DNA of 64,000 bases from Natronobeatus ordinarius. GTDB lineage: Archaea > Halobacteriota > Halobacteria > Halobacteriales > Natrialbaceae. The stretch covers positions 3,596,001-3,660,000 of the forward strand of contig NZ_CP101456.1 in NCBI RefSeq assembly GCF_024362485.1, read 5' to 3'. The notes beneath the pieces were generated by a model, which saw only the letters and a list, made by a program, of their open reading frames with translations, searched no databases and was not told where the DNA came from. Positions 1 to 64,000 of this stretch are shown piece by piece. The position numbers and the translations under genes were made by a program. Positions within the stretch are counted from its first letter, which is position 1; the number at the start of each line of letters is the position of its first letter.

Positions 1-303
1 ATTATCGCGGACGACTCCGTCGACGCCCTTCTCCACAGTACTGACCTTCACTGCATCGAGATTACGAGTACCGATCTCACTGCTTCGGTCGTTTCACCTC
101 TCAAGACCCGCTTCGACACCGTCAGTGTCGAGCAACGCGACCGCGGCAGTCGAATCGAAGTGACGACCGATAGTGACGGGCTATACGAGCTACTGGACTA
201 CCTCCGCACCGAAGCCGTAACGCTCGAGCGCGTCCGAACGATCGAACCAGACCTCGAGGACGTGTTCGTCGACTTGACAACGGTCGACGAGCGAAATCGA
301 TGA
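1..303 (+). CDS. ABC transporter ATP-binding protein, C-terminal end (partial)
   Basis: Only the last 100 codons are inside the window; the frame is open from base 1 to the TGA at 301. The nucleotide-binding domain itself lies upstream. The tail ends in EPDLEDVFVDLT, which is typical of the C-terminal extension of drug/lipid-exporter type ABC ATPases. The stop codon overlaps the ATG of the permease by four bases (ATGA), so the two form an ATPase-permease exporter operon. The substrate cannot be told. Confidence 0.8.
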   Translation: MIADDSVDALLHSTDLHCIEITSTDLTASVVSPLKTRFDTVSVEQRDRGSRIEVTTDSDGLYELLDYLRTEAVTLERVRTIEPDLEDVFVDLTTVDERNR

Positions 304-1109
304 CTCGCCAGCACGACATGACTGACAGGCCACGTCCGGCCGGCTACTATCACCTCGCACGGGCCGTGCTCTATCGAGAGTACCTGATTTTCGTGCGCTA
401 TCCCGCAAACGCCATCGGTGGGATCGTCATCTCGTTGTTCTTCTTTGGCGTGCTCTTCTACGGCGGGCAAATGGTTGCCGGGCAGGCACTCACCGACTCG
501 ATCGAGGGAATCATCGTCGGCTACTTCCTGTGGACGCTGTCGGTAGGCGCGTACTCTTCGATCTCGAACGATATCGCGAGCGAGGTACAGTGGGGGACCC
601 TCGAGCGTCACGTTATGACGCCGTTTGGGTTCGCGCCCGTTGCACTGTTCAAAGGTGTGGCAAAGATCGTGCGGACGTTCATCATCTCGACGATAATCCT
701 CGCCGTGATGATCGTCATCACCGGCACGACACTCGAGTTGAACGTCCTGACGATTGTCGTCATCGCGACCCTCAGTATCGTCTCGGTGCTTGGACTCGGG
801 CTCGCCGCCGGTGGAGTTACCGTTCTGTACAAACAGATCGGGAACTGGCTGAATCTCCTCCAGTTCGGGTTCATCGTCCTCATCTCTGCACCTGCGTTCG
901 ACCTCGGGTGGATGCGATTTCTCCCCCTGGCTCATGGCAGTGCGCTCCTCCAGCGTGCGATGATCGACGGGATCCGGCTCTGGGAATTCACCACACTCGA
1001 TGTCGGGCTGCTGGTCGGCGTTGCGGCTGGGTATTTGCTGTTGGGGTATGCCGTCTTTCAGTACGCCACCCGCCGGGCGAGGCGACTTGGCGTTCTCGGT
1101 GACTACTAA
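300..1109 (+). CDS. ABC-2 type transporter permease
   Basis: A 269-residue integral membrane protein, presumably the permease half of an ABC exporter with the ATPase encoded just upstream. Six hydrophobic segments are visible, roughly at residues 38-60, 70-90, 118-140, 148-170, 190-215 and 235-258. The length and layout are those of ABC-2 permeases. The first ATG overlaps the ATPase stop; a second ATG six codons downstream is an equally possible start. Substrate unknown: such pairs export drugs, lipids, polysaccharides or peptides. Confidence 0.8.
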   Translation: MTRQHDMTDRPRPAGYYHLARAVLYREYLIFVRYPANAIGGIVISLFFFGVLFYGGQMVAGQALTDSIEGIIVGYFLWTLSVGAYSSISNDIASEVQWGTLERHVMTPFGFAPVALFKGVAKIVRTFIISTIILAVMIVITGTTLELNVLTIVVIATLSIVSVLGLGLAAGGVTVLYKQIGNWLNLLQFGFIVLISAPAFDLGWMRFLPLAHGSALLQRAMIDGIRLWEFTTLDVGLLVGVAAGYLLLGYAVFQYATRRARRLGVLGDY

Positions 1110-1116
1110 CAACCCT

Positions 1117-1362
1117 ATGACTCACGATCGAATCCACGCACGAAAACCGACACACGACGTTGAACGGTGGTCTGTCGGGACCATCGAACACATTAGCAAG
1201 CGGGATGGACACTACGTCTTCGAGGTACGGACCGCTGGTGGAGACACAGTCGAACTTACGGTTACAGTCGCTATCCAGGAGCTGGTCCTGTCCAGATTGA
1301 ACCTCGAGGACGATGAGTCGCCAGTTGGGTCTCAAGTCTGGTATCGAAAATTCGGGGGGTAG
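1117..1362 (+). CDS. small haloarchaeal protein of unknown function
   Basis: An 81-residue soluble protein starting 7 bases after the permease stop, probably the last gene of the exporter operon. It reads as a small beta-rich domain (VGTIEHISKRDGHYVFEV, then TVELTV) with a hydrophilic N-terminus and no cysteines or membrane span. I do not recognise the family. The short spacing and normal codon use support it being real. The IS200/IS605 element begins within about 50 bases of its stop. Confidence 0.55.
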   Translation: MTHDRIHARKPTHDVERWSVGTIEHISKRDGHYVFEVRTAGGDTVELTVTVAIQELVLSRLNLEDDESPVGSQVWYRKFGG

Positions 1363-1414
1363 CACGTCGGTGAGATTTATTTGAGTTAGTATGAATGTTA
1401 GTACTAGTAAACGA

Positions 1415-1436
1415 CCACGGGTCGGGTGACCCGTGG
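1415..1436. repeat. IS200/IS605 terminal hairpin (tnpB side)
   Basis: A perfect 9-bp stem, CCACGGGTC / GACCCGTGG, with loop GGGT. The partner hairpin at the other end is 3234-3255, with the same stem and loop AGGT. In this family the TnpA HUH enzyme recognises such subterminal hairpins as single-stranded DNA. Confidence 0.8.
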
Positions 1437-1455
1437 CTTTTGTAGTTCCCTCAGC

Positions 1456-2772
1456 CTATGCCGATAGCACTCCACGCGAAGCGATTTCGCGGGATGAGGA
1501 TGGGCGGTTTACAGAGCGCCCCGACCCAGACAGGCTCACCTTCCGAACAAACGGTTGGGTTTTGCGAGTCCGGTAATTAACCGATTCAACGTCCACGTCG
1601 GCGTGTTTCGCCCACGCTCGCCACGCCACGTTCACGCTCGCGTTTCGGTCAGCGTGGTCTTGCTGAACCCCGCACGAATCATTCGTACACCGGAACCGCC
1701 GACCTTGGCGGTAGCCACGGTGTCCACAGCACGAACACGACTTCGAGTTGTACGGCGACTCAACCGTCTCACACGGAATCTGATTCCACGTTGCTTTGTA
1801 TCGAACTTGTTGCTCGAACTTGTGGAACGGGAGTTTGTGCAGACGACGGTTCATGTACGTGCCGTACTTGATGGCGTCTCGAATCCCGCTCAAGTCCTCG
1901 AACACGATGACTGGGTTCGAGAACTGTTGAGCGAACTCCACCACGACTCGGGACAGTCGGTGAAGAACCCACTCAGTGTAGCGTTCTTCTTTCTCACCGA
2001 GTTGGTGATGGATAGAGTGTTGGCCGTGTTCCTGACAACGTTTCGTGATGGTGTGGTAGCGTTGGCGTTCGGCTTTCACCGAGCCGTAATCAAGCACGAG
2101 TGTTCCGAGCGTGTCCATAGTCTCACGATTAAGAGCGGTGAGAGCGATGTTGCGCTCATTAATATCGACGCCGACAAGTGTGCCAGCATCTTCGGGTTCA
2201 GGCACTTGGACTTCTGTTTTGACCGTGACGTGTAGGTAGTACACGCCATCTCGGTACAGAAGTTCGGCCTGCCCCAACGACCATTCATCTTCGGTCAAGG
2301 CTGACTCGATGAGGTTGAGGTCTTCCGGTCGCCCTCGAAGGTGGCCTTTCACCTTCTTGTACGGCTTCGGGCTCACACGGAACTGAACGCGGTCGTCCTC
2401 GTCATCGTAGGTGAGTCGATACCCTTCAGTGTGTGCCATGACGAGGGGGTAGGCTCCTTTCTTATCCGTGGCTGGTGGCGACGGTTTGCCGACATTGGTG
2501 TCGTTTTGGTCGTGCCACCAGTTGAGGAGTTCTTTGTAGGAGTCCCACGCTTGCAGGGCTTTCCCGACGACCGCACACTTGTTGTTCCGAAGGAAGTCAT
2601 TGCGGTCAACTTCGTTCTGAATCTCAGTGCGGTTGTAGCCTTGTTGTTTGAGCCGGAGTGTGTCGTTGGCGATGTCTCGTGCAGTGTAACGGGCATCTTT
2701 GAGCCACGACTGCTCACCAGACTCGATGCAGAGCCGGGTGCGTGCGGTCTTCGTGACTTCTTCGATACCCAT
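1456..2772 (-). CDS. tnpB: TnpB RNA-guided endonuclease-like transposon protein
   Basis: A 438-residue IS605 OrfB/TnpB protein. The split RuvC-like nuclease is recognisable: first Asp in LVGVDINERN, Glu in VIVFEDLSGIRD, and last Asp in QDHADRNASVNVAWR. A four-Cys zinc finger (CSCCGHRGYRQGRRFRC) sits before the third motif. N-terminal helix-rich part and length are normal. Family members are known to use an RNA from the 3' end of the element to cut DNA; I infer the same here but see no guide directly. It diverges from tnpA. Confidence 0.88.
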   Translation of the reverse strand: MGIEEVTKTARTRLCIESGEQSWLKDARYTARDIANDTLRLKQQGYNRTEIQNEVDRNDFLRNNKCAVVGKALQAWDSYKELLNWWHDQNDTNVGKPSPPATDKKGAYPLVMAHTEGYRLTYDDEDDRVQFRVSPKPYKKVKGHLRGRPEDLNLIESALTEDEWSLGQAELLYRDGVYYLHVTVKTEVQVPEPEDAGTLVGVDINERNIALTALNRETMDTLGTLVLDYGSVKAERQRYHTITKRCQEHGQHSIHHQLGEKEERYTEWVLHRLSRVVVEFAQQFSNPVIVFEDLSGIRDAIKYGTYMNRRLHKLPFHKFEQQVRYKATWNQIPCETVESPYNSKSCSCCGHRGYRQGRRFRCTNDSCGVQQDHADRNASVNVAWRAWAKHADVDVESVNYRTRKTQPFVRKVSLSGSGRSVNRPSSSREIASRGVLSA

Positions 2773-2815
2773 ACCTTGACTATCGTATCAAATGATAATA
2801 AACGTAGGGATTTGG

Positions 2816-3214
2816 ATGGGAGACTACAGGAGTCATGCACATTCGATTAGTTTGTGTAAGTATCATTTCGTGTGGTGTCCGAAGTACCGCCACGGGATGT
2901 TGGAGTTAGTTCGAGACGAACTTGCGGAATTGTTCCAAGGAACTGCTGAACGGTTCGGTCACGATATTGTGTCGATGGAGATTGCCACCGACCACGTTCA
3001 CTTGTTCGTGGAGACTGACCCGAAATGGAGCCCTGCCGAGATTGCCAAACAATTCAAGGGCTACTCGGGACGGGCAATCCTCAAGCGATACCCAGAAATC
3101 AAACAACGGTACTTCTGGGGTAGTGGGTTGTGGAAGGATGGATACTACGTTGGGACGACTGGTGCTGTTTCCGAGGATGTGGTTCGTCGGTACATAGAGG
3201 AGACGGAACATTAA
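2816..3214 (+). CDS. tnpA: IS200/IS605 transposase TnpA (Y1 HUH)
   Basis: About 132 residues, the usual size for Y1 transposases. The HUH metal-binding motif is TDHVHLFVE (two His separated by Val). The candidate nucleophilic Tyr is in DGYYVGTTG near the C-terminus. KYHFVWCPKYRH near the start is diagnostic of the family. An ATG 24 bases further upstream is possible but would add residues not usual in the family. It cuts and joins single-stranded DNA at the terminal hairpins. Confidence 0.88.
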   Translation: MGDYRSHAHSISLCKYHFVWCPKYRHGMLELVRDELAELFQGTAERFGHDIVSMEIATDHVHLFVETDPKWSPAEIAKQFKGYSGRAILKRYPEIKQRYFWGSGLWKDGYYVGTTGAVSEDVVRRYIEETEH

Positions 3215-3401
3215 GCGAGCGTACGCGATTCACCCACGGGTCAGGTGACCCGTGGAACTCTCGCTGTTTCTTTAGAGTTTGAAACCGTGTAATCTGCTAC
3301 TGCGTCCAAAATCGATGGAGTAGCGGCGAGAAGTGCTCTCGTGCCAGAGGGTATCTTCCGAGCTGTGAATAAGCCCCCTCGAGGCGGTTCACCGGGTTGT
3401 A

Positions 3402-3866
3402 CTACTCGAGATCCGGCTCATCGAACTCGAGTGCGTCCGCCACAGCGTCAGGGAGCGCCGGACGCGGTGCTGCTTCATGGCGTTCGATTTTCTCGGTTTT
3501 GCGAGTATTCTCGTAGAGAGCGCGGGCGACTGGGAGGCCGCGCAGGTACTTATATTCGTGAAGGATTTCGACGCCCCGCTCCGTGAAGCCGTAGAATTTC
3601 GAGGGAAGATCACGTTTCCCCTCGCTTGGTTCGTACGTATAGCGTGCGAGGATTCCGGCCTCGGTTAGCGTCTCGAGTTGATCTTTGATGGCCGCTTGGC
3701 TCTTCCCGGTCATGTACTCGAGTTCGGCGAGCGACATGAGATGGGTGGGATGGCCCAGCAGCTCCTGAATGATGAGGTGGCGCGTATCCTGGGACAGCAG
3801 CTTGAACAGTTGCTGCTGTTCCGCAAACGGTCCCGAGTCGGCCGTTCCGCTGTGACTCTCGCTCAT
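3402..3866 (-). CDS. winged-helix transcriptional regulator, ArsR-like
   Basis: 154 residues. A winged-helix DNA-binding domain covers about residues 18-95: LFKLLSQDTRHLIIQELLG, then a recognition helix around KSQAAIKDQLETLTEAGIL and a wing around YEPSEGKRDLPSKFYGFTE. The rest is a charged tail. ArsR/PadR-like regulators of this form are common in haloarchaea. No metal-binding Cys motif is present, so an inducer cannot be guessed. It is divergent from the gene at 3924, with only 57 bases between them, so a shared promoter region is likely. Confidence 0.7.
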   Translation of the reverse strand: MSESHSGTADSGPFAEQQQLFKLLSQDTRHLIIQELLGHPTHLMSLAELEYMTGKSQAAIKDQLETLTEAGILARYTYEPSEGKRDLPSKFYGFTERGVEILHEYKYLRGLPVARALYENTRKTEKIERHEAAPRPALPDAVADALEFDEPDLE

Positions 3867-3923
3867 ACGTGTCTCTACGAGTAGCGACGCAATAACGGTT
3901 AGGGTCGTCCAAGTTGGTTATTG

Positions 3924-4781
3924 ATGAAAATACCAAAGTGGTTCAGAAGGGATAAGGTAGTCCAGTTTGAACCAGGACTAATGAGCGATCCGAGTCCCCC
4001 ACCGGATGCTGCAGAGATTATGACGGTGGTTCACGAAGCAGTCGGTACTCTCGAGCTCGAACCAGCGGAGAAACGCGAAATTTGGCGGTTCGCTCAACGT
4101 GAACTGCCGTACCTCTGGAGTCAACGGACGTCGTACTTTATCCTCGGTAGCTATCGTGACCCCTATCTCCGTCGTCTTCGCGCTGTACAGAACGAACTCA
4201 CGAAGCAACTCGGTGCCTACCCGTTCATCATGGGGGATCTCATCGAACTTCCAACTGAGCGGCTCAATTCGTTCGATATCATGTTCTCCTTGTTGGCAAC
4301 GTATAGCGACTACATCGTTGGTGTCTTCGAGAAAGGGAGCGGTGGTGAAGCGCCGGAATTAGGTGAGATCGATGACCCGCCGTTTTTCGACAAATCGTAC
4401 GTGCTCCCACGCGACTACGCGTGGGTGACTGACACGCATCTCGAGTCGAAACAACACGTCATCCAAGCTGCCCTCGAAATGGCGTTCACGGACGATCTGA
4501 CGGAGGCTGAGGGTCATTCGAAAATCGAATCGCTCGTTGAGAGTGCGCAAGCTACTGGTATCGATGTCGCTGAAGACGAGATCTGGGATGTTATTGGCGA
4601 GCGAACGGATGAGGAAGAGGAACCAGCGACGTACAGCTGGGTCCATCTCAACAAGTTCCGAAAATTCGAATTACACGACCGATGCTTCCCATGGGCAACG
4701 AAGGAAGAACTTCGAACTGCAGTTGCCGAGCTCCCGTCGCCGACACCACGTCCGGACTGGGAAGCGGGTGAGAGCACCTGA
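3924..4781 (+). CDS. conserved haloarchaeal protein, possible TIR-like/nucleotide-binding domain
   Basis: 285 residues from the first ATG (another ATG at 3978 is possible); family not recognised. A helical N-terminal segment (to about residue 70) precedes an alpha/beta core: strand SYFILGSYRD, helix YLRRLRAVQNEL, YPFIMGDL, then TYSDYIVGVFEKGSGGEAPELGEI. This order (strand-loop-helix, then an acidic GGE.PELGEI segment) resembles Rossmann-like TIR, nucleoside deoxyribosyltransferase and SLOG-type domains, which bind or cut nucleotides. That is inference from pattern only. The C-terminal third is acidic and helical. No membrane span. Confidence 0.5.
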   Translation: MKIPKWFRRDKVVQFEPGLMSDPSPPPDAAEIMTVVHEAVGTLELEPAEKREIWRFAQRELPYLWSQRTSYFILGSYRDPYLRRLRAVQNELTKQLGAYPFIMGDLIELPTERLNSFDIMFSLLATYSDYIVGVFEKGSGGEAPELGEIDDPPFFDKSYVLPRDYAWVTDTHLESKQHVIQAALEMAFTDDLTEAEGHSKIESLVESAQATGIDVAEDEIWDVIGERTDEEEEPATYSWVHLNKFRKFELHDRCFPWATKEELRTAVAELPSPTPRPDWEAGEST

Positions 4782-4791
4782 GTTTCGGTCG

Positions 4792-5082
4792 TCACATCCG
4801 TGACATCCTCCTCGCCGTGAATGAAGACCTCACCGTGTAGCGTGTGGGCTGTGAAACGTACTCGCCGGACAACGCTGCAGTGTCGTGCCCGTGGAGTGGA
4901 ATCGCCACCCAGTCGTCCTTTTTGGGATGCGCAAGCCGCTCGTGGTGACTCGCATACTCGATGATCCCGTCCAGCGGAATCGGGTCGTCCCGCGTCTGCT
5001 CGAGGGCGTCGGCTGTCGGCGAGTAGAGTGTCGCACTCGAGAGATCGAAGTCGCCGATTGCACTCTCGAAGAGGAGTGACAT
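4792..5082 (-). CDS. hypothetical protein, probably frameshifted near its C-terminus
   Basis: 96 residues, not recognised. The first 76 residues (MSLLFESAIGDFDLSS to AALSGEYV) look like normal acidic haloarchaeal protein. The last 20 (SQPTRYTVRSSFTARRMSRM) are basic and atypical. In another frame, the same bases after GEYV read RFTAHTLHGEVFIHGEEDV, which is far more haloarchaeal. A single-base shift around 4860 would join the two. So this is probably a broken gene, or has a sequencing error there. Confidence 0.45.
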   Translation of the reverse strand: MSLLFESAIGDFDLSSATLYSPTADALEQTRDDPIPLDGIIEYASHHERLAHPKKDDWVAIPLHGHDTAALSGEYVSQPTRYTVRSSFTARRMSRM

Positions 5083-5169
5083 ATTGGAGTGAGTTAACCA
5101 CTCGCTCCTAACTCTTCTCGTTCAGGAGAATCTGGAAAGACTCATTTCGTAGTGTCTACAATACTCTAC

Positions 5170-5484
5170 ATGACTGGCCCCGATATTGAACTGTACGAAC
5201 TCAAAGGTTGCCCGTACTGTGCCAAGGTACGCTGGGCGCTTGCCGATCTTGACCTCGACTACGAATCGCACGCTGTTCCGTCGTCACGAAGCGATCGGAC
5301 GGTCGTGTACGAAGTGAGCGGCCAGTACGAAGTGCCCGTCCTGGTCGATCGAACGAACGGGGTCAATGGTCTTGCCGAGAGTGATGACATCGTTACGTAT
5401 CTGTACGAGGAATACGGCGAAGAAGGTGACTCACCGCCTTCCGGACTCGTCGGGTGGCTCCGCACCCGGTTCATCGGTCGGTGA
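5170..5484 (+). CDS. glutaredoxin-like / GST N-terminal thioredoxin-fold protein
   Basis: 104 residues from the ATG at 5170; a GTG at 5152 is in frame but the family begins with IELYELKGCPYC. The redox motif is CPYC at about residues 14-17, followed by the cis-Pro segment YEVPVLVDR and ESDDIVTYLYEEYG, the order seen in glutaredoxins and glutathione S-transferase N-terminal domains. Likely a cytoplasmic thiol-disulfide oxidoreductase; haloarchaea use gamma-glutamylcysteine rather than glutathione, so the physiological thiol is inferred. Confidence 0.8.
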   Translation: MTGPDIELYELKGCPYCAKVRWALADLDLDYESHAVPSSRSDRTVVYEVSGQYEVPVLVDRTNGVNGLAESDDIVTYLYEEYGEEGDSPPSGLVGWLRTRFIGR

Positions 5485-5657
5485 CTCTTCTCACCGCTCG
5501 AGTCTCTCCGCCTGTCTCGACGCTGACTGGCTACATTGCTGGCAGGCTACATAAAACAGCACTGACAATCCATCAGCAAAACCTCACCGCGAATCCTCGC
5601 TACTTGAGATACACACCCGTGGCGGAGGCCGAGTGGCTACGCAGCGAGTGCGCCTTC

Positions 5658-5830
5658 TCAGCCCCCGTCGGGACAATCCTCGAGCGCGCGAAACTCCTCT
5701 CGAACGAACCCGACGTACGCGTCGACGACGCACTCGAGGATCGTTTCGCCCGCTTCGGCAGTGGCCGCTCGCGGGTCCCCGAGTCCGTCGTTCGGCGCGT
5801 GTAGGTCTCGGCGCGACGACGATCGGGACG
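5658..5830 (-). pseudogene. C-terminal gene remnant, possibly creatininase family
   Basis: No intact frame spans 5485-5870, but the minus strand reads HAPNDGLGDPRAATAEAGET and continues ILECVVDAYVGFVREEF to a stop at 5658. The GDPRxATAExGExIL pattern is like the C-terminus of creatininase/creatinine amidohydrolase proteins. The upstream part breaks frame at about 5810. I regard it as a relic left by deletion; the family assignment is tentative. Confidence 0.35.
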
Positions 5831-5870
5831 GCACTCGCTGACGACCTCAACCGGAACGTGAATTTCCTTT

Positions 5871-7253
5871 TCACGATGAGACAGCGATGTCCTTCAGGTT
5901 GAATAATTGAAGATCGTCACGCTCGGACACGGCTTCCTGTACTGATCGTGTTGCGCCACTCCGTGTGAACAACGCGTATTCCGTGTCAGCTTCGCCAGAA
6001 TCCGGCGTCCAGCGAATCTCCGATGCATGATCTTCGAGTGAGGCGAGTGCACTGTAATCAAGCGGCGCGCTAGTGAACTTGCACTCTCCCACGACCATTG
6101 TTCCGTCTGCGGTAAACCCGACGACGTCGACCTCGTGTTCTTTGTACCACCAGCGGCCGATATCGAGGAACAGCTTCTCTGGATACAGATTCGGCAGGGC
6201 ATCCTGGCAAAGCGTTTCGAACTCTTGACTGACGAAATCAGGGAGTTCTGGTTCGATAACTGCTTCGTAGGCGTCCTCACCTAAACGTTCGTATCGATCT
6301 TCTTTGCCGTAGACGAAACGGAACCAGAATCGAAAGAGGGGATCCAGGATTCGATAGCGTCCGCGACGTGACTTCGCTTTCTCTTCGGTGATCGGGACTT
6401 CCCGTTCGATGAGCCGCAACCGTTCTAACTTCTGGGTGTATGTCGAGATTTGCTTCCCGTCGATTCCCACCGTTTGAGCGATTTCGTTCGACGTCGTCTT
6501 CCCCGCGGCTATTGCGGTGAGGATCGCAAAGTACCGATTCGGGTCTGTGAGTTCGGTCCGGAGAACGTATTCTGGTTCGTTTTGGAGGTACCCTTTCTGA
6601 GAAAGCACCTCCTTCGTGAGGACTGTCCCGAGGTCCTGATTGAGATCGATACCGTCGAGATAGTATGGGACACCACCGAAAATTCCCCACGCGAAAACAC
6701 GCTCTTCGGGGGAATACTCGTCTGGAAGGAACTCTTGTGCAGCGGCGAACTCGAGTGGCCGGAGATCGAGTTTCTCGGTGAAACGCCCGTACAGAGGGCT
6801 GTTCCCAAGAAGCGTCGCTTCTTCCATCATGCTGATCGATGAGCCGACCAGAATGAGTGTTCCCGATGTATTTTGGAACCGCTGATCCCACAACCGCTGA
6901 ATGACCGAGGGAAGGCTCTCATCGGCGTCAATCAGGTAGGGAAATTCGTCGAGGACGACGATCCCGTCCTGGTCGCCGAGATACCCCAGGAGTGCTTCCC
7001 AGCTCTGCTTGATATCCGTGATCCCTGGAAACGTGTCGGCAGCGACGTCGACGAACTCGTCGAGTTGTATCTGTGAAGTAGTTTCCGTAGCCTGATAGGT
7101 GACGGCGTCGTCGCGCTCGGCAAGCGAGTGCTGGACGAGTTGTGTTTTCCCAAGGCGTCGCCGGCCGAAGATGACGACCATCTCAGCGTCGTCGGAGTCA
7201 TAGCACCTGCGGAGCCGAGAGAGCTCATCTTCCCGGTCGACGAAGCGCTCCAT
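5871..7253 (-). CDS. archaeal ATPase with C-terminal nuclease-like (DUF234) domain
   Basis: 460 residues. A STAND/AAA-type ATPase module has Walker A GRRRLGKT at 30-37 and Walker B VVLDEFPYL at about 99-107. A winged helix follows (GIDGKQISTYTQKLERLRLI). The C-terminal region has HEVDVVGFTADGTMVVGECK (about 373-392), with the D...ExK spacing of PD-(D/E)xK nucleases. This is the ATPase_2 + DUF234 architecture, widespread in archaea and often in mobile regions; its function is unproven. Three 15-bp repeats sit just upstream of its start and may be its operator. Confidence 0.75.
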   Translation of the reverse strand: MERFVDREDELSRLRRCYDSDDAEMVVIFGRRRLGKTQLVQHSLAERDDAVTYQATETTSQIQLDEFVDVAADTFPGITDIKQSWEALLGYLGDQDGIVVLDEFPYLIDADESLPSVIQRLWDQRFQNTSGTLILVGSSISMMEEATLLGNSPLYGRFTEKLDLRPLEFAAAQEFLPDEYSPEERVFAWGIFGGVPYYLDGIDLNQDLGTVLTKEVLSQKGYLQNEPEYVLRTELTDPNRYFAILTAIAAGKTTSNEIAQTVGIDGKQISTYTQKLERLRLIEREVPITEEKAKSRRGRYRILDPLFRFWFRFVYGKEDRYERLGEDAYEAVIEPELPDFVSQEFETLCQDALPNLYPEKLFLDIGRWWYKEHEVDVVGFTADGTMVVGECKFTSAPLDYSALASLEDHASEIRWTPDSGEADTEYALFTRSGATRSVQEAVSERDDLQLFNLKDIAVSS

Positions 7254-7290
7254 ACCTCCACGTCATCCCTCCAGAGGATAATACTTTCGA

Positions 7291-7335
7291 ATAGGCTATT
7301 CCAAAATAGTCTATTTCAAAATAGGCTAATTTGGA
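7291..7335. promoter_or_regulatory. three tandem 15-bp palindromic repeats, candidate operator
   Basis: Units ATAGGCTATTCCAAA (7291-7305), ATAGTCTATTTCAAA (7306-7320) and ATAGGCTAATTTGGA (7321-7335) are adjacent. Each of the first two contains the near-palindrome AATAGNCTATT. They lie 38-82 bases upstream of the start codon of the DUF234 ATPase, in an AT-rich stretch, the position expected of a promoter-proximal operator. Related AATAGG/CCTATT repeats occur at 12441-12476. Confidence 0.5.
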
Positions 7336-7464
7336 ACTGGCTGCAAGACTCTCTGTCCTCTGCTTACCATTGAGGCCTAACCAAAGACCACTGTGCATCC
7401 GGTGACGCCATAGAGAAGCTTTCTGTCGAGGAGATCGGGGCAGTACTCGAGTCCGACGGAAAAC

Positions 7465-7632
7465 TCAGAGCAGATCGGCCTCCTCGAGTTCCACCACCAC
7501 GCGCTCGGCCGCCTCCTCTGGCGGGGCGTCGATTACCTCCCCGCCGCGGTCGTCGCCGCCGCCGCGACCGAGCATCCGGTAGATCCGTTCTTCGACGCAG
7601 CGCCGCTCAGTTACCTCGCGAAGGACGATCAC
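7465..7632 (-). CDS. possible small hypothetical gene or gene fragment
   Basis: A 55-residue frame from a GTG, reading VIVLREVTERRCVEERIYRM and ending VVVELEEADLL. The GC-rich third positions and acidic tail look like real haloarchaeal coding sequence, but there is no ATG, and an in-frame stop lies just upstream. It may be the tail of a deleted gene. The surrounding 7336-7634 holds nothing else I can support. Confidence 0.3.
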   Translation of the reverse strand: MIVLREVTERRCVEERIYRMLGRGGGDDRGGEVIDAPPEEAAERVVVELEEADLL

Positions 7633-7634
7633 AC

Positions 7635-8093
7635 CAACTTGTCTCTACTCTCGAAGGGCAGTGTTATATTACCTAACAAGTCCATTCAGAATTTGTTACC
7701 ACCGGTCTTGAAGCGGGGTACACTGATGCCCGCCGTATCGAACAGTGCATTGATGCCGGGCTTTTCGAGGTCGTCTCAGTCGATGACTCTCAGCTTGTGG
7801 GCCAGCTCCAGCAGAATCCGAACTTGAGCGACGCTGATGTGGCAGTCCTTGAATGTGCTGTATCTCGTGATGCGATTGCGGTCATGGACGAAGCCTATGG
7901 GAGGACGGCTGCAGAAGTTGAGGGTATCGAGACTCGAGGGACAGCCTACATCGTTCTCTTGTGTGCAAAGCACGAGGACATCAGCGTCTCCAAAGCGCGT
8001 GAGATCGTTGATTCAATGATCGAAGCAGGCTGGTACTGTGCGCCCGATTTGTACACAAAGCTCGTTCGAAAACTCGAGTCATTCGAGCAATAA
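7635..8093 (+). pseudogene. PIN-domain toxin-like gene (DUF3368 type), N-terminus broken
   Basis: From 7677 the frame reads VTTGLEAGYTDARRIEQCID through LSDADVAVLECAVSRD to a stop at 8093, matching the middle and C-terminal part of DUF3368 PIN proteins. The same frame upstream is interrupted by TAA at 7674-7676, and the first catalytic Asp segment (DTSxLI-like) is absent. About 138 codons remain of the usual 155-160. It is probably inactive. It lies 68 bases before an intact VapBC pair, but it is not a duplicate of that VapC. Confidence 0.6.
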
Positions 8094-8161
8094 CGACGCT
8101 TTCTGCTGTACCGTTGTGGTCCAGGAACAGAGCTAAGTAGTACACTGAGTAAGTATTACTC

Positions 8162-8473
8162 ATGTCGAGTAATACAAAATCGAACGGTGAGGAGCGCATT
8201 GTCTCAGTCACCGAAAAAGGGCAGGCGACGATCCCAAAGCGCCTCCGAGAAAAACACGGCATCCCTGCTCCAGGTCGAGTCAAATTCGTCGAGAACGAAG
8301 ATGGCGAAATTGTCGTCCGTCCAGTTGGCTCGATGCGAGAATTTCGCGGCCTCGAGCGAGAAAGTGATGATGAGCGTCCTGCAACAGCTATTCTCCGTGA
8401 GGAGCGGGAGCGCGACAAGCAGCGATCCGATGAACTAGCCGAGCGCTTTTCCGGCAAAACAGAGGAAGAATGA
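8162..8473 (+). CDS. vapB: AbrB/VapB-type antitoxin
   Basis: 103 residues. The N-terminal swapped-hairpin DNA-binding domain is clear at about 10-55: IVSVTEKGQATIPKRLREKHGIPAPGRV, then VKFVENEDGEIVVRPV. The charged C-terminal tail is where VapB antitoxins bind the toxin. The stop overlaps the start of the PIN toxin by four bases (ATGA), the usual translational coupling. It presumably represses its own promoter. Confidence 0.85.
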   Translation: MSSNTKSNGEERIVSVTEKGQATIPKRLREKHGIPAPGRVKFVENEDGEIVVRPVGSMREFRGLERESDDERPATAILREERERDKQRSDELAERFSGKTEEE

Positions 8474-8883
8474 CGGACACAATCGTTTTCGACACCGAAC
8501 CACTCATCGCCTATCTGGATGACGAACCTGGGAGTGACGTCGTCGAAGCGTGGATCGATCGCGTAGCATCTGGAGAAGTTGATGGGTACATTAGTCCGGT
8601 CACAAAAACAGAGGTACTGTATGTTGGCTCACGAGTCGGGTTCCGCCTCGACGATGTCCGAGCGAGTCTTGATCGGCTCGAGGAACTCGGTGTTGCAGTG
8701 TATGATCCTCGAGAATGCTGGGAGATTGCCGCTGCGCTCAAAGAAGCGTATACCATGGCACTTGGAGATGCATACGCACTTGCGACGGCTGACGCGGTTG
8801 ATGGGACACTACTTGTTGGAGCAGACAATGATTTCGACGACCTAGAAGACGACGTTGAACGGTTCCGTGATGAGCCTGCTTGA
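8470..8883 (+). CDS. vapC: PIN-domain ribonuclease toxin (VapC family)
   Basis: 137 residues. PIN acidic residues are visible: Asp in IVFDTEPLIAYL, Glu in SPVTKTEVLYVG, and Asp in MALGDAYALATA followed by LLVGADNDFDDL. These assemble the Mg-dependent RNase site. With the overlapping AbrB-like gene this is a complete type II toxin-antitoxin module. RNA target unknown; other VapCs cut tRNA or rRNA. Confidence 0.85.
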   Translation: MTDTIVFDTEPLIAYLDDEPGSDVVEAWIDRVASGEVDGYISPVTKTEVLYVGSRVGFRLDDVRASLDRLEELGVAVYDPRECWEIAAALKEAYTMALGDAYALATADAVDGTLLVGADNDFDDLEDDVERFRDEPA

Positions 8884-8988
8884 GCTACCTACGACAAATA
8901 CCGACCCAGGCACTTCTGGCATCGATTCCCCCACAATAGCACAACTGAATCGACGAGATCGTGGCTTACAGCCCTGACCGTGGAACGG
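8884..8988. other. short spacer after vapC
   Basis: Between the vapC stop and the end of the interrupted gene at 8989 I see no gene, repeat or structured element. Confidence 0.5.
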
Positions 8989-9891
8989 TCAGCTAGACCG
9001 CCACGTACTGTATTCGACCCGGTCCTCTTCGACAGATGCGAGGAGGACTGCACGCGCTAGGTCACCATTCCGGCGAACGTGGTGCTCAGGCACGAGTGGG
9101 AGAGACACGGGACGGAATCCATCTGCACGCATCGAACGGAAGCTCGTGTACTGACCGACCGTCTGCTCCCGCTGGAAAACGCGTAGTTGAGGGTGTCATA
9201 CAATAGTTCTCAAGCGAATAATTCCAGCCTTTAGGCTGCAAATTGAACCCCGATACGGCGTTTTCAGGAAGTGAGGTGCAGAATGAGTCCCCTATAATCA
9301 CCAGATAGGGGGTGTGAGACGTATTCTATGACACCCTGGTAGTTTCCTATCGTCACCACGGTTGTAGCGATACTCGAACGCCGTTGGTTCGGGGCCGGGA
9401 CAGCACAACTCGTCGACAGAGTCGAAGATAGCGACAGTCTCGCCACCGACATCGAGATGCAGTTTGGGATCATCCGAGTCGGTCGCCGCCTCGGACCACT
9501 CCATCCGTCCGTGGGACCCGACGCAGGCGAAGCTGTCGTCGGAGAGCCTGATGCGATCCTCGATGGTGTAAAACGCTCGAGCACCGTCCCTTCGGCCAGC
9601 GAGCAAGAACGGTGGCGCTAGCACGTCTCGAGTCTCCTCGTGTGTCCACCGATCAGCAACGAGCAGCGGAATTCGCCCCTCGTGGGCGGCGTTCGCGATC
9701 GCCGAGACGATCGTCAGGGGAGTCCCGTCGACGAGATGGACGACGTGAAGCGGCGCGTCGACCCCGGTCAGGTCTGCGGGACCGTCGACGGCTGTCGTCG
9801 CCGCCTCCCCCGATTCGAGGGTGAACCCTCGACGCTCGAGGTCGCGTTCGACTGCCGCGATCCGACGGGAAACTGGGTGAACCATCACCAC
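8989..9891 (-). pseudogene. conserved haloarchaeal gene split by a 150-bp MITE
   Basis: The N-terminal part starts at 9891 (MVMVHPVSRRIAAVERDLER) and runs to FEYRYNRGDDRKLP. There the MITE (9189-9338) enters and adds a false ending, CHRIRLTPPIW. On the other side of the MITE the minus strand resumes LRVFQREQTVGQYTSFRSM and continues to a stop at 8989. Removing the MITE and one copy of its 6-bp target duplication restores a continuous frame of 248 codons. The family is unknown to me; no enzyme motif stands out. The intact gene would have encoded a soluble acidic protein. Confidence 0.75.
9189..9338. mobile_element. 150-bp MITE, copy 1
   Basis: Terminal inverted repeats are GAGGGTGTCATACAATAG at the left and CAGGGTGTCATAGAATAC (reverse complement) at the right. 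The 6-bp target duplication GTAGTT is at 9183-9188 and 9339-9344. It has no coding capacity. It is the same element, inverted and with about two differences, as 15413-15562. Its tip matches 16 of 18 bases of the inverted repeat beside the truncated IS5-type transposase at 18837-18854, which identifies the probable source of transposase. Confidence 0.85.
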
Positions 9892-10093
9892 AGGTAGGGG
9901 CTCGACGAAGATAATTCACACTTGCCGAATGACTGCCCGGACGTCGCTGGTCCTCATAGTGAGGCACCTCGAAATCCAAGCCATGAACGAGGGCAGTCTA
10001 TTTTATTGGTCCCTGCGCTACCAGCCGCCAACGAACTGGATCCGATCTCGAGGAACCGCAGTAGTTTACATTCCATCAGTCGATGAACGACAC

Positions 10094-10873
10094 ATGGACT
10101 CGGCAGTCGCAGTGTGCCAGCTGGAACTCGAGGATCTGGACGTCGATACGAACCTCGAGAGCGTTCGAGAGCACATCGACGATCTCGATAGCGATGTCGA
10201 CCTCGCCGTCTTTCCGGAACATACGTTGACCGGGTTCGTCGCCGACGGGCGCATTGAGGCGGTTGCACTCACACTCGACAGTGATCCGATCGCCGACCTG
10301 CAGTCTCTTGCTCGGCGGCACGACATCGCGCTCGTCGTCGGCTTCATCGAGGTAGCGGACGACGACTTCTTCAACGCCACCGCGTACGTCGACCCCGCGG
10401 GCGAACTCACCGTGTACCGGAAGCGTCACCTGTGGGACCGCGAGAAGGACGTCCTCACTCCCGGAGACGAGCTGGTCACGGTCGAAACCCCTCTCGGGAC
10501 TGCGGGGCTTTTGACCTGCTACGATCTCAACTTCGTTGAGGACAGCGCGGCGCTCGCCCGGCAAGACGTCACGGCGCTGATCGTGCCTGGAGCGTGGCCG
10601 GACGCTCACAGCGACAATTGGCGGCTCCTCGTCCGTGCACGGGCACTCGATGGCGTTCGATGGGCAATCGGAGCGAACCGCACCGGGAAACGCGACACTC
10701 CCGACTCCCGGGTTGTGACCTACGCCGGTCACTCGCTCGTGGCACGCCCGGATGGGGCTGTCCATCGGGAACTCGGCAGACAGGAAGGAACGCTCGTCGT
10801 CGAGGTAGACGATGGTGTGCTCGAGTCCCAACGTGACCTCGTCGGCGTGTTTTCTGAGCCGCGTTCGACGTGA
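10094..10873 (+). CDS. carbon-nitrogen hydrolase (nitrilase/omega-amidase superfamily)
   Basis: 259 residues from the ATG at 10094; longer in-frame upstream codons are not family-like. The Glu-Lys-Cys triad is in place: Glu in VFPEHTLTGF, Lys in VYRKRHLWDRE and nucleophile Cys in GLLTCYDLNF. It hydrolyses a C-N bond, most likely of an amide; the DLNF in place of the common DLRF and the overall form suggest an amidase, but the substrate is unknown. Cytoplasmic. Upstream 9892-10093 holds only an AT-rich stretch (TCTATTTTATTGG) that may be a promoter. Confidence 0.85.
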   Translation: MDSAVAVCQLELEDLDVDTNLESVREHIDDLDSDVDLAVFPEHTLTGFVADGRIEAVALTLDSDPIADLQSLARRHDIALVVGFIEVADDDFFNATAYVDPAGELTVYRKRHLWDREKDVLTPGDELVTVETPLGTAGLLTCYDLNFVEDSAALARQDVTALIVPGAWPDAHSDNWRLLVRARALDGVRWAIGANRTGKRDTPDSRVVTYAGHSLVARPDGAVHRELGRQEGTLVVEVDDGVLESQRDLVGVFSEPRST

Positions 10874-10987
10874 CCGTCGCCCGGGCAAACGCCGGGGATT
10901 TTGTCGATAACGGTGGTCGTATGCCTGGGAAAGAGTGCCTATCGATCGAGAGCAAATCCCTTCCCCGTCACTGTCCAACCCACAGCC

Positions 10988-11527
10988 ATGGGCACGGTTG
11001 TAGCTATCGAGACCGACAGTGGGGCAGCGATTGCGGGCGATACGCGCGTGACACGCGGCGGAACCGTCACCGGCGAGTCCGCGACGCGAGTCGTCGACCT
11101 CGAGGGAGCCGGTGCCGGTGCCGTCGGCGAGGAGGGAGCAGTCGACACGTTCCAGCGCCGACTCGAGGTCGAACTCCAAGATGCGAGACGCGACCGGGAG
11201 GTCACGACCGACGTTCTCGGTCGGATCGCGGCACCAATCGCCGAGGAGACGGAGGTCGAGGCGGTGGTCGCGGCCCACGACGACGACGGCGTCGCCCGAA
11301 TCCGTCAGGTTGGGTCCGACGGGAGCGTCCTGTCCGACCCGGTCGCTGCGCTCGGAAGTGGAGCCCAGGCAGCGCTCGGACAGCTCGAGGCTGTCGATCG
11401 AGGGGAAGCTCTCGACTCGAGCGGACAAGTCCTCCGAGAGGTCCTCGAGAACGTCGCCAAGCGTGACTCCACCACCGGCGATGAGGTCGACTGCTGGTCG
11501 CTGTCGAACGAGTCCACGAACGGCTGA
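10988..11527 (+). CDS. proteasome beta-like Ntn-hydrolase fold protein
   Basis: 179 residues starting MGTVVAIETDSGAAIAGDTR, which aligns with the mature N-terminus of 20S proteasome beta subunits (Thr1 equals the Thr after Met-Gly; Asp17 equals the Asp of GDTR). The catalytic Lys33 position appears to be Arg (ESATRVV), and there is no propeptide. The protein is shorter than true beta subunits. So it is a paralogue with the fold and doubtful protease activity. An upstream in-frame start would add an unrelated leader. No partner genes nearby. Confidence 0.7.
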   Translation: MGTVVAIETDSGAAIAGDTRVTRGGTVTGESATRVVDLEGAGAGAVGEEGAVDTFQRRLEVELQDARRDREVTTDVLGRIAAPIAEETEVEAVVAAHDDDGVARIRQVGSDGSVLSDPVAALGSGAQAALGQLEAVDRGEALDSSGQVLREVLENVAKRDSTTGDEVDCWSLSNESTNG

Positions 11528-11658
11528 AGGGGTATTCCGTCGCCCGCAGAGAAACGTTCTGCGTGAGTTGCATCGGTCCTCAAGGAACTCGAGTTTCTCA
11601 TCCACGGGAGCGATGCCTCCGAAGTCTCACTGATATCCTTGCCGCCCCAATACGTTAC

Positions 11659-12270
11659 ATGGACCGAAACGAGGTACGGCGTGCCTGGGATGCCGTCTCG
11701 GAACAATACGCTGAAACCCGGGATCCGGACGGATCGGACGCGCGGTTGATCGACGAGTTACTGGCTTTGCTCCCGGACAATCCCGATGTGCTCGACATCG
11801 GCTGTGGAGACGGCGCACGGACGCTCTCGAATCTTCCGTCGGGGAGCGTCGGCCTCGACGTCTCCCGGCGCGGACTCGAGCTTGCAGCGGAGACGATACC
11901 GACGGCTCGATTGATCCACGGCGAGATGTCGGAGTTGCCGATCGTCGACGAACAGTTCGACGCGATCACGGCCTACCACGCGGTGTTCCACGTCCCACGA
12001 GAGCGTCACCCAGCTGTGTACGACGAGTTCGCTCGCGTTCTCCGAGATGGCGGGCATCTGTTGATGACGTTACCGGGCGGTCGGTTCGAGACCGTCCGTC
12101 ATGGCTGGATGGGCGGTCGAATGTTCTTTTCAGCGCCCGGTCGCGACCGAACGCTGACACAGCTACGCGCGTCGGGCTTCGGGGAGATCCGGGTCGAAAC
12201 TGCGAACGATCCGCTAGGTAGTCAGACTGAATTCGTGTTCGCCACACTCGAGGAGGAATCGGAACCCTGA
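11659..12270 (+). CDS. class I SAM-dependent methyltransferase
   Basis: 203 residues. The SAM-binding glycine motif is VLDIGCGDGARTLSNL, followed by the acidic motif II (VGLDVSRRGLELA), a motif III region HGEMSELPIVDEQFDAITAYHAVFH, and the post-motif VLRDGGHLLMTLPGG. This is the UbiE/COQ5-like Methyltransf_11 type, acting on a small molecule. No gene nearby indicates the substrate. The start chosen is the ATG preceding RNEVRRAWDAVSEQYAETRD, the usual family beginning. Confidence 0.85.
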   Translation: MDRNEVRRAWDAVSEQYAETRDPDGSDARLIDELLALLPDNPDVLDIGCGDGARTLSNLPSGSVGLDVSRRGLELAAETIPTARLIHGEMSELPIVDEQFDAITAYHAVFHVPRERHPAVYDEFARVLRDGGHLLMTLPGGRFETVRHGWMGGRMFFSAPGRDRTLTQLRASGFGEIRVETANDPLGSQTEFVFATLEEESEP

Positions 12271-12440
12271 GTGGTTGCTCGTAGTGTCGGGCGATGAACA
12301 CATGATGGGCTTCGGCTGCTTCGACTCGCGTGACTCAGTGTGTTTGAGATGGGCGTTGAAGAATCTCGAACTACCTTCGAGTGAGCCAGATACTCACGGG
12401 AACTCGCCGCGGAAACCGATCGCTGCCTCGCTAGCAGTCC

Positions 12441-12476
12441 AATAGGTACCTATCTCACCTACTAAGCCTATTCAAC
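12441..12476. repeat. AATAGG/CCTATT repeat cluster
   Basis: The stretch holds AATAGGTACCTAT (with palindromic TAGGTACCTA), then GCCTATT and ACCTATT, spaced about 10 bases apart. The motif resembles the repeats at 7291-7335. No intact gene follows; the next sequence is a gene remnant, so this may be an orphaned operator. Confidence 0.35.
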
Positions 12477-12532
12477 CTATTATCCACACAGTTGTGTCGG
12501 CATGCGGTACTCACCGGTTTGTTCAGACGCGC

Positions 12533-12695
12533 TCAAAATCCTCGCGCCATCGTGGTGGTGATTCCTGGTGCCAGAGCATCGCTTCTCGGGTTGCAACGGC
12601 GATGAGCACGAGCGCGGACAACTCGAAAACTCCGCCCCGTTCCAATATCGTCGCAAGCGGACACAAACCGCGTTCGATAGTAGGCTGACTCCCCC
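12533..12695 (-). pseudogene. C-terminal gene remnant with a hydrophobic segment
   Basis: The minus strand reads PTIERGLCPLATILERGGVF, then ELSALVLIAVATREAMLWHQ, and ends WREDFERV at a TGA (12533). The coding character is good, but there is no start: the frame runs into the left end of the tnpB element at about 12700. I read it as the tail of a gene cut by that insertion or a linked deletion. Family unknown. The rest of 12271-12532 holds no gene. Confidence 0.35.
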
Positions 12696-12744
12696 ACGCT
12701 AATCCAAATTAGTATAAATACAGGCGTCTACATATGAAACACAG

Positions 12745-13983
<1,239 letters not shown>

Positions 13984-14004
13984 AACGGGAGTCCACGCTG
14001 AATG

Positions 14005-14024
14005 CCACGGCCTTCAGGCCGTGG
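14005..14024. repeat. terminal hairpin of the tnpB-only element
   Basis: Stem CCACGGCC / GGCCGTGG with loop TTCA, 21 bases after the tnpB stop. It is the expected right-end structure and would be the 3' part of any guide RNA. Confidence 0.7.
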
Positions 14025-14373
14025 TAGCTTACACAGTATCGAAATTCCCGACCGCGAGATTGAAACTGGAAATCTTCGAGAGGGTGAAACCTACCGCGTT
14101 GCACTACTTGGGACAGAATCTGCACCTAAAGAGGACAGTACACAGAGAAGAGAGGTGGGTAATCCAGAGCCACCTGTTGAGGAGGGAGAAACCCGCACTG
14201 TTGATATCGAAGGGATTGGAGAGCAAGGTGATGGTATTGCTCGCGTCGAACGAGGATATGTGATTATCGTCCCCGATACAGAGAAGGGAGAACGGGTGAC
14301 CATCGAAATCACAGATGTGAAAGAAACCGTCGGCTTCGCTGATGTTATCGAACGGGAGGATTACTACTTGTGA
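14025..14373 (+). CDS. TRAM-domain protein, 5' end replaced by an IS end
   Basis: From SIEIPDREIETGNLREGETY the frame runs through a TRAM domain (about 60 residues: EEGETRTVDIEGIGEQGDGI, then ARVERGYVIIVPDTEKGERV) to a stop at 14373. TRAM is a small RNA-binding beta-barrel; haloarchaeal single-TRAM proteins are thought to act as RNA chaperones. Complete relatives begin about 25 residues earlier. Here those residues are missing, and the only in-frame ATG (14002) lies inside the IS terminal hairpin, so expression, if any, starts from IS sequence. Confidence 0.65.
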
Positions 14374-14394
14374 ACCAGCTCTCAATCGCCTGAG

Positions 14395-15360
14395 TTAGTC
14401 GTGAATACCCATTGCGGCGATTTGCTCTTGATACCGATTTCGAATAGTGACCTCAGTTACCTGAGCGACATCAGCGACTTCACGCTGGGTCTTTTTCTTA
14501 TTGCAAAGGAGCGCAGCGGCATAGATGGCAGCTGCGGCATATCCAGTCGGTGATTTCCCCGATAACATCCCTTTCTCGGCCGTCGTATCGATGATTTCGT
14601 TGGCCTTCGATTGTACCTCGTCGGGAAGTTCGAGCTCAGAACAGAAGCGGGGGACGTATTTCTTTGGATCGACGGGCTGCATCTCAAGGCCCAGTTCCTT
14701 CGAGATGTATCGATACGTGCGGCCGATCTCCATCCGATCAACCCGTGAGACGGCGGTAATCTCATCCAGGGATCGTGGGATTCCTTCCATCCGACAAGCG
14801 GCATACAATGTACTCGTGGCCACACCTTCGATTGAACGCCCTCGGATAAGATCCTCCTCGAGTGCGCGTCGATAGAGAACGCTTGCGACCTCACGAACAG
14901 AGCGGGGAACACCCAGGGCAGAGGCCATTCGGTCAGTTTCAGAGAGTGCAAACTGGAGGTTTCGCTCGCCAGCGTCCTTCGTTCGGATCCGTTCTTGCCA
15001 TTTCCGCAGCCGATTCATCTGACTGCGCTTCTCCGAGGAGAGAGACCGTCCGTAGGCGTCCTGGTTTTTCCAGTCGATCGTCGTCGTCAGTCCCTTATCG
15101 TGCATCGTCTGGGTCGTCGGCGCACCAACGCGTGATTTGGAGTCACGCTCGGCTGCGTTGAACGCCCGCCATTCTGGTCCTCGATCGATAGTCTCCTCTT
15201 CCAAAACCAGTCCACAATCCTCACAGCTAATTTCGCTCCCATCTGGACTTCTCGTGAGCGACGTTGAGTCACATTCAGGACAGCTTCGAACGCCCTCTTG
15301 TCCAGTGGTTTCGTGCTCTGTTTCAGTATCGCGCTCTTTCTGACGGGGAAGGCGTTCCAT
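14395..15360 (-). CDS. tfb: transcription initiation factor IIB (TFB)
   Basis: 321 residues. The N-terminal zinc ribbon is CPECDSTS...CEDCG (about 28-49). A B-reader/linker follows ([20 protein letters not shown]), then two cyclin-like repeats, about 125-215 and 225-315, each with helix-turn-helix character; the C-terminal HTH is [23 protein letters not shown] recruits RNA polymerase to TBP-bound promoters. It is a full-length paralogue in accessory DNA; haloarchaea carry several TFBs with different promoter sets. The gene ends 22 bases from the TRAM gene, convergently. Confidence 0.93.
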
Positions 15361-15412
15361 TGACTAGGATGAATGGCTCGACAAGGTTAAACACTGGGTG
15401 CAATATTGAGAC

Positions 15413-15562
15413 CAGGGTGTCATAGAATACGTCTCATACCCCCTATCTGGTGATTATAGGGGACTCATTCTGCACCTCACCTCCTGAAAACGCCGTATCG
15501 GGGTTCAATTTGCAGCCTAAAGGCTGGAATTATTCGCTTGAGAACTATTGTATGACACCCTC
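15413..15562. mobile_element. 150-bp MITE, copy 2
   Basis: Inverted relative to copy 1 (9189-9338) and differing at about two positions. The 7-bp target duplication TTGAGAC is at 15406-15412 and 15563-15569. It lies just upstream of the TFB gene start (15360), so it may separate that gene from upstream promoter elements. Confidence 0.88.
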
Positions 15563-15650
15563 TTGAGACAGAAATGTAGTTGGATAGCGACCCGCCGTCA
15601 GACCGATTTCGTAGCAGTCTCATGAATGGTCTCTCAATGGTGAACCAAGT

Positions 15651-15971
15651 GTGTCGCTGGGGATTGGCGGATCGTCGGAATCGATAGATTCCGCGATCCG
15701 CACTGAGGACAGTACGCATCTCCGCCAGCAACTCGCCGACCTGCTCAGAGAGAGCTTAGACGTGGATTGTGATGAGGTTTGGGAGAACGAGCGCACCCCG
15801 ACAACCGTCAGGGTGTTTGGGGTGTGCCTGCATTCGATGGGATTGTCGGTTCGGGAGGGCGTCGCAGTGCTCGATTTACTCGGTGTTGACCGGTCTCACG
15901 GCGCGATTTGGAACTGGACGCATACACTGTCAGAGGCACAGAGCGACCCGCCGACGTCCACGAGAGCATGA
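15651..15971 (+). pseudogene. truncated IS6-family transposase fragment
   Basis: About 105 codons: DVDCDEVWENERTPTTVRVF and DRSHGAIWNWTHTLSEAQSD match the N-terminal HTH part of haloarchaeal IS6-like transposases. The catalytic DDE half is absent; the sequence passes straight into an IS630-type gene after PPTSTRA. A second fragment of the same kind ends at the same residues at 36724, which suggests a shared deletion point. Confidence 0.7.
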
Positions 15972-15983
15972 GTGGTGGGCGCT

Positions 15984-16975
15984 ATGTTTGAATCTACAGA
16001 GCGCGTACAGTCTCTGATGAGAACGGATCGTCGGACTGAGCTGGTGAAACATTTGTCGGAAAAAGAGCTTGATAAAGCGATCAATGAAGCTCAGAAGTCG
16101 GACGAGACCCGTCTCGTCCGGCGACTCTGTTTCATCAAGAACGTCTCTTTCGGCGATACCAACGAAATGGCTGCACGGCGTGTCGGCGCGTCTCAGCCAA
16201 CCGGCGGACGCTGGCTCAAAGCCTGGAACGAAGGTGGAGTCGATGGTCTTCGACCGAGCTTCGCGGGCGGCCGCCCCGCGAAGCTCTCGACTGAACAGTT
16301 TGAGGAGTTCTTTGATCTCCTCGAAGACGGTCAGCCGTGGACACCACAGGAGATCGACGATCTTCTTTGGGACCGCTACGGTGTTGCGTACGATCGAGCT
16401 CATCTTGCACGAATTCTCCGTGCTGATGGAATGCAGTACGCAAAACCGCGACCGATGGATCCGCGACAATCGCCAGACGCTGAGGAGGATTTTCGTGAGC
16501 GCCTGGGAGAGGCGCTCACGAAAGACCGTGGCGGTGAGCCACTCATTCTTGGCTTCTTTGACGCTTCGTGGCCACAACCGTTCGAGAACTCCCAGCGGAT
16601 GTGGTCGTACGATCGAACAGTAGAGATCGACAAACCGCTGGTCACAGTCCCGTGGAAAACGCTTGGCTTCTACGCATTGCTTGGCAAGAGTACGCTGATC
16701 TTTCGGAAGCGAACAACGAAAGAGAGCATCTGCGCAGCCTTAGAGGCTATTCGCGAGCAGAATCCGGTCGGACGGATTCTGCTCATTGCTGACAACGATG
16801 GCGGACACCATGCAAAACTCACCCAACAACGGGCCGACGAACTCGGCATCGAGTTCGTCTTCCTCCCTCCGTATTCGCCGATGTTTAATGCAATCGAACC
16901 GCTCTGGAAGACACTCAAACGGAAGATTTCGCCAGAAATCTTCGAAGGAAAAGATCATTTCAGGCAGTTCGTTAC
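15984..16975 (+). pseudogene. IS630-family transposase, C-terminus cut by another IS
   Basis: About 330 residues. An N-terminal HTH (ARRVGASQPTGGRWLKAW) is followed by the DDE domain: Asp in ILGFFDASWPQPF, Asp in RILLIADNDGGHHA and Glu in LPPYSPMFNAIEPLWKTLK. The native frame is lost after HFRQFVT, where the second IS630-type element begins (16976); the final residues in the open frame (IVKIRNNCSLLV) come from that element. Most of the catalytic domain is kept, but the C-terminal end is missing. Confidence 0.8.
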
Positions 16976-16986
16976 TATAGTAAAAA

Positions 16987-17478
16987 TTAGAAATAATTGC
17001 TCACTTTTGGTATAGAGATCTGGTCAAGAGCTGTATCAATCGCCGTTGTAAGATCGTCGAGTGACTCAAAGAAACGGTTGCTGAGAGCGGCTTGGAGTTG
17101 TCTCCAGCACTCCTCGACAGGATTGAGCTCTGGCGAGTACGCCGGTAACGTGACGAAGTCGAGGTCGTCACGGGCCGCCAGGTCCGTGACGGCCGACGCC
17201 TGGAAATACGACGCTCCATCCAGCACGATGAGCAAATCATCTGCAAATTCTTCGCATAATGCAAGAATGAAATGTTTGGCGTGTTCGGCGGTTACGTACT
17301 CTTCGAATCGAGCGAAAAAGCGATCACCGTCTTCGGTGATCGCGCCCAACAGGCACGTCCAGTCGCGTTGGCCGGATAATTCGACGGCCGGCCGCGTGCC
17401 GCGAGGAAACCACGCGGCACGCGGCTCGACTTGCACGGATTTCTTGGTCTGATCGATACAGACTACTGTGGCGTCCAT
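16987..17478 (-). CDS. IS630-type transposase, catalytic half (orfB), copy A
   Basis: 163 residues with the DDE triad: Asp in VVCIDQTKKSV, Asp in LLIVLDGASYFQ and Glu in SPELNPVEECWRQL. Its frame is open upstream of the ATG through KKRRE, overlapping orfA by 16 bases. A -1 shift at the run of seven A (17489-17495, minus strand) would give one protein, FREEFKKRREMDATVV. The product acts on the TA-bordered ends of the element. Confidence 0.85.
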   Translation of the reverse strand: MDATVVCIDQTKKSVQVEPRAAWFPRGTRPAVELSGQRDWTCLLGAITEDGDRFFARFEEYVTAEHAKHFILALCEEFADDLLIVLDGASYFQASAVTDLAARDDLDFVTLPAYSPELNPVEECWRQLQAALSNRFFESLDDLTTAIDTALDQISIPKVSNYF

Positions 17479-17987
17479 CTCCCGCCGCTTTTTTTGAACT
17501 CTTCGCGGAAGGTTTCTTGCTCGTCAGCATCAGATTCGGCGGCTGTACGGCGTGGTTTTTGATAGCTCAATCCCGCTTCTTTGAGTAACCGCCGGCAGCT
17601 CGGGATTGAGTACTCGACATCGTAGGTTTCCTCAAGATATTGCTGGACGAGCGCCGGCGTCCACGCCGGCGCGTCGATCCCGACTTCCTTGGGAGGTTCG
17701 TGAACGGTTTGTTCGAATTCTTCCTGCTGTGTTTCTGAGAGCTTCCGGTTTCTTCCGGAGCGGTGAGCATCAGAAACGGCTTGCTCAAACGGTTCGTCCG
17801 TATCGAGTCGCATGAGCCAGCTGTAGATCGTTCTTCGACCGGTGTCGTGCCACTCTGCAAGTTCGGTCTGCGTAACGCCGTTTTTGTACGCGATCGCCGC
17901 TAGTAACCGCTGTGTCGGCTTGTTCTCCTCAACCCTGTCGAGAGCGTCTTGGAGTTCTTCGACGGAGATCTCGTCGAGATGGTCCAT
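17463..17987 (-). CDS. IS630-type transposase, DNA-binding half (orfA), copy A
   Basis: 174 residues: paired helix-turn-helix (GVTQTELAEWHDTGRRTIYS, then a winged helix around IDAPAWTPALVQQYLEETYD). It has no catalytic residues of its own. It runs past an A7 slippery run into a stop at 17463, the usual arrangement where a frameshift or transcriptional slippage makes the full transposase. Confidence 0.85.
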   Translation of the reverse strand: MDHLDEISVEELQDALDRVEENKPTQRLLAAIAYKNGVTQTELAEWHDTGRRTIYSWLMRLDTDEPFEQAVSDAHRSGRNRKLSETQQEEFEQTVHEPPKEVGIDAPAWTPALVQQYLEETYDVEYSIPSCRRLLKEAGLSYQKPRRTAAESDADEQETFREEFKKSGGRWTPQ

Positions 17988-18032
17988 TGACTACAGTAAC
18001 AATATCTGGGCGGAAAATTCTAACGGTTACTA

Positions 18033-18833
18033 TATTACAAAGGGATCTACGGGACTCGTCCTGTTACCCGAGAACTCCAGAATACGGCCGTCTGGCTCAG
18101 CTGTGGGTTCGATCGACCGCCGTCGAGAGACGCGGTCGATCGCTTCCTCACGGATCTCGCCCTCGTTGTTGACGACGTATTCCACCACCTCGTCGAGGAG
18201 GCCGCTGCCCGCGGCCTTCTCGACTCTACCTTCCGGATCGATTCAACCGATCTCGACGCCCTCGCGTGGAACGATGACGCTTCGTGGAACTACGATCCAA
18301 CGGCTGAGGAGTACTACTACGGCTTCGGCCTCACGATTGTTTCGGCAGGGCCAAAGATTCCGATCGCAGCGGAGTTTACGCAGGCGAAACAGGCCTCAAA
18401 GGAGACGGCGATGCGCGTCACCCGTGACGCGCTCGCCGTCAAACAACCGATCTGGATGCTCGGAGACAGTGCCTACGACATCCTCGACTGGCACGACTTC
18501 CTGCTTCAAGCAGGAATCGTGCCGATCGCCCCGTACAATCCACGAAACACCACTGATCCGCTCGATATCGACTACCGAATCGAAGATCGAATCAGCGAAT
18601 TTACCGAGGATGTGACGCTCAAGCGTTCGATCCTCGCTGAGACCTACAAGCGTCGAACGCAAGTTGAGCGAACGTTTGGAGCGTGTTCAGACTGCGGCCT
18701 CGGGACGCTTCGCGCCCGAGGCCGCGTCCATGCGCGGGTACAAGCGTATCTTGGACTGTGTCTTCGAGTCATCGTCGCCATCACGAACTACGAACAGGGT
18801 AAAAATCCGGGCCGAACCAAGCTCGCGCCATGA
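18033..18833 (+). pseudogene. IS5-like transposase, N-terminus missing
   Basis: The frame opens directly at the border of the IS630-type copy A and reads YYKGIYGTRPVTRELQNTAV, through FRIDSTDLDALAWNDD and WMLGDSAYDILDWHDF, to TQVERTFGACSDCGLGTLRA. About 265 residues remain, including the three acidic positions. It is related to, but clearly distinct from, the complete transposase at 20429-21427. The inverted repeat of this element is at 18837-18854. Confidence 0.75.
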
Positions 18834-18836
18834 GAT

Positions 18837-18854
18837 GAATTGTATGACACCCTC
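18837..18854. repeat. right inverted repeat of the truncated IS5-like element
   Basis: GAATTGTATGACACCCTC; as reverse complement GAGGGTGTCATACAATTC, matching the tip of the 150-bp MITE (GAGGGTGTCATACAATAG) at 16 of 18 positions. It follows the transposase stop by 3 bases. Confidence 0.75.
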
Positions 18855-19161
18855 CGTCGAGAAGGAGGTCAGCGTTTTGGTGGAGCCACGATTCCAGCTG
18901 CAATTCGTCGCGGCCAAGTCGATGCTCGTAGGTGGGTTCTCTTGATCGAACTCCTTGATACGCATGGGGTCTTGTTTTTTCGGCTGGTTAATAATGTGGC
19001 CTATCGATCATATGCCAGATTCAGCAAGGGGGGCTGAGCGATCGCTGTACTCAAACGATTCTGGGCTGTAATAGGTTTCCGTCTGGTTGTGTTCGGGTAC
19101 TGTCGTTTCGACATTCCCTTCGCCGCCGTCGTCTTCCTGTCACTGATGGTTGCCGCTGCGT
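18855..19161. other. intergenic, no supported gene
   Basis: A short plus-strand frame (RFGGATIPAAIRRGQVDARR to 19037) has some coding character and follows the IS end directly, so it may be a gene tail, but I cannot name it. Nothing else is seen. Confidence 0.35.
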
Positions 19162-19947
19162 TTACTCGTCGATCCAGTCGGGGGCGTCGACCTCGGCGTC
19201 CACAGCGTCGAAGTCGTAGGCAACGGAGAGGGTCTCGCTGTCGTTGAGGTTCCGATAGTAGTGTGCATACGACATCCCGGGTGTGACGCGGTAGGAGACG
19301 TCTGTCCGATGCACCTGTTGGTCGCCGTCGATGACGACCTCTCCGTCGGTGTGTGAGATACGGACGTCTCTGCCGGGGCCGTCGTACAAATGCCAGGCGT
19401 CGCTGGCGGCGTACACGTCGAACTCGTCCGCGGTGCTGGCTGGTTCGTAGTCCGCCTGGTAGAGCGTCGACCAGACGAGGTACCGCCAGGAATCGGCGGA
19501 CTCCCCAGGCGAGGTGATTTCCTCGCCCTTGAGGAGGACGACGTGGCGGCTATCCTCCTGGTAGCGGTCGACGACCTCGCCGTCGGAATTGTCGGCGCGG
19601 CGGTCGGCTTCCTCCTCGTCGACGACGCTGATGCGGGTGTGTGTAACGGAACTGTTGCCGGCCGAGTATCGCTCAATGTAGTAGTTGCCGCCGTCCGTCT
19701 CGAGGACGAGGTGCTCGGCGCCTTCGGCGGCCGCGACGTACGAATAGTCGAAGAATATTCCGCCATCGATATTGACGGCCGCCGTCTCGGTGTAGGGGGC
19801 GGTGGCGTCGGTGCCGGCAGTGGTGTCGAACGGGATCGACCGGTCAGTCGACTCGAGAGGGAGGGTGAACGCGAGGCCGACGCTGGCGGCAGCCAAGAGG
19901 ACGACAACGGCCGCGGTGAGAATGAGGCGTCGCGGAGCGATGTCCAT
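19162..19947 (-). CDS. membrane-anchored secreted protein, unknown function
   Basis: 261 residues. An N-terminal hydrophobic span (LILTAAVVVLLAAASVGLAF, about 8-28) is followed by a long acidic extracellular domain without cysteines. It is beta-rich, with repeated short strands (GGNYYIERY, RHVVLLKGEE, DVSYRVTPG). No lipobox Cys, so it is an uncleaved anchor or a signal peptide. No recognisable catalytic motif. Start chosen at MDIAPRRL because upstream codons are not family-like. Its GC content is core-like although it lies inside the IS pile-up. Confidence 0.65.
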   Translation of the reverse strand: MDIAPRRLILTAAVVVLLAAASVGLAFTLPLESTDRSIPFDTTAGTDATAPYTETAAVNIDGGIFFDYSYVAAAEGAEHLVLETDGGNYYIERYSAGNSSVTHTRISVVDEEEADRRADNSDGEVVDRYQEDSRHVVLLKGEEITSPGESADSWRYLVWSTLYQADYEPASTADEFDVYAASDAWHLYDGPGRDVRISHTDGEVVIDGDQQVHRTDVSYRVTPGMSYAHYYRNLNDSETLSVAYDFDAVDAEVDAPDWIDE

Positions 19948-20093
19948 GACTGGCCACTGTCATCTATCTTTGAAAACATTTCGGTGTGCTAACCTTCGAA
20001 ACGCCCGATCAGGGAGAATAGGAATCGATAGGCAGCAGAGGCTTTGCTGAAATCATTAAAAACCGTCTCGAGCGAGTGTTCCTGTCGTCTCAA

Positions 20094-20222
20094 TCACCGA
20101 AGGGAGGTTCCATCTGGAACCGGAACGAGTCCTGTGCGGACCTCTAGGTCGACACGACGAAGGTGCTTGCAACCACCATTTGGTTGGCGCCGTTCGAAAT
20201 CAGGAAAGGTGTACATCTCTTC
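20094..20222 (-). pseudogene. SWIM zinc-finger gene, C-terminal fragment
   Basis: The minus strand reads YTFPDFERRQPNGGCKHLRR and VDLEVRTGLVPVPDGTSLR to a stop at 20094, closely matching the end of the intact SWIM gene at 30895-31458. The first zinc-ligand Cys pair has become YT. The fragment begins exactly at a GGCTCTGTTGAAATC sequence (20223), which looks like the end of a different IS. A partly similar GGCTTTGCTGAAATCATTAA lies at 20040. Confidence 0.65.
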
Positions 20223-20377
20223 GGCTCTGTTGAAATCCTTAATGAGTGATAGGATTCAGCGATCGTGCTGAATACAGAGCGCGAATCGGTCAAACCAATG
20301 GGTCGCTCAGACGCCCAGCGCATCAAGTACCTCAGGCACGTAGAATGTGGTCTCGGCGTCTCGAAGCTGGTCGATGG

Positions 20378-21451
20378 ACAGGCGGTGGTGCAGAAGTCTT
20401 CACAAGGAAGTGGTAGGACGAGTTTGATGTGTCCAGCAGCAAAGCCGTCCTACCGGGTAACGATACGGTCGCACAGGTTTTCAAAGCTCTGGAGACAGAG
20501 ACAACAGCACTTCTTGAGCCGCTTGATCTCTCGTTTCTCACAGACTATCCCGTGTTCGCCCCCGATTCGAGGGGGCGAACACGGGTACACGAGCCCCCAG
20601 AATTACTGAAAGGCGTCCTTCATTGCTTCTACCGCGACATCTACGGACTCCGGCCAATGGAGCGAGAGCTACGGAACGAAGATGTCTGGCGACAATGTGG
20701 ATTCGAGCGACCGCCGTCTCGGCGGACGCTCGATCGGTTCATCACTGACTTCGCAGTCGTTGCAGAAGAGGTATTCATCGAGTTAGTCCACGAGCTTGCC
20801 GAGCAAGTCCCGCTCGGCAAGCTCTTCCAAATCGATGGAACTGATATCCCGGTTAGTCAGCGTGATGAGGACGCTCAGTGGAACTACGACCACACTGACG
20901 ATGACTTCTATTACGGCTATGGGTGCTGTGTCGTGACCGCAGCAAACAACATTCCGATTGCAGCAGCGTTCACGTCCGGGAAGAAGGTCGATCAGGAGAC
21001 GGCGATGCGCGTCACGCGTGACGCGCTCGCCGTTGAAACTCCACGGTGGATGGTTGGTGACTCCGAGTTTGACATGCTGAACTGGCACGACTACCTGCTG
21101 GAGCAGGCGGTCGTGCCGGTTGCACCGTACAATCCACGGAATACTGACGATCCGCTAGATATCGAATACCGGGTTGAAGACCGAATCAAAGAGCATAGTG
21201 AGACAGTCCGCCTTTGGCAGCGTCAGCTCGACGAAACGTATTCACAGCGATCGCGTGTTGAAACGGCGATCGGCGTCTGCAAGGACCTCGGCCTCGGATC
21301 CCTACGGGTCCGAGGCCGAGCCAGAGTCAAATCGCACGTCTTCCTCACTCTTTGCCTCCGGGTTGCCGTTGCGCTCGCTAACCACCATCGAGGAAACGAT
21401 GTCGCTAGCTCAACGATCACGCTATGAGAACTGTTCTGCACCACCGCCTGT
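20378..21451. mobile_element. complete IS5-like insertion sequence (1.07 kb)
   Basis: Perfect 18-bp inverted repeats ACAGGCGGTGGTGCAGAA at 20378-20395 and, inverted, 21434-21451. One intact transposase. I see no target duplication, which suggests later recombination at one end. Confidence 0.85.
20429..21427 (+). CDS. IS5-like transposase
   Basis: 332 residues from a GTG start. DDE residues: Asp in LFQIDGTDIPVSQ, Asp in WMVGDSEFDMLNWHDYLLEQ and Glu in YSQRSRVETAIGVCKD. N-terminal region PELLKGVLHCFYRDIYGLRP is family-typical. Full length, no stop or shift, so possibly active. It ends 6 bases before the right inverted repeat. Confidence 0.88.
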   Translation: MSSSKAVLPGNDTVAQVFKALETETTALLEPLDLSFLTDYPVFAPDSRGRTRVHEPPELLKGVLHCFYRDIYGLRPMERELRNEDVWRQCGFERPPSRRTLDRFITDFAVVAEEVFIELVHELAEQVPLGKLFQIDGTDIPVSQRDEDAQWNYDHTDDDFYYGYGCCVVTAANNIPIAAAFTSGKKVDQETAMRVTRDALAVETPRWMVGDSEFDMLNWHDYLLEQAVVPVAPYNPRNTDDPLDIEYRVEDRIKEHSETVRLWQRQLDETYSQRSRVETAIGVCKDLGLGSLRVRGRARVKSHVFLTLCLRVAVALANHHRGNDVASSTITL

Positions 21452-21534
21452 GTTCATAAGTACTTATGGAGCAGTCAAGATTAAAGATGTTAATTGGACG
21501 TGGAATATCCAGCCGTGCAGTAATCGGTGGAAGG

Positions 21535-21631
21535 CGTCATCCCGTGACGGCGCGTATCCCCGTCCCCAGAAATCGAAGATTTCTGGTGTGCGAACGAGAC
21601 GCGTCGCGTCTCGTCAACGCCGTAAACGGCG
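21535..21631. other. run of four stem-loops, possible structured RNA
   Basis: Perfect stems in a row: CGTCA/TGACG (21535-21549), CCAGAAATC/GATTTCTGG (21566-21586), ACGAGACGC/GCGTCTCGT (21594-21614) and CGCCGT/ACGGCG (21618-21631). They lie between the IS5-like element and selO, where there is no convincing gene. The spacing and short loops are RNA-like. It could be a relic of a TnpB-type element end or a leader for selO. Confidence 0.35.
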
Positions 21632-21710
21632 AGGTTTTGCGCCTGTTCATCCATAACATTTTCAAGGACAAGGTTATTAAGCCAAGCAACATAGGGTTAT
21701 ATGGGAATAA

Positions 21711-23105
21711 ATGGCCTTTTCATTTGATACCACGTATAAAAATTTAGATTTGAACCTCTATTCGAGAGTAACGCCCAAAAATATCGATAATCCTGAAATT
21801 TTGGTTCTTAATGACGAGCTATGTGCTGATCTTGGATTGGATACAGCGGAGCTCAATGCTAACACTCTAGCAGGCCAGGACCTCCTGGAAGAACCAATCG
21901 CCCAAGCATATGCAGGCCACCAGTATGGAAATTTTACCGTCCTGGGAGATGGGAGAGCGATGATACTCGGCGAACATGTACACGATGGTAATAGATACGA
22001 TATTCAACTGAAAGGGTCTGGTCGAACGCCGTACTCCAGAAGAGGCGATGGCAACGCAACTGTCACCTCGATGCTCAGAGAATATCTGTATTCATATGCG
22101 ATGCAGAATCTAAACATCAAGACATCGAGAAGTCTAGCAGTCGTCGAAACTGACGAAGCAGTCGAACGACGACGGACAGAACTTGGAGCCATCCTTGTCC
22201 GAGTGATGAACAGCCACATTCGATACGGGACCTTCCAGTATGTTGCAGGTCAAGGATCCGACGAACTACAGCGATTCACTGACTATGTTATCGACAGACA
22301 CTACCCGCAGCTAAATGCAAACGATCGCACATACCTAGAGTTCTTCGATGCAGTCATGCAGTCGTCAATTGAGATGATTGTTGACTGGCTGCGTGTCGGA
22401 TTCATCCATGGCGTCATGAATACGGACAACATGAGTGTCGATGGAGAAACATTTGATTACGGACCCTGTGCCTTCATGAATTACTATGATGAGGAGAGGG
22501 TCTTCAGCTCGATCGATAAGCACGGGCGATATGCATTCGGAAACCAGCCACCTATCTTGCGGTGGAATCTTGAACGGTTCGCAGAGGCACTCCAACCGCT
22601 GTGTACACAATCAGCGCTCACGTATGATGAACTCAAAGCCAAACTAGACGAATTTGAGGATCGATTTGATGCGCAATATCACACGATGATGCGGAAGAAA
22701 CTGGGGATCAACTCAGATGGCGAAGAAGAACTTGTCAATGAATTCCTGGGGTGGCTTCGCAAATCGAACGCAGACTATACCAATACGTTCCTCGAATTAG
22801 AGACACCTGGTACGTTTGATGACCCAGTGTTTGCAACTGCAGAATTCGAACGGCTTAGGGATAAATTGGCTGCTGTCGGCCTAGATGAGGAGTTGATGCA
22901 GGAATCCAATCCGCGGTATATCCCTCGCAACTACCTGGTTGAACAGGCATTGGATGAGTATCTCAAAACTGGGGATCTATCCAAATTCAAGGAGTTATTG
23001 ACCGTATTAGAAAACCCCTATACATCGAAGGATATGGGTTCACAATTCCAGCAACCACCGCCACGAGAATTCGATGCAGAGTATACAACGTACTGTAATA
23101 CTTGA
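21711..23105 (+). CDS. selO: SelO/YdiU family protein adenylyltransferase
   Basis: 464 residues. SelO is a pseudokinase-fold enzyme that transfers AMP to Ser/Thr/Tyr of other proteins. Key segments are present: YAGHQYGNFTVLGDGRAMIL, IQLKGSGRTPYSRRGDG (nucleotide loop), and HGVMNTDNMSVDGETFDYGP (metal-binding Asn/Asp). C-terminal NPRYIPRNYLVEQALDEY is also diagnostic. Slightly shorter than the bacterial form (about 480). It lacks the C-terminal Sec/Cys, ending TTYCNT (a Cys is present three from the end). Base composition is clearly more AT-rich than the core genes, and the gene is rare in archaea, so acquisition by transfer is likely. Confidence 0.92.
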   Translation: MAFSFDTTYKNLDLNLYSRVTPKNIDNPEILVLNDELCADLGLDTAELNANTLAGQDLLEEPIAQAYAGHQYGNFTVLGDGRAMILGEHVHDGNRYDIQLKGSGRTPYSRRGDGNATVTSMLREYLYSYAMQNLNIKTSRSLAVVETDEAVERRRTELGAILVRVMNSHIRYGTFQYVAGQGSDELQRFTDYVIDRHYPQLNANDRTYLEFFDAVMQSSIEMIVDWLRVGFIHGVMNTDNMSVDGETFDYGPCAFMNYYDEERVFSSIDKHGRYAFGNQPPILRWNLERFAEALQPLCTQSALTYDELKAKLDEFEDRFDAQYHTMMRKKLGINSDGEEELVNEFLGWLRKSNADYTNTFLELETPGTFDDPVFATAEFERLRDKLAAVGLDEELMQESNPRYIPRNYLVEQALDEYLKTGDLSKFKELLTVLENPYTSKDMGSQFQQPPPREFDAEYTTYCNT

Positions 23106-23191
23106 GCGGATATGATCAAAATCGGTTAGATAGGTCATGGACAGAGATAGCGACGCCGTCTAACCGCAGAAGTACAAGAGAGTTCCCTGCG

Positions 23192-24430
23192 CTACATCGC
23201 GGTAAACTCTTCACCAGAGTCAGGAAGATATTCTACAATACTCCGATGGGCACCGAATTCACTGATGATCGTCTGTAGCGCGTCGACGACGGTCGCGATG
23301 TTTCGGTTGAGCTCATGTTCACGGTATGTACCACCGTCCTGGCCGCGATGCACCATCTGTGAGAGTGTTAGGTTGAGGATCTCGAAATCAGATAGGAAAC
23401 TACGCATTCTACGGGCCGTACGAGGATCCCGGCCTTGGTACTTACAGAATTCTTTGTATCGCTGATAGACAACACGTGAACGGGCTGGTGTGGCATCTTC
23501 AGCAGCAAGCGTAGTTAGCGCATATAGAGTGAGTTGCTCGTGTTCAGTGAGGCCACGCATGATATCCATGCTTTGTTGTGCCTCGAGTTTCTCTTGGGCT
23601 CGTTCGACATGTTCGGTTGTAACCGACTCCGCGTTCTCGGTACGGGCCAAATCGCCAGCCTTCCGGAGAAGCGTGATAGCGCGTCGAGCGTCCCCACCAT
23701 CTTGGCGGCCGAGAGCAGCACACAGCGGAATAACTCCGTCCTCGAGGGCGTTTTGGTGGAATGCAATATCAGCCCGTTGTTCGAGGACCTTTTGGAGCTC
23801 TTCCGTGCCATACGGTGGGAAGGAAATCTCGGTTTCACACAGGGATGACTGAACCTTCGCGTCGAGTTGCTCTCGGAACGTTGAGTCGTTACTAATTCCG
23901 ATGAGGCCGAGTTGAATATTGTCAATGTATCCGTTGTTGTCTGCACGAGTAATCTGGTAAAGGAACGTATCGTCCGTGATGTGGTCGATCTCGTCAAGAA
24001 CGATAATCACGGTCCCAGAGAGTTTATTGAGTTCATCCCAAAGCAGGCGATAGACTTTGGATTGGGGGTGACCGGTTTCGGCAATGTGATGTTCGGGCTC
24101 TCGAAGGTTGTTTACCAGACTAATCGCGGCCTGGTAGCTCGTGCTGAGACCGTCACAGTTGAGCGAGATGACAGAGAGGTCGACTTCGAAATGTTCCGCC
24201 GATTCCAGAAGCTCATTCAGTAAAAAGTTCGTCACAGCGGTCTTGCCGACGCCGGTCTTGCCATAGATGAAGATGTTGTCGGGGTACTCGCCGTTGATGA
24301 TCGGCTGCAGAGCAGCTTCGTACTCCTCAATCTCGTTATCTCTCCCGACGATGTCGTCTGGAACGTACTCGACTTTGAGAGTATTCCGACGTTTGTATAA
24401 CGTATCATCCGGCTGAAATCGCGGAGTCAT
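23192..24430 (-). CDS. orc: Orc1/Cdc6 replication initiator
   Basis: 412 residues. AAA+ module: Walker A GKTGVGKT at 57-64, Walker B VIIVLDEID at 141-149, sensor 1 in GLIGISNDSTFREQL, sensor 2 near GGDARRAITLLRKAG. A C-terminal winged helix (about 320-400) binds the origin repeats. The gene starts right beside the repeat array at 24486-25220 and reads away from it, the standard arrangement for an archaeal initiator and its cognate origin. Recognition of this array by this protein is inferred from position. Confidence 0.92.
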   Translation of the reverse strand: MTPRFQPDDTLYKRRNTLKVEYVPDDIVGRDNEIEEYEAALQPIINGEYPDNIFIYGKTGVGKTAVTNFLLNELLESAEHFEVDLSVISLNCDGLSTSYQAAISLVNNLREPEHHIAETGHPQSKVYRLLWDELNKLSGTVIIVLDEIDHITDDTFLYQITRADNNGYIDNIQLGLIGISNDSTFREQLDAKVQSSLCETEISFPPYGTEELQKVLEQRADIAFHQNALEDGVIPLCAALGRQDGGDARRAITLLRKAGDLARTENAESVTTEHVERAQEKLEAQQSMDIMRGLTEHEQLTLYALTTLAAEDATPARSRVVYQRYKEFCKYQGRDPRTARRMRSFLSDFEILNLTLSQMVHRGQDGGTYREHELNRNIATVVDALQTIISEFGAHRSIVEYLPDSGEEFTAM

Positions 24431-24485
24431 ATTGTGATCAACTGATTCAGGCTAGAATCATAACTGTTCCGACCGTCATTTCCGC

Positions 24486-25220
24486 TATTTCCAGTATAAC
24501 CACCAGGGGCACAGGTTCCACTATTCGATATTGACCCCGCCGTTTCCAGTCTAATGGAAAATGTTGATTGACAGTCACGAGGGGGCTCCTCTGACGATCG
24601 GACTTTCGATGAGAACCTCACCCCGCTATTTCCAGTAATTTACTGAGAACTCAGTTGGCTGATCACAAGAGAGGAGAACCACATGATTCCAGTATTTCCA
24701 GTAAACTCTTCTTTATATATAGAACAGACCCCACCGTTTCCAGTATATCCAGGACGAACGCGAACCACCATACCGCGGTAAGGGAAACTGACGAGAACAA
24801 TAGGACACCCCCTCCCCACTATTTCCAGTAAAGCGCCACAAAAGAGAAGCATCTAATGAAAAAGAACTCTGGATTAGGGAAAAGCTTATACTGATGGCGT
24901 TTAAGCTAGTCCGTAGTAGACCTAGTAAGCGGTTGCTGCTGGAGCTGGTTCTAGTGAAAGAAATCAACAGTAGAGTCCCGCCCATCTTCGTCACTAGTTT
25001 TACTGGAAATAGTGGGGGGGTAGGTGGGTGGATATATTCGTCCACTCTCATCATGTAATTCCATTAGTGGAAATAGTGGAGTATGACACTCGTCAGACAC
25101 TCAGGGGAGATTAACCAACCTGAGGCGGAAACCCCTTCACATGTTGGTTAACGTCTTCCATTCGAAATCGGCGAATCGTCGAGACCTGTATCGGCAGTCA
25201 TCACACCACTATTTCCAGTA
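24486..25220. other. replication origin: nine inverted ORB-like repeats
   Basis: Consensus CCCCACTATTTCCAGTA. Cores lie at 24486-24496, 24541-24550, 24627-24637, 24693-24703, 24735-24745 and 24820-24830 on plus, 25001-25011 and 25065-25075 on minus, and 25210-25220 on plus. Several have the G/C-string (ACCCC / GGGG) on the same side, as in haloarchaeal origin recognition boxes. The inward-facing arms flank a 170-bp AT-richer stretch (24831-25000) that could be the unwinding region. A further 9-bp inverted repeat, TTAACCAAC/GTTGGTTAA, is at 25111-25151. Confidence 0.85.
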
Positions 25221-25224
25221 AACC

Positions 25225-25480
25225 ATTATCCTCCAGTTCCACCGGCCCAAACGAGGGATAGTTCTCCGAATCGACTGGAGCTTTGTACTTCGACTTGATC
25301 TTCTTACCCTCTTTCCACTGCCAGTAGTAGCGATTGTCGTTGATCTCCTTCACCGTGATCGTTGCCTTCGATGGAACATCATCCGAAAAGTCCTCTGGTC
25401 GCTTTTTGACCTATCTGTTCTCTTCATTTTCCGCTAGTCGTGCCTCTCGCTCACGACTTTTCTGCCGTAACACTACTCGA
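25225..25480 (-). pseudogene. degraded gene beside the origin
   Basis: The minus strand reads QKSRERKARLAENEENR-like sequence, then a TAG, then VKKRPEDFSDDVPSKATITV, EINDNRYYWQWKEGKKIKSK and YKAPVDSENYPSFGPVELED. The part from YYWQW resembles the short basic substrate-binding-like domain often seen in proteins next to haloarchaeal origins (DUF6788-like, from memory). The in-frame stop makes it a pseudogene. Confidence 0.45.
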
Positions 25481-25483
25481 AAC

Positions 25484-25493
25484 TTATTTATAA
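25484..25493 (+). promoter_or_regulatory. TATA box for the gene at 25518
   Basis: TTATTTATAA centred about 29 bases upstream of the GTG start, the normal archaeal distance for a leaderless transcript. Confidence 0.5.
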
Positions 25494-25517
25494 ACAAGTT
25501 ACGTACTATGTTACAAC

Positions 25518-26441
25518 GTGCTGCGACGAATTGAACTCGAGGTCCTCGCTACCGTCGAACGTGGCGATACGATCTCGGTGCTCGCGACGAAGCTCGACCA
25601 CAGCGAGAGTTACCTCTCTCGTGCTGTTGCAGACCTCGCTGAGAAGGGGTTGGTCTACACGAAGCGCGATGGCCGCCGGAAACGAGTCATCCCTTCGGAT
25701 GCTCGGGCGATCGAGATATATCAGGATCTCGTCCGCCAGCACTCTCACATCGACTTTCCCGAGTTGTTGACAGGCAAAGCTCTTGAGGTACTGTACTACC
25801 TCGATCAACCACGGACCGTTGCCGACGTCGCCGAACGGAGCGGCAACTACCGCAACACCGTCAACCGGGTTCTCAAACGGCTGCGAGACCGTGGCCTCGT
25901 CGGTACCGATGACAGCCAATACCATTTCAACGGTGACTTCGACCGACTGCACAAGTTTGCTCGCGAACTTGCGCATCATCTCCATCGACAGCGCCTCGAA
26001 TCGGTTGCTCCGAATGGGACGATTCTCTGGGAGGGTTATGACGAATTTCTCGCGCAAACGACAACGGAGGTTGACGCCGAACACTTCCACGAGACCGGGC
26101 TTGCGCGGTTCGCGGCCTTTGATCTCCAGTTTCTGCTGACCCGCCACCGCTACTACCGCTACTCTGAGAGTATAGAGGAAGTCTCGCCGGCGGAGCTCTG
26201 CTGTCACACGTTGGTGATCGACGACGGGCCCCGCCACCGCTCGTACTGTCTCCTGTTGCTCGGCCACGTCGACGTCGACGAGAGTGACCTCCGAGAGCAA
26301 GCCGAAAAATACGGCCTCGAAGACGAAACCGACACCCTACTCCAATATCTCGAGACGCGGGGAGCAGTCGACAGCGATCGCCTCCCCGAGTGGGACGAGT
26401 TCCAGGAGCTAGCTGCTGACTACGAGGTGGACCTACTCTAA
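25518..26441 (+). CDS. winged-helix transcriptional regulator (AbiEi-like partner)
   Basis: 307 residues starting at GTG (VLRRIELEVLATVERGDTIS); no ATG is available between the TATA box and the domain. Two winged helices: residues 5-55 (SVLATKLDHSESYLSRAVADL) and about 80-125 (RTVADVAERSGNYRNTVNRV). A C-terminal domain of unknown type follows. Its stop overlaps the ATG of the nucleotidyltransferase by one base. The pair has the layout of AbiE-type modules: DNA-binding antitoxin plus nucleotidyltransferase. Confidence 0.7.
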   Translation: MLRRIELEVLATVERGDTISVLATKLDHSESYLSRAVADLAEKGLVYTKRDGRRKRVIPSDARAIEIYQDLVRQHSHIDFPELLTGKALEVLYYLDQPRTVADVAERSGNYRNTVNRVLKRLRDRGLVGTDDSQYHFNGDFDRLHKFARELAHHLHRQRLESVAPNGTILWEGYDEFLAQTTTEVDAEHFHETGLARFAAFDLQFLLTRHRYYRYSESIEEVSPAELCCHTLVIDDGPRHRSYCLLLLGHVDVDESDLREQAEKYGLEDETDTLLQYLETRGAVDSDRLPEWDEFQELAADYEVDLL

Positions 26442-27244
26442 TGAGACCAACTTTCGGACGCGAGTATATCGAGAACGAGTTCCAACGAACCGCAGATGGA
26501 TTATCTGACCCGCTCACGGTCTATCTGATTGGTGGTGGTGCGATGTCGCTACGCGATCTCAAGGGCGCGACAAAGGATATCGATCTGGTCGTCGCTGACG
26601 GCGACGCGTACGGCCAGCTGTGGGCTGTCCTGATGGATCTCGGGTATACGGAGGTACAATCGCTGGATGCCGATTACCGGGCGCTGGGCGCGACCAGCTG
26701 CGTCGAGAACGACGACGGATGCCGGCTCGACATTTTCAACCAGCAAGTTGCGAACAAACTCGTGCTGACCGAGGGGATGCGGGAACGCAGCGAGTCGTTC
26801 CTCGCGACGGATCAACTAACCGTCCGCCTAGTCAGCAACGAGGATATCTTCCTGTTCAAGTCGGTCGCAGGGCGAGACGACGACATTGAAGACATGAATA
26901 TGCTCGTACAGACTGGCCTCGACTACGACGTCGTCCGAGGTGAACTCGAGGCACAGATCGACCGGCTCGGCGACGACCAGTTCGCCACCTTCGCGAACGA
27001 GGCCTTGGTTGACCTCGAGGAGCAGTACGGAGTGACCACGCCGATCGAGGACCGCGTCCAGGAGCTGACGATGCGGTACTACCGTGGGCTCGAAGTGCTC
27101 CAGGCGCTTGACGTTCCGATGACCGTCGACGAACTAGCTGCCGATCTGGACCTAGACGTCGCTGAGGTCCGAGACCGGGTTGCATATCTTGCGGAGTTCG
27201 ATCGGATCGTACAAGATGATAGGATGGTCCGTCCGACGGAATAG
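26441..27244 (+). CDS. nucleotidyltransferase (DUF6036-like), AbiEii-type toxin candidate
   Basis: 267 residues. The minimal nucleotidyltransferase signature is VYLIGGGAMSLRDLKGATKD followed by IDLVVAD, giving GG...DxD metal and NTP binding. The C-terminal region has a helical domain (RVQELTMRYYRGLEVLQALD) and a small HTH (TVDELAADLDLDVAEVRDRV). Family relatives act with an HTH antitoxin in phage defence or as stand-alone toxins that modify tRNA. Coupled translation with the upstream regulator supports a two-gene module. Function here is inferred. Confidence 0.75.
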   Translation: MRPTFGREYIENEFQRTADGLSDPLTVYLIGGGAMSLRDLKGATKDIDLVVADGDAYGQLWAVLMDLGYTEVQSLDADYRALGATSCVENDDGCRLDIFNQQVANKLVLTEGMRERSESFLATDQLTVRLVSNEDIFLFKSVAGRDDDIEDMNMLVQTGLDYDVVRGELEAQIDRLGDDQFATFANEALVDLEEQYGVTTPIEDRVQELTMRYYRGLEVLQALDVPMTVDELAADLDLDVAEVRDRVAYLAEFDRIVQDDRMVRPTE

Positions 27245-27332
27245 CACCAACTTTGTGACCGCGGAGACAGTTCGAAACCGGCTTACTGCTGATCTCCTCA
27301 GCGGGAGAACGGCACCTAAACCATCGATACGC

Positions 27333-27340
27333 TTATATTA
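27333..27340 (+). promoter_or_regulatory. TATA box for the lipoprotein gene
   Basis: TTATATTA, 19-26 bases before the ATG at 27359, suggesting a leaderless or nearly leaderless mRNA. The rest of 27245-27332 holds nothing I can name. Confidence 0.45.
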
Positions 27341-27358
27341 TTCAACCATTGACTCATC

Positions 27359-28162
27359 ATGATGCGACGTAGAACACTTCTCGGCACCGTCGGCGCGGCG
27401 ATACCCGTTACCGTCGCCGGCTGTACAGGTAGCGGTGACGATTCTGCTGATCAGCCAACTAATGGCGACGACACTGGTTCGGAGCCGGGTGACGATGCAG
27501 ACGATAGCAGTACCGGCGATGACACCGACCCAGGTGAAGATGATCTGGTTGGTGAAGGAGAACTCACGACGCTCGAGTCGATCACGACGGTCGACGACCG
27601 GTACGATCCCGATTCACACTCGTTCTCTGGAAGCGGTGGCGAGACAACCGACTACTTCGACCTTCGGGATTCGATCACGGTGTTCATCGCCGAACACGAC
27701 GGACAGGGTCAATTCGGTCCAAAGTTGATCGACGAGACGGGCCTGCGAGAGTTCCGGCCGATCTTAGAACACGATCCGTTCGAAGGGGCCGCGGCTATCG
27801 GTACGCCCGCGGACCCCTACTACCTCGACATCGTCGCCGATGGCGACTGGTCGATCGAACTCGCCCAGCCGGAGTCACTCGCCGACGCGATTCACCAGCT
27901 CCCCGTCGAGGCACACGGCGAGGGCTACGACGTCGTTGGTCCCGTCCAGATCACCGGCACCGCGACGGTGCGGGGCCAACACGAAGACGAAGGTACCTTC
28001 GGTGTCGAGATCCTCGACGAAGAAGGGCGAGGCGAACACGGTCAACTCATCCCGGTCTTCAACGAAGTGGGTCCGTTCGACGGAGAGGAGCACATCGAGA
28101 TCGACGCCGTTTGCTGGGTTCACGTCCAGGCCGACAGTTCGTGGACGATCGAGATTGAGTGA
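27359..28162 (+). CDS. Tat-exported lipoprotein, unknown function
   Basis: 267 residues. The signal peptide has twin arginines (MMRRRTLLGTVG) and a lipobox VAGC at about residues 18-21, so it is exported folded and lipid-anchored. A highly acidic linker (about 23-70, rich in Asp, Gly, Ser) is typical of haloarchaeal surface lipoproteins. Then come two similar beta-domains, about 85-170 and 185-267, each with a DGxW/SSW-IE ending (GDWSIEL; SSWTIEIE), suggesting an internal duplication. Ligand unknown. Confidence 0.75.
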   Translation: MMRRRTLLGTVGAAIPVTVAGCTGSGDDSADQPTNGDDTGSEPGDDADDSSTGDDTDPGEDDLVGEGELTTLESITTVDDRYDPDSHSFSGSGGETTDYFDLRDSITVFIAEHDGQGQFGPKLIDETGLREFRPILEHDPFEGAAAIGTPADPYYLDIVADGDWSIELAQPESLADAIHQLPVEAHGEGYDVVGPVQITGTATVRGQHEDEGTFGVEILDEEGRGEHGQLIPVFNEVGPFDGEEHIEIDAVCWVHVQADSSWTIEIE

Positions 28163-28232
28163 ATTCGAAGATGAAAACCGAGGCGTAGACCGATCAACGA
28201 ATTGCTGAGGTGTTGGCAAGCTACCACTACGA

Positions 28233-28273
28233 GTTACCCCACACCGATTTCTCTTTCAACTTTGTGGGGTAAC
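28233..28273. repeat. inverted repeat GTTACCCCACA...TGTGGGGTAAC, copy 1
   Basis: Two perfect 11-bp arms at 28233-28243 and 28263-28273. It is placed exactly at the stop codon of the TFB gene and downstream of the lipoprotein gene. The same arms, 10 bp, recur at 31581-31622. It could be a bidirectional terminator or a site boundary; there is no T-run. Confidence 0.6.
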
Positions 28274-29214
28274 TACTGCTGATCTTCGAGGACCTCGCAC
28301 AAACAGTCACGGTGTGCTCGAATCGTCGCCGTCGACGTGTTTGCACTGTCCGCGACCTCTTGCTGTGAGAGCCCGTATCCGAACTCGTGGCTGGCTCGGT
28401 ATAGACAGGTTGCAGCGAATCCTCGAGGATGGCGTCCACTTGTGATCCCAGCCTCTTCTGCGAGCGTTGCTAACTCGAGTGCTCGGTGTCGAACCTCATC
28501 TAGAACTTCGAGTGTGGCTGCGAGTTGCGGGAGGAAATCCTGTGGCCGTGGAATCGTTGTTGGAAGCTCGAGTTCGGTGTTCATTGCCGAGTACGCACAC
28601 TCGAGGTCTGTCCGTGAGCACGTCGCCAGCTGACTGACCTCCTCGAGGGTCCGGCCGAGTCCGTTGCATCGACACACTGCGTATACGCTCGCTGCTGCAA
28701 CCCCCTCAAGCGATCGTCCCTGACAGAGGTCCTCTCCTTGGGCACGCCGAAAGAGCAGACACGCCTGTTCGCACAGCGACTCCGGTAACTCGAGCGCACT
28801 GACGATCCGACGGATTTGCCCAAGACTGTATCCAAGGTTTCGTTCACGCTTCGAGCGCCACTGACTGCGGCGATGCTCCCGCCGAAGGCGGTTGAGTTGA
28901 CTACGCTTTCGTCCAGGGAGTGTGTTCCCTTGCCCGTCTTTCTTCCATCCGATCTCAGTCGACAGTCCACGGTCGTGTCGGCCTGCTGTGAGCGGAGTAC
29001 CTGTTCGGCTCTGGCTCGAGTTCTCAGGTGAATCGAACCACTCAGGCCCGTAATCGAGGAGGTCTTCATCGACGATCAAGCCACACTCTCGACAGCGTGT
29101 TTCGTGGTTCGCTGGGAGTAGGTCTCCACTGCACTCGGGGCACGACGTCGTCGACCGCGTTGGTTGCTCTGCCTCTCGAGTGAAGCGACTGCTGAATGTC
29201 TCGTTTGTAGCCAT
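28273..29214 (-). CDS. tfb: transcription initiation factor IIB (TFB), divergent paralogue
   Basis: 313 residues from the ATG at 29214; an in-frame extension upstream is not TFB-like. Zinc ribbon CPECSGDLL...CRECG, linker GTPLTAGRHDRGLSTEIGWK, cyclin repeats from about 115. The second-repeat HTH ends SQQEVADSANTSTATIRAHR. Compared with the TFB at 14395 the first repeat has unusual Cys residues (ESLCEQACLLF; YAVCRCNGLG) and lower similarity, marking a fast-evolving accessory TFB. Confidence 0.9.
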   Translation of the reverse strand: MATNETFSSRFTREAEQPTRSTTSCPECSGDLLPANHETRCRECGLIVDEDLLDYGPEWFDSPENSSQSRTGTPLTAGRHDRGLSTEIGWKKDGQGNTLPGRKRSQLNRLRREHRRSQWRSKRERNLGYSLGQIRRIVSALELPESLCEQACLLFRRAQGEDLCQGRSLEGVAAASVYAVCRCNGLGRTLEEVSQLATCSRTDLECAYSAMNTELELPTTIPRPQDFLPQLAATLEVLDEVRHRALELATLAEEAGITSGRHPRGFAATCLYRASHEFGYGLSQQEVADSANTSTATIRAHRDCLCEVLEDQQ

Positions 29215-29365
29215 CTTGCTCCGACGAGGCAAGTGTCTGTTCGCCCCGTCACCTCTTTCGGGGCTACAAAACACTCTGTCGACGGCTTTCAAGACTCACT
29301 CATTGATCTGTTGGGATCTTCCCCAACACAGTTATGGTGCTGGCTCCCTTCCCAACACCTAGTGG

Positions 29366-29680
29366 ATGGGCCAAGAACTCACACATCGGTATACGCATGT
29401 TGAATCCGGATTGGTTGAGAATGTCGTCATTCGACGGACGACTGACACAGATGCGTACCCATCCGGGTGGAAGTATACGCTCCACCTTGGAACGCTAGAG
29501 GATCTGACGCTCATCCGATACGACAACGCTCACGAGGATACGAAAGGCCACGAACTCCACACCGCTACAGGGGACACAGATGTTGAGTTCCCTGGGATGG
29601 AAGCGTTACTCGCCGAGTTCTGGGCCAACGCAGATGAATACTGGGACGCCGTCGACGGCGGTCCAACTCGACCCTACTGA
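29366..29680 (+). CDS. TumE-family (DUF6516) toxin candidate
   Basis: 104 residues. The core is WKYTLHLGTLEDLTLIRYDN followed by the His cluster AHEDTKGHELHTATGD, as in DUF6516/TumE proteins, which pair with HTH antitoxins. The toxin activity of this family is unproven for most members. The downstream HTH gene starts 22 bases after the stop, so the two are probably co-transcribed. It lies divergently from the TFB gene. Confidence 0.7.
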   Translation: MGQELTHRYTHVESGLVENVVIRRTTDTDAYPSGWKYTLHLGTLEDLTLIRYDNAHEDTKGHELHTATGDTDVEFPGMEALLAEFWANADEYWDAVDGGPTRPY

Positions 29681-29702
29681 TAAACAACCAGCACCCCACA
29701 TC

Positions 29703-30119
29703 ATGACCACGCTACACATCACAGTCGGCGATCGAGAACAGCTTCGTGAGGACACACTGCAGTTCGTTGCGGATGCAGAAGAAGGACTCGCAGGTGAGGG
29801 CGATGAACGGTCGATCCTCCAGTTTGGAACCTATGACGACCTCGTTGCAAATCTTACACCGCTTCGTCTCGAGTTGATTCAGGCAATTGCAGAACAGAAC
29901 CCGACGAGTATGCGTGAGGCTGCCCGCCTCGTCGATCGTGACGTCTCCGACGTTCACTCGGATCTCAAGCAACTCGAGGTTCTCGGCATCCTTTCGCTTG
30001 AAGAGGGTGGACCTGGGGGAGCGATGCAACCAGTCGTTCCCTTCGACCGAATCGAGATGCATATCGACTATCCGCTGCTCAAGGATCGTGATGCTGACAG
30101 TGCTCCTGCAAGTGCCTAA
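29703..30119 (+). CDS. HTH DNA-binding protein (HVO_A0114-like), antitoxin candidate
   Basis: 138 residues. A winged helix occupies about residues 45-105: TPLRLELIQAIAEQNPTSMR, EAARLVDRDVSDVHSDLKQL, EVLGILSLEEGG. This is the HVO_A0114-type domain found next to TumE-like genes. Likely role: autorepressor and antitoxin of the upstream protein. From 30120 to 30350 I see no gene. Confidence 0.75.
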   Translation: MTTLHITVGDREQLREDTLQFVADAEEGLAGEGDERSILQFGTYDDLVANLTPLRLELIQAIAEQNPTSMREAARLVDRDVSDVHSDLKQLEVLGILSLEEGGPGGAMQPVVPFDRIEMHIDYPLLKDRDADSAPASA

Positions 30120-30350
30120 TTAGACCAAAATTCAGATTGAGTTGTGATGTGATCGACTCAACCTCGAAGCATTGCAACCGATTCGCTGACCTCCCGAGAT
30201 TGAGTTCTTCGTCAAAGTAGCGCCTTCTCAAGATCCACATCATGGGAGACATACGCCGCAAGAAGCCAGATGTAGCAGTCTAACCGGCAGAAAAATCACT
30301 GTCCGTATTGAGCGTGGTCGAGATGTGTATTGCGCTCTTGTCCCGTAAGA

Positions 30351-30821
30351 TCATCGTATAGTCCGTGTGTTGGTGAGTAGCTGGCGATGGTGCTCGTTTT
30401 CCTCCCAATAAGTGATCACCTTTCGTCGATCCCGTACCTCCTCTGGAGTGACCTCTTCTTCGAGTGACGCCTTGAGCTCCTGCAGCGAATCGACATCGTA
30501 TTCGCGCTTCCATGTTGCAATCTCCGATGCGATTTCCTCGATCTCGTCTCGAAGCTCGTCTTTCGTATTCTCGACGACAAGCTCTTGGATATGGTCGAGG
30601 TACGCTCGCATTGGATCGATCTTGTAGTGCGTATCGCCGTCTATCTCGACGGTCGTAAGCCGGCCTGCATCAGTGAGATACTCGAGTTGGGACTTCGCCG
30701 TTTCCCAGGATCCAACTTCTGCTTGCTCTTTGATCCAGTTGACCGATCTCGGCTCACGGAGTGTGAGGGCAACGGCTTCGATCCGGTCCCGAGCAGTCAT
30801 CGTTTCAGTCCAATCGTCCAC
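30351..30821 (-). CDS. haloarchaeal HTH protein (DUF7342-like)
   Basis: 156 residues from a GTG; an ATG seven codons in (MTARDRIEAVALTL) is an alternative. The N-terminal winged helix is REPRSVNWIKEQAEVGSWET, AKSQLEYLTDAGRLTTVEID. A long charged helix (about 80-140: ELVVENTKDELRDEIEEIAS) follows and probably dimerises. Families like this are numerous in haloarchaeal accessory DNA; the DUF number is from memory. Target unknown. Confidence 0.65.
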   Translation of the reverse strand: MDDWTETMTARDRIEAVALTLREPRSVNWIKEQAEVGSWETAKSQLEYLTDAGRLTTVEIDGDTHYKIDPMRAYLDHIQELVVENTKDELRDEIEEIASEIATWKREYDVDSLQELKASLEEEVTPEEVRDRRKVITYWEENEHHRQLLTNTRTIR

Positions 30822-30894
30822 GGTATTAGGAGTGGGTATGGGGTCTACGCACTTTTAGCTTGAGAGTGGTTCGTACCATCCGAGAAGCAGGACT

Positions 30895-31458
30895 TTAGCG
30901 AATGAAGGTCCCGTCCGGAGCCGGGATGAGTCCTGTGCGGATCTCGAGGTCGACACGGCGAAGATGTTTGCAACCACCGTCTGGTTGGCGCTGTTCGAAA
31001 TCTGGGCAGGTGCACGTCTTCTTTTCGACGTCGACTACGTACGTGCTCCCGCTTTCACTAAAGACATCGTAGACGGGTCCTTGTTGGCCAAATCGAACGT
31101 CCATATCTTCGGTGAGTGCACGGCGGGTTCGTGGCTCGTCGATTGAGTACCCGCCCGCCTCGAGTGCAGTGGGTGGCTGTGGATCCTCACAGGGAGTAGA
31201 GAATTCGTTGCGGTGATTGCGTTCTTGTCCACATTTTCTGCAGCGCCAGTAGCGTGTGCAGTATTCGTACCCTTCTGTAAGTTCGACCTCGTACGGTGAT
31301 GGCGCTGCGCCGGGCAGCCACTCGTCAATGGCCACGAGTTCATGGCCGTGTAGGCGGGCAACGTCACCTGGGTAGCTGCGGTCCCGGTCGCTCGTAGCTG
31401 TCTGTTTGGGTTGATCGTCTTGATGCGGCTCGCTCTGAAGTGGTTGATCCGTACTCAT
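30895..31458 (-). CDS. SWIM zinc-finger protein
   Basis: 187 residues. The C-terminal SWIM motif is KTCTCPDFEQRQPDGGCKHL (CxC ... CxH, residues about 148-168), a small zinc domain used for DNA or protein binding. A second possible metal site is CRKCGQERNHRNEFSTPC in the middle. The N-terminus is acidic and disordered. Stand-alone SWIM proteins of this kind are frequent on haloarchaeal plasmids. A fragment of a close copy lies at 20094-20222. Confidence 0.8.
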   Translation of the reverse strand: MSTDQPLQSEPHQDDQPKQTATSDRDRSYPGDVARLHGHELVAIDEWLPGAAPSPYEVELTEGYEYCTRYWRCRKCGQERNHRNEFSTPCEDPQPPTALEAGGYSIDEPRTRRALTEDMDVRFGQQGPVYDVFSESGSTYVVDVEKKTCTCPDFEQRQPDGGCKHLRRVDLEIRTGLIPAPDGTFIR

Positions 31459-31580
31459 CTGTGATCTCGAGGCACACTACGTTGCGCCTCGAGCCTCTCA
31501 GGCGCACAAAAAACGACACGGGGCGTTTGCTATCGAAGTCCAGTTCCGAAAAGAGTGGTTCTGTTCTGAACGAGCTAAGA

Positions 31581-31622
31581 GTTACCCCACAAAATCCATC
31601 TCACAGAAACTCGTGGGGTAAC
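31581..31622. repeat. inverted repeat GTTACCCCAC...GTGGGGTAAC, copy 2
   Basis: Arms at 31581-31590 and 31613-31622 with a 22-base spacer. The arms are identical to the first ten bases of copy 1 (28233-28273), while the spacers differ. It lies upstream of the SWIM gene. The two copies bracket the TFB, TumE/HTH, HTH and SWIM genes. Confidence 0.6.
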
Positions 31623-31703
31623 GGAACTGAAAGTCCAAACAGCTAGGAAATGTTTGAATGGTTAGTGTATGTCGGACTATGAGTAAAATTCCATGACGCG
31701 TTT

Positions 31704-32015
31704 CTACATTTCAATCACTGCGTCGTTGTCGTCCTCCAAATCGAAGAGGAGCTCGAATGCGGGGTGTTTGAAAAGAATCTCGTTACAGGATTTACACCGA
31801 GTGAATAATGGTCGTGTACCACTCCAATAGTCTGTTCGCTTAATTACCGTCTCCTCGTGCTTTCCGTAGTGTCCACCGTTCACCTCGAAGTGGTCGAATT
31901 CGTGGCTGCCACATTCTGGACATGATTCGCTAAGACCGTGCCAATCATCTCGATCGATACCAGTTATTTCTGACTCTTTACCATCTTCGTCTGTCATTCT
32001 TATTCGGATTACCAT
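31704..32015 (-). CDS. small zinc-ribbon protein
   Basis: About 103 residues from ATG at 32015. Two Cys pairs: ESCPECGSHEFDHFEV and TRCKSCNEILF, forming one zinc ribbon with a His-rich middle (NGGHYGKHEETVI). Acidic C-terminal tail. Family unknown; likely a nucleic-acid or protein-binding accessory factor. Other starts at 31997 and 32057 are possible. Nothing is seen in 32016-32116. Confidence 0.6.
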   Translation of the reverse strand: MVIRIRMTDEDGKESEITGIDRDDWHGLSESCPECGSHEFDHFEVNGGHYGKHEETVIKRTDYWSGTRPLFTRCKSCNEILFKHPAFELLFDLEDDNDAVIEM

Positions 32016-32116
32016 CGAGAGACGCCTCCACCAACTGGTGGCGTAAAAAACTACCACGAGCGGGGTGTGTCAAGGTTAGATCGTCGCATTTTCGAGAGCG
32101 ACGAAAGCTGTGAGCC

Positions 32117-33519
32117 CATCCGTCTTTAGCTAAGCGAAGAACCGCATGACAGCGGCGGCTTATCGGTGGCACTTTTCGGAAGGAATGAGGAGGCTTCAGC
32201 TATGCACACAGAACCCTCCTCACGTCATATTGAACGTCATCTCACTAACCTCCTTCCCTCTGAAGCGCTCGAAGACCACGCTGATGCCGTCGGCGTGGTC
32301 GAGCGCGAGGGGAAGCTTCAGATCCCGCCACTTGTCTGGTCGTTCGCGTTCGGCTTCGCCGCAGGCGAAAGCCGAACACTTGCGGCCTTTAGACGCACCT
32401 ACAACTCCACTGCTGACGAGTCGCTCTCACCGGGAGGCTTCTACCAGCGGTTGACTCCGACGCTCGCAGAGTACCTCCGCGACCTCGTCGAATACGGGTT
32501 CGACGAGGTCGCTGTCCCTCACACCGTCTCTGATGAGCTCGACCGCTTTAGGGACGTGATGATTGCTGATGGAACCGTCCTGCGGTTGCACGAGTTGCTC
32601 TCTGAAGCGTACAAAGCACGTCACGAGGAGCAGGCTGGAGCGAAGCTCCACCTGCTCCACAACGTCACTGACCAGACAGTCGAACACTTCAACGTCACAG
32701 ACGAGAAAACGCACGACAGCACGTTGTTTAACACAGGATCGTGGCTGGAAGGACGGCTAGCGATCTTCGACCTCGCCTATTTCAAGTACCGGCGGTTCGC
32801 GTTGATCGACGAGAACGACGGCTACTTTGTGAGCCGACTGAAAAAGAGCGCGAACCCGGTTGTAACGGAGGAATTACGGGAATGGCGCGGCCGCGCCATT
32901 CCCTTGGAAGGCGAGAAGATCTTCGACATCGTGGATGACCTCTCCCGGAAGTACATCGACGTGGAAGTCGAGGTTGAGTTTGACCGACGAGAGTACGCGG
33001 GCACGCAGTCACGTGATACGAAACGGTTCCGCGTCGTCGGCGTCCGCAACGAGGACGCCGACGACTACCATCTGTACATCACGAACCTTTCTCGGGAAGA
33101 GTTTCTCCCGGCCGATCTAGCGACGATCTACCGATGTAGATGGGAAGTAGAGCTGTTGTTCCGTGAACTGAAGACGCAGTACGAACTGGACGAGTTCGAC
33201 ACGACGAAGAAGCACATCGTAGAGATTCTGCTGTACGCAGCGTTGTTATCCTTGGTCGTGAGTCGTGATTTACTCGGTCTGGTCATAGAGCACGCTGATG
33301 ATGGGATCGTGTTTCCGCCGGAACGCTGGGCGGCGACCTTTCGGTCGCACGCCCAGCTCATCCTCCGCGAACTGAGAGAGTATCTCGCCTACTCACCGCC
33401 GCCACTGCTACAACGACTGATCGAAGACGCTCAGAAGATCCACAAGCAACGACCAATCCTGCAAGAACACCTCGCTACTACCATCCAACCGGCTGCTGAG
33501 GCTTAGCTAAAGACCAATG
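32117..33519. mobile_element. IS4-family insertion sequence (ISH8-like)
   Basis: Inverted repeats CATCCGTCTTTAGCTAAGC at 32117-32135 and GCTTAGCTAAAGACCAATG at 33501-33519 match in 17 of 19 positions. One long transposase gene fills the element. I see no target duplication. The ISH8 resemblance is from memory. Confidence 0.8.
32202..33506 (+). CDS. IS4-family transposase
   Basis: 434 residues from ATG 32202 (an in-frame ATG 36 bases upstream is less likely). DDE: Asp in DVMIADGTVLRLHELL, Asp in GRLAIFDLAYFKYRRF, and the YREK-type motif IYRCRWEVELLFRELKTQYE. N-terminal region PPLVWSFAFGFAAGESRTLA is typical of the haloarchaeal IS4 group. The stop lies within the right inverted repeat. It appears intact. 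Confidence 0.88.
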   Translation: MHTEPSSRHIERHLTNLLPSEALEDHADAVGVVEREGKLQIPPLVWSFAFGFAAGESRTLAAFRRTYNSTADESLSPGGFYQRLTPTLAEYLRDLVEYGFDEVAVPHTVSDELDRFRDVMIADGTVLRLHELLSEAYKARHEEQAGAKLHLLHNVTDQTVEHFNVTDEKTHDSTLFNTGSWLEGRLAIFDLAYFKYRRFALIDENDGYFVSRLKKSANPVVTEELREWRGRAIPLEGEKIFDIVDDLSRKYIDVEVEVEFDRREYAGTQSRDTKRFRVVGVRNEDADDYHLYITNLSREEFLPADLATIYRCRWEVELLFRELKTQYELDEFDTTKKHIVEILLYAALLSLVVSRDLLGLVIEHADDGIVFPPERWAATFRSHAQLILRELREYLAYSPPPLLQRLIEDAQKIHKQRPILQEHLATTIQPAAEA

Positions 33520-33640
33520 TCTTCTCGGGTAAGGACGAAAGTTCTCCTTCCAATGACTGGCTGGCGGATCCGTAATTCGGGTGACTCTCAATATATAGTA
33601 ACCGTTAGAATTTTCCGCCCAGATATTGTTACTGTAGTCA

Positions 33641-34165
33641 ATGGACCATCTCGACGAGATCTCCGTCGAAGAACTCCAAGACGCTCTCGACAGGGTTGAG
33701 GAGAACAAGCCGACACAGCGGTTACTAGCGGCGATCGCGTACAAAAACGGCGTTACGCAGACCGAACTTGCAGAGTGGCACGACACCGGTCGAAGAACGA
33801 TCTACAGCTGGCTCATGCGACTCGATACGGACGAACCGTTTGAGCAAGCCGTTTCTGATGCTCACCGCTCCGGAAGAAACCGGAAGCTCTCAGAAACACA
33901 GCAGGAAGAATTCGAACAAACCGTTCACGAACCTCCCAAGGAAGTCGGGATCGACGCGCCGGCGTGGACGCCGGCGCTCGTCCAGCAATATCTTGAGGAA
34001 ACCTACGATGTCGAGTACTCAATCCCGAGCTGCCGGCGGTTACTCAAAGAAGCGGGATTGAGCTATCAAAAACCACGCCGTACAGCCGCCGAATCTGATG
34101 CTGACGAGCAAGAAACCTTCCGCGAAGAGTTCAAAAAAAGCGGCGGGAGATGGACGCCACAGTAG
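33641..34165 (+). CDS. IS630-type transposase, DNA-binding half (orfA), copy B
   Basis: 174 residues, identical in translation to copy A orfA, with the same HTH segments. It overlaps orfB by 16 bases, with the A7 run at 34133-34139 as the presumed slippage point. Confidence 0.85.
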   Translation: MDHLDEISVEELQDALDRVEENKPTQRLLAAIAYKNGVTQTELAEWHDTGRRTIYSWLMRLDTDEPFEQAVSDAHRSGRNRKLSETQQEEFEQTVHEPPKEVGIDAPAWTPALVQQYLEETYDVEYSIPSCRRLLKEAGLSYQKPRRTAAESDADEQETFREEFKKSGGRWTPQ

Positions 34166-34641
34166 TCTGTATCGATCAGACCAAGAAATCCGTGCAAGTC
34201 GAGCCGCGTGCCGCGTGGTTTCCTCGCGGCACGCGGCCGGCCGTCGAATTATCCGGCCAACGCGACTGGACGTGCCTGTTGGGCGCGATCACCGAAGACG
34301 GTGATCGCTTTTTCGCTCGATTCGAAGAGTACGTAACCGCCGAACACGCCAAACATTTCATTCTTGCATTATGCGAAGAATTTGCAGATGATTTGCTCAT
34401 CGTGCTGGATGGAGCGTCGTATTTCCAGGCGTCGGCCGTCACGGACCTGGCGGCCCGTGACGACCTCGACTTCGTCACGTTACCGGCGTACTCGCCAGAG
34501 CTCAATCCTGTCGAGGAGTGCTGGAGACAACTCCAAGCCGCTCTCAGCAACCGTTTCTTTGAGTCACTCGACGATCTTACAACGGCGATTGATACAGCTC
34601 TTGACCAGATCTCTATACCAAAAGTGAGCAATTATTTCTAA
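34150..34641 (+). CDS. IS630-type transposase, catalytic half (orfB), copy B
   Basis: 163 residues, identical in translation to copy A orfB, with DDE residues in VVCIDQTKKSV, LLIVLDGASYFQ and SPELNPVEECWRQL. Both copies intact and identical points to recent transposition or duplication. Confidence 0.85.
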   Translation: MDATVVCIDQTKKSVQVEPRAAWFPRGTRPAVELSGQRDWTCLLGAITEDGDRFFARFEEYVTAEHAKHFILALCEEFADDLLIVLDGASYFQASAVTDLAARDDLDFVTLPAYSPELNPVEECWRQLQAALSNRFFESLDDLTTAIDTALDQISIPKVSNYF

Positions 34642-34653
34642 TTTTTACTATAG

Positions 34654-34983
34654 CTTCCCAACGCCGCGTCTGTCGATTCCCGTCGCCGACTCACCATCGA
34701 ACGTCATCGCGATCGTGTCGGGGACCTCCGCGAATGCCGCGGAATTGAGCAAGGCATTTGTTCCCCGTTCGATCGCGTCGTCCCGAAACGCCACGTCGGC
34801 GTCGATTTGGATGAGACGATTAATATCGCCCGGTACCGTCCCGGTTGTGAGCCCTTTCGCACCGGGGGTGTCGTCCCCCTGGAGGTCCGATCTGTTGAGT
34901 ACGCAACCTCCGACGACGCCAGCCCCTGCCACTGCAGCGCCTGCTTTTAGTACGTTGCGTCTGGAAGTCAAAGACAAGTCCAT
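34654..34983 (-). pseudogene. Tat lipoprotein gene cut by the IS630-type element
   Basis: 110 codons remain from ATG 34983: twin-arginine signal LTSRRNVLKAGAAVAGAG, lipobox GGC, then LTTGTVPGDINRLIQIDADV and DTIAMTFDGESATGIDRRG. The frame reaches the IS border after GVGKL and ends in IS sequence. The missing C-terminal part is not found elsewhere in the window. Function unknown. Confidence 0.7.
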
Positions 34984-35055
34984 TATTATCAACCACTATT
35001 GTGTACTCTAGGTAATTAGTTAATCCTATTCACATTCCGTCCTGTCGTGTAAATA

Positions 35056-36252
35056 CTAAAAGCATGTCAAATATGTGAAACTGTGTTCGTCAGATTGACT
35101 ACCTTGCCAATTACCAAATAGCTGCACGCCCCATTCCAGTTCAACGTCGATCTCGAGTGCAGTCATACCCAGGGGGTCGTGCCAGTCACTACAGTCCCAG
35201 TCCCAGGCTGAAACACTCCCCACTTCAAATACAGCGTTATTCGTCGCAGAATGTGCCTCTGGATCTATGTCTAATTGATGTTCGGAATAGCCACTCGCCT
35301 TTGATGTCGCGTCTATCAATTCGGCACCGCTCATCGATACCGAGCTAGAGTATCCGATCGTGAGACTAGGATTACTACTGAGGCCAACCCCGATCTGTGC
35401 ACCTCGAGTTCTACTTATGTCCTCGATCTGTCCTTCAGGGTCAGTACCCTGTATGAGGTCGGATGTATCGATTTCGTTCAACGCTTGATCCCAGTTGTGA
35501 TATACCGTAGCCCCCTTGTTTCTCCATCCGGTATACAGAGCATTTCCGTCGCAACAGTAGTCGTCTAGACCGTCGTTGCAAAGTTGCCTTCCTGGCTCCA
35601 TCCGAACTTTAGATCTCGCACCAATCCTATTATCAGAAGAACTCTTTCTGACACTATTTGTGAATTCTACCTTACCCGTATACTCCGCACACTTATTACT
35701 TTCAAAGCTAAGATATGTGTCAGTGGATCCGAAGAAACTCCATTCATCCCAGTCGATGTCCCAGTCAAACTCACTATCTGTGGAGACATCAATTTCCGAA
35801 TCATCTTTTGATTCGGCCACATTCATGAGCATTTCATTAGCTTTTTCGTGTAGAGATTCGACCGTTTCAGCTTTGTTAGCGCTAACATCTGATTTGGTAC
35901 TACCGACAAATTACTCTCTAGGCTTCCCGCCCTCACCAGTTAAGATATTGTATGCTACAATATCCACTTCGGAAAGGGTTTCTTTCAGGTCGATACGAGC
36001 ATATTCGTTCGATGCGATTTCTTGTTGAACAGCGAAGTCTTCCCGTACCTTTTTGATCTTTTCATTGGGAACTGGATTTTTGAATGATCCTCGAAGTACT
36101 TCATAGTTCTCAGATAATTCTTCCGGTAATTGTGGCCTTCGTTCACTTTCATCAGCGGTTGCGCTACTAACAAAGGCAACTGGAATTGTACTCCCGCCAA
36201 TTGCTTTCAATACTTTTCGCCGGTTTTCATCATGGTCATTGGTATCGACCAT
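35056..36252 (-). pseudogene. exported protein gene with a single in-frame stop
   Basis: The first part (36252 to 35911) has a Tat-like signal (NRRKVLKAIGGSTIPVAFVS) and ends LTGEGGKPRE at TAA (35911-35913). The same frame continues without a gap: FVGSTKSDVSANKAETVESL, HEKANEMLMNVAESKDD, and on to a stop at 35056. Together this is 398 codons of one secreted protein with Asp/Ser-rich and Cys-containing regions (KCAEYTG, CNDGLDDYCCDG). The second part alone has an ATG (35832) but no signal. More AT-rich than the core. Family unknown. Confidence 0.65.
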
Positions 36253-36399
36253 AGGAAATTGTTATGGAGAAAATGTATAAATCTTTTCACTCATTCAGAA
36301 ATTGGGACGATATACGATTTTAATACTACGCTAATATTTTACTACCAAAACACGATATTCAATTGATTGAACAACATACGGCAAAAGGGGCACTGTCTA
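36253..36399. other. AT-rich intergenic stretch
   Basis: Promoter side of the exported-protein gene; AT-rich with no repeat or frame I can support. Confidence 0.4.
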
Positions 36400-36724
36400 G
36401 ATGAGGGTTTGAGAAGTGAGCAGGTGGTGGCGAGAAGTGCCTATGCAACTCGCCGCCCTGCTCAGAGAGCGCTTAGACGTGGACTGTGATGAGGTTTGGG
36501 AGAACGAGCGCACCCCGACACCTGTCAGGGTGTCCGGGGTGCGGTTGCATTCGATGGGATTATCGGTTCGGGAGGTCGTCTCGGTGCTCGAATCACTCGG
36601 CATAGACCGGTCTCACGGCGCAATTTGGAACTGGACGTACAAACTATCTGAGGCACAGAACGACCCGCCGACGTCCACGAGAGCGATGCTCTCGTGCGGC
36701 CCATCAGAACGCTTTGCATTCTGA
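36400..36724 (+). pseudogene. truncated IS6-family transposase fragment, second copy
   Basis: Contains DVDCDEVWENERTPTPVRVS and DRSHGAIWNWTYKLSEAQND, like the fragment at 15651-15971, and leaves the family after PPTSTRA, the same residue. The catalytic part is missing. The left side starts near GGCACTGTCTAGATGAGGGT, which looks like the IS left end. 36725-36913 holds no gene. Confidence 0.65.
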
Positions 36725-36913
36725 GGATCACTGTCCGCTGACTCTGTTTGTTTGGCCACAACTCAGCCAAGCGGACTTCTCAACTAACGGCTTTGTGAAG
36801 TACTGACTCTGTTCAATCAAATCTCGGGGCGTTTCACACCGAGGGAGCAGGTGTGTTGTGATCCGTAACATCCCACCGCTCAGGTTTTCCGCCTCTTCAG
36901 GTGCGGAAGAATG

Positions 36914-37687
36914 TCACTTAAACCCTGGTGGTGGGCCACGGTCGGAGTCGTCGTCGATGTCGACGTCGAGCCCCATCTCTTCGCGTTTTTCCTGGAGCCG
37001 TTTCACCTGTCGGTGGTAGTAGGCGATCCCGGCTCCTCCCAGAACGACCGAGACGCCGACCACGCCCACGAACACGACGATGTCGCGGGGCTGGTAGTAC
37101 CGGAGATTGATCGTCCCGTCGTTGTGCTCCCAGTACAGCCGCTCGGTGTCGTCGACCACCTCGCGTTCGTACCCGCTCGGACCCGACGCGCCGAACAGGA
37201 GGTTCGACGACCGATAGCCGTCGGGCAGGAGCACCTCGTACGAGCCCTCGGTGTACGCCGGCAGGTTGAACGTTCTCGTTCCGGTGGCGCCCGAGAACGC
37301 GAGCGTGCCGTTGCCGTCGGGAACCCGGATGTCGGTGCTCGAGCGACCCTGGTCGACCTCGAGCTCCGAGCCCGTGAGCTCCGTGCCGTCGGGATACCAG
37401 TAGCGGACGCTGTGGATATCGAGGGCGACCTCGCGGTAGAAACTGCTGCGGTACAGCGAGAGTTCGTCGGTGTCGTTCAGGTCGTACACCGCGCGGAACT
37501 CGCCGCCGCCGATGAGGCCGCCGCTCTCGACGTCGATGACGACGTCGGCGTCGCGGTCTTTCAGGTCGTCATAGTCCTGTTCGCGGTCGAGTTCTTCGTC
37601 GGAGATTCCGCCGAAGATCGCCGCACAGCCAGCCATCGTGACGAGCAGGCCGACGGCGAGGACTGCGAGGACGTGACGGCGATTCAT
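36914..37687 (-). CDS. DUF5803-family membrane lipoprotein
   Basis: 257 residues from ATG 37687. Signal with lipobox TMAGC (about residues 15-19), a large extracellular beta domain (about 50-205, with DIVSVRYWYPDG-like and AYTEGSYEVLLPDGYRS segments) and one C-terminal membrane span IVVFVGVVGVSVVLGGAGIA. A basic then acidic cytoplasmic tail follows. The DUF5803 name is from memory of haloarchaeal neighbours of tfe. The stop of this operon faces the IS region; the start overlaps nothing but lies 1 base after the DUF2110 gene. Confidence 0.75.
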   Translation of the reverse strand: MNRRHVLAVLAVGLLVTMAGCAAIFGGISDEELDREQDYDDLKDRDADVVIDVESGGLIGGGEFRAVYDLNDTDELSLYRSSFYREVALDIHSVRYWYPDGTELTGSELEVDQGRSSTDIRVPDGNGTLAFSGATGTRTFNLPAYTEGSYEVLLPDGYRSSNLLFGASGPSGYEREVVDDTERLYWEHNDGTINLRYYQPRDIVVFVGVVGVSVVLGGAGIAYYHRQVKRLQEKREEMGLDVDIDDDSDRGPPPGFK

Positions 37688-37688
37688 A

Positions 37689-38360
37689 TTACGGGACGAC
37701 ACAGCGCAGTTCCGCCGGCAGGTAGCCGCCGACGCTCGCGAGCAGGCCTGGTGGATCGGTGTCCTCCGTGCAGATGACGCTTTGCTCGAGCAACCCGAGG
37801 CGTTCGACCGTGACGTAATCCTGGGCGTGGCCCGCCCGGTTGAGCGTCGCCCTGACCTCGGCGCGGGTGGCGCTGTTGACGTTCATCCGGCCGTTCCCGC
37901 GGCTCCAGTCGTACAGTCGATCGCGTTCTTCGTCGGCGAGTCGAGACGAGCCGTCCTCCCGGTAGACGAACTGCATGGGGAGGTGCTGGACGAGTCCGAA
38001 CCGTTCGCGGATCTGGGTCGGCGAGCCCGGTCCGAGTCCGAACTCGGTGGCCGGAATCCGAACTGGCTGGCCCGCGTCGAGGACGAACCCGTCCTCGTCC
38101 CACGACTCGAGCGTCCCGACGTACGTCTCGCCGGCTTCGAGCTCCGGGACGATCTCGCCCCACTCCTCGCGTAAGACGTTGCGGGCGACGACGGCGTCCT
38201 CGCCCTCGATCGTCACGTCCGGAAAGCCGTCGTCTCGGAGCTCGATCTCGATGGCGACCTCGAGTTCGCCAACCTCGTTGGCCACGAGCGACCGCAGCGA
38301 GTCGAGCGCCCGCGATCGGGCGTCGCCCTGTACGTAGATCTTCGTCGCGAGTACGACCAT
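37689..38360 (-). CDS. DUF2110 family protein
   Basis: 223 residues starting MVVLATKIYVQGDARSRALD; a longer open frame upstream is antisense-like noise inside tfe. The family is archaeal and found beside tfe; it has an N-terminal ferredoxin-like part (VEIEIELRDDGFPDVTIEGE) and an S1/TRAM-like beta region (GETYVGTLESWDEDGFVLDA). Role unknown, probably in nucleic-acid biology. Its ATG overlaps the tfe stop by one base (TGATG), so it is translationally coupled. Confidence 0.8.
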   Translation of the reverse strand: MVVLATKIYVQGDARSRALDSLRSLVANEVGELEVAIEIELRDDGFPDVTIEGEDAVVARNVLREEWGEIVPELEAGETYVGTLESWDEDGFVLDAGQPVRIPATEFGLGPGSPTQIRERFGLVQHLPMQFVYREDGSSRLADEERDRLYDWSRGNGRMNVNSATRAEVRATLNRAGHAQDYVTVERLGLLEQSVICTEDTDPPGLLASVGGYLPAELRCVVP

Positions 38361-38872
38361 CAGAGGTTGAGTTCGTCCTCGAGTTCCTCGAGGCGTTCGT
38401 CCATCGCGTGGACCAGCCGGTCGTTCTCCATCGACTCGAGCGGCGAGCCACACTCCGGGCACTCGAAGCCGAAGTCCATCGCCTCGCCGAACTCGAAGCG
38501 GATCGAACAGATCTCACAGAGGTAGAACTCGTGGTTACGTTCGTACTCCTGGCGCTGCTCGAGCGCCTCGTGGAGGCGGTACATCTCCGACTCGAGGTTC
38601 TCCGGGATGTTCTCGTACTCGAACGTCCAGAGATAGGTCAGCCAGCCCGAGTCCTCGTCGCGCAGCCGTCGGTAGGTGGCGAGGTCGTTCTCGTACAGGA
38701 TGAACAGCGCCCGACGTACGTCGTTGAGCTCGAGATCGAGTGACTCTGCGAGCTCCTCGTCGGTCACTTCCCCGTCCGGCGGCGCCGCCGCGACGGGCAT
38801 CCCCTTGGGACCGACCAGCTCGTGCAAGTACTTCTGGATGACTGGATCCTCGAGCAGGTCCTCAAAAGCCAT
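38360..38872 (-). CDS. tfe: transcription factor E alpha (TFE)
   Basis: 170 residues. The N-terminal extended winged helix (PVIQKYLHELVGPKGMPVAA, EVTDEELAESLDLELNDVRR) and C-terminal zinc ribbon (CEICSIRFEF...CPECGSPL) are both complete. TFE binds RNA polymerase and helps open promoters. It ends in an acidic ELEDELNL tail. First gene of a tfe-DUF2110-DUF5803 operon. Confidence 0.93.
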   Translation of the reverse strand: MAFEDLLEDPVIQKYLHELVGPKGMPVAAAPPDGEVTDEELAESLDLELNDVRRALFILYENDLATYRRLRDEDSGWLTYLWTFEYENIPENLESEMYRLHEALEQRQEYERNHEFYLCEICSIRFEFGEAMDFGFECPECGSPLESMENDRLVHAMDERLEELEDELNL

Positions 38873-38927
38873 TACCTACTCGTAACGCCATGGTGCCATT
38901 AAGTCTTTTGAGGCCAACGCGTCTGCG

Positions 38928-40544
38928 TCAGCCGAGCCGGCGCCACTCCTCACCGAGGGTCAGGTAGACGTCCCCGGCCTCGGTGTCCTCGACGAAGACG
39001 CCGGGGGTGGCGTTCCCGTTCCACGCCCCGGTGACGCTCGGGTCGCCGTCGTTCGTCCCGACGCCGTCGACGGTAGCGCGAACACCGTCGTCCGTGACCG
39101 CAACCTCCGCGTCGACGTTCTCGAGTCGGACGTCGGGAGCGGCGACCTCGAGGTCGGCCGCCGCCCCCGCCACGTCGAGTCGCGAGTCACGGACGACGGC
39201 GTCGCCGGCCGCCGCGCCGTCGAACCGCATCGCGTCACTCCCCTCGTCGGTCGACTCGACGTCCAGCCCGACGATCGTCGTGTTACTCGCCTCGTGTACC
39301 CGGATCGGATGGCCGGAGGGTGCATCACTCCGAATCGTCAGCTCGTCGATCGTCGTCCCGTCGTTGTCGATGCGGACGAGCGCGTTCGCGTCGGTGCCGT
39401 CGAACGCGAGCCGGGCGTTTCGAACGGTCGTCCGGTACTCGCCGGCATCGTAGATCCGGATCGCCGTCCCTCCCGCCTCGTCAGTCATCGTGACGTCGAG
39501 CCCGTCGACGACGCAGTCTGCGTCCTGCACCTCGAGCGCGTGTTCGCGGTGGGCCGCGTTCACCAGCGTACAGTTCTCGATGCGCCCCGGCGTCGACCGC
39601 ATCCAGAACCCCCGTGGCCGAACCGGTTCGTGGGCGAACTCGTCGTCGAGGACGACCCTCGAGTCGCGGACGACGCCGCCGAGTCGGAAATTCGAGACGC
39701 TGTTGTTCCGCGCGAGACAGCGCTCGAACGTACACTGTCCGTCGCCCGTGTCCGCGTAGAACCCGTTGTCCTCGAAGTTCGCGACGACCGAGTCGGTGAC
39801 GTGGACGTGACAGAGTTCCGTCTCCGGCTGGAGCCACACGCCGGCAGTGGCTCCGCCGTCGGGACAGCGGATCCGGTCGACGTGCGCCCGACCGATGCTC
39901 GCGTCGTTCTCTTGCAGTCGCAGCGAAACGGTCCGACTGGCCGCCGCGGCGCCGTCGACGGCCCCGAAGACGCGGAGGTCCTCGATGCGGGCGAACCCCT
40001 CACAGTAGGAGGTGAAAATCGCCGCACCTGCGTTCGCGTCCGTGAAGTCGTACTCGAGTCCCCCGAACAGGACGTTCTCACAGGCGACGCTCCCGGACGA
40101 ACCGAGTTCGAACGCGCTCTCGTCAGCGAAGTCGGGACCGAGCGTGATCGTCGCGCCCGTGCCGATGACCCCGACGTTCCGGAGGTCACTCGCAGTAAAC
40201 CCCTCGTCCATGCGGTACCGGCCGGATGGGAGGACGAGCAGCGTCTCGTCGGCCGCGTTCTCCTCGAGGACGCCGGTGAGACACTCCTCGCCCGTCGGGT
40301 CTGCGCCTCGCTCGACGAGGTCGATCGCGTTCCATCCCTCGATCGAGAGGTTGCCGACGCTGAAAACGTCGTCTTCGTCGAGCTCGTCGTCGACTGGTGG
40401 ACTGTCGTCCGCCGTCGGCTCGTCGGTCGGCGGCTCACCGTCCGCATCTGGCTCGTCCGATCGCGGCTCGGAACACCCCGCGAGCGAGACGGCCACCGCG
40501 GCGGTGGCGCCCGCGAGGATCGTACGACGAGATGGGCGCGCCAT
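38928..40544 (-). CDS. Tat lipoprotein with right-handed beta-helix repeats
   Basis: 538 residues from ATG 40544. Signal SRRTILAGATAAVAVSLAGC gives twin arginine plus lipobox. An Asp/Glu/Pro-rich linker (about 25-62) leads to a pectate-lyase-like beta-helix: repeated turns such as GVIGTGATITLG, CENVLFGGLEYDF, VVRDSRVVLDD, VRNARLAFDG and VVRDSRLDVAG. The N-terminal WNAIDLVERGADPTGEECLT matches the start of Pectate_lyase_3-type domains. Likely a surface polysaccharide-binding or -cleaving protein; catalytic residues are not obvious. Confidence 0.8.
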   Translation of the reverse strand: MARPSRRTILAGATAAVAVSLAGCSEPRSDEPDADGEPPTDEPTADDSPPVDDELDEDDVFSVGNLSIEGWNAIDLVERGADPTGEECLTGVLEENAADETLLVLPSGRYRMDEGFTASDLRNVGVIGTGATITLGPDFADESAFELGSSGSVACENVLFGGLEYDFTDANAGAAIFTSYCEGFARIEDLRVFGAVDGAAAASRTVSLRLQENDASIGRAHVDRIRCPDGGATAGVWLQPETELCHVHVTDSVVANFEDNGFYADTGDGQCTFERCLARNNSVSNFRLGGVVRDSRVVLDDEFAHEPVRPRGFWMRSTPGRIENCTLVNAAHREHALEVQDADCVVDGLDVTMTDEAGGTAIRIYDAGEYRTTVRNARLAFDGTDANALVRIDNDGTTIDELTIRSDAPSGHPIRVHEASNTTIVGLDVESTDEGSDAMRFDGAAAGDAVVRDSRLDVAGAAADLEVAAPDVRLENVDAEVAVTDDGVRATVDGVGTNDGDPSVTGAWNGNATPGVFVEDTEAGDVYLTLGEEWRRLG

Positions 40545-40667
40545 ACCGGTTCGATCACGAGGAGCTACTTGATTCTCTCCCGGCACGGGTTGGAGCTACC
40601 GTCGCGACCCGTCTCCAGCACGGCTGGTCGTGGTTCGATCGGACCAAAAAAGTCGAACCGCCTTCGC

Positions 40668-41882
40668 TTACTTGCGGAGCCGGGCCTGGATCAGGTCCTC
40701 GAGGTCCTCGCGGAACTCTTCGACTTCGACCTCCTCGAGGACGGGCACGAAGAAGCCCTCGACGAGCATGTTACGCGCCAGCTGCGGCGTGACACCGCGG
40801 GAGGTCATGTAGAGCAGGTCCTCCTCGTCGATCTGGCCGACGGTGGCGCTGTGGGAGGCCTCGGTGTCGTGGTTGTTGATGATGAGCTTTGGCGAGGCGT
40901 CGGCCTCGGACTCATCGGAGAGCATCAGGGTGTTCTCACGCTGGTAGGAACTCGTGTCCCAGGCGTCGCGGCCGACGTCCTGGACGCCCTCGTACACCGA
41001 TCGGGCCTCGTCGTCGGTGACGCCGCGGGTGACGAGGTCGGCCGTCGTGTGCTCGGCGCGGTGCCAGACTTTGACGTCGATGTCGAAGTGTTGCTCGTCC
41101 GTGCCGAAGAAGGCGCCGACGATCTGGCTCTCGGAGCTGTCGCCGGCGAGGACGGTCGACGTCTCGGTCTTGGTCAGCTGCGTGCCCATGTTCCCCTCGA
41201 TCCAGTTGAGCGTCGCGTAGGTGTCGGTCTCCCCGCGCTTGGCGGAGAAGCCGTACGTCTCCGGAGAGAGGTTCTGGAGGGTGCCGTACTGGACGTAGCT
41301 GTTCTCGCCGGCGGCGATCTCGACGATGCCGCTGTAGTAGCGTTCGCCCTCGACGTCGGCGTCACCAGTGGACTGGCGCTCTAAGATCGTCACCGACGAC
41401 GACTCCTCGGTGAGGACGAGCGTGTAGTTGAACAGCGACTTCGAGTTCATTTCCGTGCGGATCGTCACGTCCTCGGCGTCGACGCCCTCGGGGACGTAGA
41501 CGACGGTCCCGGTGCTGAAGAGCGCCGTCGAGAGCGCCGTGAGGTAGTTCTCCTGGGGGGGAACGATCGAACCGAAGTGCTCGCGGACGAGCTCCTCGTG
41601 CTCGGCGAGGGCGTCGGCCCAGGGGAGGACCTCGACGTCGTCGGGTCCGACCTGGTCTTTCTCCTCGGCCCAGTTCAGCGGGTCGACGAGCGTCTCGAAG
41701 TCGAGCTCGTGGAGATTCGTCCAGTCGCGACCGGGCGTCCGGATGACTTTCGGCATGTCGAGCTCCTCGAGGGCGGCGAGTGCCTCGAGTCGCGTCTCGA
41801 GCATCCACTCGGGCTCGTCGAGTTCGCCCGAAATCTGGCGTACCTGTTCCTCCGTGAGATTGGCGTGTAGCTGCGTACTCAT
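40668..41882 (-). CDS. sufD: Fe-S cluster assembly protein SufD
   Basis: 404 residues. SufB/SufD-type beta-helix core with family segments VVYVPEGVDAEDVTIRTEMN, QYGTLQNLSPETYGFSAKRG, TRGVTDDEARSVYEGVQDVG and DEEDLLYMTSRGVTPQLARN. SufD forms the scaffold complex with SufB and SufC that builds Fe-S clusters for transfer. Last gene of sufCBD, 16 bases after sufB. Confidence 0.93.
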   Translation of the reverse strand: MSTQLHANLTEEQVRQISGELDEPEWMLETRLEALAALEELDMPKVIRTPGRDWTNLHELDFETLVDPLNWAEEKDQVGPDDVEVLPWADALAEHEELVREHFGSIVPPQENYLTALSTALFSTGTVVYVPEGVDAEDVTIRTEMNSKSLFNYTLVLTEESSSVTILERQSTGDADVEGERYYSGIVEIAAGENSYVQYGTLQNLSPETYGFSAKRGETDTYATLNWIEGNMGTQLTKTETSTVLAGDSSESQIVGAFFGTDEQHFDIDVKVWHRAEHTTADLVTRGVTDDEARSVYEGVQDVGRDAWDTSSYQRENTLMLSDESEADASPKLIINNHDTEASHSATVGQIDEEDLLYMTSRGVTPQLARNMLVEGFFVPVLEEVEVEEFREDLEDLIQARLRK

Positions 41883-41898
41883 GTATCGATCTCGGGGA

Positions 41899-43329
41899 CT
41901 ACCCGAGGCTTCCCTCCATCTCGAGTTCGATCAGGCGGTTGAGTTCGACCGCGTACTCGATCGGCAGTTCCTCCGTGATCGGCTCGATGAAGCCGGCGAC
42001 GATCATCTTCTTGGCGTCGTCGTCGTCCAGGCCGCGGCTCTGGAGGTAGAAGATGTCCTCGTCGCCGATCTTGCCGACGGTGGCCTCGTGGGCGACGTCG
42101 ACTTTCGACTCCTCGATCTCCATGTACGGCATGGTGTCCGAGGTCGACTCGTTGTCGAACATCAGCGCGTCACACTCGACGGCGGTCGAGGAGCCCTCGG
42201 CGCCGTCGGCGATGTGGACCAATCCTCTGTAATTGGTGCGGCCGCCGTCTTTGGAGATCGATTTGGACTCGATCGTGGACTTCGTGTCCGGCGCGTTGTG
42301 GTAGACCTTCGCGCCGGTGTCGATGTCCTGGCCCTCGCCGGCGAAGGCGATGGTGATGTGGGTGTCCGTCGCGCCGCGACCCTTCAGGATCGAGCACGGG
42401 TAGAGCATGGTGGCTTTCGAGCCCATGCTGCCGGAGATCCACTCCATCGTGCCGTTCTCCTCGACGATGGCACGCTTCGTGTTGAGGTTGAACGTGTTCT
42501 TCGACCAGTTCTGGACCGTCGAGTACTGGACGTGGGCGTCTTCCTTGACGAAGACCTCGACGCCACCGCTGTGGAGGTTGTGGACGCCGTATTTGGGCGC
42601 CGAACAGCCCTCGATGTAGTGCACCTCGGAGCCGGGTTCGGCGACGATGAGCGTGTGCTCGAACTGGCCCATCCCCTCGGAGTTCATCCGGAAGTACGCC
42701 TGGACGGGCATCTCGACGGTGACGTCCTCGGGGACGTAGACGAACGAGCCGCCGGACCAGACGGCGCCGTGGAGCGCGGCGAACTTGTTGTCGCTCGGGG
42801 GGACGCAGGTCGTCATGAAGTGTTCCTTGACGATCTCGGGATGCTCCTTGACCGCCCGGTCCATGTTCATGAAGACGACGCCTTTCTCCTCCCACTGTTC
42901 TTGCATGTTCTGGTAGACGATCTCGGACTCGTACTGGGCACCGACACCCGAGAGGGCGTTCTTCTCCGCCTCAGGGATGCCGAGCTTGTCGAACGTGTCC
43001 TTGATCTCCTCGGGCAGCTCCGTCCAGTCGTCGACGCCCTCGCGCTTGTCGACGTCCGGGCGGATGTACGGGACGATCTCCTCGACGTCGAGCTCGGAGA
43101 GGTCGGGCTGGCCGGGCCAGTCCGTCGGCATCGGCATCGCCTGGTACTGCTTGAGCGCGCGAAGTCGGCGCTCGAGCATCCACTCCGGCTCGTCTTTGTC
43201 CTCGGAGATCATGCGGATGACCTCTTCCGTCAATCCCTTCTCGGACTTGACGGCGGCCTTTTGCTCCTTGTGGAAGTCAAAGCGGGCCTCGGTGTCGGTC
43301 TCTTTTAGGTGGTCTTGTTCGGAACTCAT
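41899..43329 (-). CDS. sufB: Fe-S cluster assembly protein SufB
   Basis: 476 residues. Diagnostic segments: EEVIRMISEDKDEPEWMLER at the N-terminus, HFMTTCVPPSDNKFAALHGA, HYIEGCSAPKYGVHNLHSGG with the conserved Cys, and GDEDIFYLQSRGLDDDDAKK near the end. SufB is the cluster scaffold of the SUF machinery. No intein is present. Confidence 0.95.
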   Translation of the reverse strand: MSSEQDHLKETDTEARFDFHKEQKAAVKSEKGLTEEVIRMISEDKDEPEWMLERRLRALKQYQAMPMPTDWPGQPDLSELDVEEIVPYIRPDVDKREGVDDWTELPEEIKDTFDKLGIPEAEKNALSGVGAQYESEIVYQNMQEQWEEKGVVFMNMDRAVKEHPEIVKEHFMTTCVPPSDNKFAALHGAVWSGGSFVYVPEDVTVEMPVQAYFRMNSEGMGQFEHTLIVAEPGSEVHYIEGCSAPKYGVHNLHSGGVEVFVKEDAHVQYSTVQNWSKNTFNLNTKRAIVEENGTMEWISGSMGSKATMLYPCSILKGRGATDTHITIAFAGEGQDIDTGAKVYHNAPDTKSTIESKSISKDGGRTNYRGLVHIADGAEGSSTAVECDALMFDNESTSDTMPYMEIEESKVDVAHEATVGKIGDEDIFYLQSRGLDDDDAKKMIVAGFIEPITEELPIEYAVELNRLIELEMEGSLG

Positions 43330-43390
43330 GGTGGTTCGTTGTTTTGGTTTACGTCCGTAGGGTCTTTAGGGTTTGTCTAGCCAGATCCGG

Positions 43391-44296
43391 TTACGCGGTC
43401 TCGTAGACCTCTTCGCGGACCCAGTCGTACCCCTTGTCCTCGAGTTGTTCGGCCAGCGACGCGTCGCCGCTCTTGACGATCTTGCCGTCGAGCATGATGT
43501 GGACGTGGTCGGGCTCGACGTAGTCGAGAATCCGCTGGTAGTGAGTGATCTGGAGGATGCCGGTGCCCTGCTCGTCGCGCAGCGCGTTGATGCCGTTCGA
43601 GACGTCCTGCAGCCGGTCGATGTCCAGCCCGGAGTCGATCTCGTCGAGGACGGCGATCGAGGGCTCGAGGATCGCAGCCTGGAGCACCTCGTTTTGTTTC
43701 TTCTCGCCGCCGGAGAAGCCGGCGTTGAGGTAGCGCAGGGCGAACTTCTCGTCCATGTCGAGCTGTTCCATCTTCTCGCTCAGAATCTCCTGGAACTCGG
43801 CGACGCCGATCTCTCCCTCGTCGGCGGGGCCTTCCATCGGCGACGGGACCTCCGCTTCTTCCTCGTCCTCGTCGTCGCCCGCCTCGTCCTCGAAGAGCTC
43901 CTCGCGCTCTTCGAGCTTGGCGTTGAGCGCCGTCCGCAGGAAGTTCGTCATCGTCACGCCCTCGATCTCCGCGGGGTACTGGAAGCCGAGGAAGATACCG
44001 AGCGCCGCACGCTCGTTCGGCTCGAGGTCGAGAACGTTCCACGTGCGCTTCTCTTCGGGAATCTCGATCTCGTCGCCGAACTCGCCCTCCTCGAGGTGGA
44101 TTAGGATCTCACCGTCGGTTACCTCGTAGGCTGGGTGGCCGGCGACGACCTTCGCGGTCGTCGACTTGCCGCTGCCGTTTGGCCCCATCAGGGCGTGGAT
44201 CTCCCCCGACTCGATCTCGAGGTCGAGGCCACGGAGGATCTTCTCGTCGCCATCCGCCACTTCTGCGTGCAGGTTTTTGAGTTCAAGTCGTGCCAT
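43391..44296 (-). CDS. sufC: Fe-S cluster assembly ATPase SufC
   Basis: 301 residues. Walker A LMGPNGSGKSTTAK, Q-loop GFQYPAEIEGVTMTNFLRTA, ABC signature FSGGEKKQNEVLQAA, Walker B IAVLDEIDSGLDID, H-loop QITHYQRIL. Longer than bacterial SufC (about 250) because of an acidic insertion (ELFEDEAGDDEDEEEAEVPS) common in haloarchaea. First gene of sufCBD; 61 bases separate it from sufB. Confidence 0.95.
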   Translation of the reverse strand: MARLELKNLHAEVADGDEKILRGLDLEIESGEIHALMGPNGSGKSTTAKVVAGHPAYEVTDGEILIHLEEGEFGDEIEIPEEKRTWNVLDLEPNERAALGIFLGFQYPAEIEGVTMTNFLRTALNAKLEEREELFEDEAGDDEDEEEAEVPSPMEGPADEGEIGVAEFQEILSEKMEQLDMDEKFALRYLNAGFSGGEKKQNEVLQAAILEPSIAVLDEIDSGLDIDRLQDVSNGINALRDEQGTGILQITHYQRILDYVEPDHVHIMLDGKIVKSGDASLAEQLEDKGYDWVREEVYETA

Positions 44297-44709
44297 ATAT
44301 GGGTCTCTCTGTCGTTCGAACTGTGGGTCGTGAGACTCATAACGGTTTCGTATCTACCTGGACAGGTTGCCGAATATCGATAATCGGTTTCCGTATAGAG
44401 AAGCAAACACTGGCTGTTGAAAAACAATCTCTCGTAGGATCGTCACCGACGCCGTGTCTCGAGGCACGCGTGGTTTCGCTAGTATCGGCGTCATTCGGGC
44501 GTTTCAGGGACTTTCAACGATCTACGATGGTGGCATCCAGATACGGACCCTTCTGTGTCAACCTAAATCAGTTACTTGCTGGCCCCTCGAACACCGCTTC
44601 CGTGTCGAGACGCTGGCACAGGTCGCCTCGAGCGCCTCGTTGCAGTCGGGTCTATCGTTCACTGATAGACGTCGCGAAGTGAGGTCGCCTCGGATCGAGG
44701 GTCGTCTCC
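44297..44709. other. intergenic region upstream of sufC
   Basis: About 410 bases between the sufC start and the polB stop. It must hold the suf promoter and the polB terminator. I see no clear TATA box, repeat or small gene. Confidence 0.4.
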
Positions 44710-47436
44710 TCACATGAAACTGTCGAGCCCGGTCTGTTCCTGGCCCGACTTCACTTCTTCCCACGAGATGTCGAGCGCCTCGAGGATGCGCTCGATCGGA
44801 CCCTTGAGCGTCTTTTCGAGCATCGTATCGTAGTCGACCTCGAACGCCTCGGGGATCTGGTCGTCGTACTCGAAACAGATGACGTCCGGGTCGCGCTTGA
44901 ACGCGCCGTAGAGCGGATCACGCTGGGGATTGTGACCTTCCTCATTCTCCATTCGCCGGAAGAAGGCCGGATCGACGCGTTTCAGGTAGAGTCGTTTGGG
45001 CTTGCTCCCGCGATCGAAGTTCGTTCCTAAAAGGAGGTTCGCGTACTTCGCCCCACGAACCTGGGCCGTGTCGGTGTCGTAGTTGTCCAGCCGCTTGCCG
45101 ATGCCGCCGGGGATGGCGAGTTCCTCGTAGCTCACCTCGCCCGCGCGGACGTCCTCGATGACCTCGTTGACGTACTCCTTGACGCCCTCGACGTCGCCCT
45201 CCTTGACGATCATCTCGATGACTCGGTGCTGGACTTCCTTGGTGATCGGTGCGATGTCCGACCGTTTGTACTCGAAGCCCGTGATGTCGACGTCGTCGAC
45301 GTCCGCACCCTCTTTCCAGACGATGTGGCCCGCATAGCGTTTCTTCGTCCCTGCCTGGAAGAAGCGTCGGTAGAGTTTCTCGAACTCGATCTGGAAGCGG
45401 TGGTCCTCGGCACCGAGTTCCTCGCGTGCGAAGTCGTCGTAGCGTTCGTTGACGTACTCCTCGATTTCGAACGATTGCTCGATGGCTTCCTCCGTCGAGA
45501 CCTCGGGACCAAGCGCCAACATGACAGAATCTGTGTCACCATATGCGACCTGATAGTTCTGCTCGCTTGCTGCGGTTTCGGTAAATTCAATAACCTCTCG
45601 CCCTGTTGCGGTTATCGCCGCCGCAGCCTCCTTGTCGTACAGTCGGAACCGGTCCCACCCCGAAACGCCGTACAGAGAATTCATAATAACCTTGACAGCT
45701 CCCTGCTGGCGGTCGTACTGTTCGTACTCGGGCGTGCCGGGTTCGTGTTCGTTCCGGAGGGCTTTCTTCTCCTCACGCTCGGCGAGCAGCTCCTTGATCA
45801 TCTCCCGCATCACGCCGTCGGGCTCTTTCCGGAAGTGGGTCGGGGGCTCCGTCGGCGCGACGAACGTCTCACCGTCGTATTCCTCGGGATCGACTTTCGT
45901 CTCCGGCGAGGCGTTGACCGTCACCATACACATCGGGTACAGGCTCTTCAGGTCGAGCACGGTGACGTTCTCCTTGACCCCCGTGATCGGATCGAACACG
46001 GCCCCGCCCTCGTACTCCTCGCCTGCCTCCTGCTGTCCCTTCGAGGGTAAGGCGAACCGGCCGTGGGCTTCGTGGAGGACGTACATGTCGACCGTATCGC
46101 CGGGCGTCGGCGCATCCTCGAGTTGACACCCCACGAACGAACGCACCTCGTCCCAGAAGGCGATGATCTCCTGTTGACGGTCGAGTTCGACGCAGAGTTC
46201 GACGTCCCGAAGGTTGTACTCGAGCAACCTGGTGGGGTCGTCCTCCCAGAGGTCGCCGATGGAGCCGGCGTAGCGCTCTTTCCCAACTCCCAGTTCGGCT
46301 TCGCCGACGGCGTCCAGTCGGTACGAATCGAGTTCGGAGAATACCATCCGCTGGTAGGCGTACAGCAGGTCGAAGACGACCCTCCCCTTGACGTCGGGGC
46401 CACCCCAGCCGCTTCGCCAGACCTCGCCGATCCGTGAGAGGCGGTCCGGGTCCAGATCGTAGTCGTGGTGGGGGCCCTCGAGGCGCTCGAGTCGGTCGAG
46501 GAAGTACGGGGCGTCGAAATCCTCGAAGTTCCAGCCGGTGAGGACGTCAGGGTCCGTCTCGTCGACGTACTCGAGGAAGGCCTCGAGCATCGCCTCTTCG
46601 CTCTCGAAGCGTCGAACTTCGTGGTCGATCTCGCCTTCGATGGGGTCGTATTCCACTATCTCGTCGGGAATCTCTCCCTCGCCGTCGGGCGCTTCCCAGA
46701 CCCACATCACGTACTCGTCACGGTAGGAGTCGTGGCTGGTGAGACAGACGATCGGCTCCTCGCCGTCCTCGGGAAAGCCGGAGCGATCCTCGACCTCGAT
46801 GTCGAAGGTGAGCACGCGCGGGTCGGCGTCGACGTCGACCGGTTCGACCTCCTCGTGCGGGACGATCAGGCTCCCGTCGTCGGCCCGCCGTTCCGGGACC
46901 CGTACTCCGCTTCGGATGTCCTTATCGATCAGAAACCGGTTCGGAAAGAGGATGTCCGCCTCGTAGTGGTCGAAGTCGTCACGAACCTGGCCGACGTCCC
47001 GCGGCGTCTGGCCGAAGATCTTCGTGAGGTTCTCGCCACGGATGCTCTCGTAGGGCTCACCGTTTCGGTCGACTTCCCGACTGCCCGTGAGCCGGTCGTA
47101 CTCCTCCTCGGGCGGACGCTCGAGACTGTCCGTCGGTGCGTAGAAGTAGGGTCGAAAGCCGACGACCTTGACGTGCTCGAGCGCTCGTTCCGGCGTTCGG
47201 CCGAAGACGTGCACGATCGGCCGTTCGGCGTCGCCGCGGCCGGCGATCGTGTAGTCGATTTGCATCACGGCCAGCTCGAGTTCCCCCTGGGCGTCGGGCA
47301 GCGTCTCCTCGGTCGGGTCGATCACGTCGGCAGCCGGCTGGCCACCGTTGCCCGCGACGTGGACGGCTTCCTCGGCCGGCCGTTCCTCGGGGTCGCGTCC
47401 GAAGTCCGCGAGCCCGCTTTGCCCCGTTTCGGTCAT
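44710..47436 (-). CDS. polB: family B DNA polymerase (replicative)
   Basis: 908 residues from ATG 47436 (MTETGQSGLADFGRDPEERP); the open frame extends upstream but not with family sequence. 3'-5' exonuclease: LTFDIEVEDRSG and VLTGWNFEDFDAPYFLDR. Polymerase motifs: A VLDLKSLYPMCMVTVNASPE, B QGAVKVIMNSLYGVSGWDRF, C QVAYGDTDSVMLAL. The C-terminus EQTGLDSFM is a PCNA-interacting peptide (QxxLxxF-like). No inteins interrupt the motifs, unlike many haloarchaeal polB genes. Confidence 0.95.
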   Translation of the reverse strand: MTETGQSGLADFGRDPEERPAEEAVHVAGNGGQPAADVIDPTEETLPDAQGELELAVMQIDYTIAGRGDAERPIVHVFGRTPERALEHVKVVGFRPYFYAPTDSLERPPEEEYDRLTGSREVDRNGEPYESIRGENLTKIFGQTPRDVGQVRDDFDHYEADILFPNRFLIDKDIRSGVRVPERRADDGSLIVPHEEVEPVDVDADPRVLTFDIEVEDRSGFPEDGEEPIVCLTSHDSYRDEYVMWVWEAPDGEGEIPDEIVEYDPIEGEIDHEVRRFESEEAMLEAFLEYVDETDPDVLTGWNFEDFDAPYFLDRLERLEGPHHDYDLDPDRLSRIGEVWRSGWGGPDVKGRVVFDLLYAYQRMVFSELDSYRLDAVGEAELGVGKERYAGSIGDLWEDDPTRLLEYNLRDVELCVELDRQQEIIAFWDEVRSFVGCQLEDAPTPGDTVDMYVLHEAHGRFALPSKGQQEAGEEYEGGAVFDPITGVKENVTVLDLKSLYPMCMVTVNASPETKVDPEEYDGETFVAPTEPPTHFRKEPDGVMREMIKELLAEREEKKALRNEHEPGTPEYEQYDRQQGAVKVIMNSLYGVSGWDRFRLYDKEAAAAITATGREVIEFTETAASEQNYQVAYGDTDSVMLALGPEVSTEEAIEQSFEIEEYVNERYDDFAREELGAEDHRFQIEFEKLYRRFFQAGTKKRYAGHIVWKEGADVDDVDITGFEYKRSDIAPITKEVQHRVIEMIVKEGDVEGVKEYVNEVIEDVRAGEVSYEELAIPGGIGKRLDNYDTDTAQVRGAKYANLLLGTNFDRGSKPKRLYLKRVDPAFFRRMENEEGHNPQRDPLYGAFKRDPDVICFEYDDQIPEAFEVDYDTMLEKTLKGPIERILEALDISWEEVKSGQEQTGLDSFM

Positions 47437-47722
47437 GGTACTGGCGTTGACGCGCACCGGATAAAAACCCCGGCAATCGCCCGTCCGGTCCACGCTCTTC
47501 CGGCGACCGTATCGAACCCGTCGAAACGAGGGACACCGACGTTCAGCGGGCCCGATAGAACGACGACGGAGAACGGTGATCTCGCCTCGAGCGGAACAGT
47601 TCGGGCGTCGTCCAGCACCGAACGGTCCGTTTTGATCGGGGCTCGAAGGATTGGGTGCAACGACAAGACATTTAACGTGGTAACACATGGCATATATCGA
47701 GGTGAACGAAGTGTCCACCCGT
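47437..47722. other. divergent promoter region of polB and the 47723 gene
   Basis: About 285 bases; both genes start from it. I see AACGTGGTAACACATGG-type sequence near 47676 but no confident promoter or RNA. Confidence 0.35.
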
Positions 47723-47887
47723 ATGAACGACGATACGACGGACGGCATCGACGGCCGCGACGAATCGAGCGGAATCGACACGATCGAGTCCTACGAAGCG
47801 GACGGGTGCGTCGTCTTCTACGACGCGGAGAATCCGCTCGCCTGGGTGGAGGCCACCCGCACGATGCGACTCGAGGATCTCGCCTGA
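47723..47887 (+). CDS. small haloarchaeal protein (DUF7331-like)
   Basis: 54 residues from the second in-frame ATG (MNDDTTDGIDGRDESSGIDT). The conserved core is VVFYDAENPLAWVEA. Soluble, acidic, function unknown. It opens a short run with the membrane protein and HTH protein downstream; the same order occurs next to polB in other haloarchaea to my memory. Confidence 0.6.
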   Translation: MNDDTTDGIDGRDESSGIDTIESYEADGCVVFYDAENPLAWVEATRTMRLEDLA

Positions 47888-47936
47888 GGCCGAGGAAGGC
47901 GAACGCTTTTGCCGATACCGACACCACCTTCGAACA

Positions 47937-48434
47937 GTGGTATTCGAACGGACCGAACACGAGCCGGAGGAACACGATCCCGAGGCGGACTTTCACGATC
48001 CGGACTCGGACTCGCTCACGATTCCCCGGGTCGAGCCGCCGGCCGTGAGGGAGCCGGGAGCCGACCTCGGCGGTGGGGACGTGCCGGCCGACGTCGTCCA
48101 GACGTTCTGGATCGTCGTGATCGTGGTCAACGCGGCCGTGCTCGCCGTCTCCCTCGGCGTGATGCTCGTTGCCTTCCGGGGCGATACAGGCACCGGCGGG
48201 GGACTCGTCGTCGGTGGACTCGTTCTGTTCGGTCTCGCCTACCGCCGGTACCGGGCGTTTCGGCATCGACAGTCGACCGACGCCGAACGCGACTGGGGTG
48301 GCGACGACACCGAACCAGCCGACGCCGAATCGGCCGACGATGAACCGGCGACCGGAAGAGCTTCCGACGCGGACCCGGAGACAGGGAAGGCTTCCGATGC
48401 GGACCCGGAGTCGGCCCACGATCCAGAGCCATGA
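47937..48434 (+). CDS. membrane protein of unknown function (DUF7322-like)
   Basis: 165 residues, GTG start. Acidic N-terminal region, then two membrane spans (TFWIVVIVVNAAVLAVSLGV, about 56-80, and GLVVGGLVLFGLAYRRYRAF, about 88-107), then an Asp/Ala/Glu-rich tail with a repeated KASDADPE/RASDADPE unit. The stop overlaps the next gene by four bases. No function known. Confidence 0.65.
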   Translation: MVFERTEHEPEEHDPEADFHDPDSDSLTIPRVEPPAVREPGADLGGGDVPADVVQTFWIVVIVVNAAVLAVSLGVMLVAFRGDTGTGGGLVVGGLVLFGLAYRRYRAFRHRQSTDAERDWGGDDTEPADAESADDEPATGRASDADPETGKASDADPESAHDPEP

Positions 48435-48859
48435 AGACCGTCCGAGACGACGAGGGTACGCTGTATCTCCTGTTGAAACGATCCGAGAGCGCGAGCCTCG
48501 TGCGCGATCCGTCGACTGGCAACGAGTGTTACGTCCAGAACGACCGGTTGACGCCCGTCGAGGGCGCCTCACCCCTCGAGACGGCCGCCGCGGGCGTGGG
48601 CGAACCGGTTCGACGGCTCCTCCGCGGCGTCCACGACGAGCGAACGCTCGGATTGTTGCTCGAACTCGGCGACGACGGGCCGACGGGCGTGCGCACGATC
48701 CTCGAGCGCTACGACTTCTGTGAGAGCGACCTCCACGGCCGACTCGTCGAACTCGTCGCCGTCGGACTGCTCGAGGAGGTCGAGGTCGACGGCGAGCGCG
48801 GCTACCGGCTCACCGAGACGGGCGAGCGGGCGCTGGCGGTCGTTCGGGACGCCGAGTAA
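48431..48859 (+). CDS. HTH protein (DUF7346-like)
   Basis: 142 residues. N-terminal part MKTVRDDEGTLYLLLKRSES, SASLVRDPSTGNECYV. The second half is a winged helix (LLRGVHDERTLGLLLELGDD ... RLVELVAVGLLEEVEVDGER ... YRLTETGERAL). A likely transcription regulator co-translated with the membrane protein upstream. Convergent with taw1, 15 bases away. Confidence 0.65.
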   Translation: MKTVRDDEGTLYLLLKRSESASLVRDPSTGNECYVQNDRLTPVEGASPLETAAAGVGEPVRRLLRGVHDERTLGLLLELGDDGPTGVRTILERYDFCESDLHGRLVELVAVGLLEEVEVDGERGYRLTETGERALAVVRDAE

Positions 48860-48874
48860 CGGCTCGCTCCGCAC

Positions 48875-49909
48875 TCACTCGCCGGTGACAGGATCGCGGG
48901 CCCAGAACTCGCTGTCTTTCTTCAGTTTCGGTACCCAGGTGTCCTCGGTCCTCGAGAGCAGCGCCACCCTCGAGGCCGGCACCTGCTTGAGGACGTCGTG
49001 GTCGGGCATGTGCTCCTGTACCGCCTCGGCGAACTCGACGACGCGGTCGTGGTCGGGCATCGAGGACCGATCCAGCCGGCCGCGGGAGTGGCCGACGTGC
49101 ATGTACGCCTTGAGTTCGACGAAGTCTGGGTCGGCGAGTTCGTAAAACGCGGCGTACCAGTCCGGGCTGTGCATATTTTCGCCCTCGACGAGCGTCGTCC
49201 GCAGCACCGTCCGGGTCTCCTCTTTCTCGGCGAGGACGTCCATCGACTCGAGCAGCTTCTCCCAGGCGTCGGCTTCCATCGCCTTGACGACCTGATCGAA
49301 GGTGTGGCGCTCGGGGGCGTCGACGCTGACGTAGAGCTGTGTCGGGTCACACTCCCTGAGCACGTCGGGACGGGTGCCGTTCGAGACGAGGAAGGTGGTG
49401 ACGTCCCGGTCGTGGAAGGCCTCGATGAGTTCGGGGAGGTAGGGATAGAGCGACGGCTCGCCGTCCAGCGAGATGGCCACGTGGCGGGGTTCCATCGATT
49501 CCTCGAAGACCTCGCGGGGCACCTCGTCGTTGCCGCCAAAGCCCGACAGGAGCTTCTTCTGGAGCTCGATCGAGGCGTCGGCCACCGCGTCGGGGTCGTC
49601 CCACTCGACGTCGTCCATCTCGTAGGCGTGGCCGTTGTGGTCGCGCCAGCAGAAGACACAGCGCTCGTTACACCGGACGACCGGCGTCATCTGGATACAC
49701 CGATGTGACTCGATTCCGTACCAGATGTTCTTGTAGCACTTCCCCTCTCCTCGCAGGGCGTTGGCCGTCCAGCCGCAGGTCTGGGCCGCCGTGTGGTTCA
49801 CGTTGTGGTAGTTCGGCGAGTCGACCTGCATCGGCCCGCCGCCGCCATCGCCACCGTCCCGGTCGGCGTCGGCCCCGGCGTCGACGCCCGTCTCGGCGGA
49901 GTCGCTCAT
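48875..49909 (-). CDS. taw1: S-adenosyl-L-methionine-dependent tRNA 4-demethylwyosine synthase
   Basis: 344 residues from ATG 49909. Radical-SAM cluster CNERCVFCWRD (CX3CX2C), second cluster Cys in the GKCYKNIWYGI region, GEPSLYPYLPELIEAFH loop. Taw1 (TYW1) makes the tricyclic imidazopurine of wyosine at G37 of tRNA-Phe using pyruvate and two Fe-S clusters. Length is normal for the archaeal form. Its Fe-S supply is provided by the suf operon about 5 kb away. Confidence 0.93.
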   Translation of the reverse strand: MSDSAETGVDAGADADRDGGDGGGGPMQVDSPNYHNVNHTAAQTCGWTANALRGEGKCYKNIWYGIESHRCIQMTPVVRCNERCVFCWRDHNGHAYEMDDVEWDDPDAVADASIELQKKLLSGFGGNDEVPREVFEESMEPRHVAISLDGEPSLYPYLPELIEAFHDRDVTTFLVSNGTRPDVLRECDPTQLYVSVDAPERHTFDQVVKAMEADAWEKLLESMDVLAEKEETRTVLRTTLVEGENMHSPDWYAAFYELADPDFVELKAYMHVGHSRGRLDRSSMPDHDRVVEFAEAVQEHMPDHDVLKQVPASRVALLSRTEDTWVPKLKKDSEFWARDPVTGE

Positions 49910-50098
49910 GTTGCCCTCGCTTGGACAGGGGTGGACAAAAGACGTGTGGTGTGTCGCGAGCCACGGGGCGTCGAGACGGAGCCCGCTCGAGAAGCCGGTA
50001 ACGGTCGACGCCGGGCGGCAGCGGCGGGTCGGTAGCACCAACATTGATCGGTACCACAACGTGTAGACGACCCCGGCTCCGCTTTTCACTCGAGGACG

Positions 50099-50566
50099 AT
50101 GGCCGAGCCCGACGACGCCTCGACGTACCGCCCCGATCGATGGATAGCGCAGACCGAGCACTTCGTGCACTACGTCGAGGCCTTCGCGGCGGCCGTGTTC
50201 GCCGTCCTGTTCGCGATCGGCGTCGTCGACCTCGTGTTGCAGATCGCCCGTGCGACGATGACGGGCGAGATCACGGACCCGCTGGTCGTGATCGGCTTCA
50301 TCGACACCGGCTTGCTCCTGTTGATCATCGTCGAGGTCTACCAGACGGTCGTCGCCTACATCGAAGAATCGAGTACGCATCGGATCGTGCTCATGGTCAC
50401 GTACACGGGGATCATCGCGATGGTCCGGAAGATCATCACCTTCCGAACCGGCGAGTTCCCCACCACGGAGGACGCGTTAGTGGCTGCGGTCGCGTACACG
50501 CTGGTGCTCCTCGGACTGGTCGCCCTGCTGTGGGTCTACCGCTCGAGCGACGAAGTCGCCCGGTAA
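50099..50566 (+). CDS. PsiE-family membrane protein
   Basis: 155 residues with four membrane spans (about 25-48, 62-85, 95-115, 125-150). The HRIVLMVTYTGIIAMVRKII segment is typical of phosphate-starvation-inducible PsiE. Function unknown in archaea. The start codon is 189 bases from the taw1 start, so the two are divergent. Confidence 0.75.
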   Translation: MAEPDDASTYRPDRWIAQTEHFVHYVEAFAAAVFAVLFAIGVVDLVLQIARATMTGEITDPLVVIGFIDTGLLLLIIVEVYQTVVAYIEESSTHRIVLMVTYTGIIAMVRKIITFRTGEFPTTEDALVAAVAYTLVLLGLVALLWVYRSSDEVAR

Positions 50567-50622
50567 CGGACGGCGACCGGACGACGGGCGGTGCCCACTC
50601 GATCGCGACGCGATCGACCGTC

Positions 50623-51300
50623 TCACCTGTCCGCACGAACTCGCTCGAGCACCGACAGCGTCCCGTCGGCGTGGCCACCCTCGAGCACCTCGTCGGCCGC
50701 GTCCCTCGCCGCCGCGTCGGCGTTCGAGACGGCGAAGCTCCGGCCGACCACCGCGAACGTGGAGACGTCGTTCTCCGAGTCGCCGATCGCGACCGCCTCC
50801 TCGAGGTCGATGCCGACGTGGTCGGCGACCGTCCGGACGCCGGCGCCCTTGCTCACCGCGGGATCCTTGACATGGAAGGCGTAGCCGGTGTCGACCACCT
50901 CGAGGCCGTGGTCGGCGGCGAGCTTTCGAAGTGGCGCCTCGGGCTGGCTGCTCTCGACGGCAATCTCGGTCTCGCGCCAGCGATTGACGGTGTCCTCGGG
51001 CCCCCAGCCGAGCGAGTAGCCGGCGGCCTCGTACGCCTCGGCGACGGCCCACGGCGTCTCGGGATCGGCGTTGAAGTGCACGTCGTCGCCGGTGTAGACC
51101 ACGCCGCCGTTCTCGGCGACGACGAGTTCGGGAATGCCGGCGAAGTGACAGAGCGCGATCGGATACGGGAAGGCCTTCCCCGTGGCGAGGACGACCGGGG
51201 CGTCCCACTCGCGAAGCGCGTCGAAGACCCGGGGATCGATGCCCCACCTGTCCGGCCTGGTGAGCGTCCCGTCGATGTCGAGGACGAGCGGCGGCGTCAT
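50623..51300 (-). CDS. phosphoglycolate phosphatase (archaeal HAD type)
   Basis: 225 residues from ATG 51300. HAD motif I is VLDIDGTLTRPD, motif II VLATGKAFPYP, motif III with Lys in VSKGAGVRTVADHVG, motif IV AVAIGDSENDVSTF. This is the Cof-type archaeal PGP, with a cap domain about residues 80-150. It removes phosphate from phosphoglycolate. Convergent with psiE. Confidence 0.88.
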   Translation of the reverse strand: MTPPLVLDIDGTLTRPDRWGIDPRVFDALREWDAPVVLATGKAFPYPIALCHFAGIPELVVAENGGVVYTGDDVHFNADPETPWAVAEAYEAAGYSLGWGPEDTVNRWRETEIAVESSQPEAPLRKLAADHGLEVVDTGYAFHVKDPAVSKGAGVRTVADHVGIDLEEAVAIGDSENDVSTFAVVGRSFAVSNADAAARDAADEVLEGGHADGTLSVLERVRADR

Positions 51301-51408
51301 ACTCGTCGGTGGGACGCTCGAGGCCCTAAGTGGGTCGGTTCGCTCGAGTCCCGTTCCAGACCGGGAACCGTCCACAGCGTTATCCCGTTCGTCGTCCTGG
51401 GTCCCGGT

Positions 51409-51735
51409 ATGGGAGGCGAGAACGAGCGCGGACGGCCGCGGGATGGTGCGGACGACGACGGACGACGGGACGAGTCGCACGAAGTCAGGCGCGCGGAGCA
51501 CGAGCCACCCGACGCGCCGCGTACGTGCCACCGTCGCGGCTGCGACGAGCCGGCCGCGTTCGCCGTCCTCGAGCGATACCAGGAGGAGACCGGGAAGGGG
51601 ACCGTCGAGGCGGAGGCGTTCCTGTGTCGAGACCACACCGACGAGGAGAGCCCCGCGAACCTCGACAGCGCCGCCGACGACTACGTGTTTCGCATCGAAC
51701 CGGTTTCGGACTCGTCCGACGCGGATCAGGGCTGA
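51409..51735 (+). CDS. small haloarchaeal zinc-binding-like protein
   Basis: 108 residues. A charged disordered N-terminal third (MGGENERGRPRDGADDDGRR) precedes a conserved part TCHRRGCDEPAAFAVLERYQ, then AFLCRDHTDEESPANLD, where Cys/His residues (C...C...C.xH) could bind zinc. Ends DYVFRIEPVS. Family not known to me. Convergent with glpK (20 bases apart). Confidence 0.55.
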   Translation: MGGENERGRPRDGADDDGRRDESHEVRRAEHEPPDAPRTCHRRGCDEPAAFAVLERYQEETGKGTVEAEAFLCRDHTDEESPANLDSAADDYVFRIEPVSDSSDADQG

Positions 51736-51755
51736 CCGCGACGTCGACCCAGGAA

Positions 51756-53294
51756 TTACGAACCGTCGCTCGCCCACCCGCGAGCGCACTCGAGGGCCTC
51801 ACCCCATCGCTCGTATCGCTCGTCGGCGACCGCCCGATCGAGTTCGGGCTCGAACGCGCGGTCGACCCGCCAGTTCTCGCGAAGTTTCGCGAGCCCGTCC
51901 CAGTAGCCGACGGCGAGTCCCGCGGCGTAGGCGGCCCCGAGCGCGGTCGTCTCGTCGACGACGGGGCGGACGATCCGCGCGCCGACGAGGTCGGCCTGGA
52001 GCTGACAGAGGAAGTCGTTCTTCACGGCGCCGCCGTCGACTTTCAGCGACCGGACCTCGAGCCCGGCGTCGGCCGCCATCGCCTCGGCGACGTCCCTGGT
52101 CTGGTAGGCGATCGACTCGAGGGTCGCCCGGACGAGGTGTTCTTTCTGGGTGGCGCGGGTCATCCCGACGATCGTGCCACGGGCGTGCTGGTCCCAGTGG
52201 GGCGCACCGAGTCCCGTGAACGCGGGGACGAGGTAGACGCCGTCGGTCGAGTCGACCTGTCGAGCGAGCCGGGAAGTCTCGGCCGGATCGTCGATCAGCG
52301 AGACGTCCGCGAGCCACTCGATGGCCGCGCCGGTGACGAAGATCGATCCCTCGAGGGCGTACTGCACCGGCTCGCCACGGCGCTGGAACCCGATCGTCGT
52401 CAGCAGGCCGTGGTCGCTCGAGACCGGCTCCTCGCCCGTGTTCAGCAGGAAGAACGAACCCGTGCCGTAGGTGTTCTTGGTGTCGCCGGGTTCGAAGCAG
52501 GCCTGGCCGAACAGCGCCGCCTGCTGGTCGCCGAGCGCGCCCGCGACTGGAACCTCGGCTCCGAGGAACCCCTCCGAATCGGTCGAGCCGTAGGTCCGGT
52601 CGTCGCTCGAGGGCCGGACCTCGGGGAGACAGGCCTCGGGAACCGAAAACTCCGCGAGCAGGTCGTCGTCCCACGAACAGTCGTGGATATCGTACAGCAT
52701 CGTTCGCGAGGCGTTCGTGACGTCGGTGACGTGCTCGCCAGTGAGGTTGTAGATCAGCCAGCTGTCGATCGTGCCGAACAGGACCTCGCCCGCCGCGGCC
52801 CGCTCGCGGACGTCCGCGGGGCGGGCGCGCTCGAGTTTGATCGGGTCGGCGTGCTCGAGCAGCCACTCGACTTTCGTCGCCGAGAAGTAGGCGTCGGGCT
52901 CGAGGCCGGTCTTCTCGCGGATCTCGTCGGTCAGTCCGGCCGCCTCGAGTTCGTCGATCCGTCCCGCGGTCCGGCGATCCTGCCAGACGATGGCGTTGTA
53001 GACGGGCGTGCCAGAATCGGCGTCCCACAGCAGCGTCGTCTCGCGCTGGTTGGTGACGCCGATGGCCGCAAGTTCGTTCGGGGAGGCGTCGGCTTCCTCG
53101 AGGGCGCCGCCGATTACGGTCTTCGTGTGCTCCCAGATCTCGACGGGGTCGTGTTCGACCCAGCCTGGTTCCGGATACTGCTGTTCGTGTCGCTCGTAGG
53201 CACTCGAGACGACCCGTCCCGCGTGATCGAAGAGCATGAATCGGGTGCCGGTCGTCCCCTGGTCGATCGCGCCGACGTAGGTGGTGGCTGTCAC
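51756..53294 (-). CDS. glpK: glycerol kinase
   Basis: 512 residues. N-terminal ATP-binding YVGAIDQGTTGTRFMLFDH, substrate region GWVEHDPVEIWEHTKTVIGG, TNQRETTLLWD, the FGGY signature part GLGAPHWDQHARGTIVGMTR, and GALGDQQAALFGQACF. Full length. Glycerol is a main carbon source in hypersaline habitats; GlpK makes glycerol-3-phosphate for the dehydrogenase encoded by glpABC on the other side of the fic gene. Confidence 0.95.
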   Translation of the reverse strand: MTATTYVGAIDQGTTGTRFMLFDHAGRVVSSAYERHEQQYPEPGWVEHDPVEIWEHTKTVIGGALEEADASPNELAAIGVTNQRETTLLWDADSGTPVYNAIVWQDRRTAGRIDELEAAGLTDEIREKTGLEPDAYFSATKVEWLLEHADPIKLERARPADVRERAAAGEVLFGTIDSWLIYNLTGEHVTDVTNASRTMLYDIHDCSWDDDLLAEFSVPEACLPEVRPSSDDRTYGSTDSEGFLGAEVPVAGALGDQQAALFGQACFEPGDTKNTYGTGSFFLLNTGEEPVSSDHGLLTTIGFQRRGEPVQYALEGSIFVTGAAIEWLADVSLIDDPAETSRLARQVDSTDGVYLVPAFTGLGAPHWDQHARGTIVGMTRATQKEHLVRATLESIAYQTRDVAEAMAADAGLEVRSLKVDGGAVKNDFLCQLQADLVGARIVRPVVDETTALGAAYAAGLAVGYWDGLAKLRENWRVDRAFEPELDRAVADERYERWGEALECARGWASDGS

Positions 53295-53496
53295 GGGTGC
53301 TCGTGCTGACGGACTTGCATGAGCGGCATAAGGGTTCGTGGAGTTGTCGGACCGCTATGCCGCTCACATCAACGCCGATTTTGGTTAGCCCGAGGGGCTC
53401 GGAATCCACAATTAAGGCTTTCGGCACCGCCTCGATCTAAGTAAAATTTCATAGGTGGATTTTTGGGTTATCGTCGTGAGGTAGTGCCTAAGCAAA

Positions 53497-54651
53497 ATGG
53501 CCACCCGAGACCTCCCCGACAGTGCCCCCGGAAGATACGTCCCGTATGGTGACCGACCGTTCTATCTTCCCGACGAGTTGCCCCCGGGTCGGCCGATCCA
53601 AATCGACGACCGCCTTCGAGAACTTCTCGACGAGGCGATCTTTCAACTCGGCCGGTTAGACGGGATCAGCGAGGAAACGAGCGTCAATCCAATCGTCTAC
53701 ACGTCCCTGGTTCGCCGTGAAGCCGTCGAGTCCGTACTCATCGAAGGGGCCGAGATCCAACTGGAAGACCTGTTCCGCCCCGACAAGGCCGGTGCCTCTC
53801 AGGTTGCCAAGGACATACAGGAAGGCCTGAATTACGAACGAGCCGTTCTGGAGGGGAGTCGGGCAGTCTCCGAAACGGGCGAGATTTCGCTCTCGTTGCT
53901 AACACGGTTGCACGACATCTTGCTCACAAATGCTCGTAATGAAGGCGATACGCCGGGGGAGTTTCGAAAAACGCCGGTTCATATCCCACCGCCCGAAGGG
54001 CTCGTGGAGCCGTTTATTCCTCCGGCTCCTGGGAGAATCACCCCGCTTATGGAAAATCTCGAGGCGTACATCGAGGAGGGAGGTCCGTACCACGAGCTCA
54101 TCGACACCGGCATCGTCCACTATCAGTTCGAGACGATACACCCGTTCAGCGACGGAAACGGACGGCTCGGGCGGATTCTCATTACGCTCCAGTTGATCGA
54201 GCAGGGATACCTCACGAAACCGTACCTGTATCCGAGTGCATATTTCAACAAACATAAAATCGAGTACGTTACTCGGTTACGAGCCGTCAGTGAGGAAGGT
54301 GCCTGGGAGTCCTGGCTCCGGTTCTTCGTCGAAGGGATCAAAGAACAGGCCTTCGATGCTGTCGAACGGACCGACGAACTCCGACAGTTGCGTCGAGAGT
54401 ACGAAGCCACGTACGGCCACGAAAAGACCGCGGCAGACCGGCTTGCTATGCGACTGTTCCAGCATCCGTACGTCACGACGAACGATGTAGCCGAGATCCT
54501 CGACGTCACGACCCAGACCGCGAGAAACGCGATTACCGAACTCGAAGCAGGAGGCGTTCTCGAGGAAACTACGGGGAAAGAACGGTATCAAGAGTTCAAG
54601 GCAGTCGACATATTCGATATCCTCACGAGACAGTTCGATCAGTCGAACTGA
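53497..54651 (+). CDS. Fic family protein (class II, with C-terminal winged helix)
   Basis: 384 residues. The catalytic Fic motif is HPFSDGNGRLGR (His215). The autoinhibitory motif SVLIEG (Ser79-Glu83-Gly84, S/TxxxE-G/N) is upstream of it, so this is a class II Fic that should be inactive until the inhibitory helix is displaced. C-terminal winged helix: YVTTNDVAEILDVTTQTARN. It transfers AMP (or another NMP) to proteins or to itself. Upstream 53295-53496 contains the glpK promoter region. No antitoxin partner gene is present, as expected of class II. Confidence 0.92.
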   Translation: MATRDLPDSAPGRYVPYGDRPFYLPDELPPGRPIQIDDRLRELLDEAIFQLGRLDGISEETSVNPIVYTSLVRREAVESVLIEGAEIQLEDLFRPDKAGASQVAKDIQEGLNYERAVLEGSRAVSETGEISLSLLTRLHDILLTNARNEGDTPGEFRKTPVHIPPPEGLVEPFIPPAPGRITPLMENLEAYIEEGGPYHELIDTGIVHYQFETIHPFSDGNGRLGRILITLQLIEQGYLTKPYLYPSAYFNKHKIEYVTRLRAVSEEGAWESWLRFFVEGIKEQAFDAVERTDELRQLRREYEATYGHEKTAADRLAMRLFQHPYVTTNDVAEILDVTTQTARNAITELEAGGVLEETTGKERYQEFKAVDIFDILTRQFDQSN

Positions 54652-54795
54652 GAGGCGAATCTCGTCACATCGACACACGGGGGTTTCCACCCGAGTCCTG
54701 GCTCGAAACAGATGTCTCGACGTCCGATTGTCGCCCGACCGAGGCAGAACTGACGACAGCGTAAAGACCGCCGCGACCCTCGTGCGAACGAGAGA

Positions 54796-56514
54796 ATGGC
54801 ACGGGACACCGAGGTCCTCGTCCTCGGGGGCGGGTCGACCGGCTGCGGCGTCGCCCGCGACCTGGCGAGGCGCGGCCTCGAGGTGACGCTGCTCGAGCGG
54901 GGCAACCTCACCCACGGGACCACGGGGCGGATGCACGGTCTGCTCCACAGCGGCGCCCGGTACGCGATCTCCGACCAGGCGAGCGCCCGGGAGTGCATCG
55001 AGGAAAATCGCGTGCTCCGGGAGATCGCCGGCCACTGCGTCGAGGAGACCGGCGGGCTGTTCGTCAAGCGGCCGGAGGACTCGGCCGACTATTTCGAAGA
55101 GAAACTGCGGGGCTGTCGCGACTGTGGGATTCCGGCTCGCGTGCGCTCGGGACGCGAGGCCCGCGAGATCGAACCCTTCCTCGCGCCGGATATCGACCGC
55201 GCGCTCGAGGTACCGGACGCGGCGATCGACCCCTTTCGGCTCTGCGTCGCGAACGCCCGCGACGCCGAGGCACACGGCGCGCGAATCGAGACCCACGCCG
55301 AGGTCGTGGACGTCCTGCGCGAGGGCGACGACGTCCACGGCGTCGAGGTGCGCCACGAGTCGGGCCCCGGGAAGCGAGTGCACCGGCGATCCGGCTCCAC
55401 GGAGACGATCACGGCCGAGTACGTCGTCAACGCAACCGGCGCGTGGGCGGGCCAGCTCGCCGGGATGGCCGACCTCGAGGTCGCGGTCCGGCCCTCGAAG
55501 GGCGCGATGACTATCACGAACGTCCGGCAGGTCGACACGGTGATCAACCGCTGTCGGCCGAAGGGCGACGCCGACATCGTCGTCCCCCACGAGACGACGG
55601 CGATCCTGGGCACGACGGACGTGGAGGTCGACGACCCGGACGACTACCCCGAGGAGCGCTGGGAGGTCGACCTGCTGATCGACCGGCTCGCGGAACTCCT
55701 GCCGATCCTGCGGGAGGCGCGGACGATCCGCTCGTTCTGGGGCGTCCGCCCGCTGTACGAACCCCCCGGAAGGGGAACCGAGGACCCGACGGACATCACG
55801 CGCGAGTTCTTCCTGCTCGACCACCGCGAACGCGACGGCGTGACCGGGATGGCGAGCATCGTCGGGGGAAAGGTCACCACCTACCGGGCGATGGCCGAAA
55901 CGGTCGCCGACCACGTCTGTGCCGAACTCGGCGTCCGGGCCTCGTGCTCGACGGCCGACGAGCCCCTGCCTGGCAGCGAGGAACTCGAGGCGGCGATGGA
56001 CGACTTCGGCCTCCGGTCACCGATCGCCCGCCGGAGCCGACAGCGGCTGGGCAGCCGAACGCGGGACGTACTCGAGACCGACGAGCCGAACCCCGTCCTG
56101 TGTGACTGTGAGGGGGTCACGCGAGCCGAAGTCCGGGACGCGATCGCCCAATCCGGCACCGACCTCAACGCCGTCCGCATTCGAACTCGTGCGTCGATGG
56201 GCAACTGCCAGGGCGGCTTCTGCTGTCACGCGATCGCGAACGAACTCCATCCCGCACACGACGAGCCGGTCGTCCGCGCGGCGCTCGACGAGTTGCTCAA
56301 AGAACGCTGGAGGGGCGAACGCCACGCCCTCTGGGGCGACCAGCTCTCCCAGGCGATGTTGAACTACGCCCTCCACGCGACGACGCTGAACCGCGACCGC
56401 GATCCCGCACGGACGGGCGAATCGATCGACTACGGGGCGTTCGATCGGGGGCAGACGGGGGACGGGGCCGGAGCGTTCGTCGGCGAGAAAACGACAGACG
56501 GAGGCGATCGCTGA
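54796..56514 (+). CDS. glpA: anaerobic-type glycerol-3-phosphate dehydrogenase subunit A
   Basis: 572 residues. FAD-binding [20 protein letters not shown], the DAO domain through about residue 350, then a C-terminal BFD-like [2Fe-2S] domain: [16 protein letters not shown] and [16 protein letters not shown]. GlpA oxidises glycerol-3-phosphate to dihydroxyacetone phosphate. It leads glpABC; its stop is 1 base before the glpB start. Confidence 0.95.
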
Positions 56515-56515
56515 G

Positions 56516-57805
56516 ATGGCGATCGAGGACGACGTGCTCGTGATCGGCGGCGGGCTCGCGGGGATGACGGCTGCGCTCACGGCGGCCGAACGCGCCTCGA
56601 GGGTGCGACTGCTCTCGTACAAGCAGAGCACGCTCTGCCACGCCAGCGGACTGATCGACGTCCTCGGCTACGCGCCCGACCGTTCGGGGCCGCTCGTCGA
56701 CCCGTTCGACGCCATCCCCGACCTCCCGCAGGGGCACCCCTACGAGCGAGTCGGTACGGACGCCATCCGGGAGGCACTCCACTTTTTCGACGCCGTCGTC
56801 GGCGACGCCTACCGTGGCGCACACACGGACCGGAACGCCCTCGTGCCGACGGGTGACGGAACCGTCAAGCCGACCGCCCGGTATCCCGCGAGCACGGCCG
56901 CCGGGCTGGCGAGCCGGCCTCGAGCCACCTTACTCGTCGGGTTCGAGACGCTGCCCGACTTCGACGCGCCGCTGGCCGCCGCCCACCTCCGGGAGACGGG
57001 CGTCCCCTTCGAAACGCGCGGTGTGACGCTCCAGTTTCCCGGCATCCAGCGAGCCGACGCGACGCTCACACGCTACGCCCACCTGCTCGAGCGGGACGAA
57101 CCCGTCGACGCGGGAGCGGGCGCGGCCCCGGCTCGAACGGTTCTCGCCGAAGCCGTCCGCCCGCATCTCGAGGGCGTCTCCCGCGTCGGTTTCCCGCCGA
57201 TTCTTGGCGACGAGCATCACGCGGTCGTGCGCCGGGACCTCGAGGAGCGCCTCGGCGTCGCCGTCTTCGAGGTGCCGTCGGGGCCGCCCAGCCTGCCGGG
57301 GATTCGACTCGAGCGGCTGCTCTTCGACGCGCTCGAGGAGTTGAGCGTGCGGGTGACGACGGGGGTGCCGGTCGTCGACTACGAGGCGAGCGCTGACGGC
57401 GGGCGGATCGAGCACGTACTGGTCGACCGAAACGGACAGCGCGTTCCCTATCGCGCCGACTCGTACGTGCTCGCGACGGGCGGGCTCGTCGGAACGGGGA
57501 TCGACTCCTCACGCGAACGCGTCTCGGAGCCGATCTTCGACTGTAATGTCGCCCACCCCACGGATCGGTACGACTGGTTCGAAGACGACGCCTTCGGCGA
57601 CCACCCGTTCGCCCGGTTCGGCGTGACGGTCGACCGGGAACTCCGCCCGCTCGCCGCGGACGGCGAGCCGGAGTTCGCGAACCTGCGTGCGGCGGGGGCG
57701 GTGCTCGGCGGCTACGACTACGCAGCCGAGAAGTCAGGCAGCGGGGTCTCGCTCGCGACCGGCTACGTCGCTGGGACCCACGCCGCGGCGGAGGTGCGTG
57801 GATGA
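56516..57805 (+). CDS. glpB: anaerobic-type glycerol-3-phosphate dehydrogenase subunit B
   Basis: 429 residues. N-terminal dinucleotide-binding VLVIGGGLAGMTAALTAAER, and a C-terminal FAD_binding part SYVLATGGLVGTGIDSSRER with GYDYAAEKSGSGVSLATGYV. GlpB links the GlpA electrons to GlpC. Its ATG is almost fused to glpA and its stop overlaps glpC by four bases, so glpABC is one operon. Confidence 0.93.
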   Translation: MAIEDDVLVIGGGLAGMTAALTAAERASRVRLLSYKQSTLCHASGLIDVLGYAPDRSGPLVDPFDAIPDLPQGHPYERVGTDAIREALHFFDAVVGDAYRGAHTDRNALVPTGDGTVKPTARYPASTAAGLASRPRATLLVGFETLPDFDAPLAAAHLRETGVPFETRGVTLQFPGIQRADATLTRYAHLLERDEPVDAGAGAAPARTVLAEAVRPHLEGVSRVGFPPILGDEHHAVVRRDLEERLGVAVFEVPSGPPSLPGIRLERLLFDALEELSVRVTTGVPVVDYEASADGGRIEHVLVDRNGQRVPYRADSYVLATGGLVGTGIDSSRERVSEPIFDCNVAHPTDRYDWFEDDAFGDHPFARFGVTVDRELRPLAADGEPEFANLRAAGAVLGGYDYAAEKSGSGVSLATGYVAGTHAAAEVRG

Positions 57806-59166
57806 GCGATACGGGTGGCAGTTCCGCCGAGGACGGCGGGGAGGGGAGCGAATCGGGGCCCACGGACGGCGATGTCCTCGAGACAGATGGGGAGGGTGCG
57901 TTCGACCCCATCGAGGTGTTTCCCGAGACCGGCGAACCGGACCTTCGGCCGGGCGCGGACGACTGTTACAAGTGTTCGACCTGCGATACGAACTGCCCCG
58001 TCGCGGCAGTCGACGAGGAGTTCCCGGGGCCGAAGTTCCAGGGTCCCGAACAGTGGCGGCTCAAACGACGGGAAGACCACGACATCGACCCCTCGATCAC
58101 GAAGTGCTCGAACTGTATGCGCTGTGACCACGCCTGTCCCACCGGCGTCCCGCTCTCACAGCAGCACAACACCGCACGCGCCGAGTACGTCGCCCAGCAG
58201 GTGAGCCGCTTCTCGCGGGAGTACTGGCGCAACCGCCTGCTGGCGAACTACGGGACGATGGCCCGCCTCGGAAGCCGCGTGCCAAGGCTGACGAACGCCG
58301 TCATGGGGCTATCGGCCACGAAGTGGCTCAACGAACGCGTCCTCGGCATCACGAGCGAACGCGAGTTCCCCGAATTCGCGACCGAGACGTTCCGCGAGTG
58401 GTGGGCCGACCGCGGCGGCGCGCGGGTCTCGAGCGAGGAGAAGCGCATCGCGTACTTCCACGGCGATTACGCCAACTACAACACGCCCGAGGTCGGAAAG
58501 GCGCTCGTCCGGGTGTTCGAATCCTTTGGCTACGAGGTCGCCGTCCCCGACCAGCGATGTTCGGGCACGCCGATGTTCGCCAACGGCATGCTCGAGGACG
58601 CACGCCGAGCGGCGACGTTCAACGTCGAGGCCTTCCGTGAACTCGTCGAAGACGGCTACGACGTCGTCTGCTCGTGTACGTCCTGCTCGTTCGCGCTCCG
58701 TCAGGAGTACCTCGAACTGTTCGACCTCAAGGGCGTCGAGACCGTCGCGACGAACACCTACGACGCCGTCGAGTACCTGCGAATCTACGAGGACCTCGAG
58801 GGAGCCCTCGCCGAGGCCTCCGGTGACGACGGTCAGCCCGCGGCGTTCGCCTACCACACTCCGTGTCACGCCCGCAACCAGGGACTCGACGGCCAGACCG
58901 TCGAACTCGGTGACGCGGTCGACGGCCTCGAGGTCCACGACGTCGGCGACTCCTGCTCTGGCATCTCGGGCACCTACGGCTGGAAGCGAGAGCGCTACGA
59001 AACCTCGATGACGATCGGCGCGGAGATGTTCGAGCACATAGAGCGCGCCGATGCCGACACCGGCCTCACCGAGTGTCCGACCTGTGCGATGCAGATGGAA
59101 CACGGGACGGGCTACGAGGTCCGACACACCCTCGAGGTGCTCGCGGACGTGCTACTCGAGCAGTGA
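57802..59166 (+). CDS. glpC: anaerobic-type glycerol-3-phosphate dehydrogenase subunit C
   Basis: 454 residues. Two ferredoxin clusters: CYKCSTCDTNCP and CSNCMRCDHACP. Two CCG domains: CSCTSCSFALRQEY and YHTPCHARNQ ... SCSGISGTYGW. GlpC passes electrons to the quinone pool at the membrane. An acidic N-terminal extension of about 45 residues is unusually long. The IS630-type MITE begins 5 bases after its stop. Confidence 0.93.
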   Translation: MSDTGGSSAEDGGEGSESGPTDGDVLETDGEGAFDPIEVFPETGEPDLRPGADDCYKCSTCDTNCPVAAVDEEFPGPKFQGPEQWRLKRREDHDIDPSITKCSNCMRCDHACPTGVPLSQQHNTARAEYVAQQVSRFSREYWRNRLLANYGTMARLGSRVPRLTNAVMGLSATKWLNERVLGITSEREFPEFATETFREWWADRGGARVSSEEKRIAYFHGDYANYNTPEVGKALVRVFESFGYEVAVPDQRCSGTPMFANGMLEDARRAATFNVEAFRELVEDGYDVVCSCTSCSFALRQEYLELFDLKGVETVATNTYDAVEYLRIYEDLEGALAEASGDDGQPAAFAYHTPCHARNQGLDGQTVELGDAVDGLEVHDVGDSCSGISGTYGWKRERYETSMTIGAEMFEHIERADADTGLTECPTCAMQMEHGTGYEVRHTLEVLADVLLEQ

Positions 59167-59171
59167 GTTGT

Positions 59172-59293
59172 TATAGTACTCGTTGAAACGAGTTACACCC
59201 GGTCACAGCCGAGCGGACAGCCTCGGCCTCGTTGGCGAGGCTGCCCGCCAACGGTCGTGACCGGGTGTGCAATGACTTTCAACGGTTACTATA
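59172..59293. mobile_element. 122-bp MITE with IS630-type ends
   Basis: Left end TATAGTACTCGTTGAAAC and right end, as reverse complement, TATAGTAACCGTTGAAAG, flanked by TA. The inverted repeats continue inward (ACACCCGGTCAC on both sides), and the centre folds as a second hairpin on CAGCCTCG/CGAGGCTG. The tip matches the IS630-type element TIR (TATAGTAACCGTTAGAAT), so that transposase is the likely mobiliser. It lies between glpC and the CHAT gene. Confidence 0.75.
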
Positions 59294-59448
59294 CCGCCGC
59301 TGGATCGGCGCCGCCGCTTCCTGACGCCGAAACCGACCCCATGTCGGTCGAGTTATGGGTGGTCGATCGAACCGGACGATAACGTGTAGTAATTTCAGCA
59401 ATTGGTTTTTATTGATGGGATTTCTAACTGGACAGTCAAGGACGAGGA
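59294..59448. promoter_or_regulatory. upstream region of the CHAT gene
   Basis: Contains an AT-rich GGTTTTTATTGATGG around 59403-59417, about 35 bases before the start, as a TATA candidate, and ACGAGGA directly before the ATG as a weak ribosome site. No other feature seen. Confidence 0.4.
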
Positions 59449-61530
59449 ATGGCGATCGAGTTCGAGGAAACGACGGAGCCGGCGGGTCTCGAGGTGTACG
59501 ATTCGATCGAACAGCGGCACGTCTACGTCAAAACCCCGACTGCCGTCTCGGTAACGCCCGCAGACCAGGACCGGTTCTGTTTTCCGATCGACAGAGCGTG
59601 TTCGATTACAACGGATTCGCTCGTCTTTAGCCAGCGATACTTCGTGAGTGTACACGACGAAACCGGCACGTGTACTCAGAGCCTCGAGACCGGTGATCAG
59701 GTGCGCCTCGGCCGGGGGACGCAGTTCGTCGGGCTGAGCGGTCCGATCCAGCTGTACTGTCGGGTCGAAGAGCCTGGTCGAGTCGAAACGAGGATCGACT
59801 CGATCCACGTGACGTTCGATCGGCCCGTACCGGTGACGATCGGTGCCAGGTCGCTCCACGACCAGCCAGCCGATACGATTCAGACGCCCGACGACCCTGC
59901 GTCGATGATCCAGGCCGTCTCGTCGCTATCGTCGGTGCTCAAAACGACCTCGCCAGAACGCGCCTGGCCGACGCTTCGCGGTCATCCACCGTTGATCGAA
60001 CGGAGTGACGAACTCGAGGTTCCCGAGGAAATGGCGTCGCCGGAGACGGACGTCACGTTCACGATCCCGCCAACGTACCGTCACCTGTACACGATCGCGC
60101 CGCTCTCGTTTTACCTCGGTGCGACGATCCAGCCCGGCTCCGAACCGACGCTCCGGACGTCCCAGTTCGAGTACGCACTCGGGGTCGAAGAGCGGTTCGA
60201 AGACGACGTCGCTCGATTGCTAAAGCGGTGTTTCCTCCTCGATTGTCTGGTTCGAACGGAAGGAATGTACCAGTACGAGCTGTACGAGCGAAACCGGCTC
60301 GAGAACGTCCTTCCCTTCGATCTTGCCGAAACGTACGAGCTGTCGCTTTCGGAGCGACTCGAACGGTATCTGGAGATACCATACCGAAAGATCGAAACGT
60401 ACGTTCCGCGGTGGCCACTCACGGCACACGTTCCAGCAACACCAGAATCCGTCGAGTTGCTGCCGTTCATCGTCAACGAACTGGGAATCGTTCGCGAACC
60501 ACGGGGGCGAATCGTCGACGGAGTTACGCACGTTACGGGAAGCGAAGCGGGACTGGTTCGGTCTGCCGGTGTAGACCGGAGTCCGTCCGAGCCGTCGACG
60601 AACGATCCAGGGCCGTTCGTCGTTCCCGACGTCAACGACGAGTCGATCGAACACGCCTGGTTCGGTGATCACGTCCCGCAGACGGCCTCGAAGGCGATGA
60701 TCGAAGCCTACCGGAGCCAACTCTCCCGTGGTTCTCGGAGTGAGTCGATCGAGATTCTGCTCGTCTGTAACGACGCCCGGATGATCGACGAGCACGATCT
60801 ACTCGACCAGGCGTACGGAAAACGCGATCTCTTACCGTTCGACGTCACATCGGAGTTCGGCGTCGGCACGGATCAACTGGCCGATCTCCTGACAGACGGC
60901 GGATACGACTTCTTGCACTTCATCGGCCACGCGACGCCCGACGGGCTCGAGTGTCCGGACGGGGACCTCGACGTCAGAACGCTCGAGGAGGTCAACGTCG
61001 GCGTGTTCTTCCTCAACGCCTGTCGCTCGTACGAGCAAGGGCTCGCGCTCGTCCGCCGCGGTGCCTTCGGCGGGGTGAGTACCCTCAGCGACGTGCTGAA
61101 CGAACACGCTGTTGAGATCGGCGAGACGATGGCGAGACTTCTGAATCTCGGTTTCCCGCTCAGGGGTGCGCTCGAGATCGCCCGCGAGAATTTGACTGTC
61201 GGGGACCAGTACGCCATCGTCGGCGACGGATCTGCGGACATCGCACAGACCGAAGGTGGTGCACCTGCGATCGTCGTCGTCAACGACCGTGAAAATAGCC
61301 AATTCGAGTTCGCTATCCGCTCTTATCCAACGAAGGAGTTCAAACTCGGAACGACGACCGCGTCGAATCTTCAATCAGTCGCCGATAGACACCTCAGCCC
61401 GTGCTACACCCCCTTTTCAAGGGTCTCTGAGAAATCGTTACAGGAATATTTGACGTGGACGGGGATGCCAGTACTGACTGACGACGAGTTACGCTGGAAC
61501 GACGGAATTGGACCGATGCTGTTCAATTAG
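59449..61530 (+). CDS. CHAT-domain (caspase-like) protein
   Basis: 693 residues, no membrane span. The C-terminal third (about 455-600) is a CHAT peptidase-like domain: IEILLVCNDARMID, catalytic His494 in FLHFIGHATPDGLECPDGDL, catalytic Cys525 in VFFLNACRSYEQG, then GAFGGVSTLSDVLNE. The His-Cys dyad is in the correct order. The N-terminal 450 residues, beta-rich at first and helical around 220-330, match nothing I know and may be the sensor. No TPR repeats. It is convergent with a 44-residue membrane peptide gene. Known CHAT proteases cleave partner proteins in immunity or cell death; that role here is inferred. Confidence 0.8.
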   Translation: MAIEFEETTEPAGLEVYDSIEQRHVYVKTPTAVSVTPADQDRFCFPIDRACSITTDSLVFSQRYFVSVHDETGTCTQSLETGDQVRLGRGTQFVGLSGPIQLYCRVEEPGRVETRIDSIHVTFDRPVPVTIGARSLHDQPADTIQTPDDPASMIQAVSSLSSVLKTTSPERAWPTLRGHPPLIERSDELEVPEEMASPETDVTFTIPPTYRHLYTIAPLSFYLGATIQPGSEPTLRTSQFEYALGVEERFEDDVARLLKRCFLLDCLVRTEGMYQYELYERNRLENVLPFDLAETYELSLSERLERYLEIPYRKIETYVPRWPLTAHVPATPESVELLPFIVNELGIVREPRGRIVDGVTHVTGSEAGLVRSAGVDRSPSEPSTNDPGPFVVPDVNDESIEHAWFGDHVPQTASKAMIEAYRSQLSRGSRSESIEILLVCNDARMIDEHDLLDQAYGKRDLLPFDVTSEFGVGTDQLADLLTDGGYDFLHFIGHATPDGLECPDGDLDVRTLEEVNVGVFFLNACRSYEQGLALVRRGAFGGVSTLSDVLNEHAVEIGETMARLLNLGFPLRGALEIARENLTVGDQYAIVGDGSADIAQTEGGAPAIVVVNDRENSQFEFAIRSYPTKEFKLGTTTASNLQSVADRHLSPCYTPFSRVSEKSLQEYLTWTGMPVLTDDELRWNDGIGPMLFN

Positions 61531-61600
61531 CACTTCCAGCTAAGTGGGCAACGAGTTGTACCGACAACGAGAAGTAGCCTTTTAGCAGCGATTTGAATAC

Positions 61601-61735
61601 TTACGGACCAACGTGGGAATTGGTACCTGCAGCGACCGTTCCAATCTGGCTGAGCAGCACCATCAGGGTGAACAGGACGCCAATCATTCGGGGGTTCTCT
61701 GCGAGGTACGCTTTCATGCTGTCTTTCGCGGACAT
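61601..61735 (-). CDS. 44-residue single-span membrane peptide
   Basis: Starts MSAKDSMKAYLAENPRMIGV and continues LFTLMVLLSQIGTVAAG to NSHVGP. A charged N-terminal helix, the motif ENPRMxGVLFTL, one hydrophobic span (about 20-36) and a conserved-looking AAGxxxxxGP end. I recall many haloarchaeal peptides of this exact design (I believe filed as DUF7503). It is real by that recall, by its own TATA box and by the codon use. It lies 70 bases from the CHAT gene stop, facing it. A span of this size with a loose tail could insert in the cytoplasmic membrane. Confidence 0.75.
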   Translation of the reverse strand: MSAKDSMKAYLAENPRMIGVLFTLMVLLSQIGTVAAGTNSHVGP

Positions 61736-61761
61736 TGTACTTCAACGGTTATTTCCAAAGG

Positions 61762-61773
61762 TAATAAAAATAT
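61762..61773 (-). promoter_or_regulatory. TATA box for the membrane peptide gene
   Basis: On the minus strand GATATTTTTATTA ends about 26 bases before the ATG, the expected distance for a leaderless archaeal transcript. The element resembles the TTTTTATTG box upstream of the CHAT gene. Confidence 0.5.
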
Positions 61774-61999
61774 CTTAAAGTTTCATATGGTTATTTACAT
61801 AATACTACTAATATTAGAGTGATTTAGCAGCCGCGGCCCAGATCGGCGGATTCGGCGTTGAATTATCGATCAAATCTATGAAGCATTCCGGTGGTCGTCG
61901 GAGACGGACGAACATGGTTTCAACGCGGTTGTATTGCCCATGGCTATTCTAGCTGGGTGTAAAAGTATTCTCACTCTTCGACGTGGGGTCGAACCGCGC
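61774..61999. other. AT-rich then mixed intergenic
   Basis: The first 60 bases are AT-rich; the rest, up to the end of the glycosyltransferase, has no supported gene, repeat or RNA. Confidence 0.4.
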
Positions 62000-62692
62000 T
62001 CAGTACCTGGCTCGAAGCCGATCTACGTCTTCGTCGAGGTAGTACGCGAGCGTTCCCGTCAACCCGAGGTCGGCGATTCGTCGGCCCGACGTCTCGACCA
62101 GCACCTGCGGACAGTAGCCGGTCGGCATCGTCCGCCCGAGGTTCCGGCTGAACGCCGTGTCCTCGTTCGGGACGTCCGGGAAGCCGCCAACCTCGTCGAA
62201 CGCGTCGTGGTGGACGACGCAGTTGAACCCCGGGAGGATCGGGCGCTCGAGTCGCGAAAAGACGTGGTTGATCGCCGCCTCCACGACCTTTGCCCGGCGG
62301 GGGCCGGTGATGCGGCAGTACGAGGACGCGGCTGCGAGGCCTTCCGCCTCGAGGAAGCCGACCATCGCGGTGAGGTAGTTCGCCCGCAGCTCCGTGTCGG
62401 CGTCGACGAACGCCAGCCACTCGCCGGTGGCGTGAGCGGCCCCGAAGTTCCGGCCCGCGCCGATGCCCGTGCCGCGCTGCTCGAGGAGCGTCGCGTCGTA
62501 CTCGCGGGCGATCGCCGGCGTGTCGTCGCTCGAGCCGTCGTCGACGACGAGCACCTCGTAGGCGAGGGCCGTATCGAGGCTCTGAACGCTCGAGAGGGTC
62601 CCGCGGAGGTACGCTTCCTCGTCGAACGCCGGGACGATGAAACTCACGTCCGGCTCGCTCGGGTCGGTCGATTGGGCGTCCGCCGGCGTCAT
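62000..62692 (-). CDS. family 2 glycosyltransferase
   Basis: 230 residues from ATG 62692 (a GTG seven codons upstream is possible). GT-A fold: VSFIVPAFDEEAYLRGTLSS, VLVVDDGSSDDTPAIAREYD, and the metal-binding DxD in WLAFVDADTELRANYLTAMV; later NCVVHHDAFDEVGGFPDVPN with the acceptor-site acidic pair NED. No membrane anchor. It adds a sugar from a nucleotide donor to an unknown acceptor, probably in lipid or surface glycan synthesis. Confidence 0.9.
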   Translation of the reverse strand: MTPADAQSTDPSEPDVSFIVPAFDEEAYLRGTLSSVQSLDTALAYEVLVVDDGSSDDTPAIAREYDATLLEQRGTGIGAGRNFGAAHATGEWLAFVDADTELRANYLTAMVGFLEAEGLAAASSYCRITGPRRAKVVEAAINHVFSRLERPILPGFNCVVHHDAFDEVGGFPDVPNEDTAFSRNLGRTMPTGYCPQVLVETSGRRIADLGLTGTLAYYLDEDVDRLRARY

Positions 62693-62766
62693 TTCACTCG
62701 CCGGTACGGTCACGCGGTCGGGTAATAGTGCTATCCGTTCTCGTCGGCGCGTTCAGTCGAGGAGTG

Positions 62767-64000
62767 TTAGCCTGTCACACTGGCGACGGCCCCGGCCCCG
62801 GCCCCGGATGTAATCCGTGGCTGTTCGAGCGGATCGCCTGCCTCACTGTCGGTCTCCTCGACGACGTACCGCTGGCCCATCATGGGATCGAGGAGGCTGT
62901 CGACGGGGGCCCGGTCGTCCTCGAGGACCGGCGCGTCGCCGGTGTCGACGTCACCGACGTAGTAGTCGACCTCCTCGGTCAGGTCGATGCCGATCTCGCG
63001 CTCGTCGTTTCGGTCGTGGAGTTCCGCCTGGGTGAGTCGGCCGTCGGCCTTGGTCGCGACGAGTTCGACGTTCTGGACGGCGCTCGACTCTGACGTCCGG
63101 AAGGCGTACACCTGTGGGAACGCCTCCTCCATCGTCGCGTACTGCGAGCGGTAGAACTCCGAGGCGGGGCCTTCCGGTGCGGAGACGACGTTCGCCACCA
63201 GGACGCCGTCGTCGCTCAGCCGGCTCTCGGCGAGCGCCATGAACTCGCGGGTCGTCATCTCGAAGGGAACCTTGTCCTGTCGATAGGCGTCGAGGACGAT
63301 CGCGTCGTAGGTCTCGTCGGTCTCGGCGAGGAAGCTCCGGCCGTCGCCGGTGTGGACGGTCAGCCGCTCTGCGTCCTCGTGGTCGAGGTCGAAGTACGTC
63401 TCGGCGGCGGCGGTCACCTCGGGGTCGAGTTCGACGACGTCGACGGTCACGCTCTCGTCGCGCTCGAGGAAGCTCTTCGGGCCGGTGTAGCCGCCCCCGC
63501 CGACGAACAGCACGCGCTCGAGATCGTCCGGGTCGTCGGCGAAGAGGTACGGCAGGTGGAAGTAACGCGTGTACGCGAAGACGTGTCGGTCCGGATTCTC
63601 GAGGTCCATCGCGCTGTGGCGCGCGCCATCCAAGTACATCGTGCGCGTGTCACCGTCGTCGATCACCTCGAGGTGCTGGTACGGCGTCTGGCTCTGGTAG
63701 ACGACGTCGCCTCTGACGTCGACCCCGGCCGCGCCGCTGCCGACGGTCGCGAACAGGACGAGCAGTGCGACGACCACCGAGGCGGCGACGGGCCGGAGCG
63801 TGGGGTCGGGGAGCGTGATGACGAGCGCGGTGGCGATCAGCAGGATGCCGAAAAAGAGACCGATTCCCTCGACGCTCGTCGCGGGGATGAGGACGAACGT
63901 GGTCCCGGCCGTGCCCAGGATAGAGCCCGCCGTGCCGAAGGCGTAGACGTCGCCCGACGCTTCGCCGGTGTCTGCCTTGTGTGAGAGTTCCGCGGCGTAC
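62767..64000 (-). CDS. spermidine synthase-like membrane protein (5' end outside window)
   Basis: The frame is open to the right edge, so the N-terminus is missing. The visible part starts with several membrane spans (YAFGTAGSILGTAGTTFVLI, GLFFGILLIATALVITL, ASVVVALLVLFATVG) and then a soluble spermidine-synthase-like domain: YQSQTPYQHLEVIDDGDTRT, LFVGGGGYTGPKSFLERD (SAM-binding Gly loop) and VDVVELDPEVTAAAETYFDL. Membrane-fused versions of this fold are common in haloarchaea; their substrate is unknown and polyamine synthesis is not certain. Confidence 0.85.
   Translation of the reverse strand, partial: YAAELSHKADTGEASGDVYAFGTAGSILGTAGTTFVLIPATSVEGIGLFFGILLIATALVITLPDPTLRPVAASVVVALLVLFATVGSGAAGVDVRGDVVYQSQTPYQHLEVIDDGDTRTMYLDGARHSAMDLENPDRHVFAYTRYFHLPYLFADDPDDLERVLFVGGGGYTGPKSFLERDESVTVDVVELDPEVTAAAETYFDLDHEDAERLTVHTGDGRSFLAETDETYDAIVLDAYRQDKVPFEMTTREFMALAESRLSDDGVLVANVVSAPEGPASEFYRSQYATMEEAFPQVYAFRTSESSAVQNVELVATKADGRLTQAELHDRNDEREIGIDLTEEVDYYVGDVDTGDAPVLEDDRAPVDSLLDPMMGQRYVVEETDSEAGDPLEQPRITSGAGAGAVASVTG

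Follow-up and report, generated by a model that had tools for sequence, protein, structure and literature searches.

A conserved gene pair of haloarchaea, encoding a predicted CHAT-type cysteine peptidase and a short Gly-Pro-ended DUF7503 peptide, points to a dedicated peptidase-peptide system

Two genes lie tail to tail in the last part of the window (the whole stretch of 64,000 nucleotides of Natronobeatus ordinarius that was analysed, with positions counted from its first letter). Their coordinates as open reading frames confirm the arrangement already read from the sequence alone, namely a large frame for a CHAT protein facing a 44-residue frame across 70 bases. The features of the locus are the following.

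59449..61530, + strand: gene for a CHAT (caspase-like, clan CD) peptidase of 693 residues, assigned from the open reading frame, homologues, AlphaFold2 fold and dyad
60928..60930, + strand: codon of His494, the predicted catalytic His (LHFIGH), with His in 99 % of 134 homologues
61021..61023, + strand: codon of Cys525, the predicted catalytic Cys (FLNAC), with Cys in 98 % of 134 homologues
61601..61735, - strand: gene for the DUF7503 peptide of 44 residues, MSAKDSMKAYLAENPRMIGVLFTLMVLLSQIGTVAAGTNSHVGP, assigned from the Pfam match (E-value 7e-22), family conservation and purifying selection
61531..61600, no strand: stop-to-stop gap of 70 bases between the convergent genes, from their open reading frame positions; usually 0 to about 110 bases in relatives
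59406..59413, + strand: TATA-like box TTTTTATT of the peptidase gene, 35 bases before the ATG
61763..61770, - strand: TATA-like box TTTTTATT of the peptide gene, 27 bases before the ATG, its position kept in relatives

The sequence-only reading had pointed out the similarity of the two promoter boxes, and the same 8-mer does precede both genes in the window. Relatives of the peptide gene, however, carry a conserved AT-rich box at the equal position without this exact 8-mer, and since it is the position and not the 8-mer that is kept, TTTTTATT is regarded here as an ordinary archaeal TATA box. In the window the pair has glpABC-type genes and a glycosyltransferase as neighbours. A MITE-like, near-palindromic element of 122 bases (59172-59293) closely precedes the peptidase gene and recurs at no fewer than 40 places in the genome with 86-100 % identity (40 of 114 first-look candidates scored).

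The 693-residue protein found no family match in Pfam, NCBIfam or PADLOC; the Pfam CHAT profile leaves it unmatched and reaches 3 of 22 homologues at a best E-value of 0.02, which is in the twilight zone. Because the sequence match is only of this kind, the assignment to CHAT and clan CD is carried by the predicted fold. In an AlphaFold2 model built with 53 homologues (mean pLDDT 84.5, pTM 0.85), the catalytic domain is best matched by SAVED-CHAT of type III CRISPR (PDB 8tl0; Z 19.2, rmsd 2.2, 170 residues), followed by Arg-gingipain (Z 17.7, 238 residues) and separase (Z 17.3, 204 residues), with TPR-CHAT, legumain and caspases ranked lower and Z-scores of about 12-19 over 150-240 residues overall. 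The likeness to SAVED-CHAT lies in the fold of the catalytic domain; the alignment is confined to residues 429-600, and the haloarchaeal protein is partnered with a short peptide. Separase and the gingipains, both of clan CD, share the dyad and part of the pre-catalytic region, however at 12-16 % identity and with no securin, cohesin or secretion context on the haloarchaeal side. From this modelling, we propose that the large protein is a cytoplasmic CHAT cysteine peptidase with a caspase/separase fold, proteolysis being its predicted activity.

The modelled protein comprises an all-beta part (residues about 1-146), a weakly modelled linker, a region of about 200-430, the catalytic domain (about 430-600) and a beta/alpha tail (601-693). 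Everything ahead of the dyad had earlier been described as one unfamiliar region of 450 residues. The description suits residues 1-146, which have no significant match in the PDB: residues 1-154 folded alone gave none at E-value ≤ 0.001, and the best (0.045, to sugar-hydrolase beta-sandwiches) was insignificant. Of the region of about 200-430, however, a part can be aligned to separase and gingipain, where it corresponds to their first caspase-like subdomain (alignments 319/324-600), and since several structural alignments begin near residue 320 the N-terminal region is not uniform.

His494 and Cys525, proposed from the sequence as a CHAT dyad, are both present in 131 of the 134 homologues, and the dyad argues for catalysis. 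The other three comprise one truncated frame and two tandem paralogues of a single genome (Glu/Asp and Gln/Asp). These two paralogues (locus L081, genome G155), at 2526-4652 and 4704-6794, have thus both lost the His and the Cys, and are adjoined by a normal DUF7503 peptide. A divergent paralogue clade keeps the dyad and has no recognisable partner peptide; it takes in a second peptidase of the genome of N. ordinarius itself (L003, G000:C1:1590701-1592548), which has an intact dyad and beside which no partner peptide was found. An apparent loss of the catalytic His in some paralogues (HYLGA) was rejected, HYLGA being another motif and the alignment keeping both His and Cys. Asp442, positioned after the first strand, was considered as an acidic S1 residue that would confer a preference for Arg/Lys; it is common but absent in the divergent paralogues, and is therefore not relied on.

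The 44-residue peptide matches Pfam PF24335 (DUF7503), an entry with no function assigned, at 77.1 bits and an E-value of 7e-22, above the curated cut-off of 27; the open-licence literature searched held no mention of DUF7503. The description of the pair as a minimal new type is thus fair for the two genes together, but the peptide family had already been catalogued. Four sets of relatives gave pN/pS values of 0.15-0.28, indicative of purifying selection, and as these values and the Pfam match are beyond chance, the peptide is on sequence grounds a real gene. Its layout consists of a short polar N-terminus, an invariant Pro-[Arg/Lys] bordering the membrane, a single predicted span (MIGVLFTLMVLLSQIGTVAA) and a variable tail ended by Gly-Pro. 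In the family alignment of 87 sequences, the Pro is found in 87, the Arg or Lys in 86 and the final GP in 84. The conserved positions run from a Tyr/Phe-Leu ahead of the core through [His/Asn]-Pro-[Arg/Lys]-Met, Gly, Phe, Leu-Leu, Gln and Gly to the Gly-Pro end, and the most variable part is the six residues preceding GP. The charges weakly suggest an N-inside topology, in which case the tail would be outside the cell, beyond the reach of a cytoplasmic enzyme. At one locus (L079, about 2508-2797; G056:C1:486534-486796) the same DUF7503 peptide occurs as two tandem copies that differ in frame and are separated by 137 bases, with a single peptidase gene adjoining.

Amongst 293 genomes sampled from the order, DUF7503 was detected in 249 and the peptidase in 268; both were present in 249, the peptidase only in 19, the peptide only in 0 and neither in 25 (Fisher p 1e-24, with genomes treated as independent and shared ancestry ignored). 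When 295 genomes were drawn from the phylum, all of the matches listed fell within the order. The pair, conserved in about 85 % of the sampled haloarchaeal genomes and without assigned function, is near-core and vertically kept in most genera. Its members are physically linked almost everywhere: each of the best 30 peptide loci has a peptidase gene in convergent orientation no more than 1.5 kb away (30/30), and from the side of the peptidase (103 genes in 100 loci) a convergent DUF7503 gene lies within 500 bases in 93, mostly at 0-110 bases, the stop codons often abutting or overlapping. Amongst the other genes one is at a contig edge and one (L117) has a divergent GP-ended partner. Further distant families were paired in 6 of 6 loci.

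In three genomes with 8-12 peptide copies each, 25 of the 28 copies have a convergent peptidase gene of their own at a gap of 39 bases or less, and the dyad is intact in 24 of these 25 peptidases, the last being a degenerate copy. Within these genomes, distances between peptides and between peptidases are correlated (r 0.76, 0.33 and 0.88; p 0.0002, 0.014 and 0.004). The two genes thus appear, from sequence comparison, to move, duplicate and diverge as one unit, and the partnership suggested earlier from position is as real as comparative genomics can make it.

Tail-to-tail genes whose stop codons abut or overlap, as they do in most loci, could also be linked at the level of DNA or RNA only, the overlapping 3' ends providing antisense control between products that do not interact. 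We consider this highly improbable, as the peptide is under purifying selection, repeats in the array form of the partner (described below) vary synonymously, the peptidase-centred loci admit gaps as wide as a few hundred bases, and some copies are kept even when separated by about 4.5 kb (L090) or about 32 kb (Natrialba swarupiae).

Beyond the pair itself the genomic context is local, with metabolic or signalling genes as neighbours. HalX-type response regulators or HalOD1 proteins recur beside the pairs, and a DUF7504 gene is present in 31 of the scanned loci, immediately preceding that of the peptidase in Haloferax, Halobellus, Halogeometricum and some Halorussus. In many Haloferacaceae (for example L121:4200-4901 and similar loci, and L252) DUF7504 precedes the peptidase gene and a HalX regulator is beside the peptide or array gene, so that DUF7504, the HalX regulator and the pair possibly form a larger signalling unit. 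PADLOC models gave weak matches in 2 of 88 neighbours and none for either protein of the pair; no relatives were found in phage records and viral contigs, 25 haloarchaeal plasmid records carry one, and the scanned neighbours showed no evident CRISPR or cyclic-oligoadenylate system. A defence module was rejected on the absence of PADLOC matches for the pair, the 2 of 88 weak neighbour matches and the absence from viral collections. A type II toxin-antitoxin arrangement, which is a co-directional operon, does not describe genes that are convergent in nearly all loci.

These observations bear on the proposal of the sequence-only reading that the pair is a cell-death or defence module acting through membrane damage, in which cleavage would release the span to form pores and kill the cell, as with bacterial gasdermins. 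The CHAT-type caspase-like fold and dyad would suit such a toxin, as would a single span with a conserved polar Gln, glycines and an invariant adjoining Arg/Lys, and caspase-like proteases do release gasdermins in bacteria (PMC9079055). In those systems also, the gene for a caspase-like protease adjoins that for a membrane-acting partner, although here the partner is a 44-residue single span or span-less array, with no gasdermin, and the distribution is near-core. Against a toxin count the presence in 249 of 293 genomes, usually in one copy and vertically inherited in most genera, the metabolic and signalling neighbours that rarely match defence models (2/88), and the absence of matches in phage or viral collections. 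The occurrence of one genus entirely without the span, together with the near-core distribution, weakens the idea of a pore-forming death effector further; the toxin is improbable, and a cell-death or defence role finds no support here.

The genus in question belongs to Haloferacaceae, and its genomes seemed to have only the peptidase. At the exact site of the peptide gene, abutting the peptidase gene, they were found to have a tandem-repeat gene, whose product has an N-terminus without a membrane span followed by 2-14 copies of a 13-residue unit (for example MTADGNGSGISGP; consensus [MYFS][TN]ADGN..G(I/V)SGP), the last copy stopping at the stop codon. Of the 12 genomes of the genus, at least 9 carry the array. 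Its promoter region and MSE/MSKRD start are similar to their counterparts in the DUF7503 genes of neighbouring genera, and as the codons of the repeats vary while the residues are invariant, selection acts on the protein. In the peptidase tree the array loci form one clade (support 99) with a single origin within the DUF7503-bearing Haloferacaceae, the sister being a Haloferacaceae locus with an ordinary DUF7503 of tail GNGGGVAGP; this clade has thus shed the span and gained further copies of the tail.

Nine further partners, divergent in sequence, each with a single span and a longer tail in which GP is final or lies within the last residues, were also detected convergent to divergent peptidases (G251, G234 and G282), as against 0 of 374 control genes. 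Genome G251 has about 12 matches to divergent peptidase paralogues (L214, L225, L231-L238, L245-L250), most of them facing long-tailed single-span GP peptides. PF24335, of which the window peptide is a clear member, misses the span-less arrays and the long-tailed GP peptides, those of G251 being unmatched in Pfam. The partner family is therefore wider, as judged from these sequences, than DUF7503, and this breadth, with its 2-14-copy arrays and long-tailed versions, is new relative to the earlier reading. Since the array genus has lost the span and the long-tailed lineages keep GP, it is the GP tail and not the span that is the best conserved functional part. In Halococcus (L144 and L152, about 7037-7267, - strand) a frame convergent to the peptidase gene ends in ...ACTYSGP without a clear span and may be another span-less partner.

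Taken together, the observations suggest that the pair is a dedicated peptidase-peptide system not described before, for which we favour, at a probability of roughly 45 %, a peptidase-substrate module acting on the GP-ended tail. Such a module would consist of two genes, for a cytoplasmic CHAT cysteine peptidase and a dedicated partner peptide that would be its own substrate, the functional part of the partner being the C-terminal tail of about 9 residues ended by Gly-Pro, displayed once at the end of a single span or, in the array genus, repeated in tandem in a soluble product. We infer direct contact between the two products. A signal would activate the peptidase, which would then cleave the peptide, at the invariant Pro-Arg/Lys step by the membrane or else beside the GP tail, and the outcome would be a response carried by the freed tail or the freed span. 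This reading is favoured because of the dyad, the amplification of the tail, which suggests that its GP-ended sequence is the important part, and the position of the array beside the peptidase, where it is most simply a multi-site substrate whose near-identical units suit repeated cutting or binding. Against a pure substrate model stands L081, whose dyad-less tandem peptidases nevertheless keep a normal peptide, and this is the main unexplained observation. A cut at Pro-Arg/Lys also meets the difficulty that a protease would have awkward access to the invariant Arg, placed right against the membrane, and that the array form lacks this Arg; a peptide lying N-inside, as its charges weakly suggest, would count against the model by placing the tail away from the enzyme.

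L081 is more readily understood if contact can matter without catalysis, as dyad-less peptidases keep their peptide, and this brings in the main rival, in which the peptide would be a regulator that binds the peptidase and tethers it to the membrane or silences it as a pseudo-substrate, in a securin-like manner, with the array as a multivalent version. Strict co-occurrence and joint duplication are equally expected of such an anchor or inhibitor, an array would suit avidity, and separase is among the closest folds of the model. Elsewhere, however, the dyad is under strong selection, an anchor has no need of an invariant free GP end, and with the tail outside only the short N-terminus could bind a cytoplasmic enzyme. 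We regard this alternative as possible while somewhat unlikely.

The variable tail and the arrays can also be read as an exported peptide signal, the span being a signal peptide cut at a conserved Ala-Ala and the mature product a GP tail of 8-9 residues that the peptidase processes or responds to. The span is signal-peptide-like in its Leu core, its helix breaker and the small residues ahead of the tail, and it is the tail that varies; paralogous pairs in one genome carry different tails, the tandem array of 2-14 copies resembles pheromone precursors, and HalX-type response regulators and DUF7504 adjoin many pairs. The putative signal peptide is, however, more conserved than its cargo, opposite to usual precursors, the array form has no signal peptide, and an exporter or receptor was not identified, which leaves this reading quite improbable. 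A broader and rather doubtful reading is a haloarchaea-wide system of peptide signalling or processing, in which a dedicated caspase-fold peptidase would act with the GP-ended tail as active unit, borne once per membrane-anchored precursor in most lineages and on a pheromone-like tandem precursor in one genus, while paralogous pairs with different tails would coexist in one cell. Should the peptidase indeed cut the GP peptide, a new archaeal protease-peptide pathway would be at hand.

A CHAT-type protease in a pathway with short peptide signals is known in HetF of Anabaena, with PatS and PatX (PMC8406250, PMC9410556), although that is a developmental system of filamentous cyanobacteria in which HetF and the peptides are linked genetically and not as a neighbouring gene pair. 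In the open-licence literature searched, no paper brought together 'CHAT domain' with haloarchaea or Haloferax. Archaeal genomes are said to be without clear caspase homologues, and the caspase-like activity of Haloferax volcanii is very strong, is tied to salt stress and prefers Asp at P1 (LEVD, VEID, IETD) (PMC3615174). A peptidase with a predicted caspase fold is therefore of interest in a domain of life long described in this way; as the source of the H. volcanii activity it is a candidate and no more, and the Asp preference may not fit. DUF7503 matches occur in H. volcanii and the pair is present at every Haloferax locus examined, offering a concrete gene pair in a tractable model organism, to which the tandem arrays add a built-in multi-copy candidate substrate.
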